Source: an uncultured Nitrospirota bacterium (GTDB taxonomy: Bacteria > Nitrospirota > Nitrospiria > Nitrospirales > UBA8639). Taken from it: DNA of 64,000 nucleotides. A program made the translations under genes and the position numbers. The stretch covers positions 1 through 64,000 of the forward strand of contig CAKZPV010000034.1 in assembly GCA_937139405.1 (NCBI GenBank), given 5' to 3'. The notes under the pieces were generated by a model. It was not told where the DNA came from and made no database searches. It saw nothing but the letters and a program-made list of their open reading frames with translations. Positions 1 through 64,000 of this stretch are shown piece after piece. Positions within the stretch are counted from its first letter, which is position 1. Each line of letters starts with the position of its first letter.

Positions 1-2
1 TG

Positions 3-95
3 TTTTACTTCGGAAGAGGAATGTCTGAACATCGAGCCGACTTTAACTACCGCCCACTAAACAAGCCGAGTACCGTTGTTCAACACAACATGTGA
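3..95 (+). CDS. possible 3' end of a truncated upstream gene
   Basis: A frame open from the window edge reads about 30 residues (starting FYFGRGMSEHRADFNYRP) and stops at TGA 93-95. It looks protein-like, but no family is recognised and the rest lies outside the window. It could also be a chance open frame. Confidence 0.3.
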   Translation, partial: FYFGRGMSEHRADFNYRPLNKPSTVVQHNM

Positions 96-471
96 AGTAC
101 GGCTGCAGACGTGTTCTCTCAATTCAACACTCATCAAGAATTATTTCAGAAGATACAGCCATGGCTTTCACCCAAAGTGTTGTTCACCATCAACCCCATA
201 GACACATGAATAGTGACAGCTTGCCCTATACAAGAGTCCTCCTCGAGGCCGTAATGTTTGTCGTGCCCATCTTTTAATGCTTCGGAGTAGGAATCACCCG
301 AGATTTCTCGTCGTCGGAATAATTTTATGGCCATGAGGATTGTCCTTATTTCGTTCCTATTTCAACATCAATATCAATAAAAACCCCTGAATTTCTGTTT
401 GACGTAGTCCATTCCGACAGCAATACTATGATTAGACATGAGAACACAAAATACATGGAGGGAGAAGAGGG
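96..471. other. intergenic region upstream of the malic enzyme gene
   Basis: No gene can be supported here. A 62-codon minus-strand frame (146-334) has an AAGGAC-like site before its ATG, but its product matches nothing recognisable. The last 20 bases hold the purine-rich ribosome site of the next gene. No clear terminator or promoter was seen. Confidence 0.4.
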
Positions 472-1881
472 TTGATGTCAGATCATAAGCCTATTATATC
501 GTTAGTTGGAAAAACAGAATTCATCCGAATGGTTCGCTATAAAAGCGAAAATCAAGTGGGTGTATTAGCCAAATTTATGGCAGCCATTGCAAGCCAAGGC
601 GGAAGTATCGGCGATGTGACAACCCGGAAACTTGGCAAATTTTATATATGGCGAGACGTGACCGTTATTGCCAATGACCGGGAACACTTTTCACAGATTC
701 TTCACGCGATCCGAGCCTTGGAACAAACAACCGTCGAGCAAATCATTGATGAGGTCCTTGAACGACACCAAGGTGGAAAAATTAAGATGGACATCAGCCA
801 CCCGATTGAGACGATCAACGATATGCGGGCTGTATATACGCCAGGGGTGGCAGATGTGTGTCGCCTCCTACAGAAGGATCCCGATGAGGCCTACAATTAC
901 ACGTGGATTCACCAAACCGTTGCCCTCTTGACCAATGGAACTCGCACTCTCGGGTTAGGAGACATCGGTCCTGTGGCGGCCATGCCGGTCATGGAAGGCA
1001 AAGCTGCTCTATTCAGAAAATTCACCGGCTATAATATGATTCCCATTCCTATCCTCTCCAAAGATCCGAAAGAGTTCATAGAGACCGCCATTCAGATCTC
1101 TGCAGGATTCGGGGCGATTCATTTGGAAGATATCTCGGCACCTGAATGCTTTGAAATCGAAGCTGCCTTAGTGAAACAACTGAATATTCCCGTCATGCAT
1201 GATGACCAAGATGGAACTGCCGTTGTCTGTTTAGCTGCGGTCATCAATGCATGCCGAATCGTTAAAGGTGATCTGGCGAAAGTTCAGATTGGTCAGATTG
1301 GTTTGGGGGCGGCCGGGAGTGCCATTGCCAGACTGATCATGGCCTACACAAAACGTAACGTCTGGTGTTGTGACAATAATCCTGCCGCAATTGATCGCAT
1401 TGACGCATTTCGTCAGAACAGCGCGACACTCGAACAGATTATGGAGCGCTGCGACGTCGTGATTTCCACCACTGGCGTAGAGCGATTAATTGACCCGTCA
1501 ATGGTAAGACCACAGCAAATTATCCTCGCGTTGACCAATCCTGTCCCAGAAATCACCGAAGAGGAAGCCCTGAACGCAGGGGCGGCCTTTTACTCGGATG
1601 GCCGGTACGTCAACAACTTATTAGCCTATCCTGGTATCTTTAAAGGGGCATTAGCCACGCGAGCCACAGGAATTAACGACGCAATGCTACTGGCTGCAGT
1701 CCAAGCCATCGTTGAATCGACCCCTCAGGAGGAAATTGTACCTAGTCCTCTCGACCCTTCAGTTCATCGGGCCGTCACCAAAGCTGTTGCCAAGGCCGCC
1801 ATGAACAGTGGTGTCGCGAAAAAAGATCTCGATGAGGAGTATTTTGATGTTGAGGAAAAAACGGAAGGATCCCATCATTAG
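472..1881 (+). CDS. NAD(P)-dependent malic enzyme with N-terminal ACT domain
   Basis: This enzyme decarboxylates malate to pyruvate with NAD(P) in the cytosol, linking the C4-acid pool to pyruvate. Residues about 15-90 form an ACT-type regulatory domain ([20 protein letters not shown]), normally an amino-acid or ligand sensor. The malic N-terminal domain follows, with the catalytic-tyrosine motif VYTPGVA, the [11 protein letters not shown] lysine region and the metal-binding stretch [14 protein letters not shown] and HDDQDGTA. The NAD-binding domain carries GLGAAGSA and ends in the TNPVPEI region. The length (469 residues) equals a bacterial malic enzyme plus ACT. The start is TTG 472 or the adjacent ATG 475. 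The strong site GGAGGGAGAAGAGG just upstream suits ATG 475 better. The cofactor preference cannot be read from the sequence. Confidence 0.93.
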
Positions 1882-2228
1882 CACGTCTTCCTGGAACCTA
1901 TTTGTCGACCCCTTTATTATCAGGCCTAAATTCCCCCCTCCAATTGGGTGTCGATTTCCTAACATGTTGCAGGACAATTCTACCGCTTCTTAGGTTTTTT
2001 ACTCATTACATTGAATATTTGCTCAGATTAAAGTCTTTCCCCTCTATTCCGATACACTGTAGAAACGCACAACAGCTAAAACGCTATCACCCTAAAACAA
2101 CAGAACCCCCCATTTCGACAGACGATCTCGTGATTCATGATTGTCAAATCATTGGCTTGAATAGAGCTGTCACCTGTTCACACCGCTCTTTTCCTCCCAT
2201 CCACTTCTAATTCGGCATAAGAAGAAAT
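1882..2228. other. intergenic region, malic enzyme to zwf
   Basis: About 350 bases with no supportable gene. The one 102-codon frame on the plus strand has no ribosome site and a low-complexity product. No hairpin terminator with a T-run was found. Confidence 0.4.
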
Positions 2229-3869
2229 ATGTACCTATCAAACAAACCATCTCCCTTAGAATCGTCAACAGACTCCGCCTCTTCCTCATCAACCCAAGCA
2301 CACGTTGATTCAACCCAACAGGGTGCTTCTCGGACCTCACACGTACACGAACATCCCATGCTCCAACACTCAAGCAATGGGCAAACCCGACCACCAACGT
2401 TGTTTGTCATATTTGGTGCACAGGGAGATTTGACCAAACGCAAACTGATCCCGGCTCTGTACAACTTAGCGGCAAGTGGTCACCTCCCCCAAGAATTTGT
2501 GATTCTTGGAGTGGACGGTGTCTCGATGAACAACGAAGATTTTCGTCTTAAAATTAGTCGAGATATCCAGGAACTCTCCACCCGCCGCATTGACCCAACG
2601 ATCAAAGACTGGCTACTTGACCGCTTACATTATCTATCAGGAGATTTTCGAGACCCGCAGACCTACGAATGCCTTCAGACAACACTCACAGAACTAAACG
2701 CCCAATATGGTACTCAAGGAAATTTTCTCTACTACATGGCCACCTCCCCCACGTTCTTTGGGGAAATTGTGCAGCAACTTGGAGATAAAGGATTAGTTGC
2801 ACACAATAAGGAGTATTCTCGGCGCATCGTCATAGAAAAACCGTTCGGACATGATTTGGAATCCGCTCAATCTTTGAATCACACGCTACGAAGTGTCTTA
2901 GATGAAAGCCAGATTTATCGTATTGATCATTACTTGGGAAAAGAAACGGTTCAGAACATTTTGGTCTTCCGGTTTGCCAACGGCATATTCGAACCAGTGT
3001 GGAACCGGCAATACATCGACCATGTGCAAATTACCGTCGCAGAAAGCTTGGGAGTTGAACATCGTGGTAACTACTATGACCAAGCAGGCGCCTTACGTGA
3101 CATGGTGCCCAATCACCTGTTGCAGATTTTAGGTTTTGTCGCAATGGAACCACCGAACGCGTTTGATCCCGAAGCGGTGCGCGATGAGAAAGCCAAACTC
3201 CTTCGCGCGATTCAGCCGATGAATCCTATTGATGTTCTACAATCGACCGTCGCTGGTCAATACAAGGCAGGATTATCTAACGGAGGACAGGTCGCATCCT
3301 ACCGATCCGAGTTGAATGTTTCACCAACGTCTCTCAGAGAGACCTATACCGCCATGACCTTGTTCATTGAAAGTTGGCGATGGGAAGGCGTCCCGTTTTA
3401 CCTCCGAACTGGAAAACGATTAAACGAAAGAGTGACCGAAGTCGTGATTCAGTTCAAGTCAGCCCCGCTCATGCTGTTTCGGAAAACCCCCGTCGATCGG
3501 TTAACACCAAATGTTTTGGTAATTCGAATCCAACCCGATGAAGGAATTTCGTTGAGTTTTGGAGCAAAAATCCCGGGGCCACAAGTTCAAGTGGGGAACG
3601 TGGATATGGATTTTCAATATTCAAAATATTTTGGAGATTCCCCGAGTACCGGGTATGAAACGCTGCTGCACGATGTCATGGCAGGGGACGCGACTCTCTT
3701 TCAACGAAGCGACAACGTCGAATTAGGATGGAGTGTCGTTGATCCCATCCTAAAAGTCTGGGACAGCTTAGGAACACATGCCATCCATAATTATGCAGCT
3801 GGGACGTGGGGACCAGTCGAAGCTGACGCCCTGTTAGCCAAAGATGGGCGAATGTGGCGTAACTACTAA
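2229..3869 (+). CDS. zwf: glucose-6-phosphate 1-dehydrogenase
   Basis: It oxidises glucose-6-phosphate to 6-phosphogluconolactone, the NADPH-yielding first step of the oxidative pentose phosphate route. The coenzyme fingerprint reads GAQGDLTKRKL (usual form GASGDLTKRKL) at about residue 63. The catalytic signature RIDHYLGKETVQN is intact, as are the EKPFGHD and RTGKRL substrate-side motifs. The length of 546 is larger than the usual 480-510 because of an N-terminal tail of about 55 residues rich in Ser, Thr, Gln and His. No internal ATG before the coenzyme motif fits better than ATG 2229 except Met at about residue 39, so the tail may be over-called. The gene is convergent with glgC across about 30 bases, a central-carbon and glycogen neighbourhood. 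Confidence 0.95.
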   Translation: MYLSNKPSPLESSTDSASSSSTQAHVDSTQQGASRTSHVHEHPMLQHSSNGQTRPPTLFVIFGAQGDLTKRKLIPALYNLAASGHLPQEFVILGVDGVSMNNEDFRLKISRDIQELSTRRIDPTIKDWLLDRLHYLSGDFRDPQTYECLQTTLTELNAQYGTQGNFLYYMATSPTFFGEIVQQLGDKGLVAHNKEYSRRIVIEKPFGHDLESAQSLNHTLRSVLDESQIYRIDHYLGKETVQNILVFRFANGIFEPVWNRQYIDHVQITVAESLGVEHRGNYYDQAGALRDMVPNHLLQILGFVAMEPPNAFDPEAVRDEKAKLLRAIQPMNPIDVLQSTVAGQYKAGLSNGGQVASYRSELNVSPTSLRETYTAMTLFIESWRWEGVPFYLRTGKRLNERVTEVVIQFKSAPLMLFRKTPVDRLTPNVLVIRIQPDEGISLSFGAKIPGPQVQVGNVDMDFQYSKYFGDSPSTGYETLLHDVMAGDATLFQRSDNVELGWSVVDPILKVWDSLGTHAIHNYAAGTWGPVEADALLAKDGRMWRNY

Positions 3870-3899
3870 AACGGGCTCGAGTCTACGCAATACCCTCAC

Positions 3900-5177
3900 T
3901 CAAGCTCCCTTCATACTTTCGGGTGTGCTCTCAACAGAGATGGCCAAAGTTTTTTTCTTTGACGATGCTTGCTTGGGTTGGGTAATCACTACGACCCCTT
4001 CATCCGTCAGAGTGAATCGTTTCCGGTCCTGCTCGATATCGTAGCCGATGACGCTGTCGGGAGGAATAGCCACGCTTTTGTTGATGATGGCACGGCGGAT
4101 GCGAGCTCGTTCGCCAATGCTCACATTTTCCATGATAATGGATTCGTGGACCTCCGCGTGATTTTCGACGCGGACGTTTGGGGAAAGGACACAGTTTTCC
4201 ACACGGCTACCTGAGATCACACATCCCCCTGAGACAATGGAATCTAGAGCCATCCCCATGCGGCCATTAGGAGATTCCTCTGCGAACACGAATTTAGCCG
4301 GAGGAAATTGTCCTTGATAGGTTCGGATGGGCCACGCCTGATCGTAGAAATTGAACAGAGGGTCAACCGAAACAAGGTCCATGTTAGCTTCATAGTAGGC
4401 ATCTAAGGTTCCAATATCCCGCCAGTATTTGACTTCTTTTTTATTTTCATCCTGAAAGTTATAGGCAAAGACCCGCCCATCTTTAATCATAGACGGAAGA
4501 ATGTTCTTGCCAAAATCGTGTGCGCTGTCTTGGCTGGCGTCCTTTTGTAATCCCTCATACAGTAGGTCCGTGCGAAACAAATAAATGCCCATCGATACAA
4601 ATGCGTGTGTGGGGTCATCTGGTAGGGGAAAGGGATCGCGAGGCTTTTCTTCAAATCGGTGCACGCACATCGTTTCATCGACCCCCAATACGCCGAAATC
4701 CGTGGCTTGCTCTCTTGGCCATTCTATAGCACCCACGACAGCGTCAGCATTTTTATCCAAAAAAAACTGGTACATATCGGCGTAGTTCATCTTGTAGACA
4801 TGATCACCAGCTAGGACTAACAAATGGCGTGGTTGTTCTTGCTCAAGCAGGAAAAGATTCTGGAAGACGGCGTCGGCGGTTCCACGGTACCAATCTTGGC
4901 TGATTCGTTGTTGAGGGGGAATGGGCATGATAAATTCCCCCAATTCCGGGTTGAGTACGCTCCAACCTGTCCGAATGTGCCGGTCAAGCGAATGAGATTT
5001 GTATTGAATCAGGACTGCTATTTTTCTGAGCCCAGAGTTGAGGCAATTACTCAGTGTGATGTCGATGATTCGATACTTCCCACCAAATGGGACGGCAGGT
5101 TTGGCGCGGTCTTGGGTGAGTGGCAATAAACGCTCTCCGCGTCCTCCAGCTAAGATCATGGTATAGAGATCACGCAT
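3900..5177 (-). CDS. glgC: glucose-1-phosphate adenylyltransferase (ADP-glucose pyrophosphorylase)
   Basis: It makes ADP-glucose from glucose-1-phosphate and ATP, the committed step of bacterial glycogen synthesis. The N-terminal nucleotidyltransferase domain has the [12 protein letters not shown] loop, [17 protein letters not shown], the GTADAVFQN and [11 protein letters not shown] motifs and the FEEKPRDP sugar-phosphate region. The C-terminal third is the left-handed beta-helix domain with hexapeptide-like repeats. The length (about 425) is normal. Two ATGs lie three codons apart. The AGGGA ribosome site is 9 bases before the inner one (5177) but abuts the outer one (5186), so the inner start is preferred. 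Its neighbour zwf draws on the same glucose-phosphate pool. A C-terminal tail rich in Lys, Ser and Thr follows the helix. Confidence 0.95.
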
Positions 5178-5543
5178 GGGCGGCATTCCCTTCAGGTATG
5201 GTGGGTGGGGGCAAATGGAGGGCCATAGAACCGCGCGATTCCCAAGGTCTTTGGTTATTCATTGGGCTTAGCATGTTGATACGTATCCAGAATATTTTTT
5301 TGCCATTGAGTCCCATTTGTTTTTCAGGTTTTTGTCACATTCTTCCGCGCTACGTTTGCCCCCTACTTTCTACCTTGACAGTTGTTTTTCCTTTTCATTC
5401 AGAGAATGTGTTAAATCGAACAAAGGCACATTAGCGGAAGTAGACATTGAAAGCACGCAGGAATGTTACTTCTATAGGTTTAGACGGTTTCTAAACATCT
5501 TCATCAAACACTGTAACCCTCTATTTTTAAGCTAGATATCAGG
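5178..5543. other. intergenic region between glgC and a pseudogene
   Basis: An AT-rich stretch without a credible gene. A 72-codon plus-strand frame and a 104-codon frame have no ribosome sites or recognisable products. The glgC leader lies in the first 60 bases. Confidence 0.4.
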
Positions 5544-6034
5544 CTAAATCTGGGTTTCTACACCTAAAGACACGATCGATTTAGTTAGGAGTTCTCTGCC
5601 CTCAGGCCAAGCCCCGAGATTCGATTCGGCATTAATGTGTCCGTGACTATCAAGGGTAACGAGATCACTCCCCCACCTATCGGCAAAGAATCTTGTCCTA
5701 TCGAGGCATAGGGTCGTTCAAGCTTGCCACCGTTAAACAAGGAAATGGTAGTTTCGCTAGATGGGGAATTCATACCCTGATATTGCTTCAGGAAAATCCA
5801 CCGCTCGCACATCTGGAAAAGCCACGAAAAACGCGCCTAAAATATTTCCAGAGTGTTTTCGAGTCCATTCGAGTACTGTATTTGCCCACGAGGCTATGAG
5901 TGACCAATAAAATTGGTCCCTTAATCGATTGCACTACTTCGTTTGAAGCTTCCACCCAGTAACTGTTAATTGATTGCCTGTGCCGAATTTCCAGGCGAAT
6001 TGCCATAACCGGCCACAAATACGGTGCTAAACAT
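5544..6034 (-). pseudogene. broken RBBP9/YdeN-type alpha/beta hydrolase
   Basis: No single frame is open, but joining the three minus-strand frames recovers a recognisable small serine-hydrolase of the RBBP9 family. In order these are a start MFSTVFVAGYGNS (ATG 6034), the nucleophile region GPILLVTHSL with the Ser in HSLxG context, FPDVRAVDFPEAISGY, LPFPCLTVASLNDP, then FADRWGSDLVTLD followed by GHINAESNLGAWPEGRELL, which holds the catalytic His. At least four frame changes and one internal stop separate these blocks, and the segment between GYGNS and the nucleophile region is shorter than in intact members. Intact homologues are about 180-190 residues. The order and spacing of conserved blocks make the family call firm, and the disruption shows it is no longer coding. 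Confidence 0.85.
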
Positions 6035-6275
6035 AATGCCTTTTTTCAACTGCATAAGTGGTTCTCGGTCAGAATACTCACAGAGACATTATTTCTTTTT
6101 GACGAGTAGTGAGCCAATTCGTCTATCGCGCATTTAGTGAGCTGCCAGAATGAGAAGTCCGTCAGCACTAATGGATGTGATGTCTGGTTTCATAATCTCA
6201 GCAATTGAGAATAGTACTGATAGAAAATGAACTTTGAGAAGGTTCAGAGACCGAGTTTCCAGAATTTTTCCTCAG

Positions 6276-6731
6276 TTATTGGTTGAGGAATCCTTTATCG
6301 AAAAATAAACCCCGGTTGATATCCCCAATGCTGACCATTCCTAAAAGCTTCCCATTCTCAGCCACTGGGATGCGTCGAAAATTCTTGCGGCCCATAAAAG
6401 AGGCAGCTTCTAAAATGTAAATTGTGGGGGAAATGGTAAGAGGATTGTGAGTCATCGCGGATTCAATGGGGCGACGTAAAACCTCGGGATACCCTTCTTC
6501 CATTTCTAAGAAGTCTCGGCTGTGAACATTGTCATGGATGTAGTCTCCAAATTGGGGGAACAGAGGCAGCATGACGTCTCGTAGGGCTATAAGTCCGATA
6601 AGATTTTGTTCATCGTCAATAATCGGTACAGCTCCACAATGACGACTGAGCATTTTAATGACAGCTGACCGAAGAGTATCGGTCGGTCGTGCAGTAACCA
6701 CTCCAGTGGACATGACATCTTGAACTTGCAT
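6276..6731 (-). CDS. CBS-domain pair protein
   Basis: A 151-residue cytosolic protein made almost entirely of two CBS domains: residues about 1-60 (MQVQDVMSTGVVTARPTDTL ... GLIALRDVM) and about 85-145 (IESAMTHNPLTISPT ... GMVSIGDINRG). Such Bateman modules bind adenine nucleotides or related ligands and usually regulate a partner, and the partner is not evident here. Translation starts at ATG 6731 behind a strong AAAGGAGA site with 7-base spacing. The gene is monocistronic between a pseudogene and a long leader region. The specific ligand and target are unknown. Confidence 0.88.
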   Translation of the reverse strand: MQVQDVMSTGVVTARPTDTLRSAVIKMLSRHCGAVPIIDDEQNLIGLIALRDVMLPLFPQFGDYIHDNVHSRDFLEMEEGYPEVLRRPIESAMTHNPLTISPTIYILEAASFMGRKNFRRIPVAENGKLLGMVSIGDINRGLFFDKGFLNQ

Positions 6732-7221
6732 GAAGGTCTCCTTTGATTATGAAAGAAAGTCTCAAATGAACCATTGAAAATGGTCTATATTAACACATCA
6801 CGTTATTTGTAACAGAACCTAAAAAGACAAGCGACCTAGCTTCCTAGAGCCTTTCTTCATGAAAGACAGAAAATCTACGCCCAGTTCGCCCGCGGTTTTG
6901 GTCCAGGTTCCAGCTCTCTTACTAGCGCATGCCGCAACCAAAAACCTTCAATGTTTTGTATTGGCAAAGAGTTTGTTTCACTCTAGCCATCTTAATCATT
7001 CTAGATTGCATTTAAGTTTGACTGGATTCTGGTTCTGACTCTGAAGATTCAAATCCTTTCCGCCAGACAACTACGTCCCTCTTCAAAATCAAATCGTGCT
7101 TACCTTTCTTGATCGCAGTCAGTATGAATCTATAGCTGTGAGATTAGACTTTCTCTTGGAATTTCCATTGCTTTGACTCCCCTTCTTGACTCAGCTCGAC
7201 CAATATGTAACCATTGGCTAC
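6732..7221. other. divergent intergenic region with a small palindrome
   Basis: This 490-base region separates the CBS gene (minus) from the LexA-like gene (plus), so it must hold both promoters, but no clear consensus boxes were found. A perfect 11-base palindrome, TGGAATTTCCA at 7157-7167, lies about 55 bases before the repressor start and could be an autoregulatory operator. That is a guess from position only. Confidence 0.35.
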
Positions 7222-7764
7222 ATGACGCCAAATTCTTTTCGCCAGATCCGCCAACATCTGGGATTGACTCAATCTCAATTGGCTGAACGCCTCCGTACCA
7301 CTCGCATAACCATTACTCGTTACGAATGTGGAACGCGCCGAATTCCTGGCGTTGTGGAGGCCATTCTTTCACAACTGGGTTCCCTTTCCGAGATTCCGAT
7401 GGCGGGCGTGGTAGCCGCAGGCAACCCTATTGAACCCATTCTCCAATCTGAACTTGTGGAAGTACCACCATCTATGTTGCGAACTGGTGAGAATTTTGCG
7501 CTACGAGTGAAAGGCGAATCGATGCGGGATGAAGGCATTTTGCCTGGTGATCTGGTAATCGTCCGTAAGCAAAGGACCGCTCGGAACGGACAGACAGTAG
7601 TGGCCTTAGTGAACCACGACGCCACGATTAAGAAATATTACCGAAAAGAGAAACAAATTGAATTGCATCCAGCAAATACGACGATGGTCCCAATTGTGGT
7701 CACACCATCAGATGAGTTTGTGATTGAAGGAATCATGATCGGCGTGATTCGCCATTGCGGATAA
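7222..7764 (+). CDS. LexA-like repressor: XRE helix-turn-helix plus S24 autoprotease
   Basis: A 180-residue phage-CI/LexA-like transcriptional repressor. Residues 5-55 form a Cro/CI-type helix-turn-helix (LTQSQLAERLRTTRITITRYE) in place of LexA's winged helix. The C-terminal S24 domain has the Ala66-Gly67 self-cleavage site in VVAAGNP, the nucleophile Ser100 in KGESMRDEG and the general base Lys137 in ATIKKYY, so RecA-stimulated autocleavage should be possible. The open frame extends 12 codons upstream to a TTG at 7186, but ATG 7222 begins directly before the helix-turn-helix. Neither has a good ribosome site. The next coding remnant is a Y-family polymerase stub, which suggests a former SOS mutagenesis cassette. 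It may be the host SOS repressor or a domesticated phage-type regulator. Confidence 0.85.
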   Translation: MTPNSFRQIRQHLGLTQSQLAERLRTTRITITRYECGTRRIPGVVEAILSQLGSLSEIPMAGVVAAGNPIEPILQSELVEVPPSMLRTGENFALRVKGESMRDEGILPGDLVIVRKQRTARNGQTVVALVNHDATIKKYYRKEKQIELHPANTTMVPIVVTPSDEFVIEGIMIGVIRHCG

Positions 7765-7852
7765 ATACGAAATACAAAGGAAGATTATAATTTTTTTGGC
7801 ATGATCCTCACAAACAACTATTTCATTGCCTTCGACTAACCTGGGCTTATAG

Positions 7853-8170
7853 AGATCAGCTTTTCGGGACGTCGCTCATCCGTTTTATCCTTACTCACAT
7901 AAGGAGTTTGATGTGTTTCCATTAGCTCAGACTTTATTCCGTCGCTGCTTCAAGCGCCGCATTCGTATTCGCTCACTCATTATTCGGAATAATAGCTTTT
8001 GTCCACCGCCGGAACAGCTCTCACTCTTTCCAGCACATGACTTAGATGAACCTCAGGCTCAACCCCGCCCCTACCGATTGGCAATAGCTCTTGATCATCT
8101 ACATACCCGCATTGGTATAAAAATTATTCAATGGTGTCGTTCGCATATGGTGTCTCATTTAGATAAATAA
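7853..8170 (+). pseudogene. C-terminal stub of a Y-family DNA polymerase (DinB/ImuB-like)
   Basis: The open stretch reads DVAHPFYPYSHKEFDVFP, then LFRRCFKRRIRIRSLIIRNN, PPPEQLSLFP and a terminal ALDHLHTRIGIKIIQW segment. This is the end of the little-finger domain of DinB-type translesion polymerases followed by the clamp-binding peptide QLSLF. Palm, thumb and fingers are absent: the frame is closed by TAG at 7850-7852 and nothing polymerase-like precedes it. A GTG at 7913 sits 6 bases after AAGGAG, so an 85-residue protein could still be made. It follows the LexA-like gene in the same direction, a common arrangement for SOS polymerases. Most likely a deletion remnant. A functional clamp-binding micro-protein is the less likely alternative. 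Confidence 0.72.
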
Positions 8171-8724
8171 CCAATGATTAATGGTTGTTTCGAATTTCTA
8201 TGAAACAAAAACACAACTATTACTTCAACTGAATAGGTTATCAACAGGCAAGGAAATTCAAGTAAATTATTTGTCCACAGGTTATCAAGTAACTCGTAAT
8301 ATTAAGTAGTGCTTTAATTATAAAATAGGAGTATAGCTTCTATTTAAGGTCTTCCTTAATTTCAGGATTTGACTACTTGTATATTGATTCCGACTACTCC
8401 CCAATCCAAGGCATCTCCTCACTCTAGGTTTTATGCAAGACTGCTCACTTGTAAGACCCGCTTCCCCTCACCGACAATCAGTGCTCCTGTGTGAATCAGC
8501 ACCCAAAACTAACGTAGGGAGAAGACAAGTCGTGCCCCCGTTGATTTCTGTTCCATTCTATTCGGAAAAAAGTATTTCAGGGCACCTATCCGTGTACAAT
8601 GAGATGCATCCGAACTTGTTTTTTCATAATACCCTAGCGGCAAGTGGCTAACACTGCCGGCACTTTAAGGGTCAGACTCGCATTAAATGCATTGTGCATT
8701 CTGCCGGTTACTCAACAACAGATT
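8171..8724. other. AT-rich intergenic region with two near-consensus DnaA-box-like sites
   Basis: No supportable gene in about 550 bases. The first 200 bases are AT-rich and hold TTATCAACA (8238-8246) and TTGTCCACA (8271-8279), each one mismatch from TTATCCACA and in the same orientation, plus a weaker TTATCAAGT at 8282. This may be chance. A plus-strand 72-codon frame at 8433 has no ribosome site. Confidence 0.35.
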
Positions 8725-11160
8725 CTATCGCAACTCAATAATTGTCACCCCATCTCCCCCTTCTGCCAGATCACCTGCGCGATAATTTTCGGTATAGGGT
8801 GAAGCTTGACAGAGCTTTCGAATGCCGGTTTTTAAGGAACCGGACCCCTGCCCATGAATAATCTTTACATATTTTGCTTGATCCATGAGAGCTTGATCTA
8901 ATGCGGCAGTCGTCCTCTCCAAGGCATCTTCCAGTCGTATGCCTCTCAAATCATGTTCCTGTTGATAGAATCCTGTATTCCGCGAAGGACTTGATGAAAT
9001 GAGAGAAGAACCAGTTGGAAATTGGCGAGCTTGAGGTTTGGATTGTGTCTTTGCACGTGAAGATGAGGTGACTCGTATGGCTGATGGTGAAATTTTTATC
9101 GTCTGTGAACCCACGCGAATCGAGACCTGCTTTCTTCCTTCAGGATTGTCTTGCAATATCCCCACGGTGCCTAATTCATCAATTTCCACAAGATCTCCTA
9201 CCTTGGGAATAGTGAAGGAGGGAACCTCAGTTATGGGTAACTGCTCTTTGATATGTTCGTTGATAAAGGCCATTGATCGACGCATCGTTTGCACCTGAGA
9301 CGGGATTTTCTCTTTTTTAAGAGTTTCAACGATTTCATTTACTTGGCGTTGCGCTTTTGAAAACTCCCGCTGCCATTGCTGCCGGTGGCGCTTGCGTTCC
9401 TCTCGTTCCTGAGTAGTCAGTCGTTCACGTAGAGTATGAGCTTCGTCAAGTACCCTTTTGGCTTCCTCATGACTCACCTGGGCTTGCAATCGTTCTTCTT
9501 CCAACTGCGCATAGGTCTGTTGAAGTTGTTGAAATACATGATCAAGGTCTTGATCTTCCCGCTCAACTATCCCACGCGCATGTTGAAGAATTTCTGCCTC
9601 TAATCCCAGTCGACTGGCAATATCCAAAGCCGACGACCCACCTGGGATCCCTTCAATTAATCGATAGGTGGGTGAAAGATTTTCTAGATCAAATTCCTGA
9701 CTGGCGTTACGAACCTGTGAATTTCGATAGGTGAGTGTTTTTAGTGAAGGATAATGGGTAGTTACAATATTGATACACCCTAAATCACTCAAACGGTGCA
9801 GGATCGCTTCGGCTAAGGCTGCACCTTCAATAGGATCAGTAGAACTTCCGACTTCATCCAGCAGCACCAAGGAAGCTTGAGTCGAAGCTGTGCTCTGAAA
9901 TTGAAGATTTTTTAGTAAGGCAATGAGAGCAAGAATATGGCCAGAAAAACTGGAGAGATTCCTGGTTAAATCTTGCGTATCCCCGATATCCGCATAGATG
10001 CGTTCAAAAAACATCATTTCGGAATCCGAAGCACAGGGTGGAAGAAGGCCAACTTTGACCATCAATCCAATGAGGCCCACTAATTTCATTGTGACGGTTT
10101 TCCCCCCTGCATTAGGGCCCGAGATAATGAGGGTATGAATGCCTTCATCCATATGGACAGTGTTGGGCACTACATCATCTTTGGTTAATAGCAGGAGCGG
10201 ATGTTTAGCGTGAATAAGATGAATGCGAGAAGTCTGAGTGAGATGGACAGGGTGGCCTTCTATTTTTCTACTCAACCGCGCTTTAGCGACTAAACAATCC
10301 AATTCGGCTAACTGTTGGAGATTCCCCTGAATGGGCAACACGGATTCAGTTACGGTATCGGAAAGATCCTGTAGAATTCGACGTGTCTCTTGGGACACCT
10401 GTAGATCAGCAAACTTGATGGCATTGTTTAATTCAATAAGATTCCGAGGTTCGATAAAGACCGTGGCGCCACTACTAGAAATATCATGAACAATGCCATC
10501 GACTTCATGTTGTCGTTCGGCTTTCACAGGAATGACATATCGATTTTCACGTTCAGCAAAGTACTGGCCTTGCAGCCGTTCTTCAAATGCTTGTGAAGAC
10601 AACAGATGCTCCAACCTCCTGCGTATCGCCTGGCGAAGACTCTGACTTTTTTGGGTTAATTGATGAAGAAGTGGACTCGCGGAATCTCGAAGATTCCCTT
10701 GTGGATCTACGCAATGATCAATGATGAGTCTAACCCGCGAGAGTTCCTGAAACTCAAGAGACCTTTGACTCACAGTTGGACAGGCATCGCGATGTCTCTC
10801 TAGCCATTGGAGTGTGGTCTGACCCATGGTCAACACAAGGGAAATATTTCGTAAATCCAATCCTTCTAAAAAACCACCTTTCGCGGCACGCGACAGGAGC
10901 GGACGTATATCTGGAAAATTCAATGGAAAGAGTGGAGAGCTTCCTTCAAGCATCTGAACCATTTCAAATGTTTCTTGTTGTTGCTCGCAGGCCATTTCCA
11001 CGTTAGGCGAGAAGGTAAGGACGCGACACTTTTCAGCCCCCATGCTTGAATCCGCTTCTTGGGCCACGGCATCGAGCAACTGATGCCACTCTAAAACTTG
11101 TTCAGTCTGTTGAGCCAACGAAGACGTCGTCATATCCATGAAGTGTAAAAATCCAGGCAA
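8725..11160 (-). CDS. mutS2: endonuclease MutS2
   Basis: An 811-residue MutS2. The N-terminal half is the clamp/lever core. The MutS ATPase follows with Walker A GPNAGGKT at residues 348-355, Walker B LVLLDEVGSSTDP, and the H-loop region NIVTTHYPSLK. A long charged coiled coil (about 520-630) and a linker lead to a C-terminal Smr nuclease domain (HDLRGIRLEDALERT and IIHGQGSG, about 735-811). MutS2 proteins act on branched DNA to suppress recombination, and in some bacteria the protein acts on collided ribosomes. The mismatch-recognition domain of MutS1 is absent, as expected. The open frame starts at TTG 11160. ATG codons 7 and 9 codons further in are equally possible and no start has a strong ribosome site. 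Confidence 0.95.
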   Translation of the reverse strand: MPGFLHFMDMTTSSLAQQTEQVLEWHQLLDAVAQEADSSMGAEKCRVLTFSPNVEMACEQQQETFEMVQMLEGSSPLFPLNFPDIRPLLSRAAKGGFLEGLDLRNISLVLTMGQTTLQWLERHRDACPTVSQRSLEFQELSRVRLIIDHCVDPQGNLRDSASPLLHQLTQKSQSLRQAIRRRLEHLLSSQAFEERLQGQYFAERENRYVIPVKAERQHEVDGIVHDISSSGATVFIEPRNLIELNNAIKFADLQVSQETRRILQDLSDTVTESVLPIQGNLQQLAELDCLVAKARLSRKIEGHPVHLTQTSRIHLIHAKHPLLLLTKDDVVPNTVHMDEGIHTLIISGPNAGGKTVTMKLVGLIGLMVKVGLLPPCASDSEMMFFERIYADIGDTQDLTRNLSSFSGHILALIALLKNLQFQSTASTQASLVLLDEVGSSTDPIEGAALAEAILHRLSDLGCINIVTTHYPSLKTLTYRNSQVRNASQEFDLENLSPTYRLIEGIPGGSSALDIASRLGLEAEILQHARGIVEREDQDLDHVFQQLQQTYAQLEEERLQAQVSHEEAKRVLDEAHTLRERLTTQEREERKRHRQQWQREFSKAQRQVNEIVETLKKEKIPSQVQTMRRSMAFINEHIKEQLPITEVPSFTIPKVGDLVEIDELGTVGILQDNPEGRKQVSIRVGSQTIKISPSAIRVTSSSRAKTQSKPQARQFPTGSSLISSSPSRNTGFYQQEHDLRGIRLEDALERTTAALDQALMDQAKYVKIIHGQGSGSLKTGIRKLCQASPYTENYRAGDLAEGGDGVTIIELR

Positions 11161-11283
11161 CTCGATGCAAGTCTGAGGCGAAAGAAAAAGAAGGATAGCA
11201 GAGAATGAAGCTTGTTAACTCCACACACCAAAAGACAGGGAAGGGTTTAGAGTGAAGGGAAAAGGGAAGGATCCTGGATATTA

Positions 11284-11700
11284 TTATTTTATGGTATCAA
11301 CGGAGGTATTCAGATCTTCGATGGCTTTTTGAATATTTTCTTTAATATCTTGCCAAGCTAATTCACTATTGTCGCGTAGTTTTTCAATACGAGGAATCAA
11401 TGTATCTCTCTGTTGTTTCAGGCCGTCTAATTGCGATTGCAATTTTGCTCGAGTCCGTTCTTGTAAGGCTAAGCTTTGCTCCCGTAATTTTTGGATTTGA
11501 CCATCTAAATCACTAATCTGCTTTTGAAGGTTTTCCGTTGAGAGCCCACTGTCCTTTTGGGAAGTAGGAGCAGGTATTTTCTTCTTCGCTTCAGTCTCAG
11601 CTGCTGCCGGAACGACTGCGAAACCAAGCCAGAAGCAAGCGAGAATCAATCCAATAACCAAGTGCTTATTCATTTTCTGAGTAGATAAAATATAATGCAT
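11284..11700 (-). CDS. small exported coiled-coil protein
   Basis: A 138-residue protein with a signal peptide near its start (KHLVIGLILACFWLGFAV, cleavage after VPAAAE likely) and a heptad-rich coiled coil through most of the mature part, ending in a WQDIKENIQKAIEDLNTSVD amphipathic helix. The end resembles the short periplasmic helical stress-type proteins found in many proteobacteria and cyanobacteria, but no function can be assigned. A longer open frame reaches 11817. ATG 11700 is preferred because a purine-rich site (GAGAGGGTCTGGA) precedes it and it places the signal peptide near the start. An ATG nine codons later is a second choice. It lies downstream of, and divergent from, the next gene. 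Confidence 0.7.
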   Translation of the reverse strand: MHYILSTQKMNKHLVIGLILACFWLGFAVVPAAAETEAKKKIPAPTSQKDSGLSTENLQKQISDLDGQIQKLREQSLALQERTRAKLQSQLDGLKQQRDTLIPRIEKLRDNSELAWQDIKENIQKAIEDLNTSVDTIK

Positions 11701-11883
11701 TCCAGACCCTCTCTTTCTATATTTCAGTCTATCACAGGGTAGGCTTTTTGCCCAGAATACATTTATGAACAAATGGAAGTATGCGGCTTTAAGTCTAGTG
11801 TTATTAATTTTGAACAATATGACAGGACACTTGCTCCTCTGAAAGCGTTGACTTAAAATGCCATCCTTTTTGAGGATTTCATT

Positions 11884-13119
11884 ATGACACGAGAAGACGC
11901 GCGTGCTTATCTCAACTATCTCCTAACACTCAACCTTCGCCAAGAAGAAGCCTTTGGTCCCTTAGCCTTAGCGTTTGTTAAAGAAAACGATCTCGTTCAG
12001 TTAGGCCTTCTTCCTGAAGAACAATTTAATTTGCTAATGGCCACGGCGACGGTATTTTCTGCCGAACCGAAGCGCTACACGATGAAATTAGAACTTTTGC
12101 AAAAAGCTCGCCAATTATTGCCGGATACACGATATAACGATCCTGAATTAGGGCAAGACCTCGAGCATTTAATCAAAAAGACGCAAAGCGACCTTCAGCG
12201 ATATAACGAAGCCATGAAGGTTTCTCGCCCACAGGAGTTGGACCGGCAAAGCTTAATCGTTGAAACAGATTTTCCAGAGTATTTTTTAGACATTGCTCAA
12301 AAACGCGCTTCTGTTTATTACCAAGAGAAATATCGGTTAACCAAAGAGGCAAAAACTGCCCAACATTTTGGTGGGGCAGCAAAAAAATTTGAGCCAGAAA
12401 ATGAATCGATTCACAAAGAGTTTCCGGGAGCATGTGCTCCTTTTATGAATGCGCGGACCAACCCCCTTCATCTCCTCCTGCCATTTGATTTAAAAATCAG
12501 TCGAAGCCCAGAAGAGCCATTGGAGGGTGGTATTCGGATTTTTTATGGAAAGATGGGCTATTCCTATCCATTGCGATATGAGATGGGGAAATTGTGCAGT
12601 TACCACGATGGACAAGTATTGGATGTCGATCTTCAAGATCCCAATCTAATTTTTGTTTCAGTCTCTGCGGTAAAAGATCCCGATTTCCCGCGAAACCCTT
12701 CTGAAGACAATCCCTCGATCCCTCCCGAACTGGCGTATCCCATGGCCATATTGGAACATACGGGAAGCTTGGGTCCCTTCATCCAAGTCGCATGCAACAT
12801 CAAAGTCTGGTTCGATGCTGCTATTGTCTCGCTTCTCATTCAAGGGGCTCCGGACCTTGCGGAGTATGGGCTCCAAGGCGGGGCCGGACTTATGACACGC
12901 TCCTATGCCTCCGATAAAATTGACTCATACGTGCAGAACCTCTCTCAGCCTTGGCAAGAAGGATTGAGTTTTAATTTTATTAATCTACACCTTGCCCTCA
13001 ATCCTGGTATTGATAGTGCTGTTCTTCCAACGGGTACCCCAATTTTTTCAGTGTTTCCTGTCTTGAATCGACAGTGCTATCGATTTATCGACCGTCGCAC
13101 TATTGATCAAAACCCATAA
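11884..13119 (+). CDS. conserved-looking cytosolic protein of unknown function
   Basis: A 411-residue soluble protein without signal peptide or membrane segment, starting at ATG 11884 with GAGGA seven bases upstream. The first 190 residues are helical and charged. The rest is mixed, with several Gly-Pro-rich turns (GKMGYSYPLRYEMGKLC, QGGAGLMTRSYASDK). No family is recognised and no catalytic motif stands out. Codon use and the good ribosome site support it as a real gene. It is followed within about 90 bases by rlpA on the same strand, so the two may be cotranscribed. Confidence 0.75.
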   Translation: MTREDARAYLNYLLTLNLRQEEAFGPLALAFVKENDLVQLGLLPEEQFNLLMATATVFSAEPKRYTMKLELLQKARQLLPDTRYNDPELGQDLEHLIKKTQSDLQRYNEAMKVSRPQELDRQSLIVETDFPEYFLDIAQKRASVYYQEKYRLTKEAKTAQHFGGAAKKFEPENESIHKEFPGACAPFMNARTNPLHLLLPFDLKISRSPEEPLEGGIRIFYGKMGYSYPLRYEMGKLCSYHDGQVLDVDLQDPNLIFVSVSAVKDPDFPRNPSEDNPSIPPELAYPMAILEHTGSLGPFIQVACNIKVWFDAAIVSLLIQGAPDLAEYGLQGGAGLMTRSYASDKIDSYVQNLSQPWQEGLSFNFINLHLALNPGIDSAVLPTGTPIFSVFPVLNRQCYRFIDRRTIDQNP

Positions 13120-13208
13120 GCGATTTCTGCTTGAAGTTCATCTGGGAAATGGTGTGGTACGCTAATCCAGATAGACTCTCGTTATCGTTAGGCACCCAAA
13201 GTCCATGT

Positions 13209-13877
13209 ATGAGACATTTTCTCTCGACAACTACCCCCTATATGGGCTTAGTTCTAATCTGCTTCATCCTTTCTGGATGTTTTGCTAACAGCCCAAAATC
13301 TCCCTTTCTCAATACGCAGCACCCTCTACATGGTATGGCTTCTTGGTATGGCCCTAGCTTTCATGGTAATCCAACCGCAAATGGCGAACCCTATGACATG
13401 TGGGCCTTAACAGCTGCCCATCGCACATTGCCGTTTGGAACATGGGTCAAAGTATCTAAAATCGAAACAGGAAAAACCGTCACAGTGAGGATTAATGATC
13501 GTGGCCCATTCATGAAAGGTCGAATCATTGATTTATCCTATGCCGCTGCTCGGGAATTGGCGATGATTGGGGAGGGCACAGCAGAAGTCGAATTAAGGAT
13601 CGTTGGTTCACATAAGACCTCGAATCCAACTGGTGACCCTCCAATACATTTTTGGGTGCAAGCAGAAGCTTTCACCACTTTGAGAGAAGCCATGATCTTG
13701 CAGGAACAATTGTCGAGGAAATTTGATCAAGTACGAGTACGAACGGTGAATTTACCTTCTGGAGAATGGCATCGAGTGCAGGTAGGAATCTTCCCTTCAA
13801 AGAAAAGAGCCCAAACTGTGGCAGATGGCCTAAAAAATAATTTCGGAGGCAACCCCACAATTCTAACTTCTAACTAA
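13209..13877 (+). CDS. rlpA: septal-ring lytic transglycosylase RlpA-type lipoprotein
   Basis: A lipoprotein with a signal sequence ending in the lipobox LSGC, a double-psi beta-barrel domain (GMASWYGPSFHGNPTANGE, TLPFGTWVKV, VRINDRGPF with its catalytic Asp) and a C-terminal SPOR domain (about 75 residues) that binds denuded septal glycan. RlpA cleaves peptide-free glycan strands at the septum. The open frame runs up to TTG 13131, and ATG 13149 is another option. ATG 13209 is chosen because it gives a normal 24-residue signal peptide, though no start has a strong ribosome site. Length and domain order are typical. Confidence 0.9.
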   Translation: MRHFLSTTTPYMGLVLICFILSGCFANSPKSPFLNTQHPLHGMASWYGPSFHGNPTANGEPYDMWALTAAHRTLPFGTWVKVSKIETGKTVTVRINDRGPFMKGRIIDLSYAAARELAMIGEGTAEVELRIVGSHKTSNPTGDPPIHFWVQAEAFTTLREAMILQEQLSRKFDQVRVRTVNLPSGEWHRVQVGIFPSKKRAQTVADGLKNNFGGNPTILTSN

Positions 13878-14128
13878 TTGAAAAATAAAATAAATTCATG
13901 CATTTCGGTACAAAAAATTGCAAAAATCGTATACCCTATGGTAGCCTGATTTTTACATGGAAACTGATGGGTCAAGACATCGCCTCGTCGATGAAGTTAT
14001 TGGCCGAACTATTTATCCCTCTTCACATCTTCTGATACCATTCTTCCTCATAGCCTGTTTCTCTAAGCTGGTAGCCACCTCAAGGACGATCTCCCGCGTT
14101 TGCCCTGCAGGAGTACGCTAATCCACCT

Positions 14129-15400
14129 ATGGATTTTCTCGCAGTCCTTATCTGTCTAGCATTGTCAGCATTTTTCTCAGGGGCTGAGATCGCTTTTTTC
14201 TCCATCACTGAATCCAAACTGAAAACATTGGCCGATGAAGGCCACAAAGGGGCCAGAATGGCCCTGAAACTACGCTCCAACCCCCAACGTCTGCTCTCAA
14301 CTATTCTGATCGGGAACAATCTCGTCAATATCATGGCCGCGTCTATGGCTACGTTAATTGCTATTCGGATGTTTGGTTCGGAAGCCGTTGCTGTGGCCAC
14401 TGGCCTCTTGACCTTTATGGTCTTATTGTTCGGAGAAATTGTCCCCAAAACTCTCTGCGCCAAATATGCTGAAACTGCCGTCCAAATTCTGGCATACCCT
14501 ATCTATTGGCTAGAACAGGCCTTTTTTCCATTTCTTTACTTCTTGGAACCGTTCATCCTTAAACTCACAGGCGGACGAGGATTAACGGTACCCTTTATTA
14601 CTGAAGAGGAACTCAAGATCATGTTGGATGCAGGGGGTAAAGCTGGAGTCCTAGAAACAGACGAAGTTTGGATGATTAAAAACGTCTTTGATTTCAACGA
14701 TGTGACCGCGGAAGATGTCATGACTCCACGTGTCTATATGTTTATGTTAGATGGGACCCAGACCCTAGAAGGAGCCAGACAAGAACTGTATAAAGCCAAA
14801 TATTCACGTATTCCCATTCACGATGGGAACCCGGACAATATTACTGGTATTCTCTATCGCAGCCATGCTCTTATGGAATTAGCCCAGGGGCATACACAGC
14901 GAAAACTCAACGAATTGGCCAAGCCGACGCTTTTCATTCCTGGGACAAAGCCCGCTGATGAACTCTTAAAACAATTCCAAAAAGAAAAACGTCATATTGC
15001 CTTAGTGGTGAACGAATTTGGTGGCGTGATTGGCCTGGTCACCGTTGAAGATCTCTTAGAAGAAGTCGTCGGGGAAATATTGGATGAAGGCGATCTTCAC
15101 GAAGAATGGATTCGCCGAACCGGAAAAAATCAAATTTTGGTTGATGGCCGAACTGAAGTGCGTCGTATCAATGAATTCTTAGAAGTCGAATTAGACGACG
15201 AGCAAAATACAATCAGTGGATTGATCCTCGAAGAACTAGGCCATATTCCTACTGTCGGTGAAAAAGTTAACACAGACAATTGTCTGCTTATTATCCATGA
15301 AGCCGATGAGCGTTCTATCAAAAGTGTTCAAATCATCAAAGAAGAAGTGGTCTCTGAAACAGAAACCGAAGAACCTTCCCCCGTTGGCTCTGAATCCTAA
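14129..15400 (+). CDS. CNNM/CorC-type membrane protein with CBS pair (HlyC/CorC family)
   Basis: A 423-residue inner-membrane protein. Residues about 1-180 form the DUF21/CNNM transmembrane domain (starts DFLAVLICLALSAFFSGAEI, with an IGNNLVN motif and GEIVPKT). Residues about 195-320 form a CBS pair (VMTPRVYMFML ... GVIGLVTVEDLLEEVVGEI). The last 80 residues are the CorC/HlyC domain (GRTEVRRINEFLEVEL ... TISGLILEELGHIP). Family members handle divalent cations, mainly magnesium or cobalt efflux, and the older name haemolysin is misleading. The substrate is not readable here. Neighbours give no operon context. Confidence 0.92.
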   Translation: MDFLAVLICLALSAFFSGAEIAFFSITESKLKTLADEGHKGARMALKLRSNPQRLLSTILIGNNLVNIMAASMATLIAIRMFGSEAVAVATGLLTFMVLLFGEIVPKTLCAKYAETAVQILAYPIYWLEQAFFPFLYFLEPFILKLTGGRGLTVPFITEEELKIMLDAGGKAGVLETDEVWMIKNVFDFNDVTAEDVMTPRVYMFMLDGTQTLEGARQELYKAKYSRIPIHDGNPDNITGILYRSHALMELAQGHTQRKLNELAKPTLFIPGTKPADELLKQFQKEKRHIALVVNEFGGVIGLVTVEDLLEEVVGEILDEGDLHEEWIRRTGKNQILVDGRTEVRRINEFLEVELDDEQNTISGLILEELGHIPTVGEKVNTDNCLLIIHEADERSIKSVQIIKEEVVSETETEEPSPVGSES

Positions 15401-15460
15401 CAAGACATCCAAAGCAAGCGCTCATTTAGATTCTTTCCTCCCTTTTTACATTCACACCTT

Positions 15461-16420
15461 CTACTTAGCAATCGCATCAGCTAAGAGTCCCACACTTGTG
15501 GCGAAATAGGTAGATCGATTCCACTTCATAATGACTCTATAATTATTGTATACCAAATAGGCCTGGCCACCTTTTCCATCTGGCAACACAATCGAACCCT
15601 CTAGATGGGCAATAGGAAGATCAGTTCCATCACTCCTTCGTACTCCGACATTTTGCCAATCCTGAAGTGACTTCCTAATTTTTAAATTTGCCTGTTTAAT
15701 ATCAAATCCTTCTGGGAGACGCGCGCTCCTCCCCCAAATCTGCTGTCCACGCCAACCTGATTGAGAAAGATAATTGGCCGCAGAAGCAAACACATCAGCT
15801 GGAGTTTGCCAAATATCCTTACGCCCATCACCATCGTGGTCCACGGCTAACCGCAAAAAGCTTGAGGGCATAAACTGGCATTGGCCCATCGCTCCCGCCC
15901 AGGACCCTTTCATCTTCTTCAAAGAAATATGGCGATCTTCTAAAATTCTAAAGGCATTCAAAAGCTCAGTACGGAAATACTGACTTCGTCTCCCATCAAA
16001 GGCCAAAGTCGAAAGCGCGTTGATAATGCTATATCCTCCAGTATTTTTTCCATAGTTGGTTTCAATTCCCCACAAGGCCACAATAAATCGAGGTTGTACG
16101 CCATATTGTTGTCCGATTTCGGTTAAGAGTTTTCGATGTTGAATGAACATCTCACGCCCACGCTGGATCCGGAGTTGCGACACAATTTTTTTGCGATAGT
16201 CTGCAAACGTCATTTTCGATTCAGGCTGCTTTCGATCAAGTTCTATGATCCGAGGAATAGGTGCCACACCTTCAAATGCCTGATCTACCAGGGAGGATGA
16301 AATTCCCTTTCCTATCACCTCTGCTTTAAAGTCCTTCACCCACTCATCAAATTTCGTCTCTCCAAACACCTGTGAAGTGAAAACAAATACTAAAATCGCA
16401 ATCCAACCCCCGACTCTCAT
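15461..16420 (-). CDS. mltB: lytic murein transglycosylase, MltB type
   Basis: A 319-residue exported enzyme that cleaves the MurNAc-GlcNAc bond to give 1,6-anhydro ends in the periplasm. A signal peptide (MRVGGWIAILVFVFTSQVFG) is followed by the GH103/SLT_2 fold with catalytic Glu120 in LWGIETNYGKNTG and the conserved stretches WAGAMGQCQFMPSSF and DHDGDGRKDIWQ. No lipobox is present, so it is periplasmic rather than lipid-anchored. The start at ATG 16420 has AAGGA nine bases upstream. It is transcribed in the same direction as ligA, about 195 bases downstream of it. Confidence 0.92.
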   Translation of the reverse strand: MRVGGWIAILVFVFTSQVFGETKFDEWVKDFKAEVIGKGISSSLVDQAFEGVAPIPRIIELDRKQPESKMTFADYRKKIVSQLRIQRGREMFIQHRKLLTEIGQQYGVQPRFIVALWGIETNYGKNTGGYSIINALSTLAFDGRRSQYFRTELLNAFRILEDRHISLKKMKGSWAGAMGQCQFMPSSFLRLAVDHDGDGRKDIWQTPADVFASAANYLSQSGWRGQQIWGRSARLPEGFDIKQANLKIRKSLQDWQNVGVRRSDGTDLPIAHLEGSIVLPDGKGGQAYLVYNNYRVIMKWNRSTYFATSVGLLADAIAK

Positions 16421-16615
16421 AACTCAATCCTTATTTAATTCGAATTTGTTTTTTTCCGAAGAATTTCCAACCAACCAATACTACCCATCATACTACGAAA
16501 AACTCTTCCGGCTAGATTTGGTATGAGTTCACTGATAGACAAAATTAAAACCGTCAGCAAGAAAGAAAATGAATGCCCGATTAAAGCTTCGGACCAGACA
16601 ACTCTGAAGAAAAGG

Positions 16616-18670
<2,055 letters not shown>

Positions 18671-20566
18671 TCATTCACGAATAAATTTGGCCGCATAACT
18701 ACGAATTTCATGACCGTTTAATACATGAAACTGGCGCAAGCGGGCAACCGTTTGCCCAGAAAATCTATGAAGCGGCAATGGCACAAGCTTCCGCCCATAT
18801 CGTTGAGCAATATTTCGCCATACCGCTTTCAGAGGAACCGGAGAAACCACGGCAACATGAGACTCTTGTGAATGGGCGCAGGCTCCCGCCAACAAACGTT
18901 CTTCTAAGGTAGTCGTAAAATTGAACAAAGGATTTTCCCAAATATCAGGAATGGGTCGCGGCGGATACAAAAACATTGTTCCGCCATACTGCGCCTGCCC
19001 TATGCCAGGCGCAACCATGTGAGTCGAAAATGGGGTTGCATAAAAGCATAAAGTCGATTCTTCTTGATGCTCAGCAAACCACGTCGTGCGCCAGGAATAG
19101 AGAGTAGGATCCGCGGGAACTTCAAAGAGAAAAACTAAGACTTCAATTGTACCCCTCACTGGGGGCGTGACTTTGACTTGCAAGTCAAAGACGGATCGAT
19201 GAGGTTTAGTCGCCCATTGTCGGAGAGTCTCTCGTAGATCAATCCCATCTTCTAAAGAGGTGCTGAATTTTTCAAGCCGGGCTAAGTCGGCTCCTAGCAT
19301 CTGCTTACTTTGGTGTCGAACATGAGAGGCAAACGACTCAATGCGTAAGTCTTCAGGTGGCCAGGAACATTGTCGAAATGGATTCCACTGGTGAGCCCAA
19401 GATTGTTTGTGCTGAATTGGAGGTTTGGGACGCAACGCCAGACTACGCCAAGCTTGAGGATCACCTTGCAAACGATTCTTGGCTGGCAAGACTTCGCCTC
19501 CTGGGTCCTGAAGTTCTCCAATACCCATCGTCGCTGTAGGTGTGATGGTCAATTGTGACGAGTCGGGTTGATAGTCATAGGTTTTTGCTGTTTCTAGCAA
19601 TGTTAGAGCAAAAGCATCGCCTGCCGTTTGTTGAGCCGCATGCACCAGCGTGTACAAATCAGGTTTTAGGCGGTGTTCAAGCAGAGTCCGATTTCGAACA
19701 TAATGAAAATACCGTTGCAATAATTGAGGCGTAACCCAATTGGCCTCCTGCATGACAGAAGACGAGCGAGATGCTAGCCATCGTGATCGCGCTTCAAGCA
19801 CCAGTTCTTTCATAGCATCAATCGAGAGATGTGTGTCGGCACGCGCTTCTTCTCGTCGACGTTCGTATAGTTGGGTCACAAAAGGTAACTCTCCGAGCAA
19901 GAAATAGAGTGAGCTTGGATCTAGCTTCCACCATGCTGGACGCTCTGTTGGTTGTTCAGGGGAGACATAGGGCAAGCGATCGTAATAGGCCTGGCGAACC
20001 CATGGCCAATCCATAAGTGGACACAAGCACACAATGTTTCGATAGTCTAATTCCAACTCATGTAGCCGAAAGGCCATCCAGGATATACGTGTCTGACGCT
20101 GACTCTCTGGTTCTGGGGGAGGCAGAAAAGGAATAGAGGCTGCCGCAAAACTGTTGAGCGGAACCGTCTTGAGAACATAGGGATCAGGGCCGACCCAAGG
20201 AGAAGATTGAAATGTACCCACCTCACGATCAATATAAGCACGAGCAATACCTTCAGTTATGGCCACTCGGATTCCCATAATCAATGATTGACAAGGATCT
20301 ATCGGCACATAGGAGCAATTCAAAATCCCATCGTCTTGCCGTTCTGGACTTACAACCACACTAATAATGGGTAGGGCTTCCACGCCTTCTTCGACTAGGA
20401 TTTCAACCGATGGCGGCAGGGGTAGAGCAAGACAATCGATTTCCTGTGAAACCATGAGATCTCGAACAGTCTGAGCCATATCCCCATTTCCATGAACGAT
20501 GGGGAAAACCTGAATATTGGAAGACAAGGAGAAAATGGTATCGAAAGGCGGGGCAACCAGAGACAT
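18671..20566 (-). CDS. unrecognised 631-residue protein paired with a MoxR ATPase
   Basis: A large soluble protein with no membrane segment and no motif assigned to a known family. The first 120 residues (VHGNGDMAQTVRDLMVSQEI, then a Leu-Pro-rich strand) faintly recall the TraB/DUF5682 type fold that often sits beside MoxR ATPases, but this is a weak resemblance and the expected acidic residues were not confirmed. The middle is rich in aromatic and charged residues, and the C-terminal 200 residues are mixed alpha/beta. It lies 89 bases downstream of the MoxR gene on the same strand, and ligA follows 33 bases later. It probably depends on the ATPase functionally. No VWA-domain partner of the usual kind is present. 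Confidence 0.72.
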   Translation of the reverse strand: MSLVAPPFDTIFSLSSNIQVFPIVHGNGDMAQTVRDLMVSQEIDCLALPLPPSVEILVEEGVEALPIISVVVSPERQDDGILNCSYVPIDPCQSLIMGIRVAITEGIARAYIDREVGTFQSSPWVGPDPYVLKTVPLNSFAAASIPFLPPPEPESQRQTRISWMAFRLHELELDYRNIVCLCPLMDWPWVRQAYYDRLPYVSPEQPTERPAWWKLDPSSLYFLLGELPFVTQLYERRREEARADTHLSIDAMKELVLEARSRWLASRSSSVMQEANWVTPQLLQRYFHYVRNRTLLEHRLKPDLYTLVHAAQQTAGDAFALTLLETAKTYDYQPDSSQLTITPTATMGIGELQDPGGEVLPAKNRLQGDPQAWRSLALRPKPPIQHKQSWAHQWNPFRQCSWPPEDLRIESFASHVRHQSKQMLGADLARLEKFSTSLEDGIDLRETLRQWATKPHRSVFDLQVKVTPPVRGTIEVLVFLFEVPADPTLYSWRTTWFAEHQEESTLCFYATPFSTHMVAPGIGQAQYGGTMFLYPPRPIPDIWENPLFNFTTTLEERLLAGACAHSQESHVAVVSPVPLKAVWRNIAQRYGRKLVPLPLHRFSGQTVARLRQFHVLNGHEIRSYAAKFIRE

Positions 20567-20655
20567 AATAGGACTCAGTTCAAATTGTAGGAACCCTCTG
20601 GCAAGATAAAATGGTTTGGTATGGAAACGAAGAGCCTCTCCTTACAAAATCCAAA

Positions 20656-21612
20656 TTAATGATCAGGATGAAGTGGCGAGTCTTCTTCAAAAAAGAAATC
20701 TCCGAGACCTTTAGGCAACCCTTGTCCGCCTAACGTATGAGAACGACGTTTCGCTAGGCCGTCTAAATCTAACGCGTCTTCACTCAAAACCTTGATAAGG
20801 GATTCTCGCCAGGCTGAATCACGAGCCAAGGGATGTTGAGGATCTTGTGACATCCGCTTCAGAGCATATTGAACGACATGAATGCCATCACGAACGGAAA
20901 AAGAGAGATCAAGCTGATGTGCTTTTTGGAGGAAATCTACAGTAAGCTCCAAAAGATCTGAAGGGGCAAATGGCAAATGGTATTGCAAAATCGCCAACTC
21001 ATGATCTTTTGAAGGAAATTCGACTTTTAACGTAGGCTGCACTCGAGATAAAATATAGTCTGGCACTTCGTACGTCGAGGCATCTTCATTCATCGTGACA
21101 CAACAACGAAAATCTTGATGGGCTGGAATCTGAATGCCTGCCACGACCGACTCCACCAACCGCCGATGATCCAGCAACGAGGCCAAAGATGCCCAGCTCT
21201 TTTCATTCATCCGGTTGCCTTCATCCAGTAGGCAAATATTACCGGTGAGCATGGCTGTCACTAAGGGTGAGGCTTGATAGGTAATGGTTCCACTTTCTGC
21301 AATAACAGGTGAGACCAGCAAATCTTCCGGACGTGTATCCGCGGTACATTGATAGATATACAGTTCCTGTTTTCGTTCTTGTGTGGCAGCCATAGCCAAT
21401 GTAGTTTTCCCCACTCCCGGCTGACCAACGATGCGTGGAGACAAGGGCGAATCCTTTTCATCAATAACCAACCAACAAGCAAGCAATTGATGTAAAATTT
21501 CATGATCGCCAATCCATCGCTGCCGAAGTGTGATAGGTCTCGCTAGGCGAAGAGAGACTTGAGCTATCTGAAATGTTTGAAGATTGGCAGAAGAAGAGTC
21601 ATCATATAACAT
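20656..21612 (-). CDS. MoxR-family AAA+ ATPase
   Basis: An AAA+ ATPase of the MoxR kind, whose members act as chaperones in maturation of large enzymes or complexes. Visible motifs are Walker A GQPGVGKT (residues 63-70 from the chosen start), Walker [12 protein letters not shown], sensor-1 VTMNEDAS and the sensor-2 region. The open frame extends to 21702, but the upstream 30 codons are not family-like, so ATG 21612 is preferred. Neither start has a good ribosome site. MoxR genes are usually paired with a VWA-domain gene. Here the partner is the unrecognised 631-residue protein encoded immediately downstream. Confidence 0.87.
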
Positions 21613-21839
21613 AGTTGAGAGGCAAACTATCACAAGATTTTTTCGAGGGTCAATGAAGAGGATACGTATGTTCGAGACTTCAGTTTGAATCAACCGAAAC
21701 ATCGTTTGACATTACCTTGATTCCGAATTATTGTGTAAGGGTAGATACATGAATGTGTTCTATATCTACCCTTACGCATGAGATCACAGTCCCAAAAGAA
21801 GGGATGCAAATGAAACTCAATGGAGGAGGAATGCGCAAC

Positions 21840-22499
21840 ATGACGCAATTAACGTTTAGGGGAATTCAGGTAGATCCCCAGCCAGCTGCAGGGTTTCACT
21901 ACCTGAAAGTCATGGCCGGGCTGCTCGTCTGTGGCGGACTGTTGACTGGGTGTGTCAGTACAGAAAAATATGAGGCCGAAAAAGCACGCGCATTAAACTT
22001 TCAACGGCTATTAGCGCAAGAAGAAAAACGAACCGGCGAACTCAACGTCAAGTACCAAGACACGCAACGCCAACTTGGATCGCTTGAATCTCAAGGCCGT
22101 GATTTGAATGCCGAGCTTGAAGCGCTCCGTGAGCAACTCAACCGCTCCCATGATGAACTTTCCAATGTACGAGATGGCGGGCTGGCACAAAGCGACGATC
22201 TCAAACTCTCCGAACCATCTATTTCAGAGTTTGGATTAGATGATCTCGATTTCAAAGATTCTGATCTTGCGAAGTTGGAGTCTGATCTGGACTTCAACAG
22301 TAATGATACCCCGCTTGATTCCATGCCCGAACCTACCGGTGTCGCAATAAATGATGGAGGTTTCCATACTGTTGTGAAAGGCGAAACACTCTATCGCTTA
22401 TCAAAAGAATATGGGGTCACCGTTGATGATTTGAAAGCCTGGAACAATTTGGTCGACAATACTATTCACGTGGGACAACAACTCGTCGTCAGCAAGTAA
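21840..22499 (+). CDS. LysM-domain lipoprotein with coiled coil
   Basis: A lipoprotein with signal sequence and lipobox (VMAGLLVCGGLLTGC). A heptad-rich coiled coil (AEKARALNFQRLLAQEEKR onward) is followed by an acidic Asp/Ser-rich linker and a C-terminal LysM domain (HTVVKGETLYRLSKEYGVT ... IHVGQQLVVSK) that binds peptidoglycan. It probably tethers the outer membrane or a complex to the wall. The start is ambiguous: ATG 21753, 21804, 21810, 21831 and 21840 are all in frame. GGAGGAGG lies 10 bases before 21840, and AAGAAGGG lies 6 bases before 21810. A good terminator follows 24 bases after the stop. Confidence 0.85.
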   Translation: MTQLTFRGIQVDPQPAAGFHYLKVMAGLLVCGGLLTGCVSTEKYEAEKARALNFQRLLAQEEKRTGELNVKYQDTQRQLGSLESQGRDLNAELEALREQLNRSHDELSNVRDGGLAQSDDLKLSEPSISEFGLDDLDFKDSDLAKLESDLDFNSNDTPLDSMPEPTGVAINDGGFHTVVKGETLYRLSKEYGVTVDDLKAWNNLVDNTIHVGQQLVVSK

Positions 22500-22522
22500 T
22501 ACGGCCTCACGTCTCTTGATTT

Positions 22523-22573
22523 AAAAGGCTAGAGTCTTTCAGGAAGTATTTTTCCTGAGGGTTCTAGCCTTTT
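22523..22573 (+). terminator. rho-independent terminator after the LysM lipoprotein gene
   Basis: Inverted repeat AAAAGGCTAGA ... TCTAGCCTTTT with an inner CAGGAA/TTCCTG extension gives a long stem, followed by a T-rich tract. It separates the LysM gene from the trp cluster. Confidence 0.88.
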
Positions 22574-22649
22574 CTCTTTATCTCCTGCTCCCCTCTCCCA
22601 GCCCAGCGATTCGTTGACAGCCTATAGGGCGTATGCTACCGTCAAAATC

Positions 22650-24146
22650 ATGAAAAATGCTTATTATTCAGTAGGTTTTGAAGATTTTTGTGGTTTAGCT
22701 GACCAAGGAAATTTGATTCCTGTGTACCGAGAAATTTTGGCAGATTTTGATACACCCGTCTCTGCTTTTTCTAAAATCAACATGGGTTCACATGCTTTTT
22801 TATTCGAAAGTATCGAGGGCGGTGAAAATTGGGCACGCTATTCGTTTCTAGGAAGCCAACCTTCCGTAGTCTTTTGGGAACATCAGGGAGAAGTGATCAC
22901 GCAGCAAGGTCGTAAACAGTCGCGAGTTCCGTTAAAAGCCAACCCATTAGATCACATTCAAGAAGCCATGGCGGAGTACAGACCGGTTTCTGTCCCTGGC
23001 TTGCCAAGATTTGTCGGGGGTGCCGTCGGATTTTTAGCCTATGATGTCGTTCGTTCATTTGAACCCATTCCCGCTTATCAAAAAGGCACACTCAAGACAC
23101 CTCTCTTTGCCTTTTGTATCACAGATACACTCCTTATTTTTGATAATGTCGCCCATACGATTAAAGTCGTCGCAAACGCACATATTGTTTCTACAAAAAA
23201 AATAGACCTACGGAAAACATACAAAAAAGCTATTGGGAAAATTGAATCGATCATTACCAAATTGCATAAATCTCGACGAAAACCGTCCTCGGTTGCTCGC
23301 CGAACACCTCTCAAATTTACATCGAATATGACCGCTCCCGAGTTTGAAAAGATGGTGCTTCGAACAAAGGAATATATTCAAGCAGGCGATATCATTCAAG
23401 GCGTAATGTCTCAACGATGGCACACAACAATTCAAACAAAACCCCTAGAAATTTATCGAGCCCTGCGTGTCATTAATCCTTCGCCTTATATGTTTTACCT
23501 TCGCATTGCCGGAACGGAGCTCATTGGAGCCTCACCAGAAATTTTGGTGCGATGTGAAGATGGCAAAATTGTCGTTCGACCTATTGCAGGCACTCGACCA
23601 CGTGGACGCACAGCTGCAGAAGATCAAAACATGGAAGACGATCTCCTTGCTGATCAAAAAGAGCTTGCTGAGCATGTCATGCTGGTGGATTTGGGTCGTA
23701 ATGACGTGGGACGTGTGGCGAAAACTGGATCAGTCAACGTAGAACGATTCATGAATGTGGAACGCTATTCGCATGTTATGCATATCGTCTCTCAAGTCAC
23801 TGGCGAATTAGATTCCAGCTATTCCGCTTATGATGTAATGAAAGCGTGTTTTCCGGCAGGGACTCTGTCCGGAGCGCCAAAGATTCGAGCGATGCAAATC
23901 ATTGAGGAATTAGAACCAACTCGTCGAGGTCCCTATGGCGGCGCCGTCGGGTATTTCAGTTTTTCTGGAAATATGGACACCTGCATCAATATTCGAACAG
24001 TCGTAGTCCAAGGGCAAAAAGCCTACATTCAAGCCGGGGCAGGAATTGTGGCCGACTCTGATCCAACTCGAGAATTCGAAGAAACGCAAAATAAGGCAGG
24101 AGCCATGATGCGCGCACTGGAAATGGCCGAACGCGGACTAGAATAA
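22650..24146 (+). CDS. trpE: anthranilate synthase component I
   Basis: It converts chorismate to anthranilate with the amidotransferase TrpG, the first committed step of tryptophan synthesis. The N-terminal half holds the tryptophan feedback site region (FLFESIEGGENWARYSFLG). The chorismate-binding half has YIQAGDIIQGVMSQRW, INPSPYMFYL, ELIGASPEILV, PIAGTRPRGRT, DLGRNDVGRVA, FPAGTLSGAPK and GGAVGYFSFSG. The length (498) is normal. The open frame extends to a TTG at 22614, but ATG 22650 fits the family start. TTGACA at 22614-22619 could be a -35 box with its -10 just before the ATG, giving a very short leader. No leader peptide, T-box or other attenuator was found. It is first of a seven-gene trp cluster. 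Confidence 0.95.
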   Translation: MKNAYYSVGFEDFCGLADQGNLIPVYREILADFDTPVSAFSKINMGSHAFLFESIEGGENWARYSFLGSQPSVVFWEHQGEVITQQGRKQSRVPLKANPLDHIQEAMAEYRPVSVPGLPRFVGGAVGFLAYDVVRSFEPIPAYQKGTLKTPLFAFCITDTLLIFDNVAHTIKVVANAHIVSTKKIDLRKTYKKAIGKIESIITKLHKSRRKPSSVARRTPLKFTSNMTAPEFEKMVLRTKEYIQAGDIIQGVMSQRWHTTIQTKPLEIYRALRVINPSPYMFYLRIAGTELIGASPEILVRCEDGKIVVRPIAGTRPRGRTAAEDQNMEDDLLADQKELAEHVMLVDLGRNDVGRVAKTGSVNVERFMNVERYSHVMHIVSQVTGELDSSYSAYDVMKACFPAGTLSGAPKIRAMQIIEELEPTRRGPYGGAVGYFSFSGNMDTCINIRTVVVQGQKAYIQAGAGIVADSDPTREFEETQNKAGAMMRALEMAERGLE

Positions 24147-24230
24147 CATAGACATGAACCAAGGACTCCAAGCAGTTCCCGTTTTTCCATTTCGAATACT
24201 TACTACTCACTTTTCACTATACTTTTTAAA

Positions 24231-24812
24231 ATGATTCTCGTCATCGACAATTACGATTCCTTCACTTATAACCTCGTGCAATATTTAGGGGAACTCGGAG
24301 CTGAGGTTCAGGTCATTCGAAATGACAAGCTCACGAACAAAGATATTGAACGATTAGCTCCAGACCAACTCTTAATTTCCCCCGGGCCCTGTACGCCTAA
24401 AGAAGCTGGAATTTCAGTCGATGCCATTAAATATTATGCCGGAAAGCTACCGCTCTTTGGAGTGTGCCTTGGCCATCAGTCATTGGCCTATGCTTTCGGA
24501 GGACAAATCGTACATGCTGATCGCCTCATGCATGGGAAAACATCCATGGTGCATCATGATGGCAAAACGATCTTCAAAGACTTGCCGAACCCGTTTGAAG
24601 CCACGCGGTATCATTCCTTAATCGTGAAGCGCGAGACGTTACCAGCGGATTTTGAAGTATCCGCGGAAACCGTCGAAGGCGAAATTATGGGACTTCGCCA
24701 TACGCCAACTGGAGCGGAAGGTGTGCAATTTCACCCTGAATCTATTCTGACGAAAGCTGGGATGGGTCTCCTAAAAAACTTTTTAGCATGCTCCTCATCC
24801 ACGCCTGCATAA
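24231..24812 (+). CDS. trpG: anthranilate synthase component II (glutamine amidotransferase)
   Basis: A class I glutamine amidotransferase (193 residues) that supplies ammonia to TrpE. Catalytic Cys79 lies in FGVCLGHQS and the His-Glu pair in VQFHPESIL. The start reads [20 protein letters not shown], a family hallmark. It lies 84 bases after trpE. It may also serve folate synthesis (PabA role), since many bacteria share this subunit. Confidence 0.95.
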
Positions 24813-24850
24813 ATTGCTGAATACGTTTTATTCGTGAGGGAAAAATATTC

Positions 24851-25876
24851 ATGAGTCGATTACAGGACATTCTCGCCAAACTCCCAGACCGATTAGACTT
24901 AACGGAGAAAGAAGCTGAAGAGGCCATGCGAGAGATCATGGATGGACATGCCACGGATGCTCAAATTGCGGCCTATCTCATGGGTTTGCGCATGAAGGGT
25001 GAAACGCTCGAAGAAATCACAGGATCGGTCAGAGCAATGCGGGATCTTGCTATCCGTGTACCAATTGCTGATCCCCAAGTAGTCGATACCTGTGGAACGG
25101 GCGGCGATGGAAGCCAAACCTTTAATATTTCTACGGCAGCAGCGTTTGTTGTAGCAGGTGCAGAGATTACTGTGGCCAAGCATGGAAATCGGTCAATTTC
25201 ATCACGCTCAGGCAGTGCTGATGTGTTATCAGCCCTTGGCGTCAATATTGATCTTCCTCCCCAAAAAGTTGGGGACTGCATTAACGAAGTGGGCATTGGG
25301 TTTTTATTTGCCCCTCTCTATCATGGGGCCATGAAATATTGCGCCAAACCTCGAGCCGAAATGGGTATTCGAACCTTGATGAATATTTTGGGTCCCTTAT
25401 CAAATCCTGCAGGTGCCTCCATTCAAATCTTAGGCGTCTATGACGCCAAGCTCACCGACAAATTAGCGCAAGTCCTTATGAGGTTAGGAACTCAGCATTG
25501 TTTTGTGTTGCATGGAATGGATGGATTGGACGAAATTTCACTAACCGGTCCTACCACGATTGCGGAAGGTAAAAAAGGCCGGGTGGCAAGCTATGTGGTT
25601 CGACCTGAAGATTTTGGGCTACAAGCTGTCAGTCCAAAAGAACTTTTGGGAGGAAACCCTGAGGACAACGCAAAAATCATTCAAGACGTTTTTCGAGGGA
25701 GCCGTGGACCTAAACGGGATATCATTTTAATGAATGCCGCTCCTGCGTTGGTCGCTTGCAATAAAGCTTCATCGTTGAAAACGGCTTTTGAAGAAGCTGG
25801 TCGAATTCTAGATAGTGGCGCACCATTCGATAAATTGGAAAAACTCATTTCCTATACCAACGAATTAGCTGCATGA
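24851..25876 (+). CDS. trpD: anthranilate phosphoribosyltransferase
   Basis: It transfers the phosphoribosyl group of PRPP to anthranilate. The glycine-rich GTGGDGSQTFNIST motif binds PRPP, followed by AKHGNRSISSRSGSADVLSALG. The helical N-terminal domain holds the MREIMDG stretch. Normal length (341) with no frameshift. Its last four bases overlap trpC (ATGA), so translation of the two is coupled. Confidence 0.95.
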   Translation: MSRLQDILAKLPDRLDLTEKEAEEAMREIMDGHATDAQIAAYLMGLRMKGETLEEITGSVRAMRDLAIRVPIADPQVVDTCGTGGDGSQTFNISTAAAFVVAGAEITVAKHGNRSISSRSGSADVLSALGVNIDLPPQKVGDCINEVGIGFLFAPLYHGAMKYCAKPRAEMGIRTLMNILGPLSNPAGASIQILGVYDAKLTDKLAQVLMRLGTQHCFVLHGMDGLDEISLTGPTTIAEGKKGRVASYVVRPEDFGLQAVSPKELLGGNPEDNAKIIQDVFRGSRGPKRDIILMNAAPALVACNKASSLKTAFEEAGRILDSGAPFDKLEKLISYTNELAA

Positions 25877-26718
25877 TTCTTACTCGAATCCTAGACCATA
25901 AAAAAGCAGAATTACGGCGAAAACAAAGCCGAGGTTATCTGTCGAGCCTGAAAACTCGAATTGCCGATCAACCAACCCCGCGAGGATTCATCAACGCGCT
26001 TAAAGGCGGAAGATCGGAGACAGCCCCGGCATTGATTGCAGAAGTCAAAAAAGCATCTCCAAGTCAAGGTCTCATGCGTCCAGAATTTCAGGATCAATTT
26101 AATCCTGTGGATATTGCCAAACAGTATTATGACGCAGGAGCCCATGCACTTTCAGTGTTGACAGATCAGGAATTCTTTCAGGGCAGCTTAGATTTTCTCG
26201 CATCCATCAAAGGTGCAGTTGACCTTCCCACCCTTAATAAAGAATTCATGGTGGGAGACATCCAATTTTATGAAGCCCGCGCATATGGGGCGGATTGTAT
26301 ATTATTGATTGTAGCGGGACTGGACCGCATCCAGCTCGAGGATTTTTTTGTTCTGTCCACTGAACTCGGCTTAGATGCCCTTATAGAAACTCATAATGAA
26401 CAAGAGCTTGATACTGTCCTTGAACGTATTCCCAAGGCCAGGCTGATCGGCATTAACAATCGCGATCTCAATACCTTTTCAACTGATCTAGGTGTGACCG
26501 AACGATTGTCTCAACGCATTCCTGCCGACAAGCTTATTGTCAGCGAAAGTGGCATTCATACGCGTGATCATGTTGTAAGAATCTGTGAAGCTGGAGCCCA
26601 GGCTATGCTCATTGGCGAATCTCTGCTTCGAGCCCAATGCATTGAAGAAAAAATCAGAGAGTTGCTCCCCAAATCAACAATCGTCTGTGAAGAACCCACG
26701 GGGAGCCGTTGGGTGTAA
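25873..26718 (+). CDS. trpC: indole-3-glycerol phosphate synthase
   Basis: A TIM-barrel enzyme (281 residues) that closes the indole ring. Family motifs include ILDHKKAELRRKQ at the N-terminus, AEVKKASPSQGLMRPEF with the catalytic Lys, the Glu of KEFMVGDIQ, GINNRDLNTFSTD and the phosphate-binding end SESGIHTRDHV and LIGESLLRA. It overlaps trpD by four bases. It is separate from trpF, not fused as in enterobacteria. Confidence 0.95.
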   Translation: MILTRILDHKKAELRRKQSRGYLSSLKTRIADQPTPRGFINALKGGRSETAPALIAEVKKASPSQGLMRPEFQDQFNPVDIAKQYYDAGAHALSVLTDQEFFQGSLDFLASIKGAVDLPTLNKEFMVGDIQFYEARAYGADCILLIVAGLDRIQLEDFFVLSTELGLDALIETHNEQELDTVLERIPKARLIGINNRDLNTFSTDLGVTERLSQRIPADKLIVSESGIHTRDHVVRICEAGAQAMLIGESLLRAQCIEEKIRELLPKSTIVCEEPTGSRWV

Positions 26719-26768
26719 GAACGGGTTGAGCCGATAGTGTCCTTTAGGTCATTGGCTATGCTTCCACC

Positions 26769-27398
26769 ATGCCCATCAAAATAAAAATATGTGGGATTAC
26801 GAATCTAGAGGACGCTAAGGCCTCAGTAGAGGCAGGAGCCGATGCCTTGGGATTTGTGTTCTATGCACAAAGTCTACGATGCATTGAACCAGGTGTTGCC
26901 CAACATATAATTGCGCAACTTCCGCCGTTCGTCCTTTCCGTTGGAGTTTTCGTAAATCATGAGCAAGAAACGATCAGAAATATATTCGACCAATGTGGTC
27001 TCGCCTTTGCCCAACTCCATGGCGATGAGACACCAGCCTTTTGTGAATCCTTAGGACGACCTGTGTTACGCGCTCTTCGCCTTAGAGATCGCGGTAGCTT
27101 ACTCGCGCTAGCCGAGTATAAGGGACGAATCGGCGTCAGGGGATTTGTCGTCGATGCTTTTTCATCTGAAGCCTATGGTGGAACTGGTCAAATAGTGGAT
27201 TGGTCTTTGGCCCATGAGGTCGCACAAGCTGCCCCAATCCTTCTCGCAGGGGGACTAACAGCGCAAAATGTGCAAGAAGCCATAGAGCATGTTCAGCCAT
27301 ATGGCGTTGATGTGAGTAGCGGTGTGGAAGATTGCCCAGGCAAAAAAGATCACAAAAAAATTCGTGCCTTTACTCAAGCCACTCGCCTTGAACGTTAG
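26769..27398 (+). CDS. trpF: phosphoribosylanthranilate isomerase
   Basis: It isomerises N-(5-phosphoribosyl)anthranilate to the carboxyphenylamino-deoxyribulose phosphate. A 209-residue TIM barrel with KICGITNLEDA (catalytic Cys), GADALGFVFYAQSLR, the VVDAF strand with its catalytic Asp, and the phosphate site LAGGLTAQNV followed by GVDVSSGVE. The usual FYPKSPR segment reads FYAQSLR here, a mild variation. It is a stand-alone gene between trpC and trpB. Confidence 0.94.
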   Translation: MPIKIKICGITNLEDAKASVEAGADALGFVFYAQSLRCIEPGVAQHIIAQLPPFVLSVGVFVNHEQETIRNIFDQCGLAFAQLHGDETPAFCESLGRPVLRALRLRDRGSLLALAEYKGRIGVRGFVVDAFSSEAYGGTGQIVDWSLAHEVAQAAPILLAGGLTAQNVQEAIEHVQPYGVDVSSGVEDCPGKKDHKKIRAFTQATRLER

Positions 27399-27454
27399 CC
27401 ACGTCATCGCTATACTTCCATTTTTTTAAATTTTGAGTATCACGTTCATTCCCG

Positions 27455-28648
27455 ATGACAACGTATCCAGACAAACACGGGCGTTTTGGACAATTCGGAG
27501 GCATGTATGTGCCGGAAACCCTGATGCCTGCCATCCATGAGCTCGACCAAGCCTATCACACCATCAAACGCGACAAACAATTCCAACAAGAATTTCAAGA
27601 CTGTCTCAAGAATTTTGTGGGTCGCCCAACTCCACTCTATTTTGCCGAGCGTCTGACCAAAACTCTTGGTGGTGCGAAAATTTACCTCAAACGAGAAGAC
27701 CTCTGTCATACCGGCGCGCATAAAATTAATAATACAGTCGGACAAGCTCTGCTCACACAACGGATGAAAAAGAAACGCGTGATTGCTGAAACCGGTGCAG
27801 GGCAGCATGGGGTCGCTGTCGCAACTGTGGCCGCGATGTTTGGACTCGACGCAGAGATTTACATGGGGACGGAAGATATGGAGCGCCAAGCACTCAATGT
27901 TTTTCGCATGCGTTTACTCGGCTCAAAAGTGACAGGCGTCAATGCCGGTAGCCGGACCCTCAAAGATGCTATTAGCGAAGCCATGCGGGATTGGACGACC
28001 AATGTGGGCACCACCCACTATCTCTTAGGTTCTGTATTGGGTGCTCATCCCTATCCTATGATGATTCGCGATTTCCAATCCGTCATAGGCCGAGAAGCTC
28101 GAAAACAAATGCTGTCACAAACAGGACGACTCCCTCATTGCCTTATAGCCTGTGTAGGCGGAGGGAGTAATAGCATGGGATTATTTTACCCGTTCATTAA
28201 AGACACGAAAGTTAAAATGGTTGGTGTTGAAGCTGGCGGACATGGCATCACAAGTAAAAGACATGCCGCTCGTTTTTCCGGAGGAAGACCAGGCGTCTTA
28301 CATGGCACCATGACGTATTTGCTTCAAGATCAAGATGGGCAAGTCAATCTCACTCATTCGGTCTCAGCAGGATTAGATTATCCGGCAATCGGCCCCGAAC
28401 ACAGCTTCTATCATGACACCGGACGGATTCACTATACCTCCGCCACTGATAAAGAAGCCCTCACGGCTTTTGATTTACTTTCTCAAGAAGAAGGTATTAT
28501 TCCAGCATTGGAAAGCGCGCATGCTGTTGCAGAGGTGGTCAAGCTTGCGCCGACAATGAAGAAAAATCAGATACTTCTCATGAATCTTTCAGGGCGTGGC
28601 GATAAGGATGTACAGCAAATTGCTAGAATGCGCGGCATCCCTCTCTAG
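27455..28648 (+). CDS. trpB: tryptophan synthase beta chain
   Basis: A PLP enzyme (397 residues) that joins indole to serine. Lys90 in HTGAHKINN forms the Schiff base. The phosphate-binding GGGSNSMG loop, ETGAGQHG and the GRGDKD C-terminal motif are present. It begins with the family's [17 protein letters not shown]. This is the standard TrpB1 that pairs with TrpA, whose gene follows after 118 bases. Confidence 0.96.
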
Positions 28649-28766
28649 TAATCAGTAATGAGTCCGGAGTGAGTCGTACAGAAAAAAAATAGACCACCAT
28701 AGAAATTTCTTTGCTATGACTTCTCTCTCCTGCCTATTTATCCCTTGCACCTAATATTTACGAAAA

Positions 28767-29567
28767 ATGAAAAATCGTATTCAACATACATTTGAAAGCT
28801 TACAGGCCAAGGGCCAAAAAGCCCTCATCCCATATATCATGGCTGGGGATCCTTCTTTGAATATTACTGAATCACTGGTGCTGACCTTAGCGGAAGGAGG
28901 GGCAGATTTCATTGAATTGGGTATTCCATTTTCTGACCCCATAGCCGATGGACCGGTCATTCAACAAGCTGCTGAACGTGCGCTTCAAGCAGGAACGACG
29001 CTCAAGAAAGTCTTCTCGACCGTTCGATCTCTTCGAAGGAAGACGCAGATCCCTCTCATCTTCATGGCCTATTACAATACTGTCCTCAACATGGGTTTAG
29101 AGAAATTTTGCGCAGCAGCGGTTTTGGCAGGAGTCGACGGTCTCATCGTCCCGGATTTACCACCAGAAGAATCGGATACATTGTATCACGCATCAGGAGC
29201 CGCTGGTGGCCCCGTCGTCATTTTTCTTCTTGCTCCGACCAGCACACTCCAGCGACGGAAAAAAGTCAGTAAACGTTCACATGGCTTCATTTACTATGTT
29301 TCGTTAACCGGCATTACTGGCGCTCAAATTACCGATTTCACACAAGTCAAAAAAAATGTGCAGGCCATTCAAAAAATATCAAAAAAACCTGTCGCTGTAG
29401 GATTTGGCATTTCTACGCCACAGCAAGCTCAAAACGTTGCACAATTTGCTGACGGCGTCATCATCGGCAGTGCCCTGGTACATACCATTGCCGAAAACCA
29501 CCGAGACCCTGTTTTTCTCACGACAATCAAAACTAGAATCCAGAACCTCAAATCTGCTCTTAGCTAG
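28767..29567 (+). CDS. trpA: tryptophan synthase alpha chain
   Basis: It cleaves indole-3-glycerol phosphate to indole and glyceraldehyde-3-phosphate. A TIM barrel of 266 residues with the catalytic Glu in FIELGIPFSDP and Asp in PIADGPVIQ, the loop-6 region YVSLTGITGA and the phosphate site GFGISTPQQA. It is last of the trp cluster and convergent with the FAD oxidase gene 37 bases away. No T-run terminator was found between them. Confidence 0.95.
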   Translation: MKNRIQHTFESLQAKGQKALIPYIMAGDPSLNITESLVLTLAEGGADFIELGIPFSDPIADGPVIQQAAERALQAGTTLKKVFSTVRSLRRKTQIPLIFMAYYNTVLNMGLEKFCAAAVLAGVDGLIVPDLPPEESDTLYHASGAAGGPVVIFLLAPTSTLQRRKKVSKRSHGFIYYVSLTGITGAQITDFTQVKKNVQAIQKISKKPVAVGFGISTPQQAQNVAQFADGVIIGSALVHTIAENHRDPVFLTTIKTRIQNLKSALS

Positions 29568-29604
29568 TACGGATAAACTCTGCTTGCTGAACTGGCGCCT
29601 AAGT

Positions 29605-31188
29605 CTAACTAGCTAAGCCTACGCGCCGAAGAAAGTCATTGGTGAAGACCGCTCGAACTTCAGGCCTGAGAAGTTTTTCTCGGCTCTCAATCCACTTCGT
29701 CCGCTTTCCTCGATACATGGCTTTGATCCGTTTATCATTGAGATGATCATTAAATTTTCCCCAATGCATGGTGAAAGGAATTCCAGCTTGTTCAACCAGT
29801 TCCCACACAAGGTTGGCATATTCCTGCATGTTTTGCGTATTGAGGCCATCCAGTTCAATGACGCAAGTTGGTTTGTATTTAGTAAAACCAAGTGTTGCCT
29901 TCGTGCCCTTCACAAACCGCAGGGTAATAAGAACAGGCATAATCGTGTCAAAATCTTCATAAGTGCGCAACGCAATATCTACCACTTCTAAAGCCCGCGC
30001 GGGAGACACGCCGATCCCGGAGGCAAAGACTTTTCCCTTGGTTTTTTCATCACGGAATATTTCTTGGAATGTTCCAGTATATTCATATTGAAAGAGGTTC
30101 ATAACTTGGTCATTCAGTTGTTTCTTGACAAATTTCTTGAGGGGGCCAGGCGTCAATTCCATGAGATGTCCAAGAAGTTCAATCCCCGATGCACCAGGAC
30201 CAATACTTCCTCTCTCCTTAGGAGGTCGTGTGTAGTCTTTTCGATATTTTCCTGTAAATCCAAAAAATACAGCGGCTTCTTTGGGGCGTTTCCCTTTTTC
30301 AGATTGGTTGGCACTAAATGTAACTTGAAAGTGATAGAGGCTCTTTTCGTCAAAGGTAACAGGGAAATTATTTCGATCCGTCGCGCGATTTTCTAATTCT
30401 TTGAAGTAGGATGTGAAACCCGAAAAATCTAACGATGAAATGGCATTCTCTAAATTTTTATTGAATGGTCGAAATTTTCTAGAGAGATGCAAAAGAAAGA
30501 GCTCACGAGTTTCAATCATCAAACCACGGATAATCCCAAACGAGCCAAAACTCACTAAGGCCGCATTGAACAGCATATCATCACGAACTAATTTCGCCCC
30601 TAATTCATCCGTAAACTTTTTAGTGACCACCGGATTTGATGCACGCTCCAGATACACTTGAGAGGAGGGACCTGTGATCAGATGAATCCCCACAACCATT
30701 TCTGGTGTGGCTCCGAATTTATAGGCCGACCCATGAGTATTAGTCGAAATCACTCCTGGTAATGTTTGACCATTATTGGACCCACATGCAGTTAATGATA
30801 ATCCTTTCTTCTTCAGTTCAATATTTATTTTACTCAACGTATAGCCACATTCAAAAAATCGAAGCTTTTCACTATCTTTGCGATAATTCGGGTCCACCAA
30901 ATTTCCACTTATCGAAAAAAAACGACGGAGATTTTTTGAACTAATCAATCGGTTATTTGTCACACCACACTTGCTTAATGACCAAGAGCTTCCCATAGCT
31001 CGAAGAGTCAAGTTCTTCTGAACAGCTTCTGCAATGATATCCTGAAATTCCTTAGAAACCTTTCGATAGGCCTCTATACCTTCTCCCCTTTTATAGGAGT
31101 CAAATCGGTAATATCCGTCGATTTTTTGTGTATAGGACTGATGTCTTCCTTCCCAGGAATCTTTTTTTGTGAAAGACTTTTTCGTCAT
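29605..31188 (-). CDS. FAD-linked sugar-lactone oxidase-like protein (GULO/ALO family)
   Basis: A 527-residue flavoprotein of the aldonolactone/gulonolactone oxidase type. The FAD_binding_4 (PCMH) domain occupies about residues 40-230, with LRAMGSSWSLSKCG and LPGVISTNTHGSA. The second motif replaces the more usual ISTGTHGTG, so attachment of FAD through a His at the first motif is not evident. The C-terminal substrate domain ends in FTMHWGKFND, the ALO signature. The substrate may be a sugar lactone or a similar hydroxy compound and cannot be told here. No signal peptide. ATG 31188 lies 6 bases after GAGGAG, an excellent start. It is likely co-directional with the Bor-like gene but separated from it. 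Confidence 0.88.
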   Translation of the reverse strand: MTKKSFTKKDSWEGRHQSYTQKIDGYYRFDSYKRGEGIEAYRKVSKEFQDIIAEAVQKNLTLRAMGSSWSLSKCGVTNNRLISSKNLRRFFSISGNLVDPNYRKDSEKLRFFECGYTLSKINIELKKKGLSLTACGSNNGQTLPGVISTNTHGSAYKFGATPEMVVGIHLITGPSSQVYLERASNPVVTKKFTDELGAKLVRDDMLFNAALVSFGSFGIIRGLMIETRELFLLHLSRKFRPFNKNLENAISSLDFSGFTSYFKELENRATDRNNFPVTFDEKSLYHFQVTFSANQSEKGKRPKEAAVFFGFTGKYRKDYTRPPKERGSIGPGASGIELLGHLMELTPGPLKKFVKKQLNDQVMNLFQYEYTGTFQEIFRDEKTKGKVFASGIGVSPARALEVVDIALRTYEDFDTIMPVLITLRFVKGTKATLGFTKYKPTCVIELDGLNTQNMQEYANLVWELVEQAGIPFTMHWGKFNDHLNDKRIKAMYRGKRTKWIESREKLLRPEVRAVFTNDFLRRVGLAS

Positions 31189-31250
31189 GAACTTCTCCTC
31201 TACTTACAGGATGAAAATCGCCATTTTCTAAAGAAATTGATCTGTCTACT

Positions 31251-31619
31251 TCAATTGCCGTCAAAGCGAATCTCTTCACTGGGTCCAGCCTGGCAGCGAT
31301 GTTCAATTTCAATGGGCATCCAAATACCAAAGGTCAGCACTCCTACAAGACTATAGAGGTAATTGCTTTTCACGATGACGTCATTAATGCCAGTTTCCGT
31401 ATTGCAGTCGGTCGTAATCTGTTGAGGTGTATATAACAGTCCCCAGCCCAACGCATGAATCATTTCTCCTGTATAGGGCTTTTCAGCTGGATCAGAATCT
31501 TTCATTTCCAGATGATATTGAGCACACCCTTGGGCAAGTATCAGAAAGAAAACCACCACCACCACCACCACTCCATGCCTCGATCTCTTGAAAGGCCTCG
31601 CAGAAAAATTTCCGTTCAT
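31251..31619 (-). CDS. Bor-like lipoprotein with a polyvaline signal peptide
   Basis: A 122-residue lipoprotein starting at ATG 31619 with GGAGG six bases before it. A longer frame extends to 31847 but lacks this site. The signal peptide carries seven consecutive Val residues and a lipobox (AQGC). The mature part resembles the lambda Bor family: a Cys (TTDCNTETG) and the conserved LVGVLTFGIWMPIEIEHRC end, which parallels LLGFITLGIYTPLEARVYC. Bor-type lipoproteins sit in the outer membrane and have been linked to serum resistance in lysogens. Here it is probably a chromosomal envelope protein of unknown role. Confidence 0.78.
   Translation of the reverse strand: MNGNFSARPFKRSRHGVVVVVVVFFLILAQGCAQYHLEMKDSDPAEKPYTGEMIHALGWGLLYTPQQITTDCNTETGINDVIVKSNYLYSLVGVLTFGIWMPIEIEHRCQAGPSEEIRFDGN
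31552..31571 (-). repeat. trinucleotide microsatellite in the Bor-like signal peptide
   Basis: Six perfect ACC units plus AC on the plus strand encode the run of Val residues in the signal peptide. Slippage by whole units would change the hydrophobic core length while keeping the frame. Confidence 0.85.
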
Positions 31620-32132
31620 TTTATACCTCCATATGTCTCGATGTGACTGCAAAAAGGAACAATGGTGTATGTGGCGCACCCAGGTTATTAAAGGAGAACA
31701 CCCCAATATACAAGAAATGTCTGACCTAAAAATGGAAGAACTGCCATGAAATTCTCCTGACTGCACCCGACGTTGAATGGCTCTAATCGTTCTGTAGTAT
31801 GAGAGAAAAAGAATGACTATAGGATCATAATTTCCTAAAAAAGGCAATGTTTCTGAATTGCTGCTTAACTATTTGTTGCATATTATAAAAACGTTGTTTC
31901 TTACCTAATGAAAGGGACAAATTTTCAATAACTGGAAAAACATGTTGAGTGGGTGTGTACGAAAGAAGATAGCTTCATTTCGGATTCTAAAAGAAACCTT
32001 GAAGGTTTTGGCAACACGCGCTACATTGTAGATTCTTGATAAGTAAACTTTCGTTTAGCCTTATGCAACATTCTTTCCTACCAATATATTTCTTCGACGT
32101 TTTCTCCAGACAAACTATTTGAAAAGGTCTTG
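31620..32132. other. intergenic region between divergent genes
   Basis: About 510 bases carrying the leaders of the Bor-like gene and the giant membrane protein gene. A plus-strand frame in it is the shadow of the ACC repeat. No recognised promoter, operator or RNA gene was found. Confidence 0.4.
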
Positions 32133-35100
32133 ATGACGACCCAACCTCTTCGAATGCTTCAACAATACTTCAAGCCAGGGACCAGCAAGGTCCTGTCATT
32201 AGTCATTCTCATCACCTTGCTCTTTTTTGGTGCCCTGTTTTATCTCTATGTGGCACAAAATTATTCATATCTTGTAGAGCGTAACTTTCGAATTCTGGCT
32301 ACTTGGAGCCAGGAATTATCCGAAACATTTGATAATTATAAGCAGAGCTTTCGATTTCGCGTTCAAGAACAGAAAAGTACGATCCTTGGTCCCGTTCAAT
32401 CGCCAGCTGCTCCCCAAGCATTAACGAATGAAGGTCTCGTTCTAAAAGGGTTTACACTTGATGCGGAACAAAACGGAAAAATACAGAATACCTCGAAGGA
32501 AATATTGACTCAACAAGCAAAGGCGAAAATCAGCCGCCTCCCCTTTGTAAGAAATGTCAAAGTAACCGAACATGCAATCGAAGAGACCTCACAAGTAGTC
32601 CATCAACATACTGTCACCTTTTCCCATATGGATGATCAGCCAAATGGCTTGGTCAACGTGCATGTCAGAGAACGTGATACGACCCAGACTGAAGTGGCCA
32701 GCGCCAGTATCGTGCTCAAAGATTTACTGAAGCACGTAGCCACAGAAGACATCTATGAGGATGTATTATTGGCAGACCCCTCCGGTGCCATTGTGTACCA
32801 ACGAAATCCTTCAATATTGAGATTCCTTCATCTAGGGAATTTGTTACACCACCAAAGAATAGACAATGGCTTTCTTGCAGATATTTTTTCAGAAGACGGC
32901 ATCAAAGAAGCAAAAGCCCTCGATCCCCAAGATCTCGGGCACGTGATGAAATCGGCCATGCCCTCGCATTTCCAAATGACGGTTGGTGGTACCAGCTATG
33001 AAGTCTTCATGCAAGCTGTTGCATTCCCCTCCATCACCACTTCCCTAGGCGAAAGCTTCAAGGATGTTCCTTGGATTATTTGCGGTATTCTTCCTAGTTC
33101 GAGGTTTCAAGAACAATATCTCGCAATTCCCTTTACTGTGCTTCTCTTGTGTTTATTTTTATTTATTAGTGGTTTTTTAGCTCTGCCTGTTTTTAGCTTG
33201 ATCATGATGAATCCACGTGAGCGATTGACTCGATTTAGTGTGATGAGTCTCTTGATTACAAGTATCCTTGGTTCGGGGATCGGCACCCTTTTTCTTTTGG
33301 ATTTAGGATTTTACCGACAAACCGTGGCAGACTTTCATGAGCGCCTCAGCACCACAACTAACTCTATAAACGCAGCCTTCCATACACAACTCAATCGAAT
33401 GGTCTGGCAACTTGATCGATATAATCGTCAATTTCAAACTTTACAAGATCAAGATCGTTTTCCCACAGGACCCAACTCTGAAGCCTGGCTTGCACGAGTC
33501 CAACTTCCTGACCCATGTAAGGATTCTGAGAATAGAGACTTGCCGTTATGTTACCCCAACTTCTCTGTTGTTTTTTGGGCAGATGGAAAAGGCATCTTGC
33601 GAGAAACATGGACGAAAGACGCGACACCGTATGTCAGAGGCACTCATGATTTAAGCCAACGAGACTATGTCACCACGGTTCAGGAAAATTCTAAGCATCT
33701 TTATCGTCGCTTCATCGATAATCGTTGGATAGAATTCTATGCCCAGCCACTTATCTCATTGGAATCCAGCACCAGAAGCTTAGTAGTATCTATGCCACAT
33801 CAAAGTACTTCGAAGGATCAGCCGCCTTCCACCCCCTGGGTCGCAGCCATTCAGTCCGAAGATTTTTCTCTTCTGAAGAAGCCAGTCTTGTCACCGGGAA
33901 CAGGCTATGCCGTTATTGAAGATCAAACTGGATTGGCTGTCTTTCACTCTGATAGTCGGCGCATGCTTAGAGAAAACTTCCTGGAGGAAACCGATAACAA
34001 TCCAAAAATTGCCGCACTCATACAGGCGAGGACCGAAGGGGAAATCGAAGGGAAATATTGGGGATATGGCCATCGGTTTGTCATTAAACCGCTAGCTGGC
34101 CTTCCTTGGACTCTTGTGGTCTTTGAAAATAAAGAAGCGCTTCGTACGACAAATTTTGAAATGCTTCTCTTCTCCTTATCTTTATTTACGCTGTATATTC
34201 TGACCCTCTTACTCTGGCTCAAAATATTACTGTTAATGTATCGCTCCGATGCGTTAGGACAACGGATTCGTTGGATATGGCCGAAACAAAAATTACGAAA
34301 GACGTATCAATGGCTCAGCCTGCTGCAATTGATTATCTTTGTGCTCGGTATCGCAGCCGCATTAGGAATGGATTGGCTAGATGAGGTTTCCCTTATTTCC
34401 AGTATCCCATTGGCTACTTTACCTTTTTTAACAATTTGGGTGGTGGTACGGACATTATGGAAAGACCAATTTCGGCCGACCTCAGAAAACACGGAACAAG
34501 AAAGCAATCCTTGGGCCTTGCTTGAAACATCGCAGCTCATTGGTACCTTTGCTAGATTTGCCTTAACCAGCTTTCTTCTCCTTGGCGTATTCCCCGCAAT
34601 TCTGTTTTTTAAAGTGGCACATGATCAAGAAATGAGATTATTTTCCCAACATCATCTCTGGGGCTTTGCCCAATCACTCATCCAAGAAACGGAAGGTCCA
34701 TGGTTAGCCAAAGGTGTTGGTGAGGACCAGGATAATTTCCAATTGCTCACTTCTCCCAATCAATGCCTAATAACGAATTGCCTAACCGTTACAGAGTCAC
34801 GATCTATGATGATACAATCAGCAGCATGCTCGCCCTGGAGCAACGCCTCGACACGGCCAGACTTCCAATTCTCCTTACAAAATGTATTTGCATCGTTCCC
34901 CTTAGCGACATGTTTATCTTTTGACTCCAAGCCCTGGAATCTACGAGAAGTGATGAAAACATCATGGTTAGACAACTTGCATCAACTGATTCGAAAAAGT
35001 TCCTTACAAAATCCAATGAATCGAGAAAGTTGGGGATTTCTTCATACCGTTTCTTCAGATACAACGGCCAACTGGGCTCAACACAAAACCGAAGGCCATC

Positions 35101-36401
35101 AAGAGGTTATGCTCCGTCTCAACAATTTCCCACACAATAGAGAAAATCCCTCAACATTTGCTCCTCTCCATTTGTCACTTTGGTCACCTCTCTTTCCTTG
35201 GAACCTTTCTGCGCGACTCATTGTTATCCTTTTCATGGCGGGGATATTGCTCGTTATTGGTTATGGCATCCTTCGCTATATCATTGGGAAAATCTATGCA
35301 CTCCCTTCATTTTTTCATCGTAGCCACGAAATCCGAACTACTGGTGTTCCACAATTACCTGCATCATTAGATCATCTGCTGGTAGTAGGCCCACCTGGTT
35401 CTGGCAAAAGTCACCTGGCCTTCACTCTCGGAATCGCTTGTCCAGTCCTGGATCTCCATAAGACCTACGGAAAAGAAACATGGGCAAAAGAACTTGCGAA
35501 TTCCCTACCTGCGCAGGCGTCTGCTGTCTTGTTGGATCATTTTGAATACCAGTGGGAGGATCTTGCTCATCGAAAAGAAAAGGGTGTGCTTATTGAAAAT
35601 CTGCTGTCCCGTGGGCTGAAGGTCTGTATTTTTTCCACACACGATCCATTGGAATGGACAAGATCTCACTTGCAAAACCACATGGATGATGCTCAAGGCG
35701 AGACGCGGACCTATTGGATCAATCTTTTGGGATCATTTGGATTCATGCATTTCATCCCGAGTCGAATGGAGGGATTGCTACAGAAATGGATCCACCCACA
35801 AACAGAATCTCCAGGAACAACAGGCCAGACCCTTTCCATCAAACATTGCTTGAATCAAGAAGCTCTCCCCACTCTTCACCTAGAGAAAGTTGGACAATGG
35901 ATACGCACGTATCAAGAATGGGCCACATGGACTCCCAGACAAATGAAAGAACAGTTTCTTCAGATTGCCTGGCCATACTATCAGACCCTTTGGCAGTCTT
36001 GTTCCCTCACCGAAAAACTAACGCTCTATCATATTGCTATCGATGGGTATGTCCATTCAGAGAATCCTGACTTAACCTCATTATCGCAAAAAGGACTTAT
36101 TCGGCTTACTCCAGATCTTCAGTTAATGAATGCTAGTTTTCGGCAATGTGTTCTGCAACTAGGGGTTAATTTTCGATTACCCCAATGGGAAAAAGAAACT
36201 CGATCAGATACCTGGGGTCAATTGAAATGGCCATTTCTTTTTATTTTTGGAACCGTTCTCCTCTTTTTCTTTTTCACGCAGCATGAATTCAAAAACTCAT
36301 TTATTACTTTAATTTCACTGCTGCCAATTCTTCTCCCTGCCCTGCCCGACCTCCCTGCTCTTTTATCTGGAACTAAAGGTACACAGGGTTCGTCAGGATA
36401 G
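32133..36401 (+). CDS. giant membrane sensor with P-loop NTPase domain
   Basis: A 1,422-residue protein of unusual build (residues numbered from TTG 32130; ATG 32133 preferred behind AAAAGG). Hydrophobic segments lie near residues 22-42, 331-357, 370-392, 676-703, 729-747, 757-774, 805-825, 1027-1050, 1366-1382 and 1391-1405. The outer region at about 400-675 has a dCache-like look (SQRDYVTTVQEN, TGYAVIEDQTGLAVFHS, LPWTLVVFENKEALR). A second possible outer loop spans 826-1026. After the 1027-1050 membrane segment comes a cytosolic P-loop: Walker A GPPGSGKSH (1087-1095), Walker B AVLLDHFEYQ, and FSTHD as a sensor-1 candidate. A winged-helix-like stretch (about 1290-1345) precedes two final membrane segments. 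I infer an extracytoplasmic-signal-gated NTPase. No known family of this architecture is recognised. It sits upstream of a small gene with a sigma-54-like promoter and of the kinase operon. Confidence 0.85.
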   Translation: MTTQPLRMLQQYFKPGTSKVLSLVILITLLFFGALFYLYVAQNYSYLVERNFRILATWSQELSETFDNYKQSFRFRVQEQKSTILGPVQSPAAPQALTNEGLVLKGFTLDAEQNGKIQNTSKEILTQQAKAKISRLPFVRNVKVTEHAIEETSQVVHQHTVTFSHMDDQPNGLVNVHVRERDTTQTEVASASIVLKDLLKHVATEDIYEDVLLADPSGAIVYQRNPSILRFLHLGNLLHHQRIDNGFLADIFSEDGIKEAKALDPQDLGHVMKSAMPSHFQMTVGGTSYEVFMQAVAFPSITTSLGESFKDVPWIICGILPSSRFQEQYLAIPFTVLLLCLFLFISGFLALPVFSLIMMNPRERLTRFSVMSLLITSILGSGIGTLFLLDLGFYRQTVADFHERLSTTTNSINAAFHTQLNRMVWQLDRYNRQFQTLQDQDRFPTGPNSEAWLARVQLPDPCKDSENRDLPLCYPNFSVVFWADGKGILRETWTKDATPYVRGTHDLSQRDYVTTVQENSKHLYRRFIDNRWIEFYAQPLISLESSTRSLVVSMPHQSTSKDQPPSTPWVAAIQSEDFSLLKKPVLSPGTGYAVIEDQTGLAVFHSDSRRMLRENFLEETDNNPKIAALIQARTEGEIEGKYWGYGHRFVIKPLAGLPWTLVVFENKEALRTTNFEMLLFSLSLFTLYILTLLLWLKILLLMYRSDALGQRIRWIWPKQKLRKTYQWLSLLQLIIFVLGIAAALGMDWLDEVSLISSIPLATLPFLTIWVVVRTLWKDQFRPTSENTEQESNPWALLETSQLIGTFARFALTSFLLLGVFPAILFFKVAHDQEMRLFSQHHLWGFAQSLIQETEGPWLAKGVGEDQDNFQLLTSPNQCLITNCLTVTESRSMMIQSAACSPWSNASTRPDFQFSLQNVFASFPLATCLSFDSKPWNLREVMKTSWLDNLHQLIRKSSLQNPMNRESWGFLHTVSSDTTANWAQHKTEGHQEVMLRLNNFPHNRENPSTFAPLHLSLWSPLFPWNLSARLIVILFMAGILLVIGYGILRYIIGKIYALPSFFHRSHEIRTTGVPQLPASLDHLLVVGPPGSGKSHLAFTLGIACPVLDLHKTYGKETWAKELANSLPAQASAVLLDHFEYQWEDLAHRKEKGVLIENLLSRGLKVCIFSTHDPLEWTRSHLQNHMDDAQGETRTYWINLLGSFGFMHFIPSRMEGLLQKWIHPQTESPGTTGQTLSIKHCLNQEALPTLHLEKVGQWIRTYQEWATWTPRQMKEQFLQIAWPYYQTLWQSCSLTEKLTLYHIAIDGYVHSENPDLTSLSQKGLIRLTPDLQLMNASFRQCVLQLGVNFRLPQWEKETRSDTWGQLKWPFLFIFGTVLLFFFFTQHEFKNSFITLISLLPILLPALPDLPALLSGTKGTQGSSG

Positions 36402-36550
36402 ACCACAATCTAAATCTTTTCTAGTCTAGGCCTTACCCTTCTTTTCCCAAAAGCTCGGTAGAGCTTGCCGGGTGACAAAAATTTCCCTAAATATTTTCTT
36501 AAAATATGGAATTTCATGGTGATTTTACATCATTCCCACATTTTCTCTAA

Positions 36551-36565
36551 TGGCACAATTCTTGG
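36551..36565 (+). promoter_or_regulatory. sigma-54-like promoter for the small 36617 gene
   Basis: TGGCACAATTCTTGG matches the TGGCAC-N5-TTGC form with the required ten-base spacing between the GG and the second dinucleotide. Only the final C of the GC element differs. The expected start point is about 40 bases before ATG 36617. Confidence 0.5.
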
Positions 36566-36616
36566 TTATTCTTCAATCAACGGCAATGATTTCATTCCAT
36601 CAACTAGAGGTTGTTC

Positions 36617-36817
36617 ATGTATGACGCTGACTACTTAGATCAAGAAGACCAAGAAAAAGCTGTAGAAATCCGTATTGAAGATGTCATTTATCGATCTGAT
36701 GAAAGCCCCGCCGTCGTCTTAGCGATTAAACGGACATGCTCTCTCAGTGGAGAATGTAAAACGGGCCATGTCACCTTAGGACAAGAAAACACCCTCCGGC
36801 TCTATCTCGAAACGTAA
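36617..36817 (+). CDS. small acidic protein with paired cysteines
   Basis: A 66-residue protein with no signal peptide or membrane segment. The N-terminus is very acidic (YDADYLDQEDQEKAVEIRIED) and the C-terminal half has two Cys in RTCSLSGECKTGH. The open frame begins at TTG 36611, but ATG 36617 has GAGG at 6 bases. The function is unknown. It lies behind a sigma-54-like promoter and upstream of the kinase/activator pair, so it could be a target of that activator. Family identity was not recognised. Confidence 0.62.
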   Translation: MYDADYLDQEDQEKAVEIRIEDVIYRSDESPAVVLAIKRTCSLSGECKTGHVTLGQENTLRLYLET

Positions 36818-37177
36818 TCAGTCCCTTTCTTCTCACCAAATCACCTCAATAGCCTTGTTTGTCAGGACACTCCCCCCTTTTCCTACCCCGAGGTTTCGCA
36901 TAAAAACTCATTGCAAAGACCTTCCGTATAGAGCTTTTCTTAACTTGTTTTCTGTGACGGTTTGGTTATACTTGCCGACAACTCTATACTCGTGAATTCT
37001 TTTAAGATTTCAATGGCTCCAGGTGCGAAACCTAGTACTTTAGATTTCCTAACCTCAATTTCTGTTCACCCCATATTGTAAATGCGCAAGGATCCACAAA
37101 TTTGCACTTTTGCTGTTATAGCTGCGGTTCCTTCGCCTAGCCAGCCAATAGTAATTTCGAGTACTTAGGTCAATTTC
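36818..37177. other. intergenic region upstream of the kinase gene with a possible promoter
   Basis: A candidate sigma-70 promoter, TTGTTT (36945-36950) with a 16-base spacer to TATACT (36967-36972), lies about 200 bases before the kinase start. Nothing else was recognised. Confidence 0.35.
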
Positions 37178-39676
37178 ATGAAAGAACAAGTTTTCTCAAA
37201 AAAATATCAAATACAAAGAGAGATTGCTTGCGGGGGAATGGGAACCATTATTCAAGCAACTGACATGAAATTAGGCCGCGAAGTGGCCATTAAAATGCTC
37301 CACCACCAATATAGTGGAGAAACAGCTTTTGCCCAACGCTTTCTTCGAGAAGCTAGAGCCATGGCAAAGTTGGATCATCCAAATATCATTCGGATTTGGT
37401 CGGTAGAGGAAGAAATGGCCAGTCACTACATTGTGATGGAATATTTTCCTGGAATTGATCTTAAGCAACTCATCCGTGACCGAGGCCCCCTTCCGCTAAC
37501 AGACGCACTATCATTCATCACTCAAATTATCAAAGGCCTCACCTACGCCCATTCCATGGGCATTATTCACCGCGATATCAAACCCGCAAATATCTTGGTT
37601 GATCAAGAAGGGAAAGTAAAAATTACCGATTTCGGAATAGCGGCAGCATTTAATGAATCTTCACTCACCTTAGACGGTTCTGTTATTGGCACCCCTGAAT
37701 ATATGGCTCCAGAACAAGCCAAAGCAGAACCCGTTGGGCCACATTCCGACCTGTATTCTATTGGAATTCTTTTATATGAACTTCTTACAGGGCAAACACC
37801 ATATAAAGGTATGCCCGCTCAAACACTCATCGGTAAATTAGCATTTGACCCTGAAAATCCCACTTTAATGTTTCCTTCACATATACCTGACCAATTACAA
37901 GAGCTCATAATCAATTTGACCAAAAAAGAAATTGAATTTCGCTTACAGGATACGGAGGAAATATTCAATATCATTGAATCTATCCAGCGAGAGATTCATG
38001 GGACTCAGCCCAAGGCAAAAGCCATGTCTTCATTAACACCCGAGACAGCCTCATATTTCAGTGGTTCCTTACAGGCGGAATCGAAGGCTCCTTCCCTCTC
38101 TTCCCAGTCCTCAAAGCAGCGAGAAAAACCTTCAACTCCAGGAAATGTAAAGTCTCCTCAAAACCTGAAACCCATATTGGGTGCAATGGGACTTTTGGTT
38201 GTTGCCGCGATCATGGGGTTGGTATTTTCTCAATGGGATACCCTTGACCTTCCAAATAACGAAAAGGTTCTACCAATAGAACCACTCGACCAACCAAATG
38301 AGCAGGAAAGCATTACACCAAGTCTTCCAACCACAGAGGAACCTACGGCATCGGAAGCACGTCAAAAATCAGGGATTCAATTAGGAAATTTCCCAAATAA
38401 AGTTCAAGTCTTAGAGAAGAAAATTACAGGGATGCTACAAACATTTGAAACATCAACCCAACAATATGCTTCGCAACTTTCAATGATTCAAAAGGAAATT
38501 CAACAATTCACCCGTGATGTATCGATAACTCCAAACGCCAATGCCATGCTTAAGGATTTAAAGAAAAGGAATGAAGCCATTCAAGAAAAACTTCAATCTC
38601 TTTTGAGTCTAGAAACGAAGCAAAAGGACGAACTACAACACAGTCTTACTCGTATGGGTAAGAAGCACCAACAATTTGAAAAAGAAGGTCTTGAGCCAAC
38701 GCAACAAGCCGAATTAACAACTCTCGATACAATTCTTAAGAAAAGCGAAAACCAACTGAAGGTATTCCCCCCTCATTCATGGAAACAACTTCAGGTTCTT
38801 TCGGGTCAAATCCAAGCTGATTTGGCAGCAATCGAACTGGAACTAAGAAAAAAAACGCAAGAGCAATCACAAGCAGCGCAACAAATAGAAATCCTCACTC
38901 AACAGGCTTCACAACTGAACAGTGACCTTCAAGAGTTTCGTGTAGATACTGTGGACACGTTCCAAAAGCTGAGGAACCAGGCAAAAACGTACGCGTCGAA
39001 AATCAACTCGCAGAAGTTTTCCTCCCAAAAGGAAGGGCTCAAAGAGAAGATTGGGAGCCTAGACAAATCTCTAAAAGATCTCAAAGAATCCAGTCGTCAA
39101 CAATCAATAAAGCATAATCAACGCATTCAATCCTTTGTACAGAGACAAAATGACCTTCATGAAAATGAACAAAATTTTTCACAATCAAGCGTCGAGCCGA
39201 ACCTGGCTAACGTTCAACAGACGCTTCAATCCGTCAATAAAAACCTGCAAGATCTGCAAAAATTAAATTGGAAAGAATTAGAAGACAAGATTACTCAGAC
39301 TCAAGTAGCCTTGAACCAAACTCACGAATCACTCAAACAAGCAAATCTTCAAAAGCTTCAAAGGAAACGAGCACTTGCACCAATCTTAGACGAATTTGCC
39401 ACCGCTTACACTAACCAAGACCTCTTACATTTAAAACTGACGACCTCAATGAGCCAATCACGGACACGAAATCTTGACCTGATGTTCAAATCATACTCAG
39501 TCATTGAATTACACATAGACATTATTTCTATTTCAGACTCTCAAGCAACAGCCAAAATTTTCATTGACAAACTGATCAATCAAGATGGCCAAGCCATCAC
39601 ACCAAACGCTATTATTCGTGAAACAACCATTTCTATCCCGCAAAAAGACGGAAAATGGGGAAAGATTCAGTGGTGA
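37178..39676 (+). CDS. membrane Ser/Thr protein kinase with coiled-coil stalk and NTF2-like end
   Basis: A PknB-type kinase of 832 residues. The catalytic domain spans about 9-270: glycine loop IACGGMGTI, Lys39 in VAIKML, HRDIKPANIL with Asp133, DFG 151-153, GTPEYMAPEQ and SDLYSIGILLYELLTG. It is followed by a Ser/Pro-rich linker, one transmembrane segment (about 331-350, GAMGLLVVAAIMGLVF), a very long Gln/Lys-rich coiled coil (about 405-725) and a C-terminal domain of about 100 residues that looks like a SnoaL/NTF2 fold (LDEFATAYTNQDLLHL ... ETTISIPQKDGKWGK). The kinase is cytosolic, so the coil and end domain face the periplasm and may sense ligand. The FHA activator gene starts four bases after the stop. 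Confidence 0.92.
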   Translation: MKEQVFSKKYQIQREIACGGMGTIIQATDMKLGREVAIKMLHHQYSGETAFAQRFLREARAMAKLDHPNIIRIWSVEEEMASHYIVMEYFPGIDLKQLIRDRGPLPLTDALSFITQIIKGLTYAHSMGIIHRDIKPANILVDQEGKVKITDFGIAAAFNESSLTLDGSVIGTPEYMAPEQAKAEPVGPHSDLYSIGILLYELLTGQTPYKGMPAQTLIGKLAFDPENPTLMFPSHIPDQLQELIINLTKKEIEFRLQDTEEIFNIIESIQREIHGTQPKAKAMSSLTPETASYFSGSLQAESKAPSLSSQSSKQREKPSTPGNVKSPQNLKPILGAMGLLVVAAIMGLVFSQWDTLDLPNNEKVLPIEPLDQPNEQESITPSLPTTEEPTASEARQKSGIQLGNFPNKVQVLEKKITGMLQTFETSTQQYASQLSMIQKEIQQFTRDVSITPNANAMLKDLKKRNEAIQEKLQSLLSLETKQKDELQHSLTRMGKKHQQFEKEGLEPTQQAELTTLDTILKKSENQLKVFPPHSWKQLQVLSGQIQADLAAIELELRKKTQEQSQAAQQIEILTQQASQLNSDLQEFRVDTVDTFQKLRNQAKTYASKINSQKFSSQKEGLKEKIGSLDKSLKDLKESSRQQSIKHNQRIQSFVQRQNDLHENEQNFSQSSVEPNLANVQQTLQSVNKNLQDLQKLNWKELEDKITQTQVALNQTHESLKQANLQKLQRKRALAPILDEFATAYTNQDLLHLKLTTSMSQSRTRNLDLMFKSYSVIELHIDIISISDSQATAKIFIDKLINQDGQAITPNAIIRETTISIPQKDGKWGKIQW

Positions 39677-39680
39677 ACTT

Positions 39681-41024
39681 ATGATTACCTTAAAAACGTT
39701 TTTAGGACCAGCCGTTGTTCACAAAACCGTTTTTTCAAAAACACGCGTCACGATTGGGCGAAGTGAAGACAATGATTTGGTCCTTGCGAATCCTCATGTG
39801 TCAAGGCTGGAAGCCATCATTGAACAAATAGGAGAGTCCAATACCTTAATCGATAAGAGTCGGAATGGAATTTTTGTAGACGATCAGCGAGTGGACGGCT
39901 CAATGCCCTTGCCTCCAAATTGTCGAATTATCATTTACCCCTTTGAAATCCAGTTTGCCAGTTTAGGGGATGATGAGACCATGACCATTCCCACCGCACT
40001 CAAGGAAGATGTATCGGAACCAACGGAACATCTTGCATCGTACTCCAAGACACCACTGTCTTCCCACTTTACCGGATTAGTTGGAGAATCCCCGGCAATG
40101 CTGAAATTGTATCAACTCATTCAAAATGTGGGAGACAGTCCAGCTACTATTTTGATTCGTGGGGAACATGGGACTGGGAAAGAATTAGTGGCTCGGGCAG
40201 TTCATGACGTGAGCAGTCGAAATCAACAAGTCTTTATTCCATTAAACTGTGCCGCCATTCCATTTGATCTCATTGAAAGTGAGTTATTTGGCTATGAAAA
40301 AGGTGCATTTACCGGTGCACAAAATGTCAAGAAAGGGAAGATTGAAGAAGCCGATGGAGGCACCATTTTCCTCGATGAAATAGGTGAATTGAGCTTAAAC
40401 GCACAATCTAAACTGTTACGGTTTTTACAGAGCAAAACCATCATGCGCATCGGGGGCGCAACAGAATTACCCGTGGATGTGCGAGTGGTTGCGGCAACGA
40501 ACCGTGACCTGGAACAGGCGGTTACCAAACAAGAATTTAGGCCAGATTTGTACTATCGATTGAGAGTGGTTCAAGTCGAATTACCTACATTACGAGAACG
40601 CAAGGAAGATATTCCCTTATTAGTCAACCATTTTGTCAAACTGAATGCTGCCAACCTTGGGCTGGCGGACCCACCGCTTGTCTCAGACGAAGCACTACAT
40701 CGTCTGACAAGTGCATCATGGCCAGGAAATGTGCGTCAATTAGAAAATACGCTCTACAGTGCCATGGTTAGAGCACCAGAATCTCCAGTTATTGAGGAAG
40801 CCACACTCATGGAAGATATGGCCTCTTGGCTTACTCCCGAAACACATGTCGAGGAGGCCCCATTAGAGACGCTCAGCAAACAAGCACTAATCCAAGTGTT
40901 AATACAACATCAATGGGATACAATCAAAGCAGCAGAAGTGTTAAAAGTGAGTCGTGGAACCATCTATTACAAAATGAAAAAATATGGAATCGAAGCTCCA
41001 CGCGGCTTACGAAGAAATAGTTAA
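39681..41024 (+). CDS. sigma-54-dependent activator with N-terminal FHA domain
   Basis: A 447-residue bacterial enhancer-binding protein. Residues about 1-95 form an FHA domain (GRSEDNDLVLANPHVSRLEA) that reads phosphothreonine. Residues about 130-370 form the AAA+ domain: Walker A GEHGTGKE, the sigma-54 contact loop GAFTGA (208-213), Walker B TIFLDEIGE, and the AATNRDLEQA and FRPDLYYRL motifs. The C-terminus is a Fis-type helix-turn-helix (TIKAAEVLKVSRGTIYYKMKKYG). A longer frame extends to 39585 within the kinase gene, but ATG 39681, four bases after the kinase stop, is the natural coupled start. Replacing the receiver domain with FHA implies control by the partner kinase rather than by a two-component phosphate. 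Confidence 0.95.
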   Translation: MITLKTFLGPAVVHKTVFSKTRVTIGRSEDNDLVLANPHVSRLEAIIEQIGESNTLIDKSRNGIFVDDQRVDGSMPLPPNCRIIIYPFEIQFASLGDDETMTIPTALKEDVSEPTEHLASYSKTPLSSHFTGLVGESPAMLKLYQLIQNVGDSPATILIRGEHGTGKELVARAVHDVSSRNQQVFIPLNCAAIPFDLIESELFGYEKGAFTGAQNVKKGKIEEADGGTIFLDEIGELSLNAQSKLLRFLQSKTIMRIGGATELPVDVRVVAATNRDLEQAVTKQEFRPDLYYRLRVVQVELPTLRERKEDIPLLVNHFVKLNAANLGLADPPLVSDEALHRLTSASWPGNVRQLENTLYSAMVRAPESPVIEEATLMEDMASWLTPETHVEEAPLETLSKQALIQVLIQHQWDTIKAAEVLKVSRGTIYYKMKKYGIEAPRGLRRNS

Positions 41025-41108
41025 ATACCAGAATTCTCTCGCTTCCGATGTTTTTCTTTCTTCAACTGAAACCACGACATGTACGATCAGTTGAATCTAG
41101 CTATCTCC

Positions 41109-42050
41109 TTACTTTTCAATTGTCTTTTTGAAATCAGAAACTTTTTGGCTGCTTGTAAATAATGAAGCCGAAGCACCAGACACCCCAGATGTCACGGGCA
41201 CTCCCGAGGTAATTTTCACACCTCGTGTTCTCCCTTGGCCCGGTTGAACGGACAGCCCCCTCTTTAAGGTCTTAAGATAGGCTTGACTCTCACTCACACT
41301 TCCTGTGGGCGTCAATTCATCTAAGAATGGTCGAATACTCACGACGGCTTTTATCACTTCGTTCCCAAATGGCTCACTCACAATAAAGCGTTCAGGGGAA
41401 TCTTCCCCACCAAATACATAGGTTTTCCCTTTTTGAACAAACGCCTGTCCCCTGAACAGATTCGGTACTAAATGAACAACCGTTCCGTTCGCTTGAAAAT
41501 AATCCAACTTTAAATAGGCATCTCGATCAACTTTTACGTTAATGATTAACGGATCTCCCTCAACAAAACGACCATCAGGCTTGTTCAACCAGAGCTGGAC
41601 CCCAAACGCGGGGTCAGGATCGAAAGATTCTGATGTCACTTCTTTGTTGATGGCTTGTTGATCTTGTCTCCTCGCCACCTCCATACCAACATCCTGAGGG
41701 TCGATTTCTGCAGAAATTTCCATGCAAATCTCTCGTCCCTTCCATTCCTCTTGATCAATGGAAACCTTATGCAACATTCCTGCGCTAATCGTCTGAATTA
41801 ATTCTTCTTGTAGTTCATTATCTTTGACCTGAGAAGATGATTCAACCCAGACCTGATACCCGCTAACTGCGCGTTCTCGAGCAAAGGCTTCAGCCTTTTT
41901 CTTTGCCATTTTTGGTGTTTCTTCATCTCCAAAGGCATAACATGCATTTCCATGCACGATTTCCCGGGAAGATGATTCTTGAGAGAATGACAGCTGTGCC
42001 ACAAATAGCACTCCGAAGATTAAGATGGCACAAGTAAAGCTGTTTTTCAT
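41109..42050 (-). CDS. exported DUF4384-domain protein
   Basis: A 313-residue periplasmic or outer-membrane-associated protein. The signal peptide begins MKNSFTCAILIFGVLFVAQL. A longer frame reaches 42104, but ATG 42050 with AAGGAGAGGG just upstream is the clear start. Residues about 30-140 resemble the LPP20-type fold (AKKKAEAFARERAVSG). Residues about 150-255 form DUF4384 (FGVQLWLNKPDGRFVEGD, VDRDAYLKLDYFQANGT, VHLVPNLF). The end is Ser/Gly/Thr-rich. DUF4384 proteins often accompany Ser/Thr kinases. It lies 122 bases after the LPP20-like gene, probably in one operon, converging on the kinase pair. Confidence 0.82.
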   Translation of the reverse strand: MKNSFTCAILIFGVLFVAQLSFSQESSSREIVHGNACYAFGDEETPKMAKKKAEAFARERAVSGYQVWVESSSQVKDNELQEELIQTISAGMLHKVSIDQEEWKGREICMEISAEIDPQDVGMEVARRQDQQAINKEVTSESFDPDPAFGVQLWLNKPDGRFVEGDPLIINVKVDRDAYLKLDYFQANGTVVHLVPNLFRGQAFVQKGKTYVFGGEDSPERFIVSEPFGNEVIKAVVSIRPFLDELTPTGSVSESQAYLKTLKRGLSVQPGQGRTRGVKITSGVPVTSGVSGASASLFTSSQKVSDFKKTIEK

Positions 42051-42172
42051 ATTCCCTCTCCTTAATACTCTAACTTTGATGAGTCGACTGATCGAAGTCG
42101 TCAAGTTTCAAAGTCAAAATTTTCTAGTCATCATCGCCACGATTATTCATGAAACATTCTATTTAAGCGGAT

Positions 42173-43120
42173 TCACTCTAGCACGACTATCACTTTCGCT
42201 TTGCGTAAAAACGCGACATGTTCTGGAATCAGATGAAGCATTTGAGCATCGGCATCACTAATAACTAAGTCAGAAGGATTATTCGCATCCACACGTAAAG
42301 CTTTGACGACAAGCGGCTCAGCAATCACTCGTTCATGAGTTTTAGCATTTGGAATACCTTTGATATAACCGACGACAGTTCGCTGTCGAGATACCTCTGG
42401 ATCAATCCATTCCGAGCCATAGACAACACGTCCATCTTCCATAATTAATTTAGGTGCCATAGTTTGCTGAACATCCAACCCTTGGGCATCAATAATGAGA
42501 CCGGTATACACCACGATCTCAGTAGAAGTAGGGACTTCCGCTGGTGCGGCGCTGTCTACCATAGCGATTTCCGGAGTACCAGAAATATTCGTAGAGCTTG
42601 AACTCTCGACAAAGTCTAAGGGTTCGGGTTCTTTCTCACGTGGAGGAAGCACCGTTTTTTGAAGAGACCCGGCCATTTTCATTTCGACGGTAACTTCATA
42701 CAGCCCATCTGGCAAAGATTTTTCATCCGTTACTCGAGCTCCTCGCACAATGCCTTGAACTTTTGTCTTAATGACATCACTTTCTAGCATAAATTCTTTT
42801 ACTAACGAGTGGGAATCAACCTGAATGCCTTCAACGATTTCTAAGAGGTTGCGATAGGCCACGATCCGTGCAGCACGTCTGGCAGTAGCCTTGGCATGAG
42901 CCGCATTCTTCGCTTTTTGGGAAGGGATACCCAAACCCACAGCCCGAACCACACCGCTGGTCCAATCCACCTTGCCGTCTGCAAAGCCCATCTCTACAAC
43001 ACCAGAATCCGCACCAAGAGAGTTGGGCTTACTCAATTCAAGACCAAGGAGTAAGCTCACAACCATGGAGGTCATAGCAAAGATACGAATGCTGGCCTGC
43101 CAATGAATCATGATTTTCAT
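42173..43120 (-). CDS. exported LPP20-like protein
   Basis: A 315-residue protein with an N-terminal signal sequence (IFAMTSMVVSLLLGLELS, cleavage near LGADS). The first domain has LPP20-like features (KAKNAAHAKATARRAARIVA and a YEVTVEMKM strand). A Pro/Ser linker precedes a second domain with VVYTGLIIDAQGLDV, which resembles a FlgT/flagellar-assembly-like beta domain but is not clearly one. Likely a surface or periplasmic structural protein. GGGGGA lies before the first ATG, and a second ATG is three codons later. It is upstream of, and co-oriented with, the DUF4384 gene. Confidence 0.75.
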   Translation of the reverse strand: MKIMIHWQASIRIFAMTSMVVSLLLGLELSKPNSLGADSGVVEMGFADGKVDWTSGVVRAVGLGIPSQKAKNAAHAKATARRAARIVAYRNLLEIVEGIQVDSHSLVKEFMLESDVIKTKVQGIVRGARVTDEKSLPDGLYEVTVEMKMAGSLQKTVLPPREKEPEPLDFVESSSSTNISGTPEIAMVDSAAPAEVPTSTEIVVYTGLIIDAQGLDVQQTMAPKLIMEDGRVVYGSEWIDPEVSRQRTVVGYIKGIPNAKTHERVIAEPLVVKALRVDANNPSDLVISDADAQMLHLIPEHVAFLRKAKVIVVLE

Positions 43121-43550
43121 ATTTTCCCCCCTAATAATTCCCCAATAATCGTATATCTAGAAATTTCCATAAAAATGGGAAAGATAACACTTCAAAATTT
43201 TTAGACATTTCTCATGCGAGCAATAGCATAGACATCATAAAAAACTATGTTACAAGCAAATCTTGAGCCAAGTACGTTTATCATTTTTGAAGAGGATGAG
43301 TATTCTTTCTAAACAAGAATAGTCCTATAATCAAGTAGAATTCAACCCAGTATGATTTTAAAATATTTCTTTGACCAAAGGCCGGTTTCAATTTATTGAA
43401 ACAATCATTAAGAAACCTTGGAATGGTCTTCATAATTTTAGATTATCTCTATTCTGAGAATACGAAATTCCTAAAATAGCCTATGCGTGCTATCTAGTGG
43501 ATCAAAGGCAATAAAGACGTTCAAGTATTCCTGACCCTAGGAATATGTAT
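43121..43550. other. intergenic region before the IS1595 element
   Basis: About 430 AT-rich bases with stops in all frames. It holds the leader of the LPP20-like gene. No gene is interrupted by the insertion as far as can be seen. Confidence 0.4.
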
Positions 43551-43558
43551 CTAAAGAG
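43551..43558. repeat. left copy of 8-bp target site duplication (CTAAAGAG)
   Basis: Identical CTAAAGAG octamers flank the element immediately outside its inverted ends. Eight bases is the duplication length known for IS1595 family elements. Confidence 0.92.
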
Positions 43559-43582
43559 GGCGATTATGTTTGTATTGACACC
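43559..43582. repeat. left terminal inverted repeat of the IS1595 element
   Basis: 24 bases beginning GGCGATTATGTTTG and ending TATTGACACC. It matches the right end at 21 of 24 positions. Confidence 0.92.
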
Positions 43583-43635
43583 GAGGGTTATTCCTGATAC
43601 CATCTTCTCGAAATTACAAATGAGGAGAGCGAATC

Positions 43636-44541
43636 ATGAAGACCATTGATGCCTTTGACAAACAATTCCCCACTGAAGAGGCCTGTAAAGCCTTCTTGGT
43701 TCAAGCCAGATGGCCGGACGGCGTAAAGTGTCCGCGTTGCTGGGGAACCAAGAAAATCTATGCGTTGAAAACGAGGCCCTTTCATTGGGTCTGCAAGGAG
43801 TCGGGTTGTGGTGGGCGCAATGGTTTTCGTTTCTCGATCTTACGCGGCACCATTTTCCAAGATACCAAGATTCCGCTCATTCTTTGGTTCAAGGTGGGCT
43901 ATCTCATGTTAGTCGCCAAGAAAGGCGTGAGTGCCCTCCAAATGCATCGCGTGATATTTGGTGAAGATGCGGGGTCGGATTATCGAACCACTTGGTATAT
44001 GTGCCATCGCTGGCGATCAGCCATGAAGGGCGATGTGCTTCCCCTGACTGGCGAAGTGGAAATTGATGAGACCTATGTCGGTGGGAAGGAAGGGAATAAA
44101 CATCGGAGCAAACGCGCACACAAAGGCACAGGCGCAACTGGCAAGGTGGGCGTCATTGGAGCTATTGCTCGAAAAGGTATGGTCGTGGCTCAAGTGATTG
44201 AACAGACTAATGCTGAAACCATCCAAGGATTCGTCAGCCAGACCATTGCTGACGATGTGTCTCTCATTGCAACCGATGAACATTCGGGCTATCGAGGATT
44301 GAAGAAGAAAGGCTATCCGCATGAGTCCGTCTCTCATAACAAGGGGGAATATGTGCGCGGCAATGTCCATACTGCGAATTTAGATAGCTTCTGGTCATTG
44401 TTTAAGCGTGGCATCATGGGCAGTTTTCATCATGTGAGTAAGGAGTACCTTCCTCTCTACTTGAATGAGTTTTCGTATCGGCACAATGCACGCAATAATC
44501 CAGACGCCTTTGCAGAGTTGATTACGACGAGCAACTACTAG
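43636..44541 (+). CDS. IS1595-family transposase
   Basis: A 301-residue DDE-type transposase. The N-terminal zinc-ribbon-like part (CPRCWGTKKIYAL and a later CKESGCGG) is followed by the ISXO2/IS1595 core with EIDETYVGGKEG, the second acidic site near IATDEHSGYRGL, and the end region DSFWSLFKRGIMGSFHHVS with the conserved Asn/His stretch (YRHNARNNPDAF). All catalytic regions look intact. ATG 43636 has GAGGAG eight bases before it. It sits at the left end of its element, as expected. Confidence 0.93.
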   Translation: MKTIDAFDKQFPTEEACKAFLVQARWPDGVKCPRCWGTKKIYALKTRPFHWVCKESGCGGRNGFRFSILRGTIFQDTKIPLILWFKVGYLMLVAKKGVSALQMHRVIFGEDAGSDYRTTWYMCHRWRSAMKGDVLPLTGEVEIDETYVGGKEGNKHRSKRAHKGTGATGKVGVIGAIARKGMVVAQVIEQTNAETIQGFVSQTIADDVSLIATDEHSGYRGLKKKGYPHESVSHNKGEYVRGNVHTANLDSFWSLFKRGIMGSFHHVSKEYLPLYLNEFSYRHNARNNPDAFAELITTSNY

Positions 44542-44573
44542 ACGATCAAACATTAAAGACCTACAATATAAGG

Positions 44574-44708
44574 GTGGCTATCACCCAAACTACCAAAGAC
44601 GCGGACGACCGCCTCAGAAAAGAACTGCAAAACGCCGACATAGGTAAATTTAAAAAGGCCGTGAAGAAGACACTCGGTCCACCCAAGACTCCAATCAAAA
44701 AAAAATAG
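44574..44708 (+). CDS. small basic ORF following the transposase
   Basis: A 44-residue frame from GTG 44574 reads DADDRLRKELQNADIGKFKK and ends in a Lys-rich tail (KTPIKKK). No family was recognised. The ribosome site (AAGG) is too close to be good, so the start is uncertain. Its stop is 8 bases before the next gene's ATG, which suggests coupling. Confidence 0.45.
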   Translation: MAITQTTKDADDRLRKELQNADIGKFKKAVKKTLGPPKTPIKKK

Positions 44709-44716
44709 GAGACTAC

Positions 44717-45022
44717 ATGCCTTCTGCACCAATTATTGAACTGTCATTTCATCGTAATTGTAATGAGGGAATACCTGCGGAGTGCGACGCGTCGTATGGC
44801 CAGATTATCAAAGGGAGAATCCGAAGGCTCTTCGGGATACTCTTGAGAAGCCTTCGGATTCCTGGTGCGATTTCCGATACCAGCATCACCGATCCAGTCA
44901 CCCTTCAAATCATCGATATTAGCGTGGGAGTGTTCTTCACAAAAATATCTGTGAATGGACGCGACTACTACTTCAGCCGCTTCACTGGAAAATATGATGG
45001 AGCTGGCATGGGATGTGGTTAA
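44717..45022 (+). CDS. cargo protein of unknown function (IS1595 element)
   Basis: A 101-residue protein with AGGAG six bases before ATG 44717. Cysteines lie in FHRNCNEG, PAECDAS and at the end (GAGMGCG). A beta-rich C-terminal half (LQIIDISVGVFFTKISVNG) is visible. No family is recognised. A perfect 13-bp inverted repeat (44817-44861) lies inside its coding sequence. It overlaps the end of the GIY-YIG gene by four bases on the opposite strand. Confidence 0.6.
   Translation: MPSAPIIELSFHRNCNEGIPAECDASYGQIIKGRIRRLFGILLRSLRIPGAISDTSITDPVTLQIIDISVGVFFTKISVNGRDYYFSRFTGKYDGAGMGCG
44817..44861. repeat. perfect 13-bp inverted repeat inside a cargo gene
   Basis: GAATCCGAAGGCT (44817-44829) pairs exactly with AGCCTTCGGATTC (44849-44861) across a 19-base loop. 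At protein level it makes the near-symmetric IRRLFGILLRSLRI. It has no T-run, so it is not an ordinary terminator. Confidence 0.85.
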
Positions 45023-45303
45023 CCTACTTTCTGGTTACACATAGGCTGACATTCCACTATTAGACGTTTTTCCTCGTCATCATAATCGGCAGTTACCACT
45101 CCCATCCAATGGGTCGGGTGCTGTCGGTTAATACACGGATTGTCCCCATTTAAGTGAGCACGAAGCCTTTCTCGAATATCTCCCTTCCCTATATAAATCC
45201 ACCGGCCTTCACGGAATATTCCGTAACAACCCTTTTGGTTTGGGCTAAGAGATTCGATGTCTGACTTGGCAAATGGCCTTGGTTTTTGTTTTGGAAATGG
45301 CAC
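45019..45303 (-). CDS. GIY-YIG domain protein (IS1595 cargo)
   Basis: A 94-residue single-domain GIY-YIG-fold protein. The GCYGIF and WIYIGKG strands form the two signature tripeptide regions, with the catalytic Arg in DIRERL. A C-terminal Glu and Asn lie in VECQPMCN, the positions expected for catalysis, so all needed residues appear present. A GTG (45303) start lies eight bases after GGAAGGAA. Such small proteins may be nucleases acting on branched or nicked DNA. Its presence on a transposon suggests a role in the element's movement or in DNA uptake, but this is inference. Convergent with the preceding cargo gene, overlapping by four bases. Confidence 0.83.
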   Translation of the reverse strand: MPFPKQKPRPFAKSDIESLSPNQKGCYGIFREGRWIYIGKGDIRERLRAHLNGDNPCINRQHPTHWMGVVTADYDDEEKRLIVECQPMCNQKVG

Positions 45304-45534
45304 AGCGTTGATTCCTTCCTGGAATTTCGTTGCGAATTAAATACCTCACATGGTATAATTCACATGGTTGTTTTTTGCCCAAAAAAAAGTGGTGTTATGG
45401 AGGCGGTTTCCCGCCCCCTTCACCCTTGCTAGGGGTGGTGTTCACGTCGTCATCTGATAGGTTCACCTCCTTCCTACGATTTGGCGGTCCCGAGGTCTTC
45501 TTGCCGGAGGATGAACGGGGCCGCCAATTTTTGT

Positions 45535-45930
45535 TTAAGCACTCAACATAATCTCGTCGCCTTCCAACCGCTGTATTTTCCCTCCCTCAACAAGACGGCA
45601 AATGCTTGTATAGAAGTAGCTATACCGTCTCCCAAAGCGGCGCATTGGGTAGCCCTGGGTTTCCAACTTTCTTCGCAGAAATCCAACGCCGACTGGTCTA
45701 TCAAGTTCGCTCAGACATGTAATTATGGCCTCAGATGGTTTCATTTGAGCGATCGAATCTGGATTGTATGCCTTCCGGCAATTAGGGCATCGGAATTTCC
45801 ACCTACTGCGCTCTAGCTGGTCCAGAAATGACTCAAGACCAGTGATCTTGTCAGGGTCTATGCTGCTTAATAACGATCCTAAGGCAGCAACAGCGGCGTC
45901 CCGAGAATCAACATTTTGTATACATTCCAT
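45535..45930 (-). CDS. cargo protein with a possible winged-helix end (IS1595 element)
   Basis: A 131-residue protein from ATG 45930 with TAGGGGGG just upstream. A longer frame reaches 45984 without a site. A single CPNC knuckle (FRCPNCRKAYNPDSI) is followed by a C-terminal segment (PVGVGFLRRKLETQGYPMRR ... FYTSICRLVEGGKIQRLEGD) that reads like a winged helix. The function is unknown, possibly a regulator of the element. After the stop, the -1 frame stays open for about 40 more codons ending in a low-complexity tail, which may be chance. Confidence 0.55.
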   Translation of the reverse strand: MECIQNVDSRDAAVAALGSLLSSIDPDKITGLESFLDQLERSRWKFRCPNCRKAYNPDSIAQMKPSEAIITCLSELDRPVGVGFLRRKLETQGYPMRRFGRRYSYFYTSICRLVEGGKIQRLEGDEIMLSA

Positions 45931-46089
45931 AATTGGCCCCCCTAGGAATAGTGATACCCCCCAATTTGATGGGTATTCTTTCATAGGGAATTCACTGTGT
46001 CAACAGCAATTTGCGGTGAGCTTGCGGTGAGCTATTTCAATGAAAAATTGGGGTAGGAATATACTTAAATCTTACGCTATCATGCAATG

Positions 46090-46113
46090 GGTGTCAATAT
46101 CAACACAATCGCC
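46090..46113. repeat. right terminal inverted repeat of the IS1595 element
   Basis: Mirror copy of the left end, reading GGCGATTGTGTTGA inward, with three mismatches to it in 24 bases. Confidence 0.92.
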
Positions 46114-46121
46114 CTAAAGAG
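46114..46121. repeat. right copy of 8-bp target site duplication (CTAAAGAG)
   Basis: Exact copy of the left octamer, directly after the right inverted end. Confidence 0.92.
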
Positions 46122-46356
46122 ATACAATCCATGTTTGATTATGGAGAACTATGGGTAAATTTTCTGAAAAAATCTCTCACCGTTCAAATTTAAAATTCTA
46201 TGATCTCTGATAAAACTCTGCAACGCTTCCGCAACAGGAGCCGTCATTGCATAGAGTTGTGGGAATCTCAGTGCAGTGAATTTGTAGAGACAAACTCAAA
46301 GCAAAAATATTTTCTATCGATTTTTTAAGTTTTGACCATCGTTTGGCTAGAAGCAA

Positions 46357-46791
46357 TTATTTTTTCGGAAATAATCCAGGCCAGCCTTTTGGTGGATTTG
46401 TTAAATGATGAAATGTCGCTTTCTCTCGGCTGAAACATTGGCCCGAGAGATTGGCAAAATCACCGTCTCGCCTTGGATGCTCCACAAACTCAACAACTTC
46501 TTGATTTTCTACAAAAAGAAGGAGGGCGACACTATCACTCGTGGCAATAGAAGATGTCACTTCCACTGGCCAAGTAAAGCCCAAGGTGTCGTACGCATGC
46601 TTGGAGGTCGAATATGGCCCCAAGATACAGACCTTATCCCAGGCACTCGGAACCACTTTAGCAAGATTCACAAATGTCCTTCCTGAAGATTGAAATTGAC
46701 GGGTAATTTCTTCCGTCATATTTGATGGAGGTGCATCACATGCAGATACAATCAGCAATAACCCGATTGTCAACCACATCGTCAACTTCAT
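46357..46791 (-). CDS. small lipoprotein of unknown function
   Basis: A 144-residue lipoprotein: signal sequence and lipobox (LLIVSAC), then a soluble domain with the sequence VCILGPYSTSKHAYDTLGF and a later EHPRRDGDF. I recall similar uncharacterised lipoproteins in other Gram-negative bacteria, but give no function. ATG 46791 has GAGGGA eight bases upstream. It is just outside the IS1595 element and not affected by it. Confidence 0.72.
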   Translation of the reverse strand: MKLTMWLTIGLLLIVSACDAPPSNMTEEITRQFQSSGRTFVNLAKVVPSAWDKVCILGPYSTSKHAYDTLGFTWPVEVTSSIATSDSVALLLFVENQEVVEFVEHPRRDGDFANLSGQCFSREKATFHHLTNPPKGWPGLFPKK

Positions 46792-47029
46792 TATTCATCC
46801 CTCAAGAAATACTTGCACATGAGAACTCCTTAAGAAGAACATTCCTTGCTCCATATTATGAATATAAGATGTTCTCTGGAGTATCAATTTTCGAAATAAA
46901 TACACTGCCATCTCCTCTTAAGTTCTTCTCTACTATTGCATAATTTTATTTGTCCTCTCTGTGGGTATTAGGATAGCATATGGCCAGTTTAGACCTGCAC
47001 ATATTGACTAAAAAAGAAATGAGGTTCGG

Positions 47030-47884
47030 ATGTCGATAGGAAAAAATGATCTCCCCATCACGACCATTGCTGATGTAGCTGATCCCCATGACTTGTACCA
47101 AAAGAGTGTACAAAGTCCAGATAATGACATGCCTTTTTTGTCTGACTACTTCAAAGAATACACTGGTAAAATTCTTCGGTATTTCCGTGAAGACTTTTGT
47201 GGAACAGCCTATCTCTCTTCCTATTTTGTCACCCAACATGCAAAGAATCATGCACAGGGAGTGGATTTGGATTGGCCTACGTTGAATTGGGGAATCAAAC
47301 ACAATATCTCTACCCTTACACCAGATCAACAACAGCGTGTATCGTTAGTCAATGCAAACGTGTTGGATGTCCAACAACCACGTGCCCAGATGATTGCTGC
47401 CCTAAATTTTTCTTATATGGTCTTTCATGATCGCCCTACTCTGTTGCAATATTTAACGAATGCAAAGGAGTCGCTTCAACCTGGGGGTATACTGGTGATG
47501 GATATTTGGGGCGGAAGTGAGAGTCAGGTTTTACAAGAAGAAGCCCGAGAGATTGAGAATTCCGAAGACATACCAATTGGGGATTTTATTTTCACATGGG
47601 ATCAAGACACATTTGATCCTTTTACCCATTTATACACGACACGAATTCATTTCTCTTTTTCTGACAAGAGTGAGATTCGTAATGCGTTTGTCTACGATTG
47701 GCGACTCTGGACGATTCCAGAAGTGACTGAGCTGATGACGGAAGCAGGATTCCAGGATATTCATGTTTTATGGGAAGGAACTGATCCCGAAACAAAAGAA
47801 GGCACAGCTATCTATGAGCGAACAGAAAAAGGTGATGCCGACCTAGCTTGGATTGCTTATATCGTGGGGAAAAACTCTCATTGA
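47030..47884 (+). CDS. class I SAM-dependent methyltransferase
   Basis: A 284-residue methyltransferase. The SAM-binding strand region is FREDFCGTAYLSSYFV, with the adenosine-contacting GVDLDWPTLNWG next. The post-motif VNANVLDV, LNFSYMVFHDR and LQPGGILVMDIWGG complete the Rossmann fold. The C-terminus has a beta-rich substrate region. The substrate is unknown. No operon partner. A hairpin follows the stop. Confidence 0.85.
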   Translation: MSIGKNDLPITTIADVADPHDLYQKSVQSPDNDMPFLSDYFKEYTGKILRYFREDFCGTAYLSSYFVTQHAKNHAQGVDLDWPTLNWGIKHNISTLTPDQQQRVSLVNANVLDVQQPRAQMIAALNFSYMVFHDRPTLLQYLTNAKESLQPGGILVMDIWGGSESQVLQEEAREIENSEDIPIGDFIFTWDQDTFDPFTHLYTTRIHFSFSDKSEIRNAFVYDWRLWTIPEVTELMTEAGFQDIHVLWEGTDPETKEGTAIYERTEKGDADLAWIAYIVGKNSH

Positions 47885-47885
47885 A

Positions 47886-47912
47886 ATGTTGAGGATGTCT
47901 TGTCCTCAGCAT
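47886..47912 (+). terminator. weak hairpin after the methyltransferase gene
   Basis: ATG-T-TGAGGA pairs with TCCTCA-G-CAT over a 7-base loop directly after the stop, but no T-run follows, so termination efficiency is doubtful. Confidence 0.45.
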
Positions 47913-48449
47913 CCTTCACATTCAAACAAAAATGAGCACGTCTGAGAAAAACTACACTTTCACATTATCTACTTTCGTACTCTCAATGAAGTCGAGAACT
48001 TCACCTCATTCAGTTGCAGGCAACTGTATGGCATCCGAGGTTGCATCAGGTACAAGAGGAAGACCGCTTAGTCGCTGTGCCTAGTCTTGAGCGACCTTCA
48101 TATCTCGTCCAAGATACAGCAGCTCTCCTGAGCTGACGCAAAGAACATCAATCAATACTTGCTTCTCTCGCTGGTTTTATCATCTCCATGATTCTGTCAA
48201 AATCATCCTAACTGTGGATCCTGCTGAAAACGAGGCAAGAGATCATTGGCACGGCTAAAATTGCATCATAGCCTCCGAGCCGTCAGTATAAAGGATACCT
48301 GTGCTCACTAATTCCTTCATACAATGAATGAATGGTCCAGTACGATGGTAGCTGGCGAAGTAAAAACATCGTTTGGATTGTTTCAGATTGTCACGGTAGG
48401 ATAAGGATGTTCTTGTTTTCTATATTATCTTTATCACTCATGAGATTGT
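47913..48449. other. intergenic region with a possible gene remnant
   Basis: A 48-codon open piece at 47990-48136 (ELHLIQLQATVWHPRLHQVQ) looks protein-like but matches no family I can name and has no start codon, so it may be a decayed gene. Nothing else is evident before the NFACT gene. Confidence 0.35.
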
Positions 48450-49928
48450 ATGGCACTTAATCATATAGACATCGAAGCCGTCTTAGCGGAAATCCAACCC
48501 ATATTAATCGGAGGATGGATTCAAAAAATTCATCAACCACAAGACATGGTCTTAACCCTGGACGTCCGAACACCCGGTACCAGCGTTACGGTCTATATTT
48601 GTGCCGAGCCTCGTTTGGCCAGACTCCATTTTGTTTCGAAGAAATTCCCCAACCCACTTTCTCCACCACCCTTTTGTCAGTTTTTACGCTCATATCTCGA
48701 AGGAGGACGCATTGAAAATATTATCCAAGAGCCCAAAGATCGACTTGTCTATATCACAATGAGAAAAGAGGAAAAGATCTATACGTTGGTGATTGCGCTT
48801 TTGGGAAATAGGGCAAATGTCTTGTTGCTCAATGAGAAACACATGTTCTTACGGTCCCTGAAAGAATCTCGATTGCAAATCGGAGAGAAATTTATTCCAC
48901 CGAAACACAGATCTTCTCGGTCAACTCCAATTACTTCTCCATGGAGGGAGGAAAAAGTTGAAAAGCTAGCACAAGGGAAAGAAAGCTTTGTGGCCAAATT
49001 TCCCGTATCAGCTGCCATGGAATCCTACTATGACAAAAAAGAGCAATCAGAAAACCAAGATATACTCCGTGACCAACAGCTTGTTCAGACAAGGAAAGCC
49101 CTGAAGACTGCCAACGGAAAGCTGCATGCGCTAGAAGAAGATTTGCAAAAAGCCGAACGCTATCGTGAATACGCACGATATGGGGAACTCATGAAAAGCG
49201 CCTTGCACGACTTGCGCAAAGGCCAGGAGACCGTGACTTTGACCGATTACTTTCATCCTGACTTACCCACATTGACTCTACCCATGGATTCAGCAAAAGA
49301 TCCGGTTCGGAATATGGAAGACTATTTTCGGAAGCATCACAAATATCTCGGTGCACAAAAACATCTCATACCTCGAATTGAGATGCAACAACAGAAAATT
49401 GTAAATTTGCAAGCACAACTCAAACTGCTAGAACGAGGAATCATGGACTTAACATTTTCACCGAAAGCAACACAGAAAACTCAACTCCCACCGACATTTC
49501 GCTCCTCAAAGGTCAAACCCATCCCTGCGTTAGGATATCGCACCTACACATCTGTCGATGGACTATCTATTTTGGTTGGCAAAACCGCAAAGGACAATGA
49601 TCATCTGACATTTAAAATTAGTAAGCCTGATGACCTCTGGCTCCATGCACGCGGCACACCGGGCTCACATGTCATCGTGCGGTTAGAAAAAGGGCAAACC
49701 GTGCCGCACGAAACCCTCAAAGATGCAGCTACGTTAACGCTTTGGTTTAGCGATTTGCGAAAAAGTGGAAAAGGGGAAGTGATTTATACGTTGCGGAAAT
49801 TCGTCAAAAAAGCCAAAGGTTCAAAACCCGGATCCGTTCAGGTCACTCGAGACAAGTCCATGTGGATTGAATGTAAAGAGGAACGATTAGAACATTTGAA
49901 AAACGACCATTTATCAAAACACCAATAA
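48450..49928 (+). CDS. rqcH: NFACT/RqcH-family ribosome-quality-control protein
   Basis: A 492-residue member of the NEMF/Tae2/RqcH family, which binds stalled large ribosomal subunits and recruits alanyl-tRNA to add C-terminal Ala tails marking the nascent chain for proteolysis. The NFACT-N domain occupies about 1-190, and the Asp97-Arg98 pair in EPKDRLV falls at the positions known to be essential in Bacillus RqcH. A coiled coil spans about 215-350 and the NFACT-R domain about 375-470 (LWLHARGTPGSHVIVRLEKG). The protein is shorter than the roughly 570 residues of Bacillus RqcH, and the helix-hairpin-helix middle seems reduced or missing. Older annotation calls it fibronectin-binding protein. 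It is stand-alone here. Confidence 0.85.
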   Translation: MALNHIDIEAVLAEIQPILIGGWIQKIHQPQDMVLTLDVRTPGTSVTVYICAEPRLARLHFVSKKFPNPLSPPPFCQFLRSYLEGGRIENIIQEPKDRLVYITMRKEEKIYTLVIALLGNRANVLLLNEKHMFLRSLKESRLQIGEKFIPPKHRSSRSTPITSPWREEKVEKLAQGKESFVAKFPVSAAMESYYDKKEQSENQDILRDQQLVQTRKALKTANGKLHALEEDLQKAERYREYARYGELMKSALHDLRKGQETVTLTDYFHPDLPTLTLPMDSAKDPVRNMEDYFRKHHKYLGAQKHLIPRIEMQQQKIVNLQAQLKLLERGIMDLTFSPKATQKTQLPPTFRSSKVKPIPALGYRTYTSVDGLSILVGKTAKDNDHLTFKISKPDDLWLHARGTPGSHVIVRLEKGQTVPHETLKDAATLTLWFSDLRKSGKGEVIYTLRKFVKKAKGSKPGSVQVTRDKSMWIECKEERLEHLKNDHLSKHQ

Positions 49929-50004
49929 CACGAATAAGATGTCTTTCTCATTAATTTTTTCTAGAAATGCATACTTATAAGAAGCTTTGCAATAGGAAGA
50001 AGCC

Positions 50005-50559
50005 TCATTCCAATAATAAATCAGCTCGTCGATTAAACTGATGACAACGATACTCATCATCAACGTCACAGAGCACTAACGTATTGCCATATGAAACAAT
50101 ATCTAATCGTGTACGTGGGATACCTAAATTCGCCAGATAATCCTTGACCGCTTTTGCCCGCCTCACCCCCAACACCATATTATAACTTTCACTCCCTCGA
50201 ATATCGGTATGGCCCTCAATCGTGAGTCCATAACTTGAAAAATGCGTCATCCATTTTGCAGTGGCATCAAGACGTTCTTGTACTTCAGGTGTAATTTCCC
50301 AACTATTAAAGGGGAAATAGATGGTTGGAAATGGCTCAACCTGTGCTTGTCCATTAGGAAGCACGGCTTCTGAGCCCTCAGACATCACCATACGTTCCGT
50401 TAAGCCAGAGGCACCTGAAGGTTGCGACTTTGAAAGAGAAGTCAGGGTAGGTTTTGCTTGATCGGCTTGAGTGGCATCAGTTGTCCGATGATTAAGAGAT
50501 AGCGATTCACAGCCCCATAGTGAAAAAACCAATATAATTCCAAGTAATTGTAGAAACAT
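50005..50559 (-). CDS. OmpA-family Pal-like lipoprotein
   Basis: A 184-residue lipoprotein: signal sequence with lipobox (FSLWGC), a Ser/Thr/Gln linker of about 60 residues and an OmpA-like peptidoglycan-binding domain (YFPFNSWEITPEVQERL, EGHTDIRGSESYNMVLGVRR, NRRADLLL). The Asp and Arg that bind meso-diaminopimelate are present. It may tether the outer membrane to the wall like Pal, but tol genes are not nearby, so the name Pal is avoided. Confidence 0.87.
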   Translation of the reverse strand: MFLQLLGIILVFSLWGCESLSLNHRTTDATQADQAKPTLTSLSKSQPSGASGLTERMVMSEGSEAVLPNGQAQVEPFPTIYFPFNSWEITPEVQERLDATAKWMTHFSSYGLTIEGHTDIRGSESYNMVLGVRRAKAVKDYLANLGIPRTRLDIVSYGNTLVLCDVDDEYRCHQFNRRADLLLE

Positions 50560-50740
50560 AAAGAAACTCCCTCCGTTTTTCCATGTTTGTCGGCGGAGAG
50601 AACCTTAGACTTAAGGCGCATAGTATCTTTGGATATTTGCGAGGTTGAGGATTGCGATTCAAGCAAGACAGTCTATTTGAAAAGTGGCGGGAATAAACAA
50701 AATTTTGCGATCAGCTAAATTGCAAAATTTCTTTTGATAA

Positions 50741-50926
50741 TCAAGACTTCTGAAGATCTTCTGTCACTATGAGAGAAGGGAGCTCCTTACTAATCGAGGA
50801 AAAGACCTCAAATAAATTGGCGCCTAGAACATGTATCACACCGACTATCACTAGCCCTACTAAACTGACAAAGAGTGAATACTCAATGGCTGCCGTTCCT
50901 TGCTCATCTTTAAGAAATTGGTGCAT
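50741..50926 (-). CDS. Flp-type pilin (orphan)
   Basis: A 61-residue Flp/Fap-type pilin: a short N-terminal leader (MHQFLKDEQG) with the Gly-Thr-Ala-Ala-Ile-Glu-Tyr processing site (G|TAAIEYSLFV), the signature Glu at position 5 of the mature form, and a single hydrophobic helix (SLVGLVIVGVIHVLGANL). Flp pilins are assembled by Tad machinery, none of which is in this window. GGGAGA lies 9 bases before ATG 50926. Confidence 0.8.
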   Translation of the reverse strand: MHQFLKDEQGTAAIEYSLFVSLVGLVIVGVIHVLGANLFEVFSSISKELPSLIVTEDLQKS

Positions 50927-51386
50927 TTGTGAACGTCTCCCATTTGGCTATCGACAACACATCCTACGCTTCTTCGTTCTTCCAATATGCAAAGGATAAA
51001 CCACCACTCAATACGATTACGCTTATATTCACTTGTTCTTTATTTCTGTTGATCACAGATGAGACATAGTTCTAAGGAGGAATATGTGAAATTAATCTCC
51101 ACTTCAAAATCGTAAAAAAGAATGACAGCCAAGATTGAACAAGCTGCTCAGAATCAACAAATCACAACTAACGTATATTTAAAAATTGGAATGTAGCAGT
51201 ATATCGTCAATGAGAGTGACAAAATCTCGTAAAATAATCCTAAACAACTAGCCTGACAATACAAAAAGTGTTGCTCATTCATAAAAGGCCCGAAGTCCCC
51301 TTGTGTTAGAAAATTCCTCTATTTTTCCGTATTCCTATATTCACAATAGCCCTGACATTTGACTAAGAGAAAAAGAAGATGCGACA
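50927..51386. other. intergenic region upstream of csoR
   Basis: About 460 AT-rich bases between the divergent pilin and csoR genes. No gene. Its right edge contains the CsoR operator. A TATATA at 51416-51421, just after that operator, is a good -10 candidate for the copper operon. Confidence 0.4.
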
Positions 51387-51413
51387 ATACCCATACCCAT
51401 TGGGTATGGGTAT
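51387..51413 (+). promoter_or_regulatory. CsoR operator palindrome
   Basis: A perfect palindrome with arms ATACCCATACCCA and TGGGTATGGGTAT and a single-base centre, immediately before csoR. GC-rich repeats of this TACCC/GGGTA kind are typical CsoR sites. The TATATA -10 candidate follows within 3 bases, so bound CsoR would cover the -35 region. Confidence 0.85.
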
Positions 51414-51446
51414 CGTATATAACAACGAAAAGAGAAAGGAATATCA

Positions 51447-51710
51447 ATGACGCCCGATATTCAAGTCGATGCAGTGAAACGTTTAGCCTATATAGAAGGT
51501 CATTTAAGTGGTGTCCGCAAAATGCTTGAAGAAGACCGCTATTGCGTGGATATTTTGAAACAGACTCATGCCATTCGAAAAGCCATTGAAAAATTTGAAG
51601 CCCTTCTTCTAGACGGGCATCTCCGAACCTGCGTGGTAGATGGCATTCAAAAAGGAAAAGCTGAACAGATTATTGATGAACTTCGCTCCCTTTACACGGT
51701 AGGACGTTAA
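51447..51710 (+). CDS. csoR: copper-sensing repressor CsoR
   Basis: An 87-residue all-helical DUF156 repressor. The Cu(I)-binding triad is Cys33, His58 and Cys62 (DRYCVDIL, DGHLRTCV), the CsoR set rather than the RcnR set. Copper binding releases it from the adjacent palindrome and derepresses the downstream genes. Start ATG 51447 behind AAAGGAA. It is first of csoR-copZ-copA. Confidence 0.93.
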   Translation: MTPDIQVDAVKRLAYIEGHLSGVRKMLEEDRYCVDILKQTHAIRKAIEKFEALLLDGHLRTCVVDGIQKGKAEQIIDELRSLYTVGR

Positions 51711-51736
51711 TCCGTTACTTATGAAAGGAAATTGCC

Positions 51737-51958
51737 ATGAATATTCGACATCACTTTCCTATTGAGGGAATGACATGTGCCAATTGTGTAAAACATATAG
51801 AAAAGGCTCTCAAACAATTACCCGGCATCTCCCAACTGGAAATAAATCTCGAAAAACATGAAGCCTTGATAGAATACGATTCAAGTGCATTGACCTATGA
51901 AACAATGGCTTCAGCACTCAAAGAGGCTGGCTACTCCATGGGACAATCAAGAGACTAA
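51737..51958 (+). CDS. copZ: copper chaperone CopZ-like protein
   Basis: A 73-residue single HMA domain with the metal motif GMTCANCVKHIEKAL. It carries Cu(I) in the cytosol to CopA. It lies 26 bases after csoR and 12 before copA, in one operon. Confidence 0.92.
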   Translation: MNIRHHFPIEGMTCANCVKHIEKALKQLPGISQLEINLEKHEALIEYDSSALTYETMASALKEAGYSMGQSRD

Positions 51959-51970
51959 TCACGTACTACC

Positions 51971-54478
51971 ATGACCACTCATAGCACATATAATTCTTTC
52001 CCTATTCGTGGGATGACCTGCGCATCTTGCGTCAATCATGTCCAACATGCCCTGCAATCGATTTCTGGCGTTCTTGAGGTTTCAGTAAACTTCGCGACAG
52101 AAACCGCTTCCGTGGATTTCGATCCAACCATCACCACACCAAGAATGTTGGCACATGCTGTTGAAGAAGCGGGGTATGAAGTTCCCATACAAACACAAAT
52201 CCTGAAGATAGAAGACATGTCTTGTGCCTCCTGCGTGAACCATGTCGAAAAAGCATTGACAACTATACCTGAAGTGTTATCAGCCAACGTCAACCTGGCG
52301 ACACAAACTGCAACAATATCAACATGGGCTACTACCGTTATCCCCAAAGACATTCTTAAAGAGACTATTACAAAGGCTGGTTATACCATCGCCCCTGCAT
52401 TTGAAGGAGAAGATTCTTCTCCCACAGAAAGCCTCCCGCTTAAAGAAGACCAGACTCGTCTATTATTTCAACAAGCCATTCTAAGTGGAATTGCAGGCTT
52501 GCTGGTCATGTTGGGAACAATGAATCTCTTGCCAGTCTTCTCCTTACTGTCCCTCGAAACACAGCGCATCATATTCTTCTTTATTACAAGCTGCGTATTA
52601 TTGTGGGCCGGACAGTCAATCTTTTCGGCAGCTTGGAAAGCCGCTATTCATCAATCCATGAACATGAACACCCTCATTGCCGTCGGAACCTTAGCCGCAT
52701 TTGGGTACAGTGCCTTTGCAACATTTATCCCGTCGCTTTTTCACGCCAACGGAATTCCAGCAGCCGTCTACTATGATACGGCCATTATCATTATCGCCTT
52801 GATTCTCTTTGGACGTTACTTAGAAGCTGGCGCTAAAAATCAAACGTCCTCGGCCATTCACAAACTCATGCAGTTACGCCCGAAAACAGCCAGGGTCCGA
52901 CGAGGACAGGAGGATGAGGACATTTTGATTGATCTGGTTCAATCAGGGGATATCTTGGTTGTTCGACCGGGGGAACAGATTCCAGTGGATGGAGTGATGA
53001 TCGAAGGGCAATCTTCAGTCAATGAAGCCATGTTGACTGGTGAAAGTCTCCCCATAGAAAAAGAGACAGGCTCCAAAGTGTTTACCGGCACCATCAATAT
53101 AACCGGAAGCTTTCTTTTTAGAGCATCCGCTGTTGGAAAAGATACCATTCTGGCACGTATCGTTCATCTTGTTCAGGAAGCTCAAGGCTCCAAACCTCCG
53201 ATCCAACGATTCGCCGACTATATTGCCAGTATTTTTGTCCCATCAGTCTTAGGAGTCGCAACATTGGCATTTCTTTTGTGGTGGGGATTTGGGCCTGAAC
53301 CTGCCGCAACCTATGCGATACTCACCTTTGTTGCTGTGCTTATTGTTGCCTGTCCCTGTGCTTTAGGACTGGCAACGCCTACTGCCATTATGGTGGGAAC
53401 AGGACGAGGAGCAGAACTCGGCATATTAATTCGTGATGGTGAAGCACTGGAAATGGCTCATAGAATCGATACCATCGTCTTAGACAAAACAGGAACATTG
53501 ACCCAAGGGATTCCTACTGTCACAGATATTATCACTCCAACCTTCGATAAAAATGAACTTCTTCGACTTGCAGCATCCTTAGAACGTCGTTCCGAGCATC
53601 CTCTCGCACAGGCGATTGTGACGTATGCCAATCAACAATTGTTGCAATTTGAAGAACTTCAAGATTTCGTGAACACACCTGGGCAGGGTGTGAGAGGAAT
53701 GATTGCAAACCAATCAGTGATTATCGGAAATGCACCATACATCACAAAACATCTTGGGGCTACCAGTATTCAGAAATTTTCAGACTCGGTTACGCAACTG
53801 ACTCAAGCGGGGAAAACACCAATTTTTGTTGGTATCAATAAACAACTAGAAGGAATCATTGGCATTGCTGATAGCATTCGCGCAGAAGCCAAGAAAGCTA
53901 TCCAAGAGCTCACTCAAGCAGGCATAGATGTCGTCATGTTAACAGGTGATCACTCCCAAGTTGCTGAAGCAATTGCGTCAGAGCTCGGCATCACTCAATT
54001 TCTAGCCGAAGTCCTCCCTGACCAAAAATCCATAGAAATTCAAAAAATTCAACAACAAGGAGATAAACGAGTGGCCATGGTTGGTGATGGCATCAATGAT
54101 GCTCCTGCACTCGCTCAAGCAGATATCGGTATAGCCATCGGAACGGGAACAGACATCGCTATGGAAACAGCTCAGATCATATTAATGAGTGGTGATCTTC
54201 GAGGGATTACCAAGGCTCTTCGCTTAAGTCGAGCCACCATGCGCACGATTCATCAAAATCTCTTTTGGGCATTTGCCTACAATATTGCCTTGATCCCACT
54301 AGCTGCCGGCATTCTGTACCCTGTTTTTTTAGGAATAGGTGGCGTCCCAACTGGGCTGCAGTGGCTCTTTGGTGAATATGGATTTCTCCAACCTATCATG
54401 GCGGCCGGAGCCATGGCCCTCAGTTCTGTCAGTGTCGTCACCAATTCACTTCGTCTCAAAAGTACGTCCCTAACCTAA
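51971..54478 (+). CDS. copA: Cu(I) P-type ATPase
   Basis: An 835-residue P1B-1 ATPase that exports Cu(I). Two N-terminal HMA domains bind metal (RGMTCASC and EDMSCASC). The transmembrane metal site is CPC ([13 protein letters not shown]), with Tyr-Asn in TM7 (FAYNIALIP) and the MxxSS region in TM8 ([10 protein letters not shown]), the copper(I) set. Phosphorylation Asp in DKTGTLTQG, the nucleotide site SEHPLAQ and the hinge [14 protein letters not shown] are intact. It is last gene of the csoR-copZ-copA operon and converges on a histidine kinase gene 15 bases away. Confidence 0.96.
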
Positions 54479-54493
54479 TGAATCTCCTTCCCA

Positions 54494-57400
54494 TCAGACC
54501 AAGCTACTTGACCGCTTTTTTTCTATCGCCAATTGAACGGCCCTCGCCATATCGTCCATGAGAACAGGCTTTGTTAAATACGCTTGAAACCCTTTCGCTT
54601 GAGCCTTACTTTCGCTCATGGTATAGCTGAATCCTGAACATAAGATGACCGGAAAATGAGGGCAAAACTGCATCACTTGCTGGGCCAAGATTTCTCCAGT
54701 CATACCAGGCATCGTTTGATCAGTCACCAACACATCATAACGATCTGAATCTTTTTTAAAAGCGTTCAACGCCTCAGAAGCATTGGTAAAGACTATTACT
54801 CGATAGCCTAATGCTTCCAACATATCTTTACCCCACCGAGCAATAGAAACTTCGTCATCAACAAACATCACCGTTCCATGGCCAAAACAAGAAACAGGCG
54901 CAACCGACACAGTCGTCCCTATACTCGCCTCCGATGTTGAACATGGGAGATAAATACAAAAAGTCGTATTGACCCCTTCACGGCTTTTCACCTGAATGGT
55001 TCCTCCATGGCTGGTAACCACGCCATGAATGACTGAAAGCCCCATTCCTGTCCCCTCGCCTACATCTTTGGTGGTAAAAAATGGATCAAATATTCGTTTT
55101 TGATCACTAGGAGAAATACCTTTTCCGGAATCGGAAAACATCAGTCGAATATATGATCCAATTGATAGACCACTTTGCAAAAGAGTCTGTCCCTCTCGTA
55201 TCTGAATTTGATCAAGTTTAACGAATAATGTACCACCAGACTCCCGCATGGCATATTCAGCATTTGCTCCAAGATTCATCACAACTTGATGCATTTGTGT
55301 AGCATCAGCCAACACTGGAGACGTGACCTTTGCCAAGTCTACTTCTAAAGAAATCGTAGACGGTAGGGACGCGCGAAGTAAATTGAGCGCTTCTTCGACA
55401 ATAGATTGAAGATAGAGAACCTTTTTCCCTGATTCATCCTGTCGGCTAAAGGTCAGTATTTGACGAACGAGTTTCTTCGCCCGATAGCCAGCCTGTAGGA
55501 CCTCTTGCAAGCGAGGGACTACCCCGCTCGTTTCACGAGTTTGTGCCATGGCCAGCTCGGTATACCCAATAATAGAAGACAAAATATTATTAAAATCGTG
55601 AGCAATCCCACCGGCTAATGTGCCAATCGCTTCCATTTTTTGGGCTTGACGCAATTGTTCTTCACTTTTTCGTAAGGCCTCTTCAGTTTGGCGTCGTTCA
55701 GTTAAATCACGAATAAATCCATTAAAAAGAAATTCTCCCTTTGATCGGACTGCCGTCATTGCAAACTCAAGAGGGAATTCATGGCCATCTCGATGTAAAC
55801 CAAATAGCTCCGTCCGATGGTTTAAAATCTCACTCGACCCCGTTCGAACGTAACATTGCAATCCTTCAAGATACCCTTTCCGATACGATGGAGGAATAAC
55901 CGTTTCTACGAACGATTGCGCATGAATCTCGTCGCGAGACCACCCAAACATTTGTTCGGCCTGAGAGTTCCAACTCAGAATATGTCCGGTCTCCTTAAAG
56001 GTAACAACCGCATCAAGAGCTGTATCTAAAACCAATCGAGTCTGTTCCTCACCTTCTCGCAAGGCCATTTCCGTATTTTTTCGTTGCATAAACTGTCCAA
56101 TTTGACTGCCCACTGACAACATTTGATGGAGCAAAGCTTGATCAGGCTCTTGAATCTCTCGACTAAAAAATTCCATCACACCGTAAATTTCAGGTCCCAA
56201 CTGAATGGGAAAAGCGAATGCTGCATGCAAACCCTCTTTAGCAGCCATTGATGCACGAGGAAAATTTTGATCGATAACAGCATCTGGAATCCAAACCGGT
56301 TGTCCTTTTTTCCAGGTACGACCTGGTAGACCAACCCCTATTGAAAATGACATCCCTTGCGTTAAATCTACAAATCGAGAAAAACGATCAGGCGATGACC
56401 GCCACACTTCAATACAGCGTAACTTTTTCGACTCTGAATCGACCTGCCACAAAACTCCAACTTGCCAGCCTAAACTTTCACAGACAGCTCGAAGAAGTTC
56501 TGGAGTCGCTTCTTCAATAGAGGCACATTCCGCTAGAACTTGAGCGACAGCATATTGAGCTGCTAAACGACGTTCCGCCATTTTTTGTTCGGTGATGTCA
56601 CGCAACAATACGGTAAACAGGCGGTGCCCCCAAATTGGTGCTTCGGTTAACGTCAGAGTGAGCGGAAATACAGTTCCATCTTTTCGCTGAGCCTGAAATT
56701 CCTTTACCATACCTGACATTCGGGTCTTGCCCTGAGAACGATAGGTCAACAAAAACATATCACAGGCATTTTGATCAGATGAAACCAATAAGGTCTGAAA
56801 GGGCTCTCCTATGATTTCATCCATTGTATAGAGAAACATGGATTCTGCAGTTTCATTGAATATTTCAATTTTTGAATATTCATTAAATGTCACAATCCCT
56901 TCACCGGCACTCGCAACAATGGCTCGAATAGTGGCTTCGTTACTATGAATATTGGGGGGGCTTGAATCCTTACGATAAAATATAAACATCCCTCCCAATA
57001 ACATTGCGAGCAATTCCAGTAGCTCAATACCGACACCCGACTGCAAATACGGTAATTGTATTTCCTGTAAATCAAGCGTGGCGGCAATCCCAAACGAAGT
57101 TCCAGTCATTGGGGAATATGCAGCAAGGATTTCTCGTCCATTTTTATCGAAAAAAAGCTTCGTTTCAGGTTGAGTAGAAAACTTCAAGCGAACTGAAATA
57201 TCCTCTCTTCCTATAAAAATAATTTCTCCCGTTTCTCCAAAACGATGATATTCAGCTTGAGCATCAAAAATTTTCTTCATCCGATCCATTATCGTCATTT
57301 GAGCTCTAACCCCAGAGGCCCCTTTTTCCACGACCTTACTTAACGTCTCTAATTGCCGAGCATGCAAATGGGCAAGATCCATCAGCCGAATTTTTTCCCT

Positions 57401-57508
57401 CTCTATTGCCCCCAAATACAACCAATACAACAAAAGACCGCTCGTAACCATGAGCAGGCAAGCCAAGACGAAAAAAATCCGTCGACTTTTCAGCCAACTA
57501 CTTACCAT
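54494..57508 (-). CDS. membrane hybrid histidine kinase (PAS-GAF-PAS-HK-REC)
   Basis: A 1,004-residue sensor. Two transmembrane segments (about 11-31 and 170-192) bracket a periplasmic loop. Cytosolic PAS (about 205-325), GAF (about 335-475) and PAS (about 490-610) domains follow, then HisKA with the phosphoacceptor His in GGIAHDFNNIL, the HATPase (NLGANAEYAM, DSGKGISP, TGMGLSVIHG) and a C-terminal receiver (VLVTDQTMPGMTGE) with the Asp acceptor. No DNA-binding response regulator is beside it, so the output partner is elsewhere. Its place opposite copA may be chance rather than functional. Confidence 0.9.
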   Translation of the reverse strand: MVSSWLKSRRIFFVLACLLMVTSGLLLYWLYLGAIEREKIRLMDLAHLHARQLETLSKVVEKGASGVRAQMTIMDRMKKIFDAQAEYHRFGETGEIIFIGREDISVRLKFSTQPETKLFFDKNGREILAAYSPMTGTSFGIAATLDLQEIQLPYLQSGVGIELLELLAMLLGGMFIFYRKDSSPPNIHSNEATIRAIVASAGEGIVTFNEYSKIEIFNETAESMFLYTMDEIIGEPFQTLLVSSDQNACDMFLLTYRSQGKTRMSGMVKEFQAQRKDGTVFPLTLTLTEAPIWGHRLFTVLLRDITEQKMAERRLAAQYAVAQVLAECASIEEATPELLRAVCESLGWQVGVLWQVDSESKKLRCIEVWRSSPDRFSRFVDLTQGMSFSIGVGLPGRTWKKGQPVWIPDAVIDQNFPRASMAAKEGLHAAFAFPIQLGPEIYGVMEFFSREIQEPDQALLHQMLSVGSQIGQFMQRKNTEMALREGEEQTRLVLDTALDAVVTFKETGHILSWNSQAEQMFGWSRDEIHAQSFVETVIPPSYRKGYLEGLQCYVRTGSSEILNHRTELFGLHRDGHEFPLEFAMTAVRSKGEFLFNGFIRDLTERRQTEEALRKSEEQLRQAQKMEAIGTLAGGIAHDFNNILSSIIGYTELAMAQTRETSGVVPRLQEVLQAGYRAKKLVRQILTFSRQDESGKKVLYLQSIVEEALNLLRASLPSTISLEVDLAKVTSPVLADATQMHQVVMNLGANAEYAMRESGGTLFVKLDQIQIREGQTLLQSGLSIGSYIRLMFSDSGKGISPSDQKRIFDPFFTTKDVGEGTGMGLSVIHGVVTSHGGTIQVKSREGVNTTFCIYLPCSTSEASIGTTVSVAPVSCFGHGTVMFVDDEVSIARWGKDMLEALGYRVIVFTNASEALNAFKKDSDRYDVLVTDQTMPGMTGEILAQQVMQFCPHFPVILCSGFSYTMSESKAQAKGFQAYLTKPVLMDDMARAVQLAIEKKRSSSLV

Positions 57509-57772
57509 TCAAAACCTCGGGAAAATTTGCTAGGGATTGATGAAAATAAAAACGAGGCGAGAAGAGGAAAATCCACAGACCAAGATTAGAGAGGAGAACC
57601 ATATTTCCTACTCGCAAATTGGTGGGAAAGTTTGGGCTCAAATATCTACCAATTCATCAACAATACGTGTTTCTGCGTAAAAAGTCTATAATGAGAGGAG
57701 TGAGACCAGTGAAGCGACTATAAGGGTGTTCAAACAGCATCCAGCAGAATAAAGCTCTTGAGCTTCATACTC

Positions 57773-57925
57773 TTATTGCGTAGGGAAATGAATACAAATG
57801 GAGACTTCACCTTCAACAGGTTGGTCTCCATCCATTTGAGGCAAAAAGGTCCATTCATTAAGAGCCTGTAAGGACACTTGCGTATGCCGGAAATACCCCG
57901 CAACATTAAAAAATCGTTGCTTTAT
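57773..57925 (-). pseudogene. C-terminal fragment of a TonB-like energy transducer
   Basis: A 50-codon remnant reads VSLQALNEWTFLPQMDGDQP then VEGEVSICIHFPTQ and stops at 57775. This matches the end of the TonB C-terminal fold, where a W-x-F-x-P motif follows the last helix. An in-frame stop at 57926-57928 cuts it off, and no N-terminal part is seen. The rest of 57509-58055 holds no gene. Confidence 0.65.
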
Positions 57926-58055
57926 TTATGCAGCAAACGTGGCGCGTTTCAAAATTCGGATGAGTTTTAAGAGAGAGAGGCTAAGTTTTGGAAAAATCTA
58001 TAGTGTCTCAATTATTGAAGTGAGAGAAATGTTTGGCAAAGACAAAGTCTACTAA

Positions 58056-58106
58056 TGCAAATAATATGCAACTTGTATTGACTGCACTTGTGCTTCTTGT
58101 TAGATT
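58056..58106 (+). promoter_or_regulatory. sigma-70 promoter with palindromic operator candidate for the metal-uptake operon
   Basis: TTGACT (58078-58083) and TAGATT (58101-58106) are 17 bases apart, with a start point about 25 bases before ATG 58139. Just upstream lies TGCAAATAATATGCA (58056-58070), an imperfect 15-base palindrome. A Zur-like repressor fits the gene content, but the protein is not encoded here. Confidence 0.6.
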
Positions 58107-58138
58107 CCCTCTCAATTTCTGAACACGTAAACGAGCCG

Positions 58139-58462
58139 ATGACCGCTAAAAGATCCCTCACAACTCAACTAGTCTTTTCATTCCTGCTTCTGCTCGGGGG
58201 ATTGCTCATTTTCTCTATCCCCTTTGGGTTAGCTCTTGAAGTTCATCATTTGTTTTCTGAAATTGATCATGATGGGCATGAACATGCCAAGCATGATCTG
58301 TGTACGTGGGTGGAGCACCATGCAGGAGGATCCTACGTTCAGGATTTCTATCGGACTTGCCTCTCTACCGATCTGATCGATCTTCTTTCCCCGCTTCATG
58401 ACCAATGGGTGTATTCTTTAAATATACGTATTGATCGGTCCCGAGCACCTCCCCTTTCCTAA
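58139..58462 (+). CDS. small His-rich exported protein
   Basis: A 107-residue protein with one N-terminal hydrophobic segment (LVFSFLLLLGGLLIFSIPFG) and a His-rich stretch (HHLFSEIDHDGHEHAKHDLC then WVEHHAGG) that could bind zinc. It lacks a lipobox. The frame runs up to TTG 58088, but ATG 58139 falls after the promoter start point. It is first gene of the operon leading to the ABC transporter. The resemblance to DUF2946-type small proteins is loose. The role is probably metal buffering at the membrane or periplasm. Confidence 0.62.
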   Translation: MTAKRSLTTQLVFSFLLLLGGLLIFSIPFGLALEVHHLFSEIDHDGHEHAKHDLCTWVEHHAGGSYVQDFYRTCLSTDLIDLLSPLHDQWVYSLNIRIDRSRAPPLS

Positions 58463-58584
58463 ATTCTTTTCATCATATTTAATCATCAATTTTTTTGACC
58501 TGCTGGGGCAGAGAGTGGTCCTTTCCCTGTTCCCCGACCTTATTCAAAAAATGGAAAAATTTAGGAAAATTTGGAGGAATGACT

Positions 58585-60306
58585 ATGTTTTGTGCAAGAC
58601 AGAAGTTTCCCCGATTTCTAGGAGCGGGGATGTCCTATCTATCACTGGTTTCCCTACTATTCTTTGTCTCACCGGAAATATGGGCTGCAAGTATACATGA
58701 GAACCTCAACGTACCAAATGACCACAGAGATGAAATTTATCGAATGCAACTATCCCAAGATTTACGCTTGGCAGCGGCCAAATCCAAAAATGAATCTGGA
58801 AATTCCTCACCAGGTGCTACGCTAGAGAATCGATATCCTGGAGCCAAGTCTTCTGCGGAACCCAAGGATTTACTTAATCGAACAGGGGGTATGCCAATGG
58901 ACGGACCACCCGTCCAGGACGTACCTGGTGAATCTGGAACATCCATACATGGACCTTCGTTAGAGAATCGATTTCCTGGAGCCAAGTCTTCTGCCAAGCC
59001 TAAGGATTTACGTAATCGTGCAGGGGGTATGCCGATGGATGTTCCCCCAGCACTCGATCTTGGAACAACACCAAGAGAAAAGGGCATTCTCCGCCGGCAG
59101 CAAATTCTCAATCGTTTTAATCCAGCGTTAGGGTTTGTATTTGAAACGATTGCAGGCTATACCCAGCGCCGCATGCGATTTGTCGACGGGGATGGAGCTG
59201 ATGCCGGGGGTGAAGTTGGAACCAAACTCCCTGCCGGATTTTCTTCTGCCCTTCGAACGATTGAATTATTCGCAGCGGCGGATATCGATCCATTTGCCAG
59301 GGCCTACGTCATTGCCTCCGGGCATGCCGAAGCGGTGAATTCTCGGGGGTCAGAAGAATTTGGAAAGGCGGTCTTCGAGATCGAAGAAGCGGCCATACAG
59401 ACGACCGCTTTACCCTATAATCTGTCCGTGCGCGGAGGCCGATTTTTTGCGGATTGGGGGTATTTAGGGCGACGGCATGCTCATGATTTACCCCAAATTG
59501 ATATTCCCCCGACGCTAGCATTGTATATGGGCAATGGAAATCGAACAGATGGGCTAGAGCTATCATGGTTGGCACCCACGGATACCTATCTGGCACTGAC
59601 TGCTGGCTGGGGGTATAACTTTGGATTCGTAGGGGAAGGCCCATTGAGCAATATTCGAACACAAGTGAGCCAGGGAAACACGTTCTTTGGATCAGCTCGC
59701 ACTTATAAAGATCTCACAGATGATCACAATGTCGAGTTTGGATTCTCTTTTCTCTATGCCCCGCAATCCCGCGTTCCCGAGGCGGAGGAATTGGCATTCT
59801 TAGCCGTGGATGAGAATGATCCGGTTGAACGACGTACCTTTAATGTGGATTTTCATTATCGCTGGTATCCCTTAGGCAGAGGATTACGGCAAAGCCTGTC
59901 GTTTCATGGAGAACTTCTCTATGACTTCGGACAGGGTCGCCGGAGTATTTTTGGAAAAACGAAATCCCGGGGTGCTTGGGGAGGCTATGCGTACACGGAA
60001 TATCGAATCAATAAACAATGGCGACCAGGCTTCCGTTTTGATTGGCATCAAATGCCCAGCGAACCGGCTTTGATCACCAATCCGAAAACGGGGAATCCGG
60101 GCAGTACACCCAACACCTCAGGAAATCGAATTACCGCCGTGACCTACTCTCCCTATGTCACGTACTATCCAAGTGAATTTCAGCGATTTGTGTTGCAATA
60201 TAACCATAGCCATTACGGCAACACGTTCGCTCCGCAAAATCAAGTATTGCTGCAATGGCAAGTGGTTATCGGTAGTCACCAACATGGGTTTACAGAAAGA
60301 CAGTAA
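58585..60306 (+). CDS. outer-membrane beta-barrel protein linked to metal uptake
   Basis: A 573-residue exported protein. The start ATG 58585 is favoured by GGAGGA six bases upstream, and ATG 58579 is too close to that site. A long signal peptide (LSLVSLLFFVSPEIWAASIH) is followed by a Pro/Gly-rich region with two copies of a motif (LENRYPGAKSSAEPKDLLNR and a near-identical second copy), then a barrel-like region with alternating aromatic strands (FVFETIAGYTQRRMRF, LSVRGGRFFADWGYLGRR). The end (LQYNHSHYGNTFAPQNQVLL then QWQVVIGSHQHGFTERQ) has His-rich turns. It probably lets metal into the periplasm. The binding-protein gene begins in its stop codon (TAATG). Confidence 0.78.
   Translation: MFCARQKFPRFLGAGMSYLSLVSLLFFVSPEIWAASIHENLNVPNDHRDEIYRMQLSQDLRLAAAKSKNESGNSSPGATLENRYPGAKSSAEPKDLLNRTGGMPMDGPPVQDVPGESGTSIHGPSLENRFPGAKSSAKPKDLRNRAGGMPMDVPPALDLGTTPREKGILRRQQILNRFNPALGFVFETIAGYTQRRMRFVDGDGADAGGEVGTKLPAGFSSALRTIELFAAADIDPFARAYVIASGHAEAVNSRGSEEFGKAVFEIEEAAIQTTALPYNLSVRGGRFFADWGYLGRRHAHDLPQIDIPPTLALYMGNGNRTDGLELSWLAPTDTYLALTAGWGYNFGFVGEGPLSNIRTQVSQGNTFFGSARTYKDLTDDHNVEFGFSFLYAPQSRVPEAEELAFLAVDENDPVERRTFNVDFHYRWYPLGRGLRQSLSFHGELLYDFGQGRRSIFGKTKSRGAWGGYAYTEYRINKQWRPGFRFDWHQMPSEPALITNPKTGNPGSTPNTSGNRITAVTYSPYVTYYPSEFQRFVLQYNHSHYGNTFAPQNQVLLQWQVVIGSHQHGFTERQ
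58823..59048. repeat. two direct repeats in the barrel gene
   Basis: An 88-base unit beginning TAGAGAATCG recurs exactly 138 bases later (58823-58910 and 58961-59048), encoding two near-identical copies of a 29-residue motif 46 residues apart. A recent internal duplication. Confidence 0.85.
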
Positions 60307-61262
60307 TGTCGCGATTGACTAACCTCATGAATGATTTATTGAAGATCGTTCTTCTGGTGTTTCTCCTGGGTTGTTCCCTCGGGATGGCAGAACGCCCTCC
60401 TGTTGGACAAGGGGGAAAAATTCAGGTGGTGACTTCTATCCCCGACCTGGCGGACTTTACCGCCAGGATCGGGGGAGATTTGGTGTCGGTAGAAAGCTTA
60501 GCCAAAGGGATAGAAGACCCTCACGGGGTGCCAATCAAACCCAGTTTTGTGCCGAAACTGAATCGGGCGGATATCCTAGTCGTATTAGGACTGGATGCCG
60601 AACATTCTTGGTTACCCGCGTTAGTAGACGTGGCCCGAAACCCGACCATTCTTCCCGGAAATGAGGGATTGATCAATTGCGCCCAAAATATCAACCCCAA
60701 GCAGATTCCCAAATCATTACTCCGACGAGAAGGTGATGTGCATCCACTCGGGAATCCCCATTTCAACTTGGACCCAGTTTATGCCAAAGTCATTGCTCAG
60801 ACGATTGCTGATGGACTCTCCCGGGCCTTTCCAATAGGCAAAGCACAGTTTCAAGCCAATGTCCAAAAATTTCATGCCCACCTAGACAAGAAGTTGACGG
60901 AGTGGAAAAAGCTTGCCGCACCGCTCCGTGGGATTAAGTTTGTCTCGTACCATCAAGATACGATTTATTTTGCGGAACAATTTGGATTACAGGAAGTGGC
61001 TCAAATTGAAATTAAACCTGGCATTGAACCAACGCAAGCCCACCTTGTCTGGTTGGTGGAACGTATGAAAGAACAGCAGGTTAGCCTTATACTGCGGGAA
61101 CCCCATTACCCTGAACGGCTTCCGAATTGGGTCGCAGAACACACGGGAGCCAAGGTAGCAAAATTTCTCATCATGGTCGGCGGAAATCCAGGAGTTGATA
61201 CTTACGAGCAACTGATTGAATTTAATCTTCACTCCATCCTGAATGCCCTCAACATCCCTTAG
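60306..61262 (+). CDS. znuA: metal ABC transporter binding lipoprotein (ZnuA/TroA family)
   Basis: A 318-residue TroA-type periplasmic binding protein with a lipobox (FLLGC, Cys23). Metal ligands seen are His73 in IEDPHGVPIKPS, His152 in NPHFNLDP (His146 is nearby) and His216 in SYHQDTIYF, with a C-terminal Asp in GVDTYEQL. The His-rich loop of enterobacterial ZnuA is absent, so Zn and Mn cannot be told apart by sequence. The start ATG 60306 overlaps the stop of the barrel gene. The three ligands plus the His-rich first gene favour zinc. Confidence 0.9.
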   Translation: MSRLTNLMNDLLKIVLLVFLLGCSLGMAERPPVGQGGKIQVVTSIPDLADFTARIGGDLVSVESLAKGIEDPHGVPIKPSFVPKLNRADILVVLGLDAEHSWLPALVDVARNPTILPGNEGLINCAQNINPKQIPKSLLRREGDVHPLGNPHFNLDPVYAKVIAQTIADGLSRAFPIGKAQFQANVQKFHAHLDKKLTEWKKLAAPLRGIKFVSYHQDTIYFAEQFGLQEVAQIEIKPGIEPTQAHLVWLVERMKEQQVSLILREPHYPERLPNWVAEHTGAKVAKFLIMVGGNPGVDTYEQLIEFNLHSILNALNIP

Positions 61263-61280
61263 TCTCATCTTAACTGTTCC

Positions 61281-61967
61281 ATGACGGCTCCCCTAATCTC
61301 TCTGGACAAGGTAACGATCGGGTATCCAGGCGTTCCGATATTGGAAAAGGTTTCTGTTGAAATTTTTCCGGGAGATTCCTATGCTGTTTTAGGTCCTAAT
61401 GGTTCCGGAAAAACTGCGTTTCTGAAAACCATTGCCGGGATCCTCTCTCCATTAGAAGGTAGACTCCATCGGTTCACGTCAGAAGGGAAAGGCTCTCTGC
61501 GGGTCGGATACGTTCCGCAGCGAGCTACGTTAAGTGGACTGCTCCCGCTGACTGTTGGAGAGGTGATTGAGATGGGGACCTATGGAAATGTCAAACCCTG
61601 GCAACGGTTGGGAAAAGCTGAACAGGAGCGAATCCAATGGGCCAAACAAGAGGTAGAAATTGAAGATTTAGACCAGAACCGCTATGCAGAATTATCTGGA
61701 GGCCAACAACAACGCACGTTAATCGCCAGAGCCTTGGCCAGTTCACCCGCGGTATTAGTGTTGGATGAACCGTTGGCCAGTCTTGACAAAAAGACGGTCC
61801 AAGCTATGTTGCGGTTATTAGTTAAATTAAAGTCTGATACAGACATCACCTTATTATGGGCCGATCATTTTATTCCGGAACTTCTCCAAGTTGTCCAAGA
61901 TGTCCTCGAGATTGATTTTGGAACCGTGCAACCCCAACCTGTAGAGCATTTTGTCCAAAGGGGTTAA
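61281..61967 (+). CDS. znuC: metal ABC transporter ATPase (ZnuC type)
   Basis: A 228-residue ABC ATPase: Walker A LGPNGSGKT, the Q-loop region VPQRATLSGLLP, signature LSGGQQQRTLIARAL, Walker B VLVLDEPLASLD, H-loop WADHFIPE. It powers import from the binding protein. It lies 18 bases after znuA and 28 before the permease gene. Confidence 0.92.
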   Translation: MTAPLISLDKVTIGYPGVPILEKVSVEIFPGDSYAVLGPNGSGKTAFLKTIAGILSPLEGRLHRFTSEGKGSLRVGYVPQRATLSGLLPLTVGEVIEMGTYGNVKPWQRLGKAEQERIQWAKQEVEIEDLDQNRYAELSGGQQQRTLIARALASSPAVLVLDEPLASLDKKTVQAMLRLLVKLKSDTDITLLWADHFIPELLQVVQDVLEIDFGTVQPQPVEHFVQRG

Positions 61968-61995
61968 GGACATTACGTGAATACGTAGTGCATAT

Positions 61996-62874
61996 ATGGA
62001 AGAACTCTTCACCATTCTCCATCCATCCTATGTGTTGCGGAACGCCTTATACGGAGGGATCGTTGCAGGGATCGTTCTCCCTCTTATTGGTGTGTTCATG
62101 TATTGCAGAAGGATGGTGTTCTTAGGGGTGACCCTTCCGCAATTATCAACCTGTGGAATAGCTGCCGCGGTGTTTTGGCATTTGAGCTTTCATCAACAAC
62201 AACCCACTCATAGTGATTTTCTCCTCGCTCTTTTGGGATCTACCATTGTAACCACGGGAACCTTGTTGCTTCTTGCAGCGTTTGAACGACGTGGGCATGA
62301 AGTTGGGGAAAGCCGCATAGGAACGCTGTATGTGTTAGCAGGAGCCGTGACCATTCTGTTGCTGGCATCTGAACGGGTGCCCGAGATAGGTATCGTCACC
62401 CTATTACGCGGACAAATCATCGCCATTTCCGATATGGACATGGCCATTCTCCTCGTTGCCTTTACGGGCATCGTTATCCTTATTACTCTATTTCGCAGAG
62501 AACTCTTATTGGTGTCAGTCGATCGAGATCTGGCCTTGTCACTGGGGAAACAACTGTGGATGTGGGATTTGCTCCTCTATGGGCTAGTGGGTTTGGCCAT
62601 TTCTTTGGGTGTCCTGATGGTCGGGCCCTTGCTCACGTTTGCCTTTCTTCTCCTCCCTACGATGATGGCGATCCAACTCGCAAAGAGGTTTTTTCTCGTC
62701 CCACTTTTTGGAGGAATATTAGGAGCGGCAATAGCTCTCTTGGGATTTATTGGTTCATATTTCCTAGATTGGCCTACTGGGGCAACAGATTCGTTGTTTG
62801 CTTGTCTCCTGCTTGGCGTCATCACCCTTGGACAATGGCTACGTCGGCTGGTGTTTCGACCTATTTCGAGATAA
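61996..62874 (+). CDS. znuB: metal ABC transporter permease (ZnuB type)
   Basis: A 292-residue membrane protein with about eight or nine hydrophobic helices of the ABC-3 family (LYGGIVAGIVLPLIGVFMYC, SLGVLMVGPLLTFAFLLLPT, ATDSLFACLLLGVITLGQWL). It forms the channel for ZnuA-delivered metal. It is last of the uptake operon. No terminator was found in the 80-base convergent gap that follows. Confidence 0.92.
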   Translation: MEELFTILHPSYVLRNALYGGIVAGIVLPLIGVFMYCRRMVFLGVTLPQLSTCGIAAAVFWHLSFHQQQPTHSDFLLALLGSTIVTTGTLLLLAAFERRGHEVGESRIGTLYVLAGAVTILLLASERVPEIGIVTLLRGQIIAISDMDMAILLVAFTGIVILITLFRRELLLVSVDRDLALSLGKQLWMWDLLLYGLVGLAISLGVLMVGPLLTFAFLLLPTMMAIQLAKRFFLVPLFGGILGAAIALLGFIGSYFLDWPTGATDSLFACLLLGVITLGQWLRRLVFRPISR

Positions 62875-62955
62875 GGTTTTTCGTCAAGCGAGTTTGTAGA
62901 ACCCGGACCCTGAACTTAGAATGGCTTGTGATGGCTTTGGTGCATATGTTCATTA

Positions 62956-63738
62956 TTAAGGCTGCGGGAGACTGTCTGTCTGAAGTTGGTTCTCTAGGCG
63001 TTCGATTTGTCGATGTTGCTGTTGGAGGGAGTCACGCAATCCTTCCAGTTCCTCATGAACTGACGAGGATCCCGGAGAAATGGGATGGGTATTTTGCTCC
63101 ATCGTTTGGGTGAATCGAGGAAGATGGATCGCAAAGTGAAAGGGAAAAGATGCCTGGGAAGCGGTATCTAGGCTCTTGTTGATCAACGCCCTACTTGGTT
63201 GAAATGACATGGTCCACATTTTTGAGCGGCTAAATGAGGTGGATGGTCTAGAAAGTAAGCGAGATTTTTTAGAAGCTTCATGATACCCATGAATGATGAC
63301 ATGGACCGTGTTATCTACATAATACAGGGAACCGGTTGTATACTGCGTACGGGGCGATGGGGTTGAGTGCACTCGAAATATAATCTCTTCCTCTGGGGTG
63401 GCTTTTTCTAATCCGGCAATGACGTGTGGGACTAAAAAATGAATTTCTTTTTCCGTGAAGGCCTGGAGTGGAGGAGTATTGTTAGTCAGTGCTGATTCAA
63501 GTAGGCCTTGGGTGTCTTGGACATACAGCCCCTTGAGTACGCCCCGTATGATGTGAGGTTCCAGGGTGACAGGGTGCTGAGCCCTTTGCATCGGCTCGGC
63601 AAAGACGCGTAAAGAAATGGATCCTTGCCGTCCTTCAAAGAGGGGCGTTTGGACCCTGGGAACTGCCACACAACTCGTCAAAGCATAGCCAATGCTGATC
63701 AACATTAAAAAGGTCGTTTGTCGAAAAATTAAGCTCAT
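62956..63738 (-). CDS. lipoprotein with C-terminal coiled coil
   Basis: A 260-residue lipoprotein: signal sequence with lipobox (YALTSC), a beta-rich middle (QGSISLRVFAEPMQRAQHPV, TGSLYYVDNTVHVIIHGYHE) and a C-terminal coiled coil (VHEELEGLRDSLQQQHRQIE). No family is recognised. It is convergent with the metal-uptake operon, and no link is evident. The start lacks a strong ribosome site. Confidence 0.72.
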   Translation of the reverse strand: MSLIFRQTTFLMLISIGYALTSCVAVPRVQTPLFEGRQGSISLRVFAEPMQRAQHPVTLEPHIIRGVLKGLYVQDTQGLLESALTNNTPPLQAFTEKEIHFLVPHVIAGLEKATPEEEIIFRVHSTPSPRTQYTTGSLYYVDNTVHVIIHGYHEASKKSRLLSRPSTSFSRSKMWTMSFQPSRALINKSLDTASQASFPFHFAIHLPRFTQTMEQNTHPISPGSSSVHEELEGLRDSLQQQHRQIERLENQLQTDSLPQP

Positions 63739-64000
63739 GAGCTAATATGCTTTCTAAAAAATTTGAAATAATACGAAATTATGAAGCGGATTGAAAGCAT
63801 GAACCATATGCTATCCTGCCGCAAATAGTAAATGGGACTTCTTTGCTCATCAGCCTCTAGAGCCAATTGCCCACCCCCAAGTTGTTTGATACATGATCTT
63901 GGTTCGGACAAGAAAACGGATCTAACAAGATCATCCATAGTTGGCTATAGATTTCAAAAGAAACAGACCCTCATTTTTGCGGAAACGGTCTCGAAAAAAA
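63739..64000. other. window end region
   Basis: The last 262 bases hold no supportable gene. A 67-codon minus-strand frame overlaps the lipoprotein start by four bases but has no ribosome site or recognisable product. Confidence 0.4.

Follow-up and report, generated by a model that had tools for sequence, protein, structure and literature searches.

The IS1595 family of insertion sequences, as set out by Siguier et al. in 2009, reportedly includes members that carry passenger genes, the transporter IS. Passages in two further papers (PMC3129680, PMC7986276) use the same name for insertion sequences with passenger genes. Such passenger-carrying elements blur the border between insertion sequences and transposons.

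We analysed a stretch of 64,000 nucleotides from an uncultured member of the Nitrospirota (hereafter, the window). In this Nitrospirales genome, an intact transposon of 2555 bp lies at 43559-46113. It has the 8-bp target duplication (TSD) of the IS1595 family, and it has genes unrelated to transposition inside both inverted ends (TIRs), which is a feature of transporter IS; here, GIY-YIG-like and winged-helix ORFs lie between the transposase gene (tnp) and the right TIR. The features of the element are as follows.

43551-43558, no strand: left copy of the 8-bp TSD, CTAAAGAG, from direct-repeat and shuffle analysis
43559-43582, + strand: left TIR, GGCGATTATGTTTGTATTGACACC, holding a TTGACA -35 box
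43575-43603, + strand: predicted inward tnp promoter, TTGACA-17-TACCAT, a 10/12 sequence match with TG before the -10
43636-44541, + strand: intact IS1595-family transposase, 301 aa, zinc ribbon and DDE domain
44574-44708, + strand: mini-ORF, 44 aa, GTG start, KDADDRLRKELQNADIGKFKKAVKK type, part of the core module of the element and not of the cargo
44717-45022, + strand: cargo ORF, 101 aa, from the ORF call
45019-45303, - strand: small GIY-YIG nuclease-like protein, 94 aa, from motif residues
45535-45984, - strand: zinc-ribbon and winged-helix protein, 149 aa; alternatively 131 aa at 45535-45930, with an ATG at 45930
46069-46097, - strand: predicted inward right-end promoter, TTGACA (inside the TIR)-17-TAAGAT, a 10/12 sequence match, reading into the leftward cargo
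46090-46113, - strand: right TIR, pairing with the left TIR
46114-46121, no strand: right copy of the 8-bp TSD, CTAAAGAG, a perfect match to the left copy

The two TIRs are identical at 21/24 positions, while the best inverted-end match in 100 shuffled sequences was 17/24. When we compared every pair of 8-bp direct repeats spaced by 0.8-6 kb within the 10 kb around the element, the second-best inverted match was 13/24. Together with the perfect TSD and the intact tnp, these ends bear out the original prediction of an intact cargo-carrying IS1595 transposon at these positions, and the four further ORFs that it had claimed (44 aa, 101 aa, GIY-YIG and 131 aa) do exist, the last of them alternatively as 149 aa. 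The element is single-copy in its own genome, in which we found no second copy, no cargo-only copy and no other pair with these TIRs; because there is no other copy, the case for recent mobility is made by the TSD and the ORF, both of which are intact. A search for the joined flanks in 60 relatives found no orthologous site and no empty (uninterrupted) site.

The transposase matches PF12762 (DDE_Tnp_IS1595; 139.9 bits, E 9e-41, cut-off 27), PF12760, which is the N-terminal zinc ribbon (43.7 bits, E 2.6e-11, cut-off 25.4), and NF033547 (189.2 bits, E 8.6e-56, cut-off 75). A zinc ribbon is present at the N-terminus in every IS1595 subgroup except IS1016 (PMC8101967). The putative third acid of the DDE motif, which we assigned by position as lying seven residues before a conserved K, is D (HTANLDSFWSLFK) in place of E. 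Among 25 clade members, 19 have D and five have E at this position, and the motif was unmatched in one. The target duplications of members with D are perfect, so this residue appears to be compatible with activity.

We fetched loci of related transposases and scanned them for inverted ends with duplications. Including that of the window, 19 complete elements were recovered, with a length of 1.8-3.2 kb and a tnp 47-91% identical to the window tnp. Perfect 8-bp TSDs of differing sequence flank 15 of these elements, one has a TSD matching at 7/8 positions, and three are without. Their hosts are Nitrospirales as well as MAGs labelled Deltaproteobacteria, Proteobacteria or Binatia, and the nearest transposase, which is 91% identical, is from MAG OFTM42. 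In all 19 elements, 868-2185 bp separate tnp from the right end. Among related clade transposases, none had ends directly around tnp alone, an arrangement that had been named beforehand as counter-evidence to the claimed element.

Members of the family usually have one transposase gene (PMC8101967), and the window might accordingly hold a conventional single-gene IS1595 beside resident host genes, with the end at 46113 being an unrelated TIR-like sequence. We consider this extremely improbable given that the perfect 8-bp duplication lies exactly at both ends of 43559-46113, that there is no TIR closer to tnp, and that 14 relatives at unrelated sites share this long architecture and likewise have perfect TSDs. 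A second tier comprised 20 IS1595 loci from the same order that are more distant; approximately 15 of them also have a perfect duplication and 0.95-2.7 kb of extra DNA, the ends being weaker in some. Their cargo includes a C5 methyltransferase, an N6 methyltransferase, a PIN protein, a P63C protein and a glycosyltransferase. Because this tier shows extra DNA too, cargo-carrying is common in this IS1595 branch and not specific to the window. We conclude that the window element belongs to an IS1595 clade of transporter IS.

In DNA comparisons with related elements, homology to the window element extends from the left end through tnp and ~125 bp beyond, and then ends; on the right side, related elements have only the last ~25 bp, i.e. 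the TIR, in common. When we considered all pairs of elements whose tnp identity is 70% or more (92 pairs), a single pair (1/92) had cargo-side DNA in common, and these 95 bp, in L031 and L032, cover a displaced mini-ORF. L045, a relative with 91% identity, has a different gene straight after the mini-ORF. As judged from these comparisons, the left TIR, tnp and the mini-ORF form a conserved module that is followed by unrelated passengers, and the right end keeps only a TIR of ~25 bp. Altogether, we favour the interpretation that the element is a cargo-carrying transporter IS of the IS1595 family consisting of a fixed chassis and an exchangeable cargo slot, with a probability of about 0.82.

Cargo types in the clade include DUF3800, DUF4145-type and RelA/SpoT-type proteins, along with many others to which no Pfam family could be assigned; several of the latter have apparent membrane segments. 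L054 and the tnp-less remnant L096 have the first cargo protein in common (59% identical) while their second ones are unrelated, a pattern that we read as cargo reassortment. The mini-ORF of L031 and L032 is separated from tnp by a cargo gene, giving two possible cargo positions.

The original prediction held that the cargo should recur with the transposase. In the sampled relatives, it does not; rather, what recurs is tnp together with the mini-ORF, and almost every copy has different cargo. The same results bear on the proposal of a fixed, co-adapted cargo set, e.g. a toxin-antitoxin or defence module, that defines the transposon and travels with it. The cargo genes are small and of the nuclease or regulator type, and two cargo genes of related elements match PDC-S33 and PDC-S42, as such a set might lead one to expect; however, none of the recovered elements has the window's cargo combination, relatives of the GIY-YIG and winged-helix proteins occur separately, and the window cargo has no PADLOC match. 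A fixed set is already contradicted for the sampled clade, and we regard it as very unlikely overall. The two matches are to candidate single-gene phage defence families: the L050 cargo protein matches PDC-S33, which has a RelA/SpoT domain (E 2.5e-119), and the L043 cargo protein matches PDC-S42 (E 2e-71). Among the PADLOC matches listed for 48 cargo proteins were PDC-S33, PDC-S42 and methyltransferase models, with one member each. The idea that the cargo is generally anti-phage was unsupported, each of the families listed being matched by one member of these 48 proteins.

The 44-aa ORF had initially been counted as cargo together with all other content outside tnp. While this assignment stands for the 101-aa, GIY-YIG and 131-residue ORFs, it fails for the 44-aa ORF, which is present downstream of tnp in 25/25 clade members and occurs in two sequence types. 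Type one, in the window and nine others, reads KDxDxRLRKELxxADxxKFKK, and type two, in 15 members, reads MPKAKPVSLHPLSFDEAIKALL; in both, a lysine-rich tail follows. Neither type has a Pfam family above the cut-off. Profile searches of 147 genomes gave 21 and 7 matches for the two types, of which 18/21 and 5/7 adjoin an IS1595 tnp. Several of the remaining matches adjoin cargo-like genes, and these tnp-less matches look like remnants. L096 (G018:C291) and L097 (G020:C9) have the mini-ORF and cargo-like genes and no transposase, and are apparent decayed copies. In four more distant IS1595 elements (L086, L088, L089 and L091), a relative of the type-two mini-ORF is on the opposite strand just after tnp.

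The mini-ORF is very short and the homology of the left module stops near its 3' end, both of which would fit a cis-acting DNA or RNA element at the boundary of the cargo, marking it, with the ORF as its by-product and not a protein. Against this, third codon positions have most of the substitutions in both types (per pair, 4.8/2.8/8.9 and 4.1/3.0/11.1 differences at the three positions) and the reading frame is conserved. Moreover, the mini-ORF of L031 and L032 remains a unit at a distance from tnp, being kept despite the intervening cargo gene. The frame in L032 has one stop. Overall, a cis-acting element is unlikely, and we infer that the mini-ORF may encode a small accessory protein with a basic tail that acts in transposition or its regulation.

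We surveyed promoters in 21 complete elements, i.e. the 19 of the clade and two more distant ones, scoring a TANNNT hexamer at 16-18 bp (background 2.65%). A left-end -10 at this spacing was present in 19/21 elements. At the right end, a -10 was found in 10/15 elements with a leftward last gene versus 0/5 with a rightward one (Fisher p 0.03, for a pattern that was noticed post hoc). In the distant IS1595 tier, a right-end -10 was present in 0/5 leftward-cargo elements, and there were two positives among the rightward ones. Because the pattern was noticed post hoc and is absent in the leftward-cargo elements of the distant tier, we confine it to this clade, in which the right TIR probably supplies the -35 box for leftward cargo. 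That right TIRs drive cargo across all IS1595 elements was rejected, as it fails outside the clade.

The GIY-YIG-like protein was identified by motif residues, its Pfam score (15.4 bits, E 0.024) being below the cut-off of 22.6. It has CYGI..YIGKG together with R, E and N, and the putative catalytic Tyr/Arg/Glu/Asn residues are kept in relatives in two other Nitrospirales genomes; no ends were detected around these relatives, and phage records gave no match to the protein. The 149-aa protein combines a CxxC pair with a predicted winged-helix domain. In its AlphaFold model, residues 61-130 mostly have a pLDDT of ~90, and Foldseek matched Fur, linker histone and RNAP delta structures in the PDB with a probability of 0.98-1.00, although with E-values of 0.018 or weaker. 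The protein is thus modelled with a winged-helix fold; plasmid records gave no match to it. A search of 147 genomes detected no relative of the 101-aa ORF. This ORF holds a perfect 13-bp inverted repeat at 44817-44829/44849-44861 with a 19-nt loop. The window cargo matched no known or candidate defence family in PADLOC, and nothing solid was found in PHROGs, Rfam or PDB sequences, an archaeal RNase P match being far below the gathering score. In total, the GIY-YIG nuclease-like protein, the zinc-ribbon winged-helix protein and the 101-aa orphan probably form a small nucleic-acid-acting module that benefits the host or the element.

A relative of the window's winged-helix protein is cargo inside L068, an IS1595 element of another subgroup, and three further relatives lie inside L067, L069 and L070, which have GGTAGTG..GCAGTTTG ends and perfect 8-bp TSDs. 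The L067 transposase belongs to PF03400, i.e. the IS1 family, and the family call holds where examined. These IS1-family-type transposons are 2.6-3.0 kb (L067:5095-7695, L069:4778-7673 and L070:3567-6602), and in L067 and L069, a small basic protein (KNPAAVALGRLGGLKGGKARA) is present in addition. Because winged-helix relatives are cargo in both, the IS1595 and IS1 families appear to use cargo genes from a shared pool.

In a working model of the chassis with its exchangeable slot, the transposase, expressed from the left-end promoter, would cut at both TIRs and insert the element with an 8-bp staggered cut, and the right TIR would give the -35 of a cargo promoter. Cargo could be exchanged by recombination, or when the transposase pairs its left end with a right end that belongs to a different element close by; such exchange would be feasible because a right end would need no more than ~25 bp. 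It is also possible, albeit doubtful, that the left TIR, tnp and the mini-ORF are a dedicated gene-capturing chassis, in which the mini-ORF protein helps to choose or process the right end and new single-gene modules are repeatedly acquired, with a cargo pool common with IS1-family transposons of the same bacteria. With a module that stays constant, an unnamed but conserved mini-protein and cargo that turns over almost totally, the clade offers a tractable system for asking how simple transposons gain and replace genes. The TSDs set the boundaries and so delimit each cargo exactly; most cargo proteins are unannotated, and some match candidate phage-defence genes.

Integron gene cassettes are variable small orphan genes that are inserted and removed behind a constant module, and the window element resembles them in having such genes behind such a module. 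Unlike integrons, no integrase and no site-specific recombination were seen in the window element, and one cargo stretch is framed by the TIRs of a DDE transposase. The IS1-family cargo transposons have, like the window element, an 8-bp TSD and a winged-helix relative, but differ from it in transposase family and TIRs. IS1595 transporter IS are alike in the zinc-ribbon and DDE transposase, the 8-bp TSD, the short TIRs and the passengers between tnp and the right end. By contrast, the clade's own features are a mini-ORF that all members have kept after tnp, the almost complete replacement of cargo between close relatives, a -35 box in each TIR and, in most of the clade, D replacing E at the third acidic position. 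In a limited search of the open-access literature, we found no description of the mini-ORF or of such cargo turnover; the 2009 IS1595 paper may cover some of this. We file the element as an IS1595 member and a transporter IS, and what is new is its arrangement as a chassis and a slot.
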